NCBI GenBank assembly: GCA_001918745.1
Contig: MNGN01000016.1
Coordinates: 1-32,815 of the forward strand
DNA length: 32,815 nt
DNA from: Crenarchaeota archaeon 13_1_40CM_3_52_17
GTDB lineage: Archaea > Thermoproteota > Bathyarchaeia > 40CM-2-53-6
Reading direction: 5' to 3'
The translations under genes were made by a program, and so were the position numbers. How positions within the stretch are numbered: the first letter of the stretch is position 1; each line of letters begins with the position of its first letter. Below are positions 1 through 32,815 of the stretch, in pieces. The notes under the pieces were generated by a model, which was not told where the DNA came from, searched no databases, and was given only the letters and a program-made list of their open reading frames with translations.

Positions 1-1287
1 CCCCAAGAGTCCACCGAGAACGACCAGCCACATGCTGGTAGAGAGCACGGAGAACGTGCCGCATAGCAAGCAGTCGCCGCCTGATCCTCCTCCTGATCCG
101 CCGCCTGAGCCACCAGAAGCGGCCTTGACATTGACAGTCTGAGAGCTGGTCGCAGTCTGAGCTAGAGTAGATGAGTCTTGAACAGTCTCAGTAACCGTAT
201 ACGACTGAACACCTGTAAAGGTATGAGTGACAGCGGCTCCCGTGGCAGTCCCACCGTCGCCGAAATTCCAGCTCACCGTGTAAGGACCCATTCCCCCGAC
301 AGCGGTTGCTGTGAAGGTCACCGGTGAATTCACAACAGGGCTTGACGGAGAAACTATGAAACTTGTTGTCAGTCCGGGTGGAGCTGATGTTCCGAAGATC
401 TCCGTCATGGGAGCGGCAGCAGCATCGTTAGCTGTTAGAGTTGGCAGAGCCCAGTTGTTCTCCAACAGGTGCAGAATGGAAAACTCGTCATAAACGTCAC
501 TGGACGAAACGTATGCTTGCTTGACGATCCCCGGCTCATAGAACAAGATTGGAGCAGGGTCGTATTCATCCCACCAGAGAAGCAACAACGTCCTATGACC
601 CGACTGGAAGAGATTGCTCGCGAGAAGAGAACCGCCCGCAGGGCTTCGAAGACTTCCGGATGAGCCTACGAGAAAGTTGCGAAGATAGCTATCCCCGGTC
701 TGTATGCTGTTGTCATGCATGTTATGACTGTCCGTCGGAGTAAACCACAGGAAAACAGGTGGACTGGCCGAGTTAGCCGCCGCCACGAAGTTAGCGGTTG
801 AAACGCTACCGCTGGCAAATATGTTAGGGCTGTTGTGAATGCTGTTGAACCCTGTGAACGGGAAGTGGTCGTTGCCTCTTGGACATCCGCTCTCGCAATA
901 AGCTTGCCAAGTCATTCCCGCTGAGGCCATAGTGTCCATAAGGGTCGGAGCGTTAATGCAACAGCTGTAGCCATCCGATATACCCTGGTCAGATCCCGAG
1001 ATTAGGGCAGTATAGCAACCTGCCGAGCACCCGTTGATGCTTCTTCCAACCGCCCCATAGCCATGGTAGAGGGGAATCGTCGCACTCGCTGTCAATAGGC
1101 TTCCAATGAAAGGAGCATTAGCACTTCCAGTGCCAGTACCCATAACATCGGCATAATTCTGGTTCTCCATCGCCACAACTACAATGCTATCGAAGTAGGT
1201 TCCGGATGCTGCATGTACCTGCGGCAGAGCAGGCACTGCTATCATCCCAATAATCAGCAAGATGACGAGTAAATGATTTCTCAACAT
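1..1287 (-). CDS. Secreted phosphoesterase (acid phosphatase/phospholipase C family) with PKD domain, 3' end cut off by window
   Basis: The minus frame is open for 429 codons from an ATG at 1287 to base 1, so the C-terminus is missing. Residues 1-27 are a signal peptide (hydrophobic core, then PQVHA-A). The mature part opens with IVVVAMENQNYADVMG (35-50), the metal/nucleophile signature of the PF04185 phosphoesterase family in the alkaline phosphatase superfamily. Family blocks TLMDTMASAGMTWQAY, DSHNMHDNSIQTGD and LLLLWWDEYDP follow in order. A PKD domain (about 312-385, with SWNFGDGG) precedes a Gly/Ser linker, a CLLC motif and the start of a hydrophobic, probably anchoring, segment. It likely removes phosphate from organic phosphomonoesters or diesters outside the cell. 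AAGGAAAG lies just before the ATG. Phosphate transport genes follow downstream in the window, but any link is inferred. Family is confident, substrate is not. Confidence 0.85.
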   Translation of the reverse strand, partial: MLRNHLLVILLIIGMIAVPALPQVHAASGTYFDSIVVVAMENQNYADVMGTGTGSANAPFIGSLLTASATIPLYHGYGAVGRSINGCSAGCYTALISGSDQGISDGYSCCINAPTLMDTMASAGMTWQAYCESGCPRGNDHFPFTGFNSIHNSPNIFASGSVSTANFVAAANSASPPVFLWFTPTDSHNMHDNSIQTGDSYLRNFLVGSSGSLRSPAGGSLLASNLFQSGHRTLLLLWWDEYDPAPILFYEPGIVKQAYVSSSDVYDEFSILHLLENNWALPTLTANDAAAAPMTEIFGTSAPPGLTTSFIVSPSSPVVNSPVTFTATAVGGMGPYTVSWNFGDGGTATGAAVTHTFTGVQSYTVTETVQDSSTLAQTATSSQTVNVKAASGGSGGGSGGGSGGDCLLCGTFSVLSTSMWLVVLGGLLG

Positions 1288-1705
1288 CAACACTTTCCTT
1301 CAAGTTTGACCCTGGCAGCAGTGTCGCGGGGTGTAGATTCCAACGATCCGGTTCTTGATTTCACTCTCAACATTCCTACACGTCCTCGGGCGGGATTTCG
1401 ACACCCGAGCCGAACGGCCTACTCGCAATGCCGAACGAGAACCAGACTCTTTGTTGTGAGCAAGTTCTTCGGCAAGAAACTAGTATAGAGCACGTTTTCG
1501 GTATAGGCGCTACCGAACCTCTTGATTGAGAACCCGGTTCATGTGCCTAGTTACCACTGCAGTCTCAAGTGGACAGCGCCGGGGGATTCGCTAGTCTATT
1601 CAGATTCTTTGCGCGATGTAATCCTCATCGGAGCACAACTCTGTTCTCAGCCTTGCCGAAATATCAGTTCTAACAGTTGAATAGTTCATTACCGCGAGAT
1701 TCTCC
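1288..1705. other. 418-base non-coding gap
   Basis: No convincing gene lies here; a 71-codon plus-strand frame at 1273-1488 overlaps the start of the phosphoesterase gene and has an implausible composition. The stretch should hold the promoter of the phosphoesterase and the 3' end of the YdjM-like transcript. The only structure seen is a perfect 6-bp inverted repeat, CTCGGG-N13-CCCGAG, at 1385-1409. It resembles a tRNA T-arm at first sight, but no matching acceptor strand is present. Confidence 0.5.
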
Positions 1706-2605
1706 TTAGACGATTGCCTTTCTTCCTCCTCGTGTATAGTATCGAACGAGGATGAATGAGATAATGGGGATTGCGACCACGCCCGCGAGCAAGGGAATCG
1801 GATCCGCGAGAATATTCTCCAAGTTCGCCAGTATTTCGAACCTAAACAGAACGAACCAGACCACTAGGAGACCGATACCGATTACAAATAATGGAACCTG
1901 AAACGGTTTGAGCTGTGGAAGCTTTGGAAGCTTGTCTCTCCTCTGAGTCTCCCCCGCAGCAAACAAGACCGCAACTGCTGCATAGCCAACCGCCCAGACT
2001 GGGTTAGACTCTATGAGCTCCGAAAACTGATGCGCATGCGCAAATCCAAATGGGTACGCCAACCAGATTGCGATGACCGCCAAGGAGCCGACTAGGAATC
2101 CTCGATCTAAAAGGTGACCGTTCTGCGCGAACCCGTAGACTCTTCTCCAAGGCATGGGCTGGTCACCTTCCCTGAGATCGGGGTCGGCAGCGTTGACGTA
2201 TCCAAGAACGTCCTCCTGATAGAAGTAAACTTTCACGCTGGGATCAGGCTTCCTCTGGCTCATAGTCTGGTCGTACATTCCTCGTTTCACGAGTCTCGTC
2301 AATGGATAGAACCATTCGACGCCTCTGTCTTTCGCCGTCGTGAAGGAATCCTGCAGCATGTGAAGAAAGACCCCTAGTGAGAAGAAAGGATTCACCAAGT
2401 AGCCGACAAGTATCATGAAGACATTGTGGAACCTTGCACGGTGATACTGTTCTTCAGCGTAGACCTGTTGCCTGACGTACCAGTATTCTCTGTCAAGGTC
2501 AGGAATCAATGTTCCCAGACCGATCAATAATACAATCTCAGGATTATTCCCGAAGAAGACCAGCCCTATAGCCAGTCCGAACGAGAGATGCGAAGGAAGA
2601 TCCAA
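1706..2605 (-). CDS. YdjM-like membrane-bound metal-dependent hydrolase
   Basis: Integral membrane protein of about 299 residues matching the YdjM / LexA-binding inner-membrane hydrolase family (PF04307). From the TTG at 2605 it reads MDLPSHLSFG, the usual start of this family. Conserved putative metal ligands follow in order: His6, the PDLD aspartates (36, 38), the HR..FH histidines (55, 60), and His82/Asp86 in HMLQDS. The C-terminal half has about four more TM segments and a basic tail. A longer frame reaches a TTG at 2725 but would overlap the upstream PiT gene. I prefer 2605 because a TATA-like TCTTTTATTT lies at 2631-2640, giving a nearly leaderless message. The family's biochemical role is poorly known; a lipid or phosphate hydrolase role would be a guess. 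Confidence 0.75.
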   Translation of the reverse strand: MDLPSHLSFGLAIGLVFFGNNPEIVLLIGLGTLIPDLDREYWYVRQQVYAEEQYHRARFHNVFMILVGYLVNPFFSLGVFLHMLQDSFTTAKDRGVEWFYPLTRLVKRGMYDQTMSQRKPDPSVKVYFYQEDVLGYVNAADPDLREGDQPMPWRRVYGFAQNGHLLDRGFLVGSLAVIAIWLAYPFGFAHAHQFSELIESNPVWAVGYAAVAVLFAAGETQRRDKLPKLPQLKPFQVPLFVIGIGLLVVWFVLFRFEILANLENILADPIPLLAGVVAIPIISFILVRYYTRGGRKAIV

Positions 2606-2687
2606 GACTCCTTTGGTCAAATGACACCGAAAATAAAAGACTATTACTGTTTCTTGGTTCGCGATGAAACTTCGGGCCAGACCTCGA

Positions 2688-3683
2688 CTAGCCCCAGAGC
2701 CTTCCTCCAAGGATTGAGGCGACAATAGCCAATAGCCCTGCAGCGGGCAGAGTCACCATCCAAGCCAACGCCATTCCCCGCAACGCCGATCTTAGGAACT
2801 GCCTCCCCTTCCGACCATGATGCCCCGCATTCGCACCCTCGGAGACATGAGTTGTCGAAAAGGCATCGCCAAAATATGATCCGGCAGAAACCAGCAAGGC
2901 GGTAGCTGCATGTGCCTTCAACCTGTGCCCGCGGTGGAGTGGAGTGTGCCCGATCAAGGTCTTGGCCACCCTATCCCCCCACACCAATGAGCCGGCTACG
3001 ACCGCGACACCAACGATAATGTAAGGCAGCAAAACGCCATCTTCTGCGGTGCCCAGTAAAAGGAAAGCTCCTAGAGCAGCCATCTTAGGTGCATCGTTCA
3101 CACCCCTGGCGAAGGCGACACCCGCGGCTGAAATCCAGTCAGCTGCTCCAAGACGTTTTGAGGAGGAGCCCTCATCGACCTGGGTGTCTCGTTTGCGAAG
3201 TAACCTGCTGATAATGTAGACGCCAATCAAAGCGACAAATGGGCCCGCGGCCAGAGGAAGGAGGATCCTCCAGATGAGGAAAGTCCATTCTAGGCTAGAT
3301 GCACCTAGCAGATAGATGGCTTGCACTACGATTGCCCCGACGATTGCGTGCGTCGTCGAAACCTGAACCCTGAGAAGAGTTGCGATAAGTATCCACGACG
3401 CTGCACCTACCAGAGCCGCTAGTATGAAGGAGAACCCAGGCGTAGTTTGGAAAAAGCTCTGGGGAGTGAACGCCGAGAATAGCCTGACCGAAATTATGAT
3501 TGCTAAGATACTACCCAGGCCACTGAACAAGCCTCCCCAGATGAGGGGGGAGTATCTCGGCTTGAAGGCTGCAGTATCCGGATCCATCATGAGGGCAGTC
3601 ACACTCTTACCCACGTCGTTCGCTCCATTTCCGAAAGCCAAAGCGAATAGTACCGCCAGCCCAATCTCGACAGTCAACAACAA
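2688..3683 (-). CDS. pit: PiT-family inorganic phosphate permease
   Basis: 331-residue polytopic membrane protein of the PiT/PHO-4 family (PF01384), which imports phosphate using an H+ or Na+ gradient. Both inverted-repeat signatures are intact: GANDVGKS (20-27) in the first half and ARGVNDAPK (192-200) in the second. The paired re-entrant motifs VSTTHAIVGAIV (about 108-119) and FSTTHVSEGANAG (about 277-289) are also present. Length fits compact archaeal PiT proteins. The start is TTG at 3683, followed by two further TTG codons; no clear Shine-Dalgarno site is seen. It lies in the same direction as a second, diverged PiT-like permease and a DUF47/PhoU-like gene, an established partnership for this family. 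Phosphate is the expected substrate. Confidence 0.9.
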   Translation of the reverse strand: MLLTVEIGLAVLFALAFGNGANDVGKSVTALMMDPDTAAFKPRYSPLIWGGLFSGLGSILAIIISVRLFSAFTPQSFFQTTPGFSFILAALVGAASWILIATLLRVQVSTTHAIVGAIVVQAIYLLGASSLEWTFLIWRILLPLAAGPFVALIGVYIISRLLRKRDTQVDEGSSSKRLGAADWISAAGVAFARGVNDAPKMAALGAFLLLGTAEDGVLLPYIIVGVAVVAGSLVWGDRVAKTLIGHTPLHRGHRLKAHAATALLVSAGSYFGDAFSTTHVSEGANAGHHGRKGRQFLRSALRGMALAWMVTLPAAGLLAIVASILGGRLWG

Positions 3684-3806
3684 GAGACGAACACATCCGA
3701 GACCTCGTACTTATCGAAGGTTCCTCCTTATCGGGGGAAGCCAGGTAGGGCCCTAGACAATATTTGTCGAGTGGTACCGGGCCCCTCTAAGGGAACTATT
3801 CCCCAG

Positions 3807-4733
3807 TCACCCAGCGATCAGAGTTAAACCGTATCCGAGAGCAAATCCTAGTGCTGGTGAGATAACCCAGCTTGCCATGATGAGGAATACGTTCCTCGAA
3901 TTCATGACGCGCATCTTGCTTGCTAACCCAGATCCGATAATTCCGGAAGAAACAGTCTCAGTTGTCGACAACGGGACCCCGAGCTGATTCGCGAGTTCGA
4001 CGGTCCCTGCGCCAAGAAGCTGGGAGTAGAACGCGTTAGGATATCTGAGGCTATAGATCCCCTCTGTCAGTCTACGTAGGGCCCCTCGACCAAGAGCAAG
4101 CGCTCCGAGAACGCTCCCAACGCCCACCACAACGGTTGCGATCTGAGGCTGATTGGAGGGGACTCCGGCAATAAGTCCCAAAGCATTGCTGCCAGTAACG
4201 TATGCGGAGAGGAAGGCCATCACTACGAGCCCAGCCTTGAGAATTGAGAGTTTCACCCAGAGGTTTCTGGGACTATACCTGTCGTCAAGTGCAACGAAGA
4301 TTACGCCTAGAGCCGTCGCGACTATGGGCGCGCTCACCCAGAAGATCAGTATGAGAACCAAGTAACTGGTTTCTTGTAACGCTCCAATTGCAAAGCTGAC
4401 GCCTAGAATTGTTCCCGTCAGCGCTTTTGAGAGAGAGAGCGGGACTTTTGTGAGTTCTCCGCCAACGAATATGAGTAGTGTGGCTAGAAGTATCAAAAAT
4501 ATCTCTGTGCTAGTTTCGGTCGGGAGGAATGCTTCTCTGACCCTGAAGAGTTTAGGGCCCTCAATCGATAATCCGAGCAGGTAGCCTGCAACCGCGATCA
4601 TGATTCCCGAACGTCTGTTGACCATTCCGCTGCCGATGATGGTCCCGCAACACGCCGAGAGATTGTTCCCACTTACAACTGCTCCCAAGAGCCCAGCTAC
4701 TACAAGGGATAGAGTGTCGAGAGAAAGATTCAA
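3807..4733 (-). CDS. Divergent PiT-superfamily anion permease
   Basis: 308-residue membrane protein with PiT architecture but altered signatures. GNNLSACCG (22-30) stands where PiT proteins have GAND, and VTGSNALG (179-186) replaces the second GxND motif. The re-entrant segments are recognisable as PLSLSKALTGTILG (98-111) and PLSTTETVSSGIIG (254-267). It follows the DUF47 gene by 11 bases and precedes the canonical PiT gene, so the three are probably co-transcribed. Loss of the Asp of both GAND motifs suggests changed ion coupling or a different anion; bacterial CysP sulfate permeases are another diverged branch of this family. Substrate could be phosphate, sulfate or arsenate. Superfamily is confident, specificity is not. 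Confidence 0.78.
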   Translation of the reverse strand: MNLSLDTLSLVVAGLLGAVVSGNNLSACCGTIIGSGMVNRRSGIMIAVAGYLLGLSIEGPKLFRVREAFLPTETSTEIFLILLATLLIFVGGELTKVPLSLSKALTGTILGVSFAIGALQETSYLVLILIFWVSAPIVATALGVIFVALDDRYSPRNLWVKLSILKAGLVVMAFLSAYVTGSNALGLIAGVPSNQPQIATVVVGVGSVLGALALGRGALRRLTEGIYSLRYPNAFYSQLLGAGTVELANQLGVPLSTTETVSSGIIGSGLASKMRVMNSRNVFLIMASWVISPALGFALGYGLTLIAG

Positions 4734-4744
4734 TCCTAGTTTTC

Positions 4745-5446
4745 CTAAGCGCCGAGACCCTTCATTATTACGATGACGAGGTCCGATGCGTCCTCGCAGC
4801 GATCGAGGATATCATCTGCCTCGATCGTGGTCTCGATGTAGTTGTGGAAGGAAGCGTAGTCAAGAACTTCCCAGGACCCGTAGATCTCGTCAAGCATATT
4901 GTCCTTGACATCGTCTCCCTGTTCTTCCAGCCGTTCAATTCTCTTAGCTAGTTCAAGTGATTCTTTCATGTCCGAGCCCGCGACGCTGAAGAGCTTCCGA
5001 AGACCTTGAAGCTGGACGAGTCCGATCTCTATCAAGCGAACCTGGTCTTTCCGGATGATGGCGTCGAATTCTTTGGCTTCTCGGAGGGGCCTCTTGGTCA
5101 CTCTTCTTATTTGCCGGGAAAGAGCGTGGGCTCTGTCAAGAACACTATCCACAGAGTCAGCCAGTCTCTCGAACTCTCTCATAAGAATCGCCGATATGGA
5201 GCCTTTCCCGAACATCTCCTCGAGCGATTGGACTATCGTGTCTCCCTGTTTCTCTAGGAGACTAATCCTGTTAGTGCATGTTTCAATGTCGGATAGCCCG
5301 TTGGGTGAGTTGGTAAGTATTTTGATTAGAAGGTGCAACGATTCCTCGCCGAGGCTTGCGAGCTCGTCGATTCGGGTAAAAGCGTCCCTCTCGCCCAGTT
5401 GGAAGAAGCCCTTGACTCGACGAATCACCTGGTTCATAACATTCAT
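4745..5446 (-). CDS. DUF47 (PhoU-like) phosphate transport regulator
   Basis: 233-residue, almost entirely helical soluble protein matching the DUF47/PhoU_div family (PF01865). Features are two long helical-hairpin halves, each containing an E.QGD motif (LLEKQGDTIV near 64-73 and RLEEQGDDVKDN near 172-183), and a C-terminal IETTIEADDILDRCEDASD segment with the acidic metal-binding pattern of PhoU-like proteins. Family members are usually encoded next to PiT permeases and are thought to tune their activity at the inner membrane face. Here it sits 11 bases upstream of the divergent PiT-like gene. Start ATG at 5446 reads MNVMNQVIRRVKGFF. The preceding 121 bases (5447-5567) hold no gene. Confidence 0.85.
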   Translation of the reverse strand: MNVMNQVIRRVKGFFQLGERDAFTRIDELASLGEESLHLLIKILTNSPNGLSDIETCTNRISLLEKQGDTIVQSLEEMFGKGSISAILMREFERLADSVDSVLDRAHALSRQIRRVTKRPLREAKEFDAIIRKDQVRLIEIGLVQLQGLRKLFSVAGSDMKESLELAKRIERLEEQGDDVKDNMLDEIYGSWEVLDYASFHNYIETTIEADDILDRCEDASDLVIVIMKGLGA

Positions 5447-5567
5447 TTCTCTGGTGGGGAAAGAGAGATGGTAACCTCTAACGACTCTGACAGTGCATCC
5501 CTCCGGGAAGAGCTAGAAAAGAGTGCTGTATCTCTTTCATCCCGAGACCGCGCTCGTCACCATAAGC

Positions 5568-6866
5568 TTAGAGACGAAGCAGTAGAATCAGATTTGCAAT
5601 GGCCAAATCGATTATCGTCAACGGTATGGACCTCTTTGCGAACCGGACGAAACTCAACCTTTGTCTGGGCTTGTTTAGAATGTTAAGGGCGACAAGGTTG
5701 GAAGCGGTCCCGATGGGCGTGGCCATTCCTCCCATCCCGGTTCCGATTGCAAGCGCCCATGCAAGTGGCGCGATGGGCACGCTGAGCGTATTGGCCATGG
5801 CGCCGATTACAGGTATGAAGACCGTAGCCAAAGGTACATTGTCCACGACCTGTGATACTAACGCGGTGACCCACAGAACCAGGGTTACGGAAAGCGCTAG
5901 GTTTCCTCCTGAGACTTGGATCATTTCGTTTCCTAGCATCGAGAGAACTCCCGTCTTTCCGAGGGCGGCGACGAGTATGAAGAGTCCACCAAAGAAGAAG
6001 AATATCTGCCAGTCAATTCTAGCGAGAACGTGCTGGACCTCGTTCGACCGGGACGACTCGTAGACAAGTATCAGGAAAGCTGGGAGAAGAGTTGCTAGAG
6101 CAGCTGAGACCCCGAGAAAAGTATGAACCACGAGGAAACTGACGGCCAGGACTAAAGATACGAGGCTAACCCGTAGAAGCCCCCGATCCTTCACCGCCTC
6201 AGCGGGGCTACGCAAGTCGAGCACCTGTTTCTGCCGATGACGTCTCATTGCGTCCCGATGGAGAAAATTCCGATTTTTCAGGTACAGTAGCCCGCCGTTA
6301 ACAGCGATCGCAGCTATAGCGATGGGCGCTGTGTTCTGAAGAAACTGGTTGAAGGTCAATCCTAGAGAGGATCCGATAATGATGTTTGTTGGATCCCCTA
6401 CCATCGTGGCTATTCCGCCTATGTTTGCGGCGAGAACTTCGGCAATGACGAATGGGACAGGGTCGATCTCTAGTCCCTCAAACACCTCGACGGTGAGCGG
6501 AACGATGAAGAGCGCAACAGTCACGATATCCAGCAGCGAGGCCATTCCCGCGGTCATGAGAGGTAGAAGGATGTACATGCGGATGGGATGGGCGTCCACG
6601 GATCTCGCGAGGTGTAGTCCCATCCATTCGAAGAATCCTGCTTCACGGAGTGATGAGGCTATGATGAACATCCCTAGCAGTACTCCAAGCGCTTGCCAGT
6701 TGATTGCCGAGGATAGATCGGATTCGGTGAGAACACCCGTGCCCACCATTAGGGTCGCTCCGAGTACCGCTGCAGAGGGTTTGTGGAACCTGTCTGAAAG
6801 AATGAGAAGGTATGTGCCGATGAAGACTCCGATAATAATGACGCCTACTGGCGTGGAGAGAACCAA
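5568..6866 (-). CDS. ArsB/NhaD-superfamily anion or Na+/H+ transporter
   Basis: 432-residue protein with about 11-12 membrane segments, of the ion-transporter superfamily that includes ArsB, NhaD, CitM and the P protein. The two inverted-repeat hairpins are clear: AANIGGIATMVGDPTNIIIG in the first half and VDNVPLATVFIPVIG followed by GTGMGGMATPIGTASNLVAL in the second. The family exports arsenite, exchanges Na+/H+ or moves carboxylates. Being upstream of DUF47 and two PiT genes, it may handle an oxyanion such as arsenite that enters with phosphate analogues, but no ArsC or ArsA is present. Start TTG at 6866 follows GGAGG closely, and a TTTTTTATG box about 30 nt upstream could be the promoter. 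ArsB-like versus NhaD-like cannot be decided by eye. Confidence 0.8.
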   Translation of the reverse strand: MVLSTPVGVIIIGVFIGTYLLILSDRFHKPSAAVLGATLMVGTGVLTESDLSSAINWQALGVLLGMFIIASSLREAGFFEWMGLHLARSVDAHPIRMYILLPLMTAGMASLLDIVTVALFIVPLTVEVFEGLEIDPVPFVIAEVLAANIGGIATMVGDPTNIIIGSSLGLTFNQFLQNTAPIAIAAIAVNGGLLYLKNRNFLHRDAMRRHRQKQVLDLRSPAEAVKDRGLLRVSLVSLVLAVSFLVVHTFLGVSAALATLLPAFLILVYESSRSNEVQHVLARIDWQIFFFFGGLFILVAALGKTGVLSMLGNEMIQVSGGNLALSVTLVLWVTALVSQVVDNVPLATVFIPVIGAMANTLSVPIAPLAWALAIGTGMGGMATPIGTASNLVALNILNKPRQRLSFVRFAKRSIPLTIIDLAIANLILLLRL

Positions 6867-6893
6867 ATTCCTCCGCGGCTAAAGGCATGTTTC

Positions 6894-6903
6894 ATAAAAA
6901 AGC
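6894..6903 (-). promoter_or_regulatory. TATA-like T-tract between the wHTH gene and the ArsB/NhaD-type gene
   Basis: On the minus strand the sequence reads GGCTTTTTTATG, ending about 30 nt before the TTG start at 6866. It can serve both as a U-rich terminator for the upstream regulator gene (which stops at 6936) and as the TATA element of the transporter. Which role dominates cannot be told from sequence. Confidence 0.4.
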
Positions 6904-6935
6904 CTCTGGCATAAAGTCCGAGCTGATTTTTCTGC

Positions 6936-7541
6936 CTAGCCTTCCTCGGTCGTGAAGCGGGGTAGGCCGATGAGGATCATTCTGTTTCCTTGCAGAGAAG
7001 GCTTTTCGTGCCTCTCTAATTCCGTTATGGTTTTGTTGATTCTCTTGAGTTCTGCTAGAACATGCTCGTAGGCTTTGTCTGACAGAATTGAATAGGAGAG
7101 TGTGATTCGTTCCTCAGCGACTGACTTTGCAATTTGTTTCAGTGTCGTATCGTCAGCCCGGGCTATCTCTTCGGCCATTAGTCGAAAGTCCAGTCCTATG
7201 GACGCGAGTGTGGATTGTAGAATAGTTTTCAGCTCCTCAGGTCTTGCGGCCTTGAGCCTTTTTCTCTGCTCGGACGGGTCTAGGGCTTCGAAGAACCTCC
7301 TGTCTAATTGGTAGTACTTTTCGACGTAGTTCTTCTTGACGAGAGTTTCGGGCTTTGTGAGAAGACCGTCCTTCACCATTTGACCTACGAAATGGTAGAG
7401 GTTGGCTTTGCCGACTCTGACGAATTTTGACATCTGGGTTACCGTCATTTTGCGATGGTGAGTAAGGAGCATTAGGATACTGAGCTTCGTGGGATTTTCA
7501 AGCGTGTTCAAGAGAATCTTGTAGATATCTGGCTTCGACAT
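6936..7541 (-). CDS. Winged-helix transcriptional regulator (ArsR/MarR-like)
   Basis: The N-terminal 70 residues form a winged HTH: PTKLSILMLLTHHRKMTVTQ, a recognition helix in the KANLYHFVGQMVKDGLL region and a basic wing. A helical C-terminal part of about 120 residues follows, likely for dimerisation or ligand sensing. The frame extends to an ATG at 7586, but MSKPDIYKILL at 7541 is preferred. An AATTATATTG box (7565-7574) sits about 29 nt upstream, as expected for a leaderless archaeal message, and the longer start would lie upstream of that box. It is divergent from an MFS exporter and upstream of the transporter block, so it could control either. A perfect inverted repeat near the MFS start is a candidate operator. 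Effector unknown. Confidence 0.8.
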   Translation of the reverse strand: MSKPDIYKILLNTLENPTKLSILMLLTHHRKMTVTQMSKFVRVGKANLYHFVGQMVKDGLLTKPETLVKKNYVEKYYQLDRRFFEALDPSEQRKRLKAARPEELKTILQSTLASIGLDFRLMAEEIARADDTTLKQIAKSVAEERITLSYSILSDKAYEHVLAELKRINKTITELERHEKPSLQGNRMILIGLPRFTTEEG

Positions 7542-7564
7542 TACCAGAAGACTCAAATACGCGT

Positions 7565-7601
7565 CAATATAATTGTTACGTATCAAGAGAGTTTATACGT
7601 A
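7565..7601. promoter_or_regulatory. Shared divergent promoter and inverted-repeat operator
   Basis: CAATATAATT (7565-7574) is AT-rich on both strands and lies about 29 nt from each of the two leaderless starts (7541 minus, 7601 plus), so it can act as TATA box in both directions. Next to it is a perfect 7-bp inverted repeat TACGTAT-N11-ATACGTA (7577-7583 and 7595-7601), whose right arm includes the A of the MFS ATG. A dimeric winged-helix repressor bound here would cover the MFS transcription start. Confidence 0.6.
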
Positions 7602-8872
7602 TGACCTCCATCCAGACAGAGTCGCAGAAACCTAGCTTTCGTCGGGTCCTATCCAATAGATCCTTCAGCCTTCTCTGGATCGGTCAAATGGTTTCCCAAT
7701 CTGGAGACTACATCTTCGATGTGGTCGCACTCTGGCTCGTCCTGCAGCTTACCGGAGACATTTTCAAAGTAGGACTGACCACAGCAACCATTCTCCTCCC
7801 CCCAGTTGTGATAGGCCCTCTGGCGGGGGTCTATGTCGACAAGTTCAACCGTCGAGACATCATTCTCGGTAGCAACATCTTCCAAGCGGCAACAGTTGCA
7901 GCTATCGCAGCTCTCTACGGAGTTGGAGGTCTCAGCTTCCCCATTCTACTCGTCCTATTGTTTCTCTTGAATGCCGGTGCCCAGTTTGTCAGACCCTCCG
8001 TCACCGCGACCATTCCTGGGCTTATGGCCAAAGAGGATCTTGCCGCTGCAAACAGTCTATTCACAATCAGCTCATCCCTAAACCAGATTGCCGGATTCGG
8101 AATAGGGGGATTACTGGTCCTATTATTGGGAGTAGAGTTACCGATCTACTACGACAGCTTCACTTTCATATTCGCTGCTGCTAGCGTGGTCTTGATAGCT
8201 CGATCCGTCCTTGATGTTCCCCCCATCACACCTTCAGCATCCAGTTTCGATGGCGGGAATCCTTCATCGTTCAAGGACAAGTTTCTCCAGGGACTCCGGT
8301 TCATACGAACAAGTCGCCTCCTGTTGGAGATCATTGCTCTAGCCTTAGTCCTCAACTTTTTCGGTGGAGGCATCCAAGCGCTCATAGCGCCTTACGCGAA
8401 GATAGCTGTCCACGGGAACGCGGGAACTTACGGTGCAATGCTAGCAGCATTGTCCCTCGGGACAGTGATCGGCTCCATCGCGGTCGGTAAGATAGAAGCA
8501 CGGAAGTATGTAGGAAAACTCTTGTTCCTCGGCGTCTTGGGAACAGGAGCCTCCGTGGCTCTCATCGGGTTCACAACAGTAGCTGTTTACAGTATAATCC
8601 TCATGCTAGTAATCGGCGTTTCTCTGGCCTTCGCCAATCTCCCGCTCCAAGTGCTCATCCAGGCGAAAGTCCCGGGCAACTTGCTGGGACGCGTCTTCAC
8701 ATCCCTGGGAGCCCTTGTAACCATAGCAACCCCGATTGCCGCGGTCACAACCGGCAGCGTTGCCAGCTCTCTCCAGATCGGTCCAACCCTACAGCTTTAC
8801 GGGGTTCTCATGTTAATCGTAACCGCAGGGGCATATTTCGTCTTCCAAGAGGTAAGAGAAGCGAAGTACTGA
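7601..8872 (+). CDS. MFS exporter, DHA3/MefA-like (MFS_3)
   Basis: 423-residue, 12-TM major facilitator of the DHA3/macrolide-efflux type (PF05977-like). It opens with SFSLLWIGQMVSQSGDYIFD, the family's N-terminal pattern, and has the loop 2-3 signature GPLAGVYVDKFNRRDIILGS. RPSVTATIPGLMAKEDLAAANSL in the middle is also characteristic. Such proteins export hydrophobic drugs or metabolites by proton antiport. Start ATG at 7601 is supported by the TATA box about 29 nt upstream; no Shine-Dalgarno site is needed. It is transcribed divergently from a winged-helix regulator across an inverted repeat, a typical regulator-exporter pair. Substrate unknown. Confidence 0.88.
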   Translation: MTSIQTESQKPSFRRVLSNRSFSLLWIGQMVSQSGDYIFDVVALWLVLQLTGDIFKVGLTTATILLPPVVIGPLAGVYVDKFNRRDIILGSNIFQAATVAAIAALYGVGGLSFPILLVLLFLLNAGAQFVRPSVTATIPGLMAKEDLAAANSLFTISSSLNQIAGFGIGGLLVLLLGVELPIYYDSFTFIFAAASVVLIARSVLDVPPITPSASSFDGGNPSSFKDKFLQGLRFIRTSRLLLEIIALALVLNFFGGGIQALIAPYAKIAVHGNAGTYGAMLAALSLGTVIGSIAVGKIEARKYVGKLLFLGVLGTGASVALIGFTTVAVYSIILMLVIGVSLAFANLPLQVLIQAKVPGNLLGRVFTSLGALVTIATPIAAVTTGSVASSLQIGPTLQLYGVLMLIVTAGAYFVFQEVREAKY

Positions 8873-8906
8873 GAGAGTCCACTGCTAGTCTTCTACGATA
8901 AGAGAA

Positions 8907-9341
8907 TCAATGGTGACGAAGTTCATGGAACTCAGCTAGGTCATTAATCGCCTGATTGTCAAGAATTCTTTCAGCTTCATCGTCTGGCGGACTGAGATGC
9001 TTGTCAAAGTTTCCCGACTTTAGGTTCTTGACCAGATGAGCGAACTCGTGGGCTAAGGTTAGAAGGGGCTCGCGTGACGCCTTGAAGACAGTGATCAGAA
9101 ATTCGGAGAGACCGTTCTTTTCGCGGTACGAGAGCAGCCCCTCATAGTATCCAGCCCTACTACCTTTTAGTGGTGGAGGCGGTCTAGAGCTGTACTCTAC
9201 GAACAACCTGTTCCTATCAATCCGGTACTTCTTGCATAGAAACTCTAGGAAATCTGTGAACTGGTCGGGGTATTCAGTAGCTTCCACGCGCGTCACATCA
9301 TTCAGGGACGCTTGAAAAGCCACATGTCCAGCACGTTCCAC
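8907..9341 (-). CDS. Small HExxH zinc metallopeptidase-like protein
   Basis: 144-residue soluble protein with a zincin motif LAHEFAHLVKN (about 96-106), followed some 18 residues later by DDEAERILDNQAINDL. This glutamate could be the third zinc ligand, as in gluzincin-like peptidases of the ImmA/IrrE (DUF955) type. The N-terminal half includes YPDQFTDFLEFLCKKYRIDRNRL and a proline stretch SSRPPPPLKG. The start is a GTG at 9341; a GTG at 9320 is another option. No signal peptide or TM segment is seen, so it should be cytoplasmic. No HTH partner gene, which usually accompanies ImmA-type peptidases, is adjacent. Family assignment beyond HExxH is uncertain. Confidence 0.65.
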   Translation of the reverse strand: MERAGHVAFQASLNDVTRVEATEYPDQFTDFLEFLCKKYRIDRNRLFVEYSSRPPPPLKGSRAGYYEGLLSYREKNGLSEFLITVFKASREPLLTLAHEFAHLVKNLKSGNFDKHLSPPDDEAERILDNQAINDLAEFHELRHH

Positions 9342-9730
9342 GCGATAGGCGTACTATACCCGTTCCAAGTTACGAAAAACCATGCGAACCAGAACAACTC
9401 TACGAACACCAGCCGTCGCGGCTTGTTGAAGAGGGAAAATTTGCCTATTTCAAGCCCTAATCTCGAGTCTGGAGCATGCCTCAATTCTCGCCCTAGAATC
9501 GTTCGTGAATGGTTCTAGATTTCCCATTATTTTACCTTTTGATCAGAGCCCGGATCATGCCCTGAATCGCAAGACTCGCCCGTTATCACTGCCAGACAGA
9601 AAATTTCCTCTAGAAAAGGAGTAGGGGGGTATTGCACAGAACATCTCACGACGCAGAACCGGTTGAAAGGCGAGTTCCACGCACAGTTTTGAGCATAGTT
9701 TTTTATCGACACTACAATAGCCGAGGCCGC
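9342..9730. other. 389-base divergent intergenic region
   Basis: Separates the HExxH gene (minus) from sod (plus). The frames found here (for instance 9302-9484 minus and 9527-9842 minus) have atypical composition and overlap real genes, so I treat them as chance. The useful element is the sod promoter at its right end. Nothing else was recognised. Confidence 0.5.
9695..9706 (+). promoter_or_regulatory. TATA box of sod
   Basis: AGTTTTTTATCG sits about 30 nt upstream of the ATG at 9731, the spacing expected for a leaderless archaeal message, and supports that start over the upstream in-frame start at 9632. Confidence 0.5.
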
Positions 9731-10339
9731 ATGCCACATCACCGGTACAAGCTTCCTGATCTTCCATACGCGTACAACGCGCTCGTCCCGACAATAAGCG
9801 AGGAAATAATGCGGTTACACCATGACAAACACCACCTCGCATATGTAAACGGCGCCAACGCCGCCCTAGACAAGCTTCAGAAGGCCCGCGAGACAGGATT
9901 CGCAGGGATCGACGTCAAAGGAATCGAGCGAGACCTCGCCTTCCACGGTTCAGGCCATACAATGCACAGCACCTTCTGGCCCAACATGAAACCGAACGGT
10001 GGAGGAAAACCGGGCGGCAAGATAGCTGACCAGATTAACACCGACTTTGGCAAATGGGACTCTTTCAAAGAACAGTTCAGCACCGCCGCCAAACAAGTCG
10101 AAGGAAGCGGCTGGTCCGTCCTAGCATACGAACCATGGACCCAGCAGTTGATCACCCTCCAGGCCGAGAAACACAACGACCTAACAGTCCAAGGAATAGT
10201 CCCAATACTCGTCCTCGACGTCTGGGAACACGCCTACTACCTGCAGTACCGAAATGACAGAGCTGCCTATGTCGACGCTTGGTGGAACGTAGTCAATTGG
10301 GACGATGTCGAAAAGCGTCTTGAAAAAGCAAGACGATAA
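9731..10339 (+). CDS. sod: Fe/Mn superoxide dismutase
   Basis: 202-residue Fe/Mn-type superoxide dismutase, which converts superoxide to peroxide and oxygen in the cytoplasm. All four metal ligands are visible: His30 in LHHDKHH, His79 in GSGHTMHSTFW, and Asp163 and His167 in LDVWEHAYY. The C-terminal domain has VEGSGWSVLAYE and DAWWNVVNWDDVEKRL. Length is normal. An upstream start at 9632 would add 33 unrelated residues, and the TATA box favours 9731. The last 18 codons (10283-10339) recur downstream as an isolated copy at 11025-11081 with the same peptide but different codons, beyond a LAGLIDADG gene. The 3' end of this gene may therefore have been replaced by a mobile element. Metal preference (Fe, Mn or either) cannot be decided by eye. 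Confidence 0.96.
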   Translation: MPHHRYKLPDLPYAYNALVPTISEEIMRLHHDKHHLAYVNGANAALDKLQKARETGFAGIDVKGIERDLAFHGSGHTMHSTFWPNMKPNGGGKPGGKIADQINTDFGKWDSFKEQFSTAAKQVEGSGWSVLAYEPWTQQLITLQAEKHNDLTVQGIVPILVLDVWEHAYYLQYRNDRAAYVDAWWNVVNWDDVEKRLEKARR

Positions 10340-10369
10340 ACGCGTACTCCAAGCTCGAACCACTTTCCA

Positions 10370-10381
10370 TTTTTTCTTTTT
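10370..10381 (+). terminator. T-tract terminator after sod
   Basis: TTTTTTCTTTTT about 30 nt after the sod stop codon is a typical archaeal U-rich intrinsic terminator. It lies within the segment proposed to have been inserted together with the homing endonuclease gene. Confidence 0.6.
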
Positions 10382-10404
10382 CAAGTCACCTGAGATCTTG
10401 TACG

Positions 10405-10878
10405 TTAAATTCTGGAAACAGAAGACAATTCTAGAGTTCTAACATTCTTCTGAAGGTCATTGTCATAGGCCAATTTGAAGCGCCACGGCGGCTCTCGTCC
10501 CCTGAAAACGTGTCCTGCGGTGACCATTGCGAACGCTAGCTCCTTCTTCTGACCACGCATGTGAGGACCAGCTAGTTTGGCTACTTGGATGGCTCGGAAT
10601 CCTTCGGCGTAAGTATGCCAACGTTTCCTCTTCTTATCGTAGAAGGGTGTCGCACCCATTAGTTTCGCCGCATATGCAATCACCGCTCCATCATTCATTA
10701 TGACGCTGATCTTCGCTCGCCACTCGTCGTTCCCGTAACTTGCCCAGAGAACTGATCCCTCGCCTTCTATGATTCCCGCCAGCCAAGCTCTGTCCTCTCT
10801 GCGAGGAAGCGCTCGTGTTACCTGAGCCTGAATTTTCTTCTTTCGAACGCGAATACTAAGTATCGCTGACTTCTGCAT
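10405..10878 (-). CDS. LAGLIDADG homing-endonuclease-like protein
   Basis: 157 residues from the ATG at 10878 (GTG at 10890 also possible). AWLAGIIEGEGSV (about 32-44) is a good LAGLIDADG helix ending in the catalytic acidic residue. The following beta-rich region and KLAGPHMRGQKKELAFAM helix fit a single-motif, I-CreI-like monomer that would work as a homodimer. The N-terminus is very basic (SIRVRKKKIQ). Such enzymes cut a long target and spread their gene by repair. It is antisense to its neighbours and lies between the intact sod 3' end and a detached second copy of that 3' end, so sod is the probable homing target. No intron or intein boundary is visible, so it appears free-standing. Confidence 0.72.
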   Translation of the reverse strand: MQKSAILSIRVRKKKIQAQVTRALPRREDRAWLAGIIEGEGSVLWASYGNDEWRAKISVIMNDGAVIAYAAKLMGATPFYDKKRKRWHTYAEGFRAIQVAKLAGPHMRGQKKELAFAMVTAGHVFRGREPPWRFKLAYDNDLQKNVRTLELSSVSRI

Positions 10879-11024
10879 GTTCCATTGCACCTAGTACAGA
10901 ACGGACCCACTTGCACGATGCCGTCTTTTCTCGTACTGGTCAACGAAACTATTCGATGTGATCTCAGAATTCTCCGCCGCGTGACCTGGAGAAGAATGAT
11001 CGCCCCAGCTACTTTCACCTGTGA

Positions 11025-11081
11025 TGGAATGTCGTCAACTGGGATGACGTAGAGAAGAGACTAGAAAAGGCCAGACGCTAA
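11025..11081 (+). pseudogene. Detached 3' end of a second sod copy
   Basis: In the plus frame this reads WNVVNWDDVEKRLEKARR and then TAA, identical to residues 185-202 of the intact SOD upstream. No start or upstream SOD sequence is attached; the preceding in-frame codon is TGA. It differs from the intact gene at 13 of 57 bases, all silent. Its last 21 bases overlap the 3' end of the convergent MBL gene, suggesting that sod and the MBL gene once ended convergently here. Confidence 0.85.
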
Positions 11082-11837
11082 CTCCTCCAAGTCCTCTTCC
11101 TCTTCCTTTTTCTTCGCAAGAATCACAGGCTTCGCCGCCCTCTTCTTGATCCTGACCGTGGAAGCAGGCAAAGGCTTCCCATGCCCCGGACAGATGATTT
11201 GAGGTCCTAGGTCTAGGACGCGTTTAACACTCGCTAGGGTCTGGGGAATACTCTCCATAAGCAGAGGCTCTACAAGCCGGCCCCGACGAGCTCGCAAGAG
11301 ATCTCCAACTATAGCCACACTAGACTGGTTGAGAAAGAGCGTAACCGACCCCTTCGTATGTCCTGGTGTCCAGACTACTGACCCGTCCAGGCCAACCTCT
11401 TCCAATACTGACTCTTCGTCTGCCGCAAGATCCACGTGCGCGGTCTGGAACTTGATGATCCGAAAGAGCTTCAGTGTCCAATATCCAAGCGTCGTTAGCT
11501 TTCTCACGATTCTTCCATAGAGACTCCAAGCGCCTGGAGCCTGTATCACCAAGGTCCCAGCCGCGTATGGCTTCTCGAACGGATGTGAAGCAAGCTTCGC
11601 CCCGGTCCGTTTCTTCAATGCCGCGGCACTTCCAATGTGATCCAGGTGCCGATGCGTCAACAATACGAGCTTCAAGTCCGATGGTTTCTTTCCGAGCTTT
11701 GCAATAGCTTTGAGAATTCCATTCTCACTGCCGGGCAGTCCGCTGTCTACAAGCACAAGCCCTCTTGGAGCTTCAACGAGGTATGTGTTCGCCGCTCTTG
11801 CCGGAACCCTATAGACTCCTTCAGCGACCTTGCGCAA
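11061..11837 (-). CDS. MBL-fold metallo-hydrolase
   Basis: 258-residue metallo-beta-lactamase-fold hydrolase. The zinc-site motifs are complete: THRHLDHIG (His62, His64, Asp66, His67), WTPGHTKGS (His160), VGD (Asp179) and PGHGKP (His219). This dinuclear pattern is shared by glyoxalase II-like and related hydrolases; residues 105-135 form an insertion with hydrophobic helices. The start is TTG at 11837. The C-terminus is a charged tail (KKKEEEEDLEEL) whose last codons are antisense to the detached sod 3' end. Substrate cannot be predicted; it is cytoplasmic, with no signal peptide. Confidence 0.88.
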   Translation of the reverse strand: MRKVAEGVYRVPARAANTYLVEAPRGLVLVDSGLPGSENGILKAIAKLGKKPSDLKLVLLTHRHLDHIGSAAALKKRTGAKLASHPFEKPYAAGTLVIQAPGAWSLYGRIVRKLTTLGYWTLKLFRIIKFQTAHVDLAADEESVLEEVGLDGSVVWTPGHTKGSVTLFLNQSSVAIVGDLLRARRGRLVEPLLMESIPQTLASVKRVLDLGPQIICPGHGKPLPASTVRIKKRAAKPVILAKKKEEEEDLEELASGLF

Positions 11838-12008
11838 CTAGAGAGACTTCCTTTCCCTGCGGCTCAAAGCCAGTGTTTTTTCTCTTGAATCTTCTCGGCT
11901 CACAGACTCTCCAGCTTTCGTGTTTGATCAATCTATACCCGATTTAAGAGTGGTGAACCGACCGCACCGCATCACCAGTCCATTAGGCTAAGAAAGATCC
12001 GTGAATGC

Positions 12009-13091
12009 TTAGCGAGCGTTTAGCTTCTCTATCTCTCCTACCAGATCAAGAATCTCCGGCATAGAGCAAGGATCAAGATCAGGCCTGCGCATATACGCGG
12101 CCGCAGTAGCGTTCGCGAACACAAGTCGTTCTCTATGGTCGAGCCCGATCCCTTGAGCCAGGATGTCACCAGCATTCCACGCATCCCCCGCCCCAGTGAC
12201 CTTCAACGGAGCTGACCTTGCAGAGAGGACTCGTTCTCTCTGGCCGTCGACGAACGTGGCTGAGAAGGCGGCAGTGTGAAGATCGACCCTGCTTCCAAGC
12301 ATGCTGAATACGCTGGCGGCCTGGAATAGCGGATTCGTCTCATCCCCCTCAAACCCGCCAGTTTCCTCGGTAACCGTGGAGGCGAGTTGGGTAAGCTCGT
12401 TCTCGTTGACACTTAGAACATCAACGAGTCCTTTGGACAGGACCCGCTCGTTGAGCTCTGGAAGCTCGCTCGCCCTCGACGTAGGGTCTCCAGGGTCAAA
12501 GAAAGTCACCCCTTTTCCCTCCGTCTTGGCGGTCCGAAATACAGTCTCGGCAAGCTCTGTCCCTTTCAGGTTTTGGTTCCAGTTGAAAACGCAGACAAAA
12601 TCAGCCTCCCGAATCAGTTCCTTATCCTCCTCATCCAGTTTCTCGGGTCCGAAACTCGATAGCGAGCCTGGATCACTAGCCATGATGTTCACCCGTCTGC
12701 CTGAATATTCCGTTTCGAAGGCAAGGGTCCTCGACATAGTCCCGGTTGATCTTACTCGGGATAGATCAGCCCTTTTCAGAAAATGAGAGAGAGCAAGTTT
12801 TCCGAAATCGCTGGTCTCAATTATTGGAGATACGTTGACTCCAAGCTTCAAGAGCTGGGCAGAGAAGTTCGACGCGTTGCCTCCCCTTCCGACGAGGTGC
12901 TTCCATCCTAGAATGTTCCCGCCTCCCCTTCCAGCCACATCAACCATGGCCTTGGCCATATCGTCAAGCTTGCCTGGATACGCGAGAATGTAGTCTAAGA
13001 AGAAGTCCGGCATAGCGACCACCTTGAATGTCGGCTTCTCAGCGAGCTTTTCCTTCAGCACGGAAATGGGCTGAGACGCCTTGGTCGACAT
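12009..13091 (-). CDS. PfkB-family carbohydrate/nucleoside kinase
   Basis: 360-residue ribokinase-fold kinase. The N-terminal PfkB signature is GRGGNASNFSAQLLKLG (69-85). The C-terminal signature VTGAGDAWNAGD (298-309) carries the anion hole and catalytic Asp303. SVNENELTQL (227-236) is the conserved pre-nucleotide-site motif. It would phosphorylate a sugar, sugar phosphate or nucleoside with ATP. It is longer than many family members because of an N-terminal extension (MSTKASQPISVLKEKLAEK). Start ATG at 13091. It is divergent from a Yip1-like membrane protein across a short AT-rich gap, with no metabolic neighbour to indicate the substrate. Confidence 0.88.
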   Translation of the reverse strand: MSTKASQPISVLKEKLAEKPTFKVVAMPDFFLDYILAYPGKLDDMAKAMVDVAGRGGGNILGWKHLVGRGGNASNFSAQLLKLGVNVSPIIETSDFGKLALSHFLKRADLSRVRSTGTMSRTLAFETEYSGRRVNIMASDPGSLSSFGPEKLDEEDKELIREADFVCVFNWNQNLKGTELAETVFRTAKTEGKGVTFFDPGDPTSRASELPELNERVLSKGLVDVLSVNENELTQLASTVTEETGGFEGDETNPLFQAASVFSMLGSRVDLHTAAFSATFVDGQRERVLSARSAPLKVTGAGDAWNAGDILAQGIGLDHRERLVFANATAAAYMRRPDLDPCSMPEILDLVGEIEKLNAR

Positions 13092-13116
13092 CGTAATCGA
13101 TGATATTTTCCTACTA

Positions 13117-13130
13117 TTAGTTGATAAGGC
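13117..13130 (+). promoter_or_regulatory. Promoter element of first Yip1-like gene
   Basis: TTAGTTGATAAGGC here and GAGTTGATAAGAGC at 13831-13844, upstream of the second Yip1-like gene, share AGTTGATAAG. Each lies about 40-47 nt before the ATG, fitting a TATA box plus a short leader. The match suggests the tandem genes have separate but co-regulated promoters. Confidence 0.4.
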
Positions 13131-13163
13131 TGGGCCAGGGTGATCCGAAACCGGTCACAGAAT

Positions 13164-13730
13164 ATGACCCAGGGACAGTCCCGCCCGATAACAAGACAGA
13201 AGATTCACGAGCTATGGTCCCGAATCGTCCGGATCGCAAGATTCGACAAAGACGCCTTCCGTGAACTCAAGGAGGACAAAAGCGCCACGGGACAAGCTGT
13301 CGCTGTTCTACTGATAGTAGGCTTATCCTACGGCCTTGGTTACAGCATCTTCACAGGTCTCCAAACAAACAGCCTGTCACTCAACCAGCTGATATCGGGC
13401 ACCATAGCCAACATGATCTTCACTGACTTCGCCGCCTTCATCTGGTCGGCAACAGTGTTCCTGGTTGGAACAAAACTGTTCCAGGGAAAAACAGGCTTCT
13501 GGGAACTCGCCCGGCCACTCTTCTTCTCTGCAGCCCCAGGGGTACTCTTCGTCCTTATCGCAATACCTGTCAGACCAATAATCATTGCAACAACAATCAT
13601 TGCTTCAGCCTGGATAGTCTCCGCTGAATTTCTTGCGCTGAAGAGTGCAATGGGTTTCAACACACAACGAGCTCTCCTGACATCCGTCGTCGGACTGCTA
13701 ACTCTCATCTTCATCCAGATGACCATCTAA
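13164..13730 (+). CDS. Yip1-like multi-pass membrane protein, copy 1
   Basis: 188-residue protein with a basic amphipathic N-terminus (LWSRIVRIARFDKDAFRELKED) followed by five predicted TM segments, matching Yip1-domain proteins (PF04893-like). The frame opens at a GTG at 13140, but ATG 13164 (MTQGQSRP) is preferred by distance to the TATA-like box. The downstream gene is a paralog with the same layout: ARF..FRELK.D...TAQ...L..VGL.YG.G. Bacterial and archaeal Yip1-like proteins are of unknown function, possibly in membrane organisation or transport. Tandem duplication is visible; the role is unknown. Confidence 0.72.
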   Translation: MTQGQSRPITRQKIHELWSRIVRIARFDKDAFRELKEDKSATGQAVAVLLIVGLSYGLGYSIFTGLQTNSLSLNQLISGTIANMIFTDFAAFIWSATVFLVGTKLFQGKTGFWELARPLFFSAAPGVLFVLIAIPVRPIIIATTIIASAWIVSAEFLALKSAMGFNTQRALLTSVVGLLTLIFIQMTI

Positions 13731-13830
13731 GTCATCTTTCGCCGCCGTTCGACCAGTTTCAACAGTCCAAGAGGTCGTGGCGATAGAGAGCCGATTCACC
13801 TGAGTCGAAGTAGATCGCCGTTTTTCCCAT

Positions 13831-13844
13831 GAGTTGATAAGAGC
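13831..13844 (+). promoter_or_regulatory. Promoter element of second Yip1-like gene
   Basis: GAGTTGATAAGAGC, sharing a 10-base core with the element upstream of the first paralog, lies about 40-45 nt before the ATG at 13883. Confidence 0.4.
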
Positions 13845-13882
13845 GAGACTGTGAGAATACTGGAAAAGGGAGAACCACCACT

Positions 13883-14473
13883 ATGACTGGACATTCCGGC
13901 TCCAAGCAGGATTTCAACCTGAGAAAGATGGGATCTCGAATGTTGAAAGCAGCTAGGTTCAACGGAGAGACCTTCAGAGAGCTAAGAGATGACACAACTG
14001 CAACCGCACAATCACTGTCTCTCGTAGCAATGGTCGGACTTTGCTACGGTGCAGGACTGGGCCTCTTCGGTTTTTTCATCGTCGGAATATCCTTGCTCGA
14101 AATTCTCACAATTACGCTGATAGGCTTGCTCGCAGCGATCGTGATTGCACTGGCATGGTCAGTTACATCTCTCCTGATTGTAAGGAAACTCTTCCGTGGA
14201 AATATTGGCTACTGGGCTTTCGCTCGCCCATTTTTCTTCTCCTGGGCGCCCGGGCTTCTTTTCATTCTCATGTCCGGACCGGTCCCCATTCTCTTCGAAA
14301 TCGTTCGGGCGACGAGCACCGTTTGGATAGGCATAGCTAGCGTATTTGGTGTAAAAAACACGGTAGGCATCAGCACTCAGCAAAGCATGCTGACATTCAT
14401 AACCAGCACAGTATCTCTCCTCTTTGTCGGCACAATCGTCCTTTCCCTCATACAATTCCTGATTATCAAGTGA
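13883..14473 (+). CDS. Yip1-like multi-pass membrane protein, copy 2
   Basis: 196-residue paralog of the preceding gene. The N-terminal amphipathic region reads MLKAARFNGETFRELRDDTT, followed by five TM segments. The loop KLFRGNIGYWAFARPFFFSWAPGLLF aligns with KLFQGKTGFWELARPLFFSAAPGVLF in copy 1, so W.lARP.fFs.aPG is the shared core. Start ATG at 13883. It has its own promoter-like element, so it need not depend on copy 1. The two may form a heteromeric complex, which is inferred from tandem paralogy. Function unknown. Confidence 0.72.
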   Translation: MTGHSGSKQDFNLRKMGSRMLKAARFNGETFRELRDDTTATAQSLSLVAMVGLCYGAGLGLFGFFIVGISLLEILTITLIGLLAAIVIALAWSVTSLLIVRKLFRGNIGYWAFARPFFFSWAPGLLFILMSGPVPILFEIVRATSTVWIGIASVFGVKNTVGISTQQSMLTFITSTVSLLFVGTIVLSLIQFLIIK

Positions 14474-14482
14474 ATCCAAGAA

Positions 14483-14674
14483 CTATTTGCTAGAGTCGGG
14501 ACCAGTCGTCGCCCTCGAGGCCTGGATTTTGGATTTCATGAAAATCTCCATGGCCGGATCCTTCGTCATATCATGATCTTTGTAGAGGTGGTCTTGCAGC
14601 TCGTAATAGGTTGCGAAAGTCCTCTCAATACCCTTCACAGAACAAACGAAGCAGAGGATCTTATCTTGAACCAT
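14483..14674 (-). CDS. Small C2H2-type zinc finger protein
   Basis: 63-residue protein with one zinc-finger-like motif, Cys8-x2-Cys11-x17-His29-x4-His34 (CFVC ... DHLYKDH), including the YxxLxxHLxxxH helix pattern of classical fingers. The loop between the Cys and His pairs is longer than the usual 12, so the fit is approximate. The rest is a short basic/polar tail. Small archaeal C2H2 proteins of this size are common and may bind DNA, RNA or protein. Start ATG at 14674; divergent from the HD phosphohydrolase. It ends 9 bases from the stop of the convergent Yip1-like gene. Confidence 0.6.
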   Translation of the reverse strand: MVQDKILCFVCSVKGIERTFATYYELQDHLYKDHDMTKDPAMEIFMKSKIQASRATTGPDSSK

Positions 14675-14786
14675 TCGCCCGGCACGATTCCTTATTGAGC
14701 GAATAGCGTCAACTTGGATAAAAAGAGACTTTTCGATCTTGGAATGAGAAGTTAACTAGTCGCGACGGAAAACACAGGGGAGAAAG

Positions 14787-16061
14787 TTGACCGAGAAGTC
14801 TGGAGGCTTCATCAAAGACCCAATCCATGGCTATGTCCGAATAAGCCAGACCGAGAGATCGATAATCGATACCGAACCTGTTCAAAGACTCAAGCGAATA
14901 CGGCAACTTGCCGGCTCAGAGTTCGTCTACCCAGCAGCAAATCACACCCGGTTCGAACATGTCATCGGTGCTATGCACTTGGCCGGGGCACTGGCTGAAG
15001 CACTCCCGGTAGATCTGTCTCAACACCAACAAGAACAGCTGCGCTTAGCCGCGCTACTTCACGATATTGGGCATGGACCCTTTTCCCACGTCTTCGAGTC
15101 GCTCCTGGTGAAATATCTAGCCAAGAATCACGAAGATTTTGTTCCCTGGCTTGTGAATGAGACGGAAATTAGTCAGAGGCTTGAGTCCGCGGACATAGAC
15201 CCCAAGATTCTGGGGAGATTGGCCATTGGAAAGTTGTCGGATAAGAAGCAGCCATACTTGGACCAGATAATTAGCAGCGGCGTCGATATCGACAAAATGG
15301 ACTATGTTGTTCGAGATTCCTTTCACACGGGAGCAGGATATGGCTCGATCGACGTACATCGGCTATTATACACAATGGATATTGTAGAAAACAACCTTTC
15401 AGTTGATGGAACAGCGGTAGCAACGCTTGAGAGCTTCCTACTCGCACGATTCGAGTCCTTTCGAACAATATACTTCCACAGAGCCTCACGGGCAGTTCAG
15501 ATCATGATCGTGAAAGCTCTAGAAGGCGCAAGAGATGAGCTCAGACTCTTGGACTTTGACCGACCCGAAGACTTTCTCAAACTTGACGACTACAAGGTGT
15601 GGACAGAGCTGAAGGAGTGCAAGAACTCCAGGAAGATCATGCATGACCTCGAAACCAGAAGGCTCCTAAAATGCGCCTATGAACACACCGTTTTTTCCCG
15701 CGAAGAGAAACTGTCCGATGTGATTGCAAACGAACATGCTCGTGCGGATGTTGAAAAGGAGATTGCTAGAAAGGCGAAGATTACTTTGGAAGATGTGATC
15801 ATCGATGCACCTACCCTACCTTCGGTCCCGTATCACAGTACGGCAGATTTGCAGCCAGTGGACATACCCGTGTTCAGGCATTTGCCTAACGGAAAGAAAG
15901 AGATTGTTCCGCTGTCAGATGCATCTAGGATCGTCGGAGTACTTCAAACGTTCATGAACATAGTGAGAGTCTACACCAAGGAGCCTTACCGTTCAAGAGT
16001 TGAAACCGCCGCGCGCCAGATTCTTGGAGAAGGTTCACACTCAGGCAAGACTTCCCGCTAG
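14787..16061 (+). CDS. HD-domain phosphohydrolase (dGTPase/SAMHD1-like)
   Basis: 424-residue HD hydrolase of the COG1078/SAMHD1-like group. It opens with IKDPIHGYVRIS, the family hallmark. Metal ligands are His58 (RFEHVIG), His92-Asp93 (LLHDIGHGPFSH) and the Asp of SGVDIDKMDYVVRDS (167-172). The C-terminal half carries RFESFRTIYFHRASRAVQIM, as in dNTP triphosphohydrolases. Likely role is hydrolysis of deoxynucleoside triphosphates or another nucleotide in the cytoplasm. The start is TTG at 14787, preceded by GGGGAG at a short distance. A ribbon-helix-helix gene follows closely. Substrate is inferred from family only. Confidence 0.86.
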   Translation: MTEKSGGFIKDPIHGYVRISQTERSIIDTEPVQRLKRIRQLAGSEFVYPAANHTRFEHVIGAMHLAGALAEALPVDLSQHQQEQLRLAALLHDIGHGPFSHVFESLLVKYLAKNHEDFVPWLVNETEISQRLESADIDPKILGRLAIGKLSDKKQPYLDQIISSGVDIDKMDYVVRDSFHTGAGYGSIDVHRLLYTMDIVENNLSVDGTAVATLESFLLARFESFRTIYFHRASRAVQIMIVKALEGARDELRLLDFDRPEDFLKLDDYKVWTELKECKNSRKIMHDLETRRLLKCAYEHTVFSREEKLSDVIANEHARADVEKEIARKAKITLEDVIIDAPTLPSVPYHSTADLQPVDIPVFRHLPNGKKEIVPLSDASRIVGVLQTFMNIVRVYTKEPYRSRVETAARQILGEGSHSGKTSR

Positions 16062-16141
16062 TTGTGAGGCTCGAACGCCTCAATCCTGTCACTTCCTTGG
16101 AATTCTACAAGTTACATCAGCACTTTATTTCAACCCATGAA

Positions 16142-16360
16142 ATGATGTTGATATCCCGAGAAACCGTGGTGTCCAGACTGCCTAAGTTCATGCAAACGCT
16201 CGACGACATAATTTATCGCGAACTCGAAAAGATCGCGAAGCGCCGCGGAATAACAATTCAGGAATTGATCAGGGCAGTCATAGTTCCAGAGTGGATCCAA
16301 GGACTCAATGGCGTAGAGGTCAAAGATCCTTCCCCAGCCAAACTGAATAGCTGGCGTTAG
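16142..16360 (+). CDS. Ribbon-helix-helix-like small protein
   Basis: 72 residues from ATG 16142. The core SRLPKFMQTLDDIIYRELEKIAKRRGITIQELIRAVIVPEWI (described in part: beta strand, helix with IYRELEKIAKRRG, turn, helix TIQELIRAVI) fits an RHH fold of the MetJ/Arc type, which binds DNA as a dimer. The frame also extends back to GTG 16064, 2 bases after the HD gene stop. That extension looks unlike the rest, so I prefer the internal ATG. It could autoregulate or regulate the HD gene. No toxin partner is seen. Confidence 0.6.
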   Translation: MMLISRETVVSRLPKFMQTLDDIIYRELEKIAKRRGITIQELIRAVIVPEWIQGLNGVEVKDPSPAKLNSWR

Positions 16361-16540
16361 TTTCCACCAATTCTAGAGCCAAGAGTCTAAGCGAGACAGC
16401 ACGCGACCGACAACACGGGAAAATGTCTTCTTTCCTACTTAAGAATCGCGGGAACAAATTGTAGATCATGTTGTAACACAGAGGATAACGTCGGCCCGAC
16501 TACTGTCTTTTCTCAGTGAGTAATATGTCAAAAGATAGAC

Positions 16541-16583
16541 GAACATTCTCTCCTACCGTCCAGAACATTCTCTCAATAATCAT
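16541..16583 (+). promoter_or_regulatory. Tandem 12-bp direct repeat plus TATA box
   Basis: GAACATTCTCTC occurs twice without mismatch, at 16541-16552 and 16563-16574. Starts are 22 bp apart, about two helical turns, so a bound factor would sit on one DNA face. The second copy runs directly into AATAATCATT, a TATA-like box about 25 nt before the ATG at 16602. This looks like an activator or repressor site of the small gene downstream. Confidence 0.5.
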
Positions 16584-16601
16584 TCGTAGGATGACTATTC
16601 G

Positions 16602-16694
16602 ATGAGCGTTGAGAGATTGGATGATACTGTGGCAGCGATTGCTTTCGCTGCTACGGTCATCACCATCGCGGTAGGATTCCTGTTCAATCTCTAG
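16602..16694 (+). CDS. Tiny single-TM membrane peptide
   Basis: A 30-codon frame from ATG 16602 encodes MSVERLDDTVAA followed by a hydrophobic segment (IAFAATVITIAVGFLFNL). This is a short charged head and one membrane helix reaching the end. A TATA-like box about 25 nt upstream and a perfect tandem repeat before it argue for a real, leaderless gene. It ends overlapping the last codons of the convergent PAC3/4-like gene. Function unknown; it may be a small membrane regulator. Confidence 0.4.
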   Translation: MSVERLDDTVAAIAFAATVITIAVGFLFNL

Positions 16695-17037
16695 CGGAAG
16701 CAGAGTCGGCACTAGAGCTAGACCGGACCTTGTCAAGCAAGCCAGCATAGAGGCGGAGTGCCTCGCCTTCTGAGAGCTTAGTGTTTACCGATACAATGCT
16801 CATCTTGTTGTAGATTGCAGCAACTCTCTCCGATAGAGCCCTTGTGACAATTAGGTATTTTCCTCCGAGGAGAACCGACGAGGTTCCCGCGCCTGCCTCC
16901 GTTAGCCTTGGAGTCGAGACTGCCAAGGTGCCAATTTTCATTGAATCTTCGTAGCAGAACGCCAAGACCGCGTTTTCTAGCTGGAGCAAGCTTACCTTGT
17001 GGACAACGCCATTCTGTTCCAAACTTGCTTCGAGCAA
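16684..17037 (-). CDS. PAC3/PAC4-like proteasome assembly chaperone candidate
   Basis: 117-residue soluble protein. KVSLLQLENAVLAFCYEDSMKIG, LAVSTP, then TSSVLLGG, a helix (VTRALSERVAAIYNK) and MSIVSVNTKL reproduce the order seen in eukaryotic PAC3/PAC4 proteins: strands, an ss.LLG motif, a LA.RL-like helix, a VS.N strand and a C-terminal helix. The PAC2-family chaperone gene lies directly upstream, 110 bases away on the same strand, which strengthens the guess. The start is TTG at 17037; there is no ATG between it and the in-frame TGA, and a TATA-like TTTTATAG sits about 40 nt upstream. The family match is by eye and could be another small alpha/beta fold. Confidence 0.55.
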   Translation of the reverse strand: MLEASLEQNGVVHKVSLLQLENAVLAFCYEDSMKIGTLAVSTPRLTEAGAGTSSVLLGGKYLIVTRALSERVAAIYNKMSIVSVNTKLSEGEALRLYAGLLDKVRSSSSADSASARD

Positions 17038-17147
17038 ATCGCTTCAACTCACTCGTTGTGTTCATCTACTATAAAATGAGTGGAAGAAAGAAGAGGCCAT
17101 TTCCAGACCAGGCTAAAATATTTGGAAAGATGGAATTATTATCTCGG

Positions 17148-17936
17148 CTACGTAATGTAGCGATCCTTGCCTTCCTCAGGTTTTTCCTCGCCTTCCTTGG
17201 ACTCTTCAACCTCTGTGTGTCTGAAATGTTCCATCTTCTTGCGCATGTCCTCAATCTCCGTGTCCAACTCTTTCAAGTCTACTGGAATATTCACAAGTCC
17301 CGTCAACATCTGGATCACCGCTCTCGCTGCTTCCAGATCCGGGTAAGCGCCTGTTGTGGCCCCCAAGAGGCCTGCGCATGATAGACTGCGTTGCCGACCT
17401 ATGCCAAGTATCACGCCTGCTGCTCCTGTAACCGCGCCGCCTTTTGCGAGTTTTGCTCCCATCTTTTTCAGACGTTCTCCCAGTAGAGCTTCTCCCACAA
17501 CGGCGTAGACTGCTCCTACATCGTTTCCGGAACGAGTTCCGTATCCACCCATGGTGTAAACGGCTTTGCAGCCGAAGCGCTGCGCAAAGTCGAGAACGAT
17601 GCTTGCCACCTCGTACTGTCCCGTTACACTTGGCTGGGCGTCTCCGGTGAGGAGGATTACGTTGGGGTCTTTTTCACCGTAACCGTAGAATTCGTATCTT
17701 GGAAGGGAGTAGGTTCCATCTTCTGAAATGTTGATGCCGAGGTTGCCATCGGGGAAGAGCAGGTAGCTTGAGTATAATTCCGCCATTTTCACGGGCTTCA
17801 GTTTCTCGATGAAATAGTCCACTGCGACCTTTCCGACATAGCCGAGTCCTGGAAGGCCTTGAATCAGGACGGGCTCCTTTAGTTCCACTTGAGCAAGCTC
17901 GTGTACTCTAGTGTCACTAAGCAATTGAGAAGCCAT
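17148..17936 (-). CDS. PAC2-family proteasome assembly chaperone
   Basis: 262-residue PAC2 (PF09754) protein of the archaeal PbaA/PbaB type, which helps assemble or cap 20S proteasomes. It has LIQGLPGLGYVGKVAVDY at the N-terminus, LLTGDAQPS, YTMGGYGT, and GAAGVILG followed by GLLGATTGAYPDLEAA, all in family order. The C-terminus is a charged coiled region (EIEDMRKKMEHFRH, then EESKEGEEKPEEGKDRYIT). Known archaeal members dock on the proteasome with a C-terminal hydrophobic-Tyr-X tail; here the last three residues are YIT, so the Tyr is one position early and the motif is imperfect. Start ATG at 17936. Confidence 0.9.
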   Translation of the reverse strand: MASQLLSDTRVHELAQVELKEPVLIQGLPGLGYVGKVAVDYFIEKLKPVKMAELYSSYLLFPDGNLGINISEDGTYSLPRYEFYGYGEKDPNVILLTGDAQPSVTGQYEVASIVLDFAQRFGCKAVYTMGGYGTRSGNDVGAVYAVVGEALLGERLKKMGAKLAKGGAVTGAAGVILGIGRQRSLSCAGLLGATTGAYPDLEAARAVIQMLTGLVNIPVDLKELDTEIEDMRKKMEHFRHTEVEESKEGEEKPEEGKDRYIT

Positions 17937-18061
17937 GAAGAAGCGCTTTCGGGCTTCCGCGGGCTCTGTGGCTTATAGTCATTTCGTAGAACGCTGAGAA
18001 CAAGTGGAGCGTGAAAATGGATGCGGCTTGTTGGATTGGACTGGCCTAAGGAGCTCGGGAG

Positions 18062-18310
18062 CTAGTGCTCTCCTTTCGAGGTAGCGCTTGCGGGCATCAG
18101 GGCCCTCAGCTGGGTGCTGGCTCTCAGTAGTTCTCCGGTTACAGCATAGTAGGCTCGGCTTCCGAGTGGTATGAATTTCAACGCCTTCGACAATTGCTTG
18201 ATGTAGATCTTGAGTTCTTGCGGATCGCGTCGTTGTCGAGTTTGAACATCAGGCGTTTCGAACTCATCCTCGCGAGACTTAATGGTGAGCCGTTCTTTCC
18301 TTTTTGGCAC
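18062..18310 (-). CDS. Small charged hypothetical protein
   Basis: 82-residue protein, not recognised. The N-terminal 40 residues are highly charged and probably disordered (MPKRKERLTIKSREDEFETP), followed by a helical part (LKIYIKQLSKALKFIPLGSRAYYAVTGELLRASTQLRAL). The basic character would suit nucleic-acid or ribosome binding, but this is a guess. Start ATG at 18310. It is divergent from the methyltransferase gene and downstream of nothing on its own strand. Confidence 0.5.
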   Translation of the reverse strand: MPKRKERLTIKSREDEFETPDVQTRQRRDPQELKIYIKQLSKALKFIPLGSRAYYAVTGELLRASTQLRALMPASATSKGEH

Positions 18311-18520
18311 ACTTCCCCATTCCTATCCGCTTTCGACCTCGCTAAATGTAATGAGGATTCTGTATCTGCGACCCTGGTGGCCGCGGAATTATCGGTGACT
18401 CCGATTGTTGGTGCGCCGATAGATCATGTTCTGACTATCAGAGTCGGGAACTTAGGGAGAGAGTTAAAATAGCTTGAATCGTTCCTCCACGATTACTTCG
18501 GAACGGAAAGTGACTCTCTC

Positions 18521-18991
18521 ATGAGCTGTGCACCATTTGTATCATCACCCCACGATGTTGTTAAGAAGATGCTGGAGGTTGCAAGAGCAAGCAAGGACGA
18601 TGTTCTCTGCGACCTTGGCTGCGGCGACGGCCGGATACTAACGACAGCGGTCAAAGATTTCGGCATCAAGGCTGCCGTTGGCTACGAGATTAGGGAGGAT
18701 TTGTTCAAGCAGGCCTCTGGAGAAGTTGAAAAGCTCAAGCTAATCGAAAAGGTGCATATTTTCAACAAGGACCTTTTCCAGGCGGACTTGAAAGAGGCCA
18801 CTCTAATTACCTTGTATCTTACGACGTATGCGAATGAGCGGTTGAAGCCGAAGCTGAGATCGGAAGCGCGACCTGGTTCGAGGATTGTAAGTCATGACTT
18901 TATGATTAATGGTTGGAAGCCTTCGCGGAAGGAGAACTATAACGAGCACACGATCTACGTCTACTCGATTCCCGACGCGTATTCGATCTAG
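18521..18991 (+). CDS. aKMT-like class I methyltransferase
   Basis: 156-residue SAM-dependent methyltransferase without extra domains. It has PFVSSPHDVVKKMLEVA, motif I CDLGCGDGRIL (30-40), motif II acid in VGYEIRED (Glu56), and RIVSHDFMINGWKPSR near the C-terminus. These match in order and length the crenarchaeal aKMT lysine methyltransferases, which have a Dot1-like catalytic core and methylate many proteins. The substrate remains an inference. Start ATG at 18521 fits the family N-terminus. Its stop TAG overlaps the stop TAG of the convergent Clp1 gene within a single CTAG. A 6-bp inverted repeat CGTTCC-N14-GGAACG (18480-18505) lies just upstream. Confidence 0.78.
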   Translation: MSCAPFVSSPHDVVKKMLEVARASKDDVLCDLGCGDGRILTTAVKDFGIKAAVGYEIREDLFKQASGEVEKLKLIEKVHIFNKDLFQADLKEATLITLYLTTYANERLKPKLRSEARPGSRIVSHDFMINGWKPSRKENYNEHTIYVYSIPDAYSI

Positions 18992-20097
18992 GGCTCATAT
19001 CCGACCTCTTCGAATCTTGAAGACAGCATAACTGCTCCAAGTTCTACGGTTCTCGGCCTCGTCTCGGTCGTTGTTGTGACGCGAACGGTACTGTTCCGGA
19101 TTCGGACGATTCTTCCGATCGCGAGTAACATTTCCTTCTCGTCGAGTAGTCCGGCGAGAGTTCCTCTATGTGTTGAAGCTTGATCGATTCTTTGTTGTCG
19201 AGGTTTGTTGAAGGTTCTGAGTTTGATCGTGTTGAGGTTGAGATCTAGATGTTTGGGGTTCTGGAGGAATCTCCTATATCCTTCTTCCCGTGTCCTTTTC
19301 CTTTCTTCCCGGGTTCTTGTCCGGGCGAATGGTGAAGCTTCAAGCCTCAGGGTTGTGTATTGTGACTGCTCAAGGATGGGATCAAGCTCGCTGTTAGAGC
19401 TCAGGCCGAGTACGAGGTTTGGCTGAAGGGAATTTAGGAGCTGGAGCTTGTAGCTGGCCGCTTCCTCGCCTCTTACCCATCCGTCGGTGTTTACGGTTGT
19501 GACGTCGCTTTGCGTTGCGATCTCGTCTTTGAGGTGCGTGATTGATTGTACGAGCTTGGCTGGGACTGAGGAGGGGCTCGTGTCCCCGATGAAGTATGAT
19601 CGCTCCGGTTTCAGGTCCTGAAGGCTGAGGATGTGGTTGGAAACTGTTGAAGAGCTGATAGTCGTTGGTGGACCAATGTCGGCTTGACCAACGTCTCCAT
19701 CAATGATGCTGGTCCTAATTCCTTGGTCAAAGCACTTGTTGGCGAGGTAGGTGGAGAGGGTTGACTTTCCAACATCGACATCTCCCAGAACCACAACCAG
19801 TCCTCGCGATTGTATCAGGATGTCGCCTGCTTCCCGCCAGCTTGTGGGAATGGTCGAGCCGTGGACTTGTCTGTGACCGCCGTCTTCACCTATCTTTATT
19901 CGGAAGACAGCCTCGGTATCGGTCTCAATCGGGATTCTTCTCAGTTTAGGGACAACAATTGGGTCTCCGGTTCGGATTGGAGCGCCCAGCGCCGAGGCTT
20001 GACCTTCCTCGAGAGTTATAGTTGCGGGACCGTCAACAAGTAGGGTATTGCCCGTTTGGAGCCTAGCTTGGGGGAAGTGTCTTCCTCCTAGACAGAG
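18988..20097 (-). CDS. Clp1/Grc3-type polynucleotide 5'-kinase, start codon unclear
   Basis: P-loop kinase of the Clp1/Grc3 family, which phosphorylates 5'-OH RNA or DNA ends. VVVLGDVDVGKSTLSTYLA is the Walker A region, followed by IIDGDVGQADIGPP and YFIGDTSPS, all family hallmarks. A shorter call starting at GTG 19794 begins inside this motif and lacks the strand before the P-loop. The same frame stays open upstream to a TAA at 20098-20100 and encodes the expected N-terminal beta domain (TLLVDGPATITLEEGQ, GDPIVVPKLRRIPIE, STIPTSW). That 101-codon stretch has no ATG, GTG or TTG; an AGGAGG at 20084-20089 precedes CAC/TTC codons. A non-standard start or a sequence error is likely. Confidence 0.82.
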   Translation of the reverse strand, partial: LCLGGRHFPQARLQTGNTLLVDGPATITLEEGQASALGAPIRTGDPIVVPKLRRIPIETDTEAVFRIKIGEDGGHRQVHGSTIPTSWREAGDILIQSRGLVVVLGDVDVGKSTLSTYLANKCFDQGIRTSIIDGDVGQADIGPPTTISSSTVSNHILSLQDLKPERSYFIGDTSPSSVPAKLVQSITHLKDEIATQSDVTTVNTDGWVRGEEAASYKLQLLNSLQPNLVLGLSSNSELDPILEQSQYTTLRLEASPFARTRTREERKRTREEGYRRFLQNPKHLDLNLNTIKLRTFNKPRQQRIDQASTHRGTLAGLLDEKEMLLAIGRIVRIRNSTVRVTTTTETRPRTVELGAVMLSSRFEEVGYEP

Positions 20098-20153
20098 TTA
20101 TTCAATCCCTGCCAGACTTTCGCTCTCGATAACAAGTCGGTAGGGTCTTGATT

Positions 20154-20834
20154 ATGGAAAGGTTGAGCACGGGGGTTAGCGGGCTGGACCGGTTGCTGAA
20201 GGGCGGCTATACCATTCGAACGATCAACTTGGTCTACGGGGAGGCGTCGACTGGGAAGACTGTTCTGTCGATGCAATCCGCTCTGGCGGCGGCGGCGAGG
20301 GGCTTGAAGGTTTTCTTCGTCGATGCTGATCTCTCCTTCTCCGTTCAGAGGCTTGAATCGCTCGATCGAGGGAAAGAGCTTGCTGAGAATGTTGTAGTGT
20401 TTCAGCCCGAGGAGTTTCGTGAACAGATCCGGATCACGGAAAGCCTCGAGGTCCTGTTGTCTAAGACCCCGGCTTTGTTGGTGGTTGACTCGATGACTGG
20501 TCTCTACCGTGCTGATCTAGAGAAGCCTGGGACGGTTTTTGTTAACAATCGTGAGCTTAACAGGCAGCTTGCTTATCTCTCCGATCTCGCTTCGAGGTTC
20601 GAGCTTACTATCTTGTTGACCGGGCAGGTTCACAGCCAGCCTAGCCGTGGAAGCTGGCTTATCGCGCCTGTTGCGACTAGGTCGCTTAGACACTGGTCGT
20701 CAACGATCTTGAGATTGCGCCAGACGCCTCGGAGAGATGTGAGAGAGTGCATTGCGGAGAAGATGGATGGTCGAGAGGTTACTGGTCCGAGGGTGCTTTT
20801 CAGGATCGGTAATGCGGGGATAGAGGATGTGTAG
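20154..20834 (+). CDS. radB: RadB-like RecA-family ATPase
   Basis: 226 residues from ATG 20154 (TTG 20148 is also in frame). A RecA-core ATPase without the helix-hairpin-helix N-domain of RadA, as in RadB. It has RLSTGVSGLDRLLKGG, Walker A GEASTGKT (29-36), FVDADLSFS, Walker B ALLVVDSMTGLYR, a LLTGQVHSQ strand and a terminal RIGNAGIEDV strand. RadB is a recombination mediator that assists RadA in archaea. It is divergent from the Clp1 gene, and their 5' ends lie within about 60 bases. Archaeal KaiC-like paralogs share the fold, but size and motifs favour RadB. Confidence 0.82.
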   Translation: MERLSTGVSGLDRLLKGGYTIRTINLVYGEASTGKTVLSMQSALAAAARGLKVFFVDADLSFSVQRLESLDRGKELAENVVVFQPEEFREQIRITESLEVLLSKTPALLVVDSMTGLYRADLEKPGTVFVNNRELNRQLAYLSDLASRFELTILLTGQVHSQPSRGSWLIAPVATRSLRHWSSTILRLRQTPRRDVRECIAEKMDGREVTGPRVLFRIGNAGIEDV

Positions 20835-20917
20835 CGTTTGGTTCATAACTGTCCACGGTTGACGGGGCGTGTTCAAGCGCTAGGGGATTTGTTCTGGAAA
20901 TAGTTCTGGATGCATTA

Positions 20918-21379
20918 TTGTTCATTGGGCCTTCGTATGTCGCGAACGCTGCTCCTCTCCTCCTCGGTGGCGGTGCTCCTCTGGATGGGGGAAGGAACTT
21001 TTTCGATGGTCAGAGAATCCTCGGAGCTCACAAGACGGTTCGTGGATTGTTCGCGGGGATCGTGGCTGGCTCACTTGTGGGACTTGCCGAGTCATCAGTT
21101 GACAACCGCCTTCTACTCGGCGGCTTCATGATTGCACTGGGAACCGTTCTCGGGGATCTTCTAGGGGCGTTCTTCAAACGGCGAGTCCAGATAAAACCGG
21201 GTGAGCCGCTTCCGATCGTGGACCAGCTGGATTTCGTGTTTGGAGGCCTGCTCCTCGGACAGCTCTTATTCCCGATGAACTTGCTCTCTATCCTGATCGT
21301 GATTGTGGTGACTCCGCCTATTCATCTCGGGACAAACTATGGGGCGTTCAAGCTGGGACTGAAGAGGACGCGCTGGTAA
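20918..21379 (+). CDS. carS: CDP-archaeol synthase (CarS)
   Basis: Membrane enzyme that transfers CTP to unsaturated archaetidic acid (2,3-di-O-geranylgeranylglyceryl phosphate) in archaeal lipid synthesis; DUF46/CarS family. The family core is clear: PSYVANAAPLLLGGGAPLDGG, ILGAHKTVRG, LGDLLGAFFKRR and PIVDQLDFVFGG, with four to five TM segments. The start used is TTG at 20918, giving 153 residues, slightly short. The frame is open upstream to a stop at 20846 and the first helix would be better completed by FVLEIVLDALLF, but that part has no ATG, GTG or TTG (CTG codons at 20894 and 20906). Confidence 0.9.
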   Translation: MFIGPSYVANAAPLLLGGGAPLDGGRNFFDGQRILGAHKTVRGLFAGIVAGSLVGLAESSVDNRLLLGGFMIALGTVLGDLLGAFFKRRVQIKPGEPLPIVDQLDFVFGGLLLGQLLFPMNLLSILIVIVVTPPIHLGTNYGAFKLGLKRTRW

Positions 21380-21420
21380 CAGAATTCTCAAATCCCTTCT
21401 GGCCGTGAGCCGTTCTAGAA

Positions 21421-21942
21421 ATGCCAACCTCCGCGGCGAAAAAGGCCCAAAGAAAAGGCCTGTTGGTTCTCTTGGTAATCGTAGGCGTCGCAGCTGTTCT
21501 TGTAGCACCGCCAGCGTTGGCTGGAGGCTTCACTGTTCCCGTTGCCAAGGTAGTCTTCGGTGAGAGGACAGGTTCACTTGTAGCAACTAGCGCGAATACA
21601 ACGGTTCAGGCGATGACGGCTTACGAGTACGACTTCTCTGTCCGTGCTGGGGGAATGCTCAGGACGAGCGACACGAGCGTGTCAAGCTCAAACGGTAATA
21701 CAACCATCACGATAGATCTGAAACTAACTAATCCTTCAGGTCAGACAACAGATCTTGGTAGTACGAAAATCAATGGAGGAATAGGAACGAGAACGCATAC
21801 CGCCTACTTGTCCATTGACCAGGGCGTCAGGGTCTCGGGTTCTTACGTGCTAAACGTCGACATTACGGCAAGCGTTACTGTGGGAGGAATATTGCAGGCC
21901 AACCTCTCGACTGCCGTTAGTACCTCGTTCACAATATCGTAG
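21421..21942 (+). CDS. Secreted or membrane-anchored hypothetical protein
   Basis: 173 residues, not recognised. A basic start (MPTSAAKKAQRKG) leads into a hydrophobic segment (LLVLLVIVGVAAVLVAPPALA) that looks like a signal peptide ending in ALA-G. The rest is Ser/Thr/Gly-rich and beta-strand-like (TSVSSSNGNTTITIDLKLTN, YVLNVDITASVTVGGI), as in archaeal surface proteins or pilin-like beta sandwiches. Start ATG at 21421, 41 bases after CarS. It likely sits on the outer face of the membrane. Function unknown. Confidence 0.65.
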   Translation: MPTSAAKKAQRKGLLVLLVIVGVAAVLVAPPALAGGFTVPVAKVVFGERTGSLVATSANTTVQAMTAYEYDFSVRAGGMLRTSDTSVSSSNGNTTITIDLKLTNPSGQTTDLGSTKINGGIGTRTHTAYLSIDQGVRVSGSYVLNVDITASVTVGGILQANLSTAVSTSFTIS

Positions 21943-22221
21943 TGCGATCCGTCCCATAGTCTTGCGTCGCGAGATGCTCTGCTCTTATCCCCACCTCTTT
22001 CTGAACGGGGAAATTTGCTGTCTGGCGTGGATAATCGCCGAGACTCGCGATTCAGGGCACAGTCTGGGCTTAGATGCTGGGGCAAAAAGACGGTAAATCT
22101 AGGCGCAGTTCCCGAACGATTCATGGAGGTCGTAGCGACCACATTCTAGATTGGTGATAAGGGTTGATTCTGGGCGATTTCTTCAATTCTCCGAAAGCCG
22201 CGACAGCGCTAATCGGGAGTA

Positions 22222-23049
22222 TCAGGTGTTGGTGGGGGTTTGTCTAGGCGGAGTTGGCGAGCTAGGAGGATATGACGCTGGAACGGTTGGAGCAGGGAGA
22301 GGCGCGAAGAGACGAGCCATCGCCATCGCCGTCTTGCTCTCTCTAACCTTCGCCAGAATGCCGGGTTCTACCCTTCGATAGAAGAGAGTCGGCGCGAGAA
22401 TGCAGGAGGGCAAGAGGGATGCGACCAGAGTGGTGGTGAGCGAGATCGCTTTGTCAAGGCTTCCGCCAAGTGACACGGCGAAGGTGAGAAACGCGCCCAA
22501 GCTCCCCACCGAAGCAAGCCAGTTCGACATCCACGCCCCAGGAGCCGTAATGGTAACTCTCTTTGGATTATGGCATCGCAATCCCGAGTCTTCGAGAACC
22601 CAGAACAGAACGTGTATCGAGGAGGGAACAGCGAGGATGAAGATAGCCACGTAGACGAACGCATTGCTGACAATCGCGATATTCGCAGGTATAACATCCG
22701 TTATCTGCGGCACAATAATAGCTGATAGAACAAACACGAACAATAAGACCCGAAAGTCCCTCAGAATTCGACGAGAAAAGCCGGGAGGCCCGACCGGCCT
22801 CTCAAAATAGTACTGGTGACCCGACGACTCTCGAAAATGGCGAATTATCCAGATGACAAAGAACGCGAGACGATCTACTACGAGGCTCCAGATGAGAACC
22901 GGGATGCCAACATACACGACAATTATGGTAACAAGCCAGCCGAGGCCCTTGTAGGTACCAGCTGCAAGAAGGGGCAGCAGAGACAGAATGCCAAGGACGT
23001 ACTCCTTCCGATAGGTCAAGAATCCACGGAGAATTGCTCCCAAGGCCAA
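22222..23049 (-). CDS. Multi-pass membrane protein with proline-rich tail
   Basis: 275-residue integral membrane protein, not recognised. About seven TM segments are visible (for example VLGILSLLPLLAAGTY, WLVTIIVVYVGIPVLIW, VLLFVFVLSAIIVPQI, AFVYVAIFILAVPS). A basic loop (HFRESSGHQYYFERP) lies after the second pair. The tail after residue 245 is rich in proline and threonine (PLPAPTVPASYPPSSP) and probably disordered. The start is TTG at 23049. The 279 bases between it and the convergent secreted-protein gene (21943-22221) hold nothing recognisable. Confidence 0.6.
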   Translation of the reverse strand: MALGAILRGFLTYRKEYVLGILSLLPLLAAGTYKGLGWLVTIIVVYVGIPVLIWSLVVDRLAFFVIWIIRHFRESSGHQYYFERPVGPPGFSRRILRDFRVLLFVFVLSAIIVPQITDVIPANIAIVSNAFVYVAIFILAVPSSIHVLFWVLEDSGLRCHNPKRVTITAPGAWMSNWLASVGSLGAFLTFAVSLGGSLDKAISLTTTLVASLLPSCILAPTLFYRRVEPGILAKVRESKTAMAMARLFAPLPAPTVPASYPPSSPTPPRQTPTNT

Positions 23050-23125
23050 AGTATGAGTTTTCTAGAACCAACAGGCTCCGACCCTGGGAAGCCCTGCGAG
23101 ACTCTGTGAGGGCCAGGATTGGTGG

Positions 23126-24526
23126 CTAGAAGGGAGAGACGCTTGTGAAGTTAAAGTCCCTCGCTAGGATCCCGGGTTGGAGGATTCTGAATTGCTGGGC
23201 CTCGGAGAAGTTTCGCACGGGCTCTGAGACGGCGTCGATCTTGTTGAACAATTCCAGGAGGCTCTGGTTGAACCGGAGGTTCTTAACCGGTCTCTTGATC
23301 TCGCCATTCTCAACCAAGAAGGTTCCGTCTCTGGTCATGCCTGTCACTGTCTTGGTCTGAGGCTCTGTTTCCCGTACGTACCAGAAGCGGGTGATCAATA
23401 GGCCCTTGTCAAGTTCTCCAATTAGCTCCTCCGAGGTCTTGGTGGCTCCTTTGCCTCGAATTACCAGATTGGTCGGCAGCTCACCCAGAGGGTTTGGCAA
23501 GGGTAGCTCGTGACCTGTCGGGGCTACTCCATAGCGGTGCTGAGATATTCTGGAGGAGACTACGTTTCGAAAGACCCCGTTCTCGACTAGCGAGACTTTG
23601 CTCTTCTGGCAGCCTTCCCCGTCGAAGGGTGGACCGGCCTGGTTTGGATGGTACACGTCATCATCGATGCTTATGTTGTCTCCGAGAATCTTCTCTCCGA
23701 GTCTACCGGAGAGGTAGCTTCTGCCTTCCTTGTACTGTCGCATTCCAAGATCGGGGCTATAGCCGGTGGACGCGGATACGGCGAAGAAAATGAGCATCTC
23801 GCTCCATGCGTAGGGATCGACAACAACATCGAACTTTCCAGGGGCGATGTCTGCCTGGTTCTTGTTCAACTTGGCCCTTTCAAGCGCTGTCTGTGAGACA
23901 CTGTTAGGATCCAGCTCGCCAATATCACTAAACGTTGACAGCGCGTAACCGGTCTGGTTACCGTTGTCAGCGTCCATTGTCAACGAGAAGTATCCACCCG
24001 ATCCCCGATAGGATGCTTCCAGTCCGGATGTGTTGAGCATCATTACATGCTCGACGCTGGTTCCGAGAACCCCAGAAGCGAGAAGATGGTTTTTCTTGGC
24101 CAGATCGATAGCGGATCCGATATGGCCTGCTTTCAGCTCAGCCGGAGCCTCGACAGTTTTCTCGCTGTATCGGTCGACTGAGCGGTATTTCTGTGAGCCC
24201 GGCATCGGCAGATAATCCGGGTCTTCCGGCGACTCGCGGGCCTGGCGGAGAGCCTTCTCTACAGTCCTCTCAATAGAGGCCTTGTCCAAGGTGCCTGTTG
24301 TGACTCGTCCCTGTTTCTTTTCGGACGCGATCCTCACGGACAGGTTTCTGCTGGTGCTGTACTGTGATTGTGCTAGTTCGTTGTTCCCAAATCGTAGGTA
24401 CTCGTCAACTCGCGACACGAGCATTATCTCTGCCTCAGCCTTGCCTGCAACGGTTTTTGCGGTGGTGAAGATCTGGTGGGCTCTTTCTCTGAGCAGAACA
24501 CGCGGGTGTTCCATCTTTTGCGACAT
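23126..24526 (-). CDS. TldE/PmbA-type peptidase subunit
   Basis: 466-residue protein of the TldE/PmbA family (PF01523). It lacks the HExxxH zinc site and acts as partner of TldD. Family features include EIMLVSRVDEYLRFGNNELAQS near the N-terminus, FDVVVDPYAWSEMLIFFA in place of the metal region, DDDVYHPNQAGPPFDGEGC, and WYVRETEPQTKTVTGMTRDGTFLVENGEI near the C-terminus. In bacteria the heterodimer degrades unfolded or leader peptides. The gene starts 2 bases after the TldD stop, so the two are co-transcribed and probably translated together. Start ATG at 24526. Confidence 0.9.
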   Translation of the reverse strand: MSQKMEHPRVLLRERAHQIFTTAKTVAGKAEAEIMLVSRVDEYLRFGNNELAQSQYSTSRNLSVRIASEKKQGRVTTGTLDKASIERTVEKALRQARESPEDPDYLPMPGSQKYRSVDRYSEKTVEAPAELKAGHIGSAIDLAKKNHLLASGVLGTSVEHVMMLNTSGLEASYRGSGGYFSLTMDADNGNQTGYALSTFSDIGELDPNSVSQTALERAKLNKNQADIAPGKFDVVVDPYAWSEMLIFFAVSASTGYSPDLGMRQYKEGRSYLSGRLGEKILGDNISIDDDVYHPNQAGPPFDGEGCQKSKVSLVENGVFRNVVSSRISQHRYGVAPTGHELPLPNPLGELPTNLVIRGKGATKTSEELIGELDKGLLITRFWYVRETEPQTKTVTGMTRDGTFLVENGEIKRPVKNLRFNQSLLELFNKIDAVSEPVRNFSEAQQFRILQPGILARDFNFTSVSPF

Positions 24527-24528
24527 GG

Positions 24529-26001
24529 CTAAGATGCTCCAAAAACCCGGATGTTCCTGAATCTGCTAGGTGAGGCTCCATGTCCCGTGATCATTGTCTG
24601 CCCGGGCTGGCCTTTTCCGCAATTCGGCGTTCCCCAAAGCACCCAGCTCTTCTTGTTGGCAATGGCATCGCAGGAATTCCAGAACTCCGGCGTTATGCCA
24701 GCGTAGGTAGGTCCTCTGACCATTTCTCCAATGCTTCCGTTCTTTATCCTGTAGCCTTTTTCGGTGTTGAACTGGAAGTTGTACCTCTTCTGGTCGATGC
24801 TCCAACCATAGTTTGTGACCATGAGGTATCCGTCGCGGGTATCTTCGATCATCTCGTCATAGTCCCAGTCTCCTGGTTCGAGACTGACGTTTGTCATTCT
24901 GATTATTGGAAGCTTGTAGTATTCTGCTCGCATGCACCCGTTACTTCGGCTCTCGCCAACTCTCGGGGCAGTTTCCCGGGACATAAGATAACCGACAAAT
25001 TTTCCGTTCTTGACTGCATATTTTCGCTGGGCTTTTACTCCCTCGTCATCGTAGCCGAAGGTTCCCAGTCCGTTACCATGGTCGAGGGTTGCATCCATTA
25101 CTATGTTCACGTGTTCTGAGCCGTACTGGAGTTTTCCGAGTTGGTCTGGTTGGAGAAAGCTTCGGCCTGCGAAGTTAGCCTCGTAACCTAGAACCCTGTC
25201 GAGCTCTATTGGGTGGCCGCAGGACTCGTGCACCTGCAACGCAACCTGGTCTCCGCTGAGAATAATGTCTGATTTTCCTTCGCCAATAGTGGGGGCATGA
25301 GTCAGCGCTAGGACGTCTTTCGTGATCTCAAGTGCTTGTGCGGGAAGGTCCATCTCGTCCACGAGCTCGTAGCCGCCACCACTATTCTGTTGAACTGATC
25401 GCCTCTGGACACCGGTCGGGCCCTTGGCGGCAACAATTGCAGATACGCCTGCGTAGGAGTGAGTTTGGAATATCTTCGACCCTTCTGAGTTCGCGAAATA
25501 TTTCTCGATAAAATCGAACGTCATCTGGCCTCTTCTTGCCACGACGTCGTTTTCCTTCATCCTCTTGGTTGTTTCCTGAAGAACTTCGTACTTGGTTTCG
25601 GTCGGGACGCGGAACGGGTCCTTCTTGACTGGTGTTGCCCACTTGTCGACATGAGCAGGCTCAGAGGCCCGAGTGACTTTTATCCCGAGTTTTGACGCGC
25701 CCCTGGCGAGAGCGAGGGCCTTCTTGGTTGTTTCTCTTATGCTGTCATGTTCAAGTTCATCGGTGTCGGCGAATCCCCAGCCCAGATCCTTGTAGAGAAC
25801 ACGAATTCCTACCCCGATTGTGCTCGCTTCTTCGCTGGCTGGGTTCTCGTTGACGACTGTAACAGCTTCGGATCGTGTGTTAACGAGCCTCAGCTCGGCA
25901 TAGCTTGCGTTGTCTCGCTTGGCAAGGTCAAAAGATATCTTCGCCAGTTCTTCCCCAAGGTCCTTGGTAGAAATCACGGAATCGTGATTGGAAACGGTCA
26001 C
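24529..26001 (-). CDS. tldD: TldD-type zinc metallopeptidase
   Basis: 490-residue catalytic partner of TldE. The zinc motif HExxxH is HESCGH (258-263), followed by IELDRVLGYEANFAGRSFL. The C-terminal WGTPNCGKGQPGQTMITGHGAS carries the conserved Cys proposed as the third ligand. The complex is an ATP-independent cytoplasmic protease; in bacteria it matures peptides such as microcin B17 and CcdA is a substrate. No peptide-modification genes are nearby, so a housekeeping role is likely. The start is GTG at 26001, with a TTCATTATCG TATA-like box about 29 nt upstream. Confidence 0.93.
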   Translation of the reverse strand: MTVSNHDSVISTKDLGEELAKISFDLAKRDNASYAELRLVNTRSEAVTVVNENPASEEASTIGVGIRVLYKDLGWGFADTDELEHDSIRETTKKALALARGASKLGIKVTRASEPAHVDKWATPVKKDPFRVPTETKYEVLQETTKRMKENDVVARRGQMTFDFIEKYFANSEGSKIFQTHSYAGVSAIVAAKGPTGVQRRSVQQNSGGGYELVDEMDLPAQALEITKDVLALTHAPTIGEGKSDIILSGDQVALQVHESCGHPIELDRVLGYEANFAGRSFLQPDQLGKLQYGSEHVNIVMDATLDHGNGLGTFGYDDEGVKAQRKYAVKNGKFVGYLMSRETAPRVGESRSNGCMRAEYYKLPIIRMTNVSLEPGDWDYDEMIEDTRDGYLMVTNYGWSIDQKRYNFQFNTEKGYRIKNGSIGEMVRGPTYAGITPEFWNSCDAIANKKSWVLWGTPNCGKGQPGQTMITGHGASPSRFRNIRVFGAS

Positions 26002-26087
26002 GCTTAAGCATTTACCGCGTCAGGTCGATAATGAAGAGGGTCGCATAGAACTCTGCCAAGAAAAGTCCCAGGACGACCCCGTGTGCT

Positions 26088-27428
26088 CTAGTTGAATTGG
26101 CTGATTTTCCGCTGGAAATACGCGTTCTGGAGGAGCGCCGAGGTTTCTATCCAACCACGCTTCGGTATCTCAAAAATACTGCTCACATAATTCAAGGCGG
26201 CTTCCATGGAGTCGAATCTTTCAAACGGTGTCCTAAGGAGCACCCGAAGACTTTCTCTAACATTCCAAACCCCGACAGGCATTATGTAGCCGGGATGAAT
26301 TTCCCTCAACATTATTGCCCCCGCTTGCTTTCCGATCGAGTCCAGATACTCAGAAACCGCAAGTCTTGCTGAGTAGTAGCAACCGCCCGGCTTCGCGTAG
26401 GTCTTTCGTCCTCGGAATCCTTCCGAATCGCCAAGCATGACTGGCCGGTATCCTTTCGGAGAAACATAGCTGCTCTTCTCCACGTCCTCAGCCATATTCA
26501 CGTCGGGAAAACTAGTGGCGAGCAGCTCTGGTTCGAACCAGGCCTCGATCCACTCGAACTTCCAGTGTTCAGGAGTAAGAAGTCCTACGTAGATATTATC
26601 GAGATACGTGTATTTGTAAACGCGGAATTCGTCTATGAGAGGATGATGTCTTACTCGGGACATTAGCTTGAGGCTGAGGTTGCTGTCTACCGCGGTTATG
26701 CTCCACCGTGTTGGGACAAGCTTGCGTCTCTTGCTCTCCCCAAACATCCCGAGGCTAAACGCTCGCTGAATGCGAGTCACCAAGACACCGTTTCTGTAGA
26801 GCTGCAGGACAGCATCGTCGGCCGGGAGATCGCCATCGTAGAACGCTTTCTCGATCCTATCGTCAACGGAGGAGTTGCCAGCATGAAACGAGGTGAGGGG
26901 TGCAATAGGACCGAAGGGCTGGGAGTCCTCTCGCATATCCAATATTTTTCGGGGCGGCCGAGACAGGACGAGTTCTGTGTCAACAGGTTTTGTCATCATT
27001 GCAACCTCATGCAAGGTCTCGATCAATCTGCCTCCCTTCTGAGCGTCCGAGACGTTCGCCTTGCTGTAGCCTCGAAGCAAACTGTATCTGAAATCTACGA
27101 TCTCATCGAAGCCCTTGCCCATCCACCATTCAGGAGTGTCAAGAATCTCGGTGTCGCCGGAAATCGATGGCACCATAGGTCCGACGTTGACGTTCGGATA
27201 CCCGAATCTCCCTACAAAGACTCCTGGAGGACTGGACCCCGCGATGGATTTTAGGTCGAACTCGGGATGATGTGCAGCCAAAGACTCAGCTTTGACGTGT
27301 ATGGCGCACTTCTTCTCCCCGGATAGCCTTCTAACTCTCAGGCACATTGGACAAAGCTTCTCGGAGGAAGAGACCAGGTCGGCACGTTGCGAAATACCTC
27401 TACCAAACGAGCCGAACATGTCCATCAA
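26088..27428 (-). CDS. nreA: Archaeal DNA repair protein NreA
   Basis: 446-residue Nre-family protein (DUF650/DUF651). The N-terminal zinc-binding motif is Cys26-x2-Cys29-x11-Cys41-x2-His44. PPGVFVGRFGYPNVNVGPMVP follows, a family hallmark, then DFRYSLLRGYSK and LVPTRWSITAVDSNLS. The C-terminal domain has RVYKYTYLDNIYVGLLTPEHW and YYSARLAVSEYL-like blocks. Nre proteins act in DNA damage resistance and carry a C-terminal PCNA-interacting (PIP) motif. Here the end reads QRKISQFN, with Gln, Ile and Phe in place but Asn where a second aromatic is expected. Start ATG at 27428. Confidence 0.88.
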   Translation of the reverse strand: MMDMFGSFGRGISQRADLVSSSEKLCPMCLRVRRLSGEKKCAIHVKAESLAAHHPEFDLKSIAGSSPPGVFVGRFGYPNVNVGPMVPSISGDTEILDTPEWWMGKGFDEIVDFRYSLLRGYSKANVSDAQKGGRLIETLHEVAMMTKPVDTELVLSRPPRKILDMREDSQPFGPIAPLTSFHAGNSSVDDRIEKAFYDGDLPADDAVLQLYRNGVLVTRIQRAFSLGMFGESKRRKLVPTRWSITAVDSNLSLKLMSRVRHHPLIDEFRVYKYTYLDNIYVGLLTPEHWKFEWIEAWFEPELLATSFPDVNMAEDVEKSSYVSPKGYRPVMLGDSEGFRGRKTYAKPGGCYYSARLAVSEYLDSIGKQAGAIMLREIHPGYIMPVGVWNVRESLRVLLRTPFERFDSMEAALNYVSSIFEIPKRGWIETSALLQNAYFQRKISQFN

Positions 27429-27544
27429 AGCTTGACCATTTCTCTATAATTCCGGAGATAGTGCCGAATTCTAACTACCTTGTCCGATAAACCTGCTCTT
27501 GTCGACACTCTCAACGGAGCCTCGAAGGTTTAGGGTACTCAACA

Positions 27545-29302
27545 CTACCAGAGAACGGTCTTCTCCGGCAGAGTTCCAATTCCTGAATATGTCAGTTGTA
27601 GAATACCTACGGGGAAGGTCTTGTCGTTCGCGTTTGCCTCGGCAGAAACCCCGTTGTAAGGTTCTCCTCCCCAGCGGTAGTTTGCTTTCCAGTATGAATG
27701 CCATCCCTGAATGATGTTGGCCTTCTCCATCAATCTCCACGAGCCATTCGGATCTACGAATGATGGGTAGAGCAATTGTACTGACCAGCCCAGGACTGGG
27801 GTCTTGCTTGCGACCCCGAACTGGTAGAAGAAGGCATATGCTGAGGGATAGTTCCCGACCCCTACTAGTCCGATATCGAAATACGGGCCTTCCCGAAAGT
27901 CCGGCACGAAGCTTCCAAACTGTATCCATGGTTGTCCTGTGTAGTTATAGTACCAATCTGCATGAAAGTCCGGCTTGTCATATCGCCACATCATCCTGAG
28001 ATAAACAGGCGTTGAAGAATTCGCGGGATTGATTACGCGCTCAGCATGATATCTGAGATGTTCCCACATTATTCCTCCACAGTTCGCGTTTCCATCGCAG
28101 GTCTCCCAAGTGGAGCCGGAAACTACACGGGTCCCGTTAGGTAGAACGAAGAGGTCGGCCCTCCACCCGAAATCCCAACCGTCAATGCAGCAGTTGGGCG
28201 ATTGGACTCCCATCCCGGCCATCAGAAAGTTGTTTGGAGCCAGCGCTTTCAGATCCACCTTAGTGAAACTTACCCCGATCTGGACACAGCAAATCCTGTA
28301 CTGGGTTGAGTTGTAGTAGCCTGCGACGTATGGATAGGTTGGGGTTCCAAGTGTCAGGTGGCCGGTTCCCGGAGATATGCTGGTGGCGTAGAGAACGCTC
28401 GGGTCCCAAAATCCAAAGGATATGAGGGTCCACAACGAAAAGAGAAGGACCACGGCGATTCCAACACGGCGGATGTCTTCTAGTCTCGGATTGAAATGTC
28501 TCAATGGACCAATGCTTAGTTTTCTGGGGAGACCGAGTTCTAGTACACCTCCGATCAGGGCGAAGAATCCCCACAAGGGAACGATGAGAAACAGGAGGCT
28601 CCTGTCGCAGGATGGACAGAGTAACGGCCAGAGAAACCCGGAAAGTAAGAACGCGGAAGTCACTCCGGAAGCCGCGGCGACAAATAGAGACCGGCTAATT
28701 TTGGCAGCTAGAATCCCCGCTGCTATTTCTGAGACTCCGAATAGGAGTGCTGCCTGGAACGGGACGAGTGGCGCAAGATAGGTGACGCCTGAGAACCATG
28801 CTGTAAGCGGAAACCACGCGGTTACCACGGATGTGATGAATGCACTAAATATTGCAATCCATGGGCGCAACTTCTTGTTCAGCTTGTCCTTCTTGTAGGA
28901 TGCTCGGACGAATGAGGGCAGCGCTCCGAAGGAAAACATCATTGTGCAAAGACGAACCCCTGCTAGACCGTCTGGCCCAAGGGAATAGCACTCCGACCTC
29001 CAAATCGTCCCAGCTAGATACGTAGGACAAGCGAGATAGAATAGCACATAGATTAGCGAGGCACTGAGGAAGACTTGGATAACCGCCCAGCGTGGCCGGA
29101 GAAGATATGCCACAAGTATTCCTCCGAGAGCGAAAGAGACAACGTAGGCTTCGAGCCTCGTCTGGGAAAACTGGTAGTACCAGTATCCGTTGTTCGTCTG
29201 TCCAAACCAGAAGTTCGCTCTCTCAAAGATGTAGGCCGGTCCCCACGGGAAAAATGCTAGGAGGGCTCCGCGGAGAATATTCCGCGGAGTGAGGCTCTGC
29301 AA
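27545..29302 (-). CDS. Large orphan membrane protein with Cys-rich extracellular domain
   Basis: 585 residues, not recognised. The first 310 residues carry about eight TM segments, with CPTYLAGT and LCPSCDR loops containing cysteine. The remaining 270 residues have no TM segment and look extracellular: several N-glycosylation-like NxT/S sites, two CC pairs (RICCVQIG, PNCCIDGW), a C-x4-C pair (TCDGNANCGG), and many Trp and Tyr residues, suggesting a disulfide-stabilised beta domain that might bind a ligand or glycan. The start is TTG at 29302. It is followed by NreA on the same strand after a 116-base gap. Function unknown. Confidence 0.7.
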   Translation of the reverse strand: MQSLTPRNILRGALLAFFPWGPAYIFERANFWFGQTNNGYWYYQFSQTRLEAYVVSFALGGILVAYLLRPRWAVIQVFLSASLIYVLFYLACPTYLAGTIWRSECYSLGPDGLAGVRLCTMMFSFGALPSFVRASYKKDKLNKKLRPWIAIFSAFITSVVTAWFPLTAWFSGVTYLAPLVPFQAALLFGVSEIAAGILAAKISRSLFVAAASGVTSAFLLSGFLWPLLCPSCDRSLLFLIVPLWGFFALIGGVLELGLPRKLSIGPLRHFNPRLEDIRRVGIAVVLLFSLWTLISFGFWDPSVLYATSISPGTGHLTLGTPTYPYVAGYYNSTQYRICCVQIGVSFTKVDLKALAPNNFLMAGMGVQSPNCCIDGWDFGWRADLFVLPNGTRVVSGSTWETCDGNANCGGIMWEHLRYHAERVINPANSSTPVYLRMMWRYDKPDFHADWYYNYTGQPWIQFGSFVPDFREGPYFDIGLVGVGNYPSAYAFFYQFGVASKTPVLGWSVQLLYPSFVDPNGSWRLMEKANIIQGWHSYWKANYRWGGEPYNGVSAEANANDKTFPVGILQLTYSGIGTLPEKTVLW

Positions 29303-29513
29303 AAAGCTTCGCCGGAGAAACCCTAAGGGTCGAGACTATTGACTCTTGCCCATAAGAAAAACCGTTATCATTCCCGTTGGAATGTATTCTCTCCGGAATA
29401 TTCTACACATTGCCAGCCATACCATTGAGGGTAGAGTGACGTTAGGACTGCGCGGCATTTAAGCGAAGTACTAGGAGAATGGAATAGTTCCCGCGCTCCA
29501 TGAGCATTCGTAG

Positions 29514-29520
29514 AGGTGAG
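29514..29520 (+). promoter_or_regulatory. Shine-Dalgarno site deciding the zinc-ribbon start
   Basis: AGGTGAG (within GAGGTGAG) is a near-perfect complement to the 16S rRNA 3' end and sits about 9 nt before ATG 29530. It favours this start over the in-frame ATG at 29500, and is one of few clear ribosome binding sites in the window. Confidence 0.5.
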
Positions 29521-29529
29521 CAGATCAAA

Positions 29530-29757
29530 ATGCGAAGATGCTTGGTATGCGGTTCCGACGAAGTCTTTCTCTGGCTTGGAGGTTCCATTGGATCCCTCTA
29601 CCACTGCACAGATTGCCAATACATTGGATCTGTCGTCCTAGAAATTGATGCACAGCAGCCGTTGACAAACCAGTTCATGTCCTTCTGGGACCTTGTAGAG
29701 GGGGGAAGCTTCTGGAGCGAGACTGGAATATCAAACCAGATGCTGTTCCAAATGTGA
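29530..29757 (+). CDS. Small zinc-ribbon protein
   Basis: 75 residues. RRCLVCGSDEVFLWLGG followed by YHCTDCQYIGS forms a two-knuckle zinc ribbon, Cys4-x2-Cys7 and Cys25-x2-Cys28, with a glycine after the second Cys. The C-terminal half (NQFMSFWDLVEGGSFWSE) is aromatic and not recognised. Such small archaeal ribbons are widespread and usually of unknown role, possibly nucleic-acid or protein binding. Start chosen by the Shine-Dalgarno site; an upstream ATG at 29500 would add 10 residues. The 3' end is 34 bases from the convergent GNAT gene. Confidence 0.68.
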   Translation: MRRCLVCGSDEVFLWLGGSIGSLYHCTDCQYIGSVVLEIDAQQPLTNQFMSFWDLVEGGSFWSETGISNQMLFQM

Positions 29758-29791
29758 TGGCTTAGTGCTGCAGCGTGCAGCACCCTCTTCC

Positions 29792-30208
29792 CTATTTTCT
29801 TAACTGTTTCCCGATCATCATGAGGTCGGGTTGCGCTTCGTATCCGATGGCCCTGAAGAACTCAGAGGACTGTTCGTTCCACTTGTAGACTTGCGCGTTC
29901 ACTTTCTTCGCCCCTTTGGCACCAAGACGCTTTTCGACTTCGCGAACGAGTCCGACTCCGATCCCTTTCCGTTGATGTTCAGGCTTCACGGCGAGATGGT
30001 AGATCCAACCGCGCCTTCCGTCCCAGCCGCCTATTACACTGCCCACGACCTCATCGATTTGTTCAGCAACTAAGAACAAATCTGGGTCTCGTTGAAGTTT
30101 CAACTTGACATCTTCAAGTTCGTCTCCGGGGCGTAAGATGAGGCCCGCGGCTTGCCACAGGGCGCGTACCATGGCGTAGTCTTGGATCTTGAATTCGCGA
30201 ATCTTCAT
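29792..30208 (-). CDS. GNAT N-acetyltransferase
   Basis: 138-residue GNAT-fold acetyltransferase. Motif A is clear: IYHLAVKPEHQRKGIGVGLVREVEKRL, with the acetyl-CoA-binding QRKGIG loop. VYKWNEQSSEFFRAIGYE (motif B) and a terminal strand follow. It acetylates an amine on a small molecule or protein; the substrate is unknown. Start ATG at 30208 overlaps the TGA stop of the PadR gene in an ATGA, so the two are translationally coupled. The longer frame to 30235 would overlap PadR more deeply and is less likely. The link to PadR suggests the enzyme may modify the compound that the regulator responds to, an inference. Confidence 0.85.
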   Translation of the reverse strand: MKIREFKIQDYAMVRALWQAAGLILRPGDELEDVKLKLQRDPDLFLVAEQIDEVVGSVIGGWDGRRGWIYHLAVKPEHQRKGIGVGLVREVEKRLGAKGAKKVNAQVYKWNEQSSEFFRAIGYEAQPDLMMIGKQLRK

Positions 30209-30777
30209 GATTTCTTGAGCATTCGCTTTGTCCAATCGAGCTGGCTCTCAAGATTAAGAGCATAGTCTTTCAGCATGAACTGGATTTCTTTGCGGGGGAT
30301 CTTGTCCCTCTTGGATTCGAGTATTCCTCGGAGAAACGCGAATTGTCCCGCGGTCATATGCGTGAACATTGTTGGAATGTTTTTCGGATCGACCAGTTCT
30401 ATGATTATGGACCTCATCGCTCCCCAGTTTTGTCCGGTTTTCAACAACATCTCGCCGGATTGCTGTAACAACGCACGCCCTTCGGGGGCGATGTGATAGA
30501 TGCGTTGGGGCTTTCCCGCCTTCTTATGGGATTCTGCTCTGATATATCCTCCCCTCACGAGTTCCTTTAGAATTGGATAGATGGAACCGGCTCCAGGCCT
30601 CCAAACGCCCTGTGTCTTAGTCTCGATCTCTTGCAAGAGATCGTATCCATGAGCCGGTCTCGTAGAGATCCGATGCAAGACATACAGGCGCAGAAATCCT
30701 CTGGGAATCCCTTGCGGATGCGCTAGAACGCTGTGAATCGGTGTCCTTCGGCTCATCGTAGTCCTAGAACTAGCCAT
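30205..30777 (-). CDS. PadR-family transcriptional regulator
   Basis: 190-residue PadR-type repressor. The winged HTH is GFLRLYVLHRISTRPAHGYDLLQEIE, GAGSIYPILKELVRGGYI (recognition helix) and the GKPQRIYHIAPEGRALL wing, followed by a C-terminal helical dimerisation domain. PadR proteins often control adjacent ABC or MFS drug exporters; here an ABC exporter is divergent. Start ATG at 30777 (a second ATG at 30756 is possible); a TTTATTA box lies about 33 nt upstream. The stop overlaps the GNAT start. The likely operator is the palindrome at 30859-30874 over the ABC promoter. Confidence 0.88.
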   Translation of the reverse strand: MASSRTTMSRRTPIHSVLAHPQGIPRGFLRLYVLHRISTRPAHGYDLLQEIETKTQGVWRPGAGSIYPILKELVRGGYIRAESHKKAGKPQRIYHIAPEGRALLQQSGEMLLKTGQNWGAMRSIIIELVDPKNIPTMFTHMTAGQFAFLRGILESKRDKIPRKEIQFMLKDYALNLESQLDWTKRMLKKS

Positions 30778-30845
30778 ACACGCCGCGCTAGTACGAGGCG
30801 CTTTTTGCTAATAAACCCGCTTCGTGAAAAAGCATGCGAAGAATT

Positions 30846-30874
30846 CTTTATATAAACCATATCGAATGCGATAT
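30846..30874 (+). promoter_or_regulatory. ABC exporter promoter and palindromic operator
   Basis: CTTTATATAAA (30846-30856) is the strongest TATA box in the window. Directly downstream is a perfect palindrome ATATCG-N4-CGATAT (30859-30874), with a partial repeat ATACGATA at 30880-30887. The palindrome lies between the TATA box and the expected start site near 30877, where a bound PadR dimer would block transcription. GAGG at 30887-30890 precedes the TTG start by 10 nt. Confidence 0.6.
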
Positions 30875-30900
30875 ATCTAATACGATAGAGGCTTAGAGAA

Positions 30901-31908
30901 TTGCCCGCAGTTCAAGTTGAGAACCTCGTAAAAACCTACGGTGATGGCACCCAGGCTGTCAAAGGAATATCTTTCAAAGTCGATGATGGCGAGTTCTTCG
31001 GATTTCTCGGACCGAACGGTGCCGGAAAGAGCACCACGATCAAGATCCTAACCACCATCTTACGAAAGACGTCCGGGTTGGCTAACGTAGCCGGGCTTGA
31101 AATCGAACACGATGCTCAAAAAGTCCGAAAGCTGATCGGTGTTCAGATGCAAGACACCGTCATCGATGAGGATTTGACCGGGCGAGAGAACCTGATGCTC
31201 CAGGGACACTTACAGCAGATGCGTGGTGAAGAGTTGAAGGAACGAGTAAACGAGCTGCTCAAGGTTGTTGACTTGGGGGACGCGGCCGACAAACGGTCAG
31301 CTTACTACTCGGGTGGAATGAAAAAGAGGCTCGACCTTGCCTCCACTCTTGTTCACAGACCGAAGATACTCTTTCTGGACGAACCTACAACCGGTTTGGA
31401 CCCTCAGTCAAGGGCGCAAGTATGGTCGTATCTCAAGGGGTTGAACCAGACGGGAATGACGATATTCATCACAACACAGTATTTGGAAGAGGTAGACCGG
31501 CTGTGCCGCCGACTCGCAATCCTAGACCACGGCGAAATTGTTGCGCAAGGATCCCCGTCAGAATTGAAGTCTGAGATTGGCGCGGACCGTATTACGTTGG
31601 GATTCGAGAACGGGAATCCTGGGACCGGGTCTCTCAAGGACAAGGCCAAACAAGTCCTCGGCAGCCTTGGGGGAATCACTGAAATTGTCGATTCCGACGA
31701 AGGGATTGTTATCTACGCGAAGAACGGGGGGTTCTTGGTCCCTGACATCGTACGCGCGTTTGACAATGCTGAGATCAAGCTCTCTTCGATCGGTGTGTCT
31801 AGCCCGACACTCGACGACGTGTTTCTAAAACACACGGGAAGAAGAATCAGGCCCGAGGAGATCGACAAGTCAAGGGCGTCCGGAATGTTCGGCCGGAGAA
31901 GGAGGTAG
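30901..31908 (+). CDS. ABC exporter ATPase, DrrA-like
   Basis: 335-residue ABC-2 type ATPase of the DrrA (daunorubicin resistance) group. Walker A GPNGAGKST (37-45), Q-loop VQMQD (81-85), signature YYSGGMKKRL (135-144), Walker B ILFLDEPTTGLDP (156-168) and a switch strand IFITTQYLEE with Gln in place of the usual His, which is common in this subfamily. The C-terminal 100 residues (KSEIGADRITLGF to FLKHTGRR) are the extra DrrA domain. The start is TTG at 30901. It is in an operon with the permease, 9 bases apart, and divergent from PadR. It probably exports a hydrophobic drug, lipid or toxin. Confidence 0.93.
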   Translation: MPAVQVENLVKTYGDGTQAVKGISFKVDDGEFFGFLGPNGAGKSTTIKILTTILRKTSGLANVAGLEIEHDAQKVRKLIGVQMQDTVIDEDLTGRENLMLQGHLQQMRGEELKERVNELLKVVDLGDAADKRSAYYSGGMKKRLDLASTLVHRPKILFLDEPTTGLDPQSRAQVWSYLKGLNQTGMTIFITTQYLEEVDRLCRRLAILDHGEIVAQGSPSELKSEIGADRITLGFENGNPGTGSLKDKAKQVLGSLGGITEIVDSDEGIVIYAKNGGFLVPDIVRAFDNAEIKLSSIGVSSPTLDDVFLKHTGRRIRPEEIDKSRASGMFGRRRR

Positions 31909-31917
31909 ACCGGCAAG

Positions 31918-32679
31918 ATGACTCTCGCCTCTGATTCCTATTACATGTTCCAGCGCTGGATGAAGAAGCTCGTACGAAACCCGATCCTGCTCTTCTTCTC
32001 ACTCTTTCAACCCATAATCTTCCTTGTCTTGTTCACACAACTATTCAGCTCGTTCGGCACACTCCTAGGAGGAATAAACTACACTGTATTCGCCACCGCT
32101 GGCATTGTTCTTCAAAACGCTTTCTCAAGCGCGTTCCAATCTGGCACAGCCGTCGTAGATGATATCAAGTCCGGCTTCCTCACCAAGATGCTCGCCACTC
32201 CCGCTAGTCGCGCCTCCATTCTTCTGGGCAGACTTCTGAGCGATGCGTTCCGGGTTTTCGCGCAATCGCTCATCATACTAGTACTAGCCTATGGTCTGGG
32301 GGTTTTTCCTATCACAGGCTTCGTAGGATACGTCCTGATATTGTTCACAGTGGCATTCTTCGGCCTAGCATGGTCGGGAATATCACTGGCCCTGGGACTC
32401 AGGACCAAGAGTGCCGAGACGGTCTTCGGAATAGCCGGAACGTTGACCTTCCCCCTCTTATTCATGAGTACAGCGCTGATGGATAAGAGACTGATGCCGG
32501 ATTGGATGAAGAGTGTGTCAGCTTACAATCCGATTAGCTTTGCGGTGAACGCAATTCGCGATCTGATAATGATCGGATACAACTGGAACTCGTTTTTGCT
32601 GTCCTTCGGAGTAATATCATTGATAGCAATTCTGACCATGGGCGCAACGATCTACGAGTTCAAGAAAGTAGTCAGCTAA
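31918..32679 (+). CDS. ABC-2 type exporter permease, DrrB-like
   Basis: 253-residue membrane subunit with six TM segments. The N-terminal amphipathic region (FQRWMKKLVRNPILLFFSLF) is typical of ABC-2 permeases. DDIKSGFLTKMLATPASRASILLGR is the conserved cytoplasmic coupling segment, and FPLLFMSTALMDKRLMPDWM plus VSAYNPISFAVNAIRDL complete the family pattern. It works with the upstream DrrA-like ATPase, probably as two of each. Start ATG at 31918, 9 bases after the ATPase stop. Confidence 0.92.
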   Translation: MTLASDSYYMFQRWMKKLVRNPILLFFSLFQPIIFLVLFTQLFSSFGTLLGGINYTVFATAGIVLQNAFSSAFQSGTAVVDDIKSGFLTKMLATPASRASILLGRLLSDAFRVFAQSLIILVLAYGLGVFPITGFVGYVLILFTVAFFGLAWSGISLALGLRTKSAETVFGIAGTLTFPLLFMSTALMDKRLMPDWMKSVSAYNPISFAVNAIRDLIMIGYNWNSFLLSFGVISLIAILTMGATIYEFKKVVS

Positions 32680-32814
32680 ACTAGTCCAGTCTAGTTGTAG
32701 ATCATACAGAGCGTTTCGCTCGATGTGTTCTCCGCGTCTGCGATTCAATATTCCTAGGAAAGCGAAGGCGAATGCGGAGTACCAGAAGACAAACCGAAGA
32801 GGGCCTATTGGTGT
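32617..32814 (-). CDS. Possible 3' end of a membrane protein, cut off by window
   Basis: A minus frame is open from the window end to a TGA at 32617-32619. It encodes a hydrophobic segment (GPLRFVFWYSAFAFAFLGIL) followed by RRR and a polar tail, as at the C-terminus of a membrane protein. It overlaps the last 63 bases of the ABC permease in antisense, which weakens the call. No family recognised. Confidence 0.3.
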   Translation of the reverse strand, partial: TPIGPLRFVFWYSAFAFAFLGILNRRRGEHIERNALYDLQLDWTSLADYFLELVDRCAHGQNCYQ

Positions 32815-32815
32815 G

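What the first reader, a model, noticed from the sequence alone, without database searches (positions are those of the whole stretch)
16684..17936. PAC3/PAC4-like protein encoded beside a PAC2-family proteasome chaperone
The 117-residue protein shows a TSSVLLGG strand-turn, a helix and a VSVN strand in the order of eukaryotic PAC3/PAC4, and sits immediately downstream of a PAC2 gene. Archaeal chaperones known to me are of PAC2 type (PbaA, PbaB). A PAC2 plus PAC3/4 pair in one archaeal operon would mirror the two eukaryotic heterodimers and bear on the origin of eukaryotic proteasome assembly.
Basis: partly seen in the sequence, partly recalled or inferred. Interest (0 to 1): 0.6.

Follow-up and report, generated by a model that had tools for sequence, protein, structure and literature searches.

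The report
Archaeal PAC3/PAC4-like proteasome chaperone homologue
A small, strongly conserved archaeal protein, encoded right behind a PAC2 proteasome-chaperone gene, is a true relative of the eukaryotic proteasome assembly factors PAC3 and PAC4, which reviews treat as eukaryotic; relatives sit in Asgard archaea too, so the origin of this step of proteasome assembly can now be tested.

Summary
Window 16684-17037 (-) encodes a 117-aa protein, 110 bp behind a PAC2-family gene (17148-17936, -) on the same strand. It is a conserved single-copy family under purifying selection. Its relation to PAC4 is supported by sequence, not just motif order. A profile made only of archaeal members finds human PAC4 in the PDB at E=2.8e-8, with no other protein up to E=10. 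Human PAC4 and human PAC3, as single queries, each return members of this one archaeal family as best hits. The family occurs in 56 of 61 relatives, in a second group of the phylum and in 102 of 195 genomes of the Asgard phylum. Reviews that I read do not mention it. Function is less certain. Bacterial LpdD, a prenyl-FMN chaperone for UbiD, has the same fold, and the archaeal gene lies beside UbiX/UbiD in many lineages. But the window's genus has no detectable UbiD, keeps the gene, and has it beside PAC2. In two divergent Asgard lineages it follows a proteasome subunit gene. I favour a proteasome-assembly role (about 0.55); an ancestral UbiD-linked role is the main rival. No usable structure model could be made.

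The parts
16684..17037 (-). PAC3/PAC4-like protein, 117 aa, TTG start; conserved core N22, G36-T37, P43, S53, G58, E70, S83
   Evidence: ORF; conservation; homology to PAC4; dN/dS 0.11
16783..16992 (-). Stretch of the protein (residues 16-85) matched by the Pfam PAC4 model PF16093, E=0.0017, 18.7 bits, below the curated cut-off of 31
17148..17936 (-). PAC2-family protein, 262 aa (TIGR00162-like), C-terminal tail ending GKDRYIT, invariant in the paired loci of the window's family; not a canonical HbYX end
   Evidence: PF09754 E=2.6e-37; TIGR00162 E=1.7e-45; tails
17038..17147 (-). Intergenic gap PAC2 to PAC4-like; contains TTTATAG on the minus strand, which could be a promoter, so co-transcription in the window itself is not proven
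   Evidence: sequence; gaps in relatives about 5-110 bp

Best explanation
The protein is an archaeal member of the PAC3/PAC4 superfamily: a small beta-sandwich chaperone, most likely a homodimer, of the kind from which eukaryotic PAC3 and PAC4 descend by duplication. In the window's lineage it is made with a PAC2-family protein, and the two most likely act on proteasome assembly. By analogy, the PAC2 protein works from the outer face of the alpha ring through its C-terminal tails, and the PAC3/4-like dimer from the inner (beta-facing) face, holding alpha subunits and keeping beta subunits off until the ring is closed. Shown here: homology, single copy, conservation, linkage to PAC2 in this family, linkage to proteasome subunit genes in two Asgard lineages, retention where UbiD is absent. 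Inferred: fold, homodimer, binding to alpha subunits, order of events. Homology alone I hold at about 0.93; the proteasome role at the confidence given.
For: Archaea-only profile to human PAC4 E=2.8e-8, the only protein hit in the PDB; a profile of Asgard members alone also finds PAC4 first, E=2.6e-5. Human PAC4 as query: 143 of 161 hits among 6837 ORFs are this family, best E=1.4e-6. Human PAC3: 33 of 41, best E=3.5e-4, top hits Asgard members. 40 of 44 window-class members and 25 of 25 Asgard members hit PF16093; 10 of 25 Asgard members also hit the PAC3 model weakly. PAC2 is next to it in 19 of 20 loci of the window's family. A proteasome subunit gene is directly upstream in L189, and two genes upstream in L180/L181; these copies share only 22% identity, so they are separate lineages. 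UbiD is not detected in any of the 18 genomes of the genus and in 20 of 21 of the family, including genomes 92-95% complete, while the gene is kept. A review places PAC3-4 on the inner alpha-ring face in eukaryotes (PMC13022661).
Against: Archaeal proteasomes assemble without help in vitro (PMC13022661). The commonest ancient neighbours are UbiD/UbiX, not proteasome genes. The window protein alone is below the Pfam PAC4 cut-off (18.7 against 31 bits). The PAC2 tail is not HbYX, and the euryarchaeal PAC2 protein PbaA does not bind the mature proteasome (PMC3605417, PMC6992696). No structure model of use. Many archaea with proteasomes, such as most other families of the phylum, lack the gene.
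Confidence: 0.55

Rival explanations
1. The family is a cofactor chaperone of the LpdD kind: it binds reduced prenyl-FMN made by UbiX and delivers it to the archaeal UbiD decarboxylase. Eukaryotes later reused the fold for the proteasome.
For: LpdD has the Pba3/4 fold, is dimeric, binds prenyl-FMNH2 and activates UbiD (PMC10865409). The archaeal gene lies beside UbiD and/or UbiX in the window's class, a second group of the phylum and Asgard genomes, often overlapping, and within 30 kb of UbiD in 42 of 45 Asgard-phylum genomes with both on one contig. Asgard member L146 reaches the LpdD-type Pfam model PF21758 at 28.8 bits, cut-off 27.
Against: UbiD is not found in 20 of 21 genomes of the window's family, though the gene is in all of them. 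In the Asgard phylum 14 of 102 carriers lack UbiD and co-occurrence is not significant, Fisher p=0.19. The LpdD metal ligands His61 and Asp63 are not present at the aligned place (LpdD-like HKD against GKY or DRN). LpdD as query finds the two separate Asgard LpdD-type genes (E=2.8e-9, 1.8e-8), not this family (best 0.93).
Confidence: 0.22
2. The protein is a partner of the PAC2 protein in a proteasome-independent complex, as PF0014 is of PbaA in Pyrococcus, where the two form a 10:10 cage.
For: PbaA and PF0014 are co-transcribed and form a cage thought to act apart from the proteasome (PMC6992696). The window's PAC2 is TIGR00162-like and lacks an HbYX end. PAC2 and the 117-aa gene are paired in one family only.
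Against: PF0014 was modelled as a three-stranded sheet with five helices, not the PAC3/4 fold (PMC6992696). Elsewhere the family exists without a PAC2 neighbour, so a PAC2 next door cannot be its only context.
Confidence: 0.15
3. The resemblance to PAC3/PAC4 is chance convergence of a short strand-turn-helix-strand.
For: The protein is short; the single-sequence Pfam hit is below cut-off.
Against: E=2.8e-8 in an independent database with no other protein hit, repeated with a separate Asgard profile, and reciprocal.
Confidence: 0.03

Closest known systems
Eukaryotic PAC4 / Pba4 (PSMG4, Pfam PF16093)
   Same: Same order of motifs (S-S-x-L-L-G, L-A-x-R-L-A, N-K-x-x-x-V-S), similar length; best sequence match by far
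   Different: Archaeal family keeps G-T and P, which human PAC4 has lost; single gene, no PAC3 partner gene found; window protein below the curated cut-off
Eukaryotic PAC3 / Pba3 (PSMG3, Pfam PF10178)
   Same: K-[MLI]-G-T-L and V-L-L-G shared; human PAC3 finds Asgard members first
   Different: Weak at profile level (E 0.016 at best; no genome over cut-off)
LpdD, prenyl-FMNH2-binding chaperone (Pfam PF21758 PAC_bac; PDB 8P4W)
   Same: Its structure paper reports the Pba3/4 fold; UbiX/UbiD neighbourhood shared with many archaeal members
   Different: Sequence distant; metal site not conserved; window lineage has no detectable UbiD; true LpdD-type genes exist separately in two Asgard-phylum genomes (L209, L210)
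Archaeal PAC2 proteins PbaA and PbaB (PF09754)
   Same: The neighbour gene 17148-17936 belongs here
   Different: Different, larger fold; this is the known archaeal chaperone type, the 117-aa protein is not

Membership tests
PAC4 (PF16093) | Match over the curated Pfam cut-off of 31 bits | tested here: not met
   Window protein 18.7 bits, E=0.0017; relatives over the cut-off in 11 of 101 genomes
PAC4 (PF16093) | Profile-level homology to a solved PAC4 | tested here: met
   Archaea-only profile A1 against PDB: 5WTQ and 8QYJ, E=2.8e-8 and 3.3e-8, no other hit to E=10
PAC3/PAC4 fold | Predicted or solved PAC3/4 topology | tested here: inconclusive
PAC3-PAC4 heterodimer | Two different genes, PAC3-like and PAC4-like | tested here: not met
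   One match per genome in the window's class; the PAC3 model finds no match over cut-off in 195 Asgard-phylum genomes, and several of its weak hits are the same gene
PAC3/PAC4 | Binding to an alpha subunit and role in alpha-ring assembly | not testable with these tools
   Needs biochemistry or complex prediction
PAC3 (PF10178) | Match over the curated cut-off | tested here: not met
   No hit for the window protein at E<=10; weak hits in 10 of 25 Asgard members
LpdD (PF21758) | Match to PAC_bac model | tested here: not met
   No hit for the window protein at E<=10; 12 of 44 members hit at E<=1, best 3.9e-4; at least one Asgard member, L146, over cut-off
LpdD | Metal ligands His35, His61, Asp63 of LpdD | tested here: not met
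   His61/Asp63 position reads GKY or DRN in the archaeal family; His35 could not be placed with certainty
LpdD | A UbiD enzyme to serve | tested here: not met
   PF01977 not detected in G000 or any genus member; G000 itself is only 80% complete, other members up to 95%
PAC2 (neighbour gene) | PF09754 over cut-off | tested here: met
   129.2 bits, cut-off 25.8
PAC2 with proteasome-binding tail | C-terminal HbYX motif | tested here: not met
   Tail ends RYIT; conserved but Tyr is third from the end

The most novel reading that the evidence does not exclude
Archaea of the window's class, a second group of its phylum and Asgard archaea carry the single-copy ancestor of eukaryotic PAC3 and PAC4. 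The fold served a UbiD/prenyl-FMN neighbourhood first and was drawn into proteasome assembly already in archaea, as seen in the window's lineage (UbiD absent, gene kept and paired with PAC2) and in Asgard lineages where it follows a proteasome subunit gene. The eukaryotic PAC3-PAC4 heterodimer then arose by duplication of an Asgard gene.
Probability: 0.35. Interest if true: 0.9.

Novelty: new variant of a known kind. Interest (0 to 1): 0.72.

Why it matters
Reviews describe PAC3-4 as chaperones of eukaryotic proteasomes and say that archaeal proteasomes assemble unaided; none that I read mentions an archaeal PAC3/4. A conserved archaeal homologue, present in Asgard genomes and recognised by both human PAC3 and human PAC4, gives a direct candidate for the ancestor of that step and a simple homomeric system in which to test what PAC3/4 does. 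The link to LpdD and UbiD also raises the question of whether a cofactor chaperone was turned into a protein-assembly chaperone.

Tried and rejected
AlphaFold2 on the window protein alone: pLDDT 40, not used further. NCBIfam gave nothing for the family. A profile of the second group's proteins alone (A2) did not find PAC4 in the PDB, though 8 of its 13 members hit PF16093. Plasmids: no match. A separate Asgard PAC3 gene was looked for and not found. Tree with human PAC3, PAC4 and LpdD: both human sequences fall in the clade that holds the Asgard members (support 0.79), but their exact places have support 0.10-0.14, so no claim is made. Profile comparison with the single human PAC3 sequence was weak. 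Chance resemblance rejected on reciprocal E-values. An LpdD-type function for the window lineage was judged unlikely because UbiD is absent.

Full report
What is there. The window (G000, contig 20, of an incomplete genome, 80% complete) holds an ORF of 117 aa at 16684-17037 on the minus strand, start TTG, 110 bp downstream of a PAC2-family gene at 17148-17936 on the same strand. PAC2 is certain (PF09754, E=2.6e-37; TIGR00162 E=1.7e-45). The 117-aa protein has one hit of note in Pfam, PAC4 at E=0.0017, below the curated cut-off.

It is a real family. Protein search found it once per genome in 56 of 61 relatives. Synonymous changes far outnumber others (median dN/dS 0.11). A 44-member alignment shows N22, G36, S53 and G58 invariant and T37, P43, E70, S83 nearly so.

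It is related to PAC4. A profile built only from these archaeal proteins, searched against all PDB sequences, returns human PAC4 (5WTQ, 8QYJ) at E=2.8e-8 and 3.3e-8 and nothing else up to E=10. Of 44 members 40 hit the PAC4 model, and PAC4 is over its curated cut-off in 11 of 101 genomes of the class. In the reverse direction, human PAC4 as a single query against 6837 ORFs gives this family as the top hits (best 1.4e-6; 143 of 161 hits).

Where it occurs. In a sample of 300 genomes of the phylum 96 have it: the window's class, and several families outside it. The other families of the sample mostly lack it. A Bathyarchaeota-type 16S primer site is found in 15 genomes of the class and in no genome outside it. 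The primer letters are from my memory, and G000 itself shows no site, so the name Bathyarchaeia is likely but not proven; 'Nitrososphaeria' for the second group is my inference from genome size and abundance. An actin search supplied a named Baldrarchaeota contig; its genome has the gene at E=1.5e-15, and 102 of 195 genomes of that phylum have it. Profile comparison of the window-class and Asgard alignments gives E=2.4e-28, and all 25 aligned Asgard members hit PAC4. No separate PAC3-type gene was found there.

Neighbours. The PAC2 pairing holds in 19 of 20 loci of the window's family, with gaps under 30 bp in six of them, and not generally outside it. Elsewhere the recurring neighbours are UbiD (41 loci), an HD hydrolase (54), CLP1 (20) and RadB (17), across three large groups. 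In Asgard genomes UbiX and UbiD can directly follow the gene with overlapping ends (L171), and 42 of 45 genomes with both on one contig have them within 30 kb. In two divergent Asgard lineages a 20S proteasome subunit gene lies directly upstream (L189) or two genes upstream (L180, L181) on the same strand.

The rival that this raised. LpdD, a bacterial prenyl-FMNH2 chaperone that activates UbiD, was solved and found to resemble Pba3-Pba4 most (PMC10865409). Pfam PF21758 corresponds to LpdD. The archaeal family could therefore serve UbiD. Against this, for the window: UbiD is not detected in any of the 18 genomes of the genus and in 20 of 21 of the family, six of them over 90% complete, while every one has the PAC3/4-like gene. 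In the Asgard phylum 14 of 102 carriers have no UbiD, and presence is not associated (Fisher p=0.19). Many genomes have UbiD without the gene. The LpdD metal site is not conserved, and true LpdD-type genes occur separately.

Interpretation. Homology to PAC3/PAC4: about 0.93. A proteasome-assembly role in the window's lineage: about 0.55. It rests on the homology, the PAC2 pairing, the two proteasome linkages and retention without UbiD. It is weakened by spontaneous assembly of archaeal proteasomes in vitro (PMC13022661), by PbaA, which forms a seemingly proteasome-independent cage with another small protein (PMC6992696), and by the non-HbYX tail of the PAC2 protein.

What is known. Archaeal PAC1-PAC2 homologues PbaA and PbaB are published (PMC3605417). 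Two reviews and searches of the held library show no archaeal PAC3/4. The library lacks most subscription journals. Pfam may already list some archaeal proteins under PF16093, so a database label may exist without a publication.

Limits. No usable structure model. The genomes are mostly metagenome-assembled; the pair in 19 genomes makes assembly error unlikely. The tree does not resolve human PAC3 and PAC4.

Noticed in passing
G000-G018 and G020 (window's family): No UbiD-family decarboxylase (PF01977) in 20 of 21 genomes, although UbiD is in 270 of 300 genomes of the phylum. If the archaeal mevalonate route needs a UbiD enzyme, these organisms must make isoprenoids another way.
   Followed up: partly
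L209 (G389:C159) and L210 (G381:C45): Two Asgard-phylum genomes carry a second, LpdD-type gene (PF21758 E=3.5e-29 and 3.4e-33; PDB LpdD E=4e-7 for L210) besides the PAC3/4-like gene.
   Followed up: partly
window 17148-17936 and related loci of the family: The PAC2 protein ends in an invariant GKDRYIT behind a variable acidic linker; other PAC2 copies in the class end in YIS/YIG or in HbYX-type LYV/MYV. The YI[STG] tail may be a second kind of docking signal.
   Followed up: partly
window 18988-20834: A CLP1-type P-loop protein and a RadB-like Rad51 protein near the PAC2/PAC4-like pair; the same genes recur beside the PAC3/4-like gene in other groups, including Asgard (RadB), so this is an old gene neighbourhood.
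   Followed up: partly
L148, L149, L180, L181 and L189: PAC3/4-like gene in a run with a 20S proteasome subunit gene in two divergent Asgard lineages (with an MGMT-like gene and UbiX in one).
   Followed up: yes
window 26088-27428 and 23126-26001: Archaeal Nre protein and two adjacent PmbA/TldD metallopeptidase genes; ordinary, not studied.
   Followed up: no
L131-L135, L138-L140, L142: Bacterial-labelled genome bins carry actin genes 58-93% identical to human actin, probably eukaryotic contamination in those assemblies.
   Followed up: no
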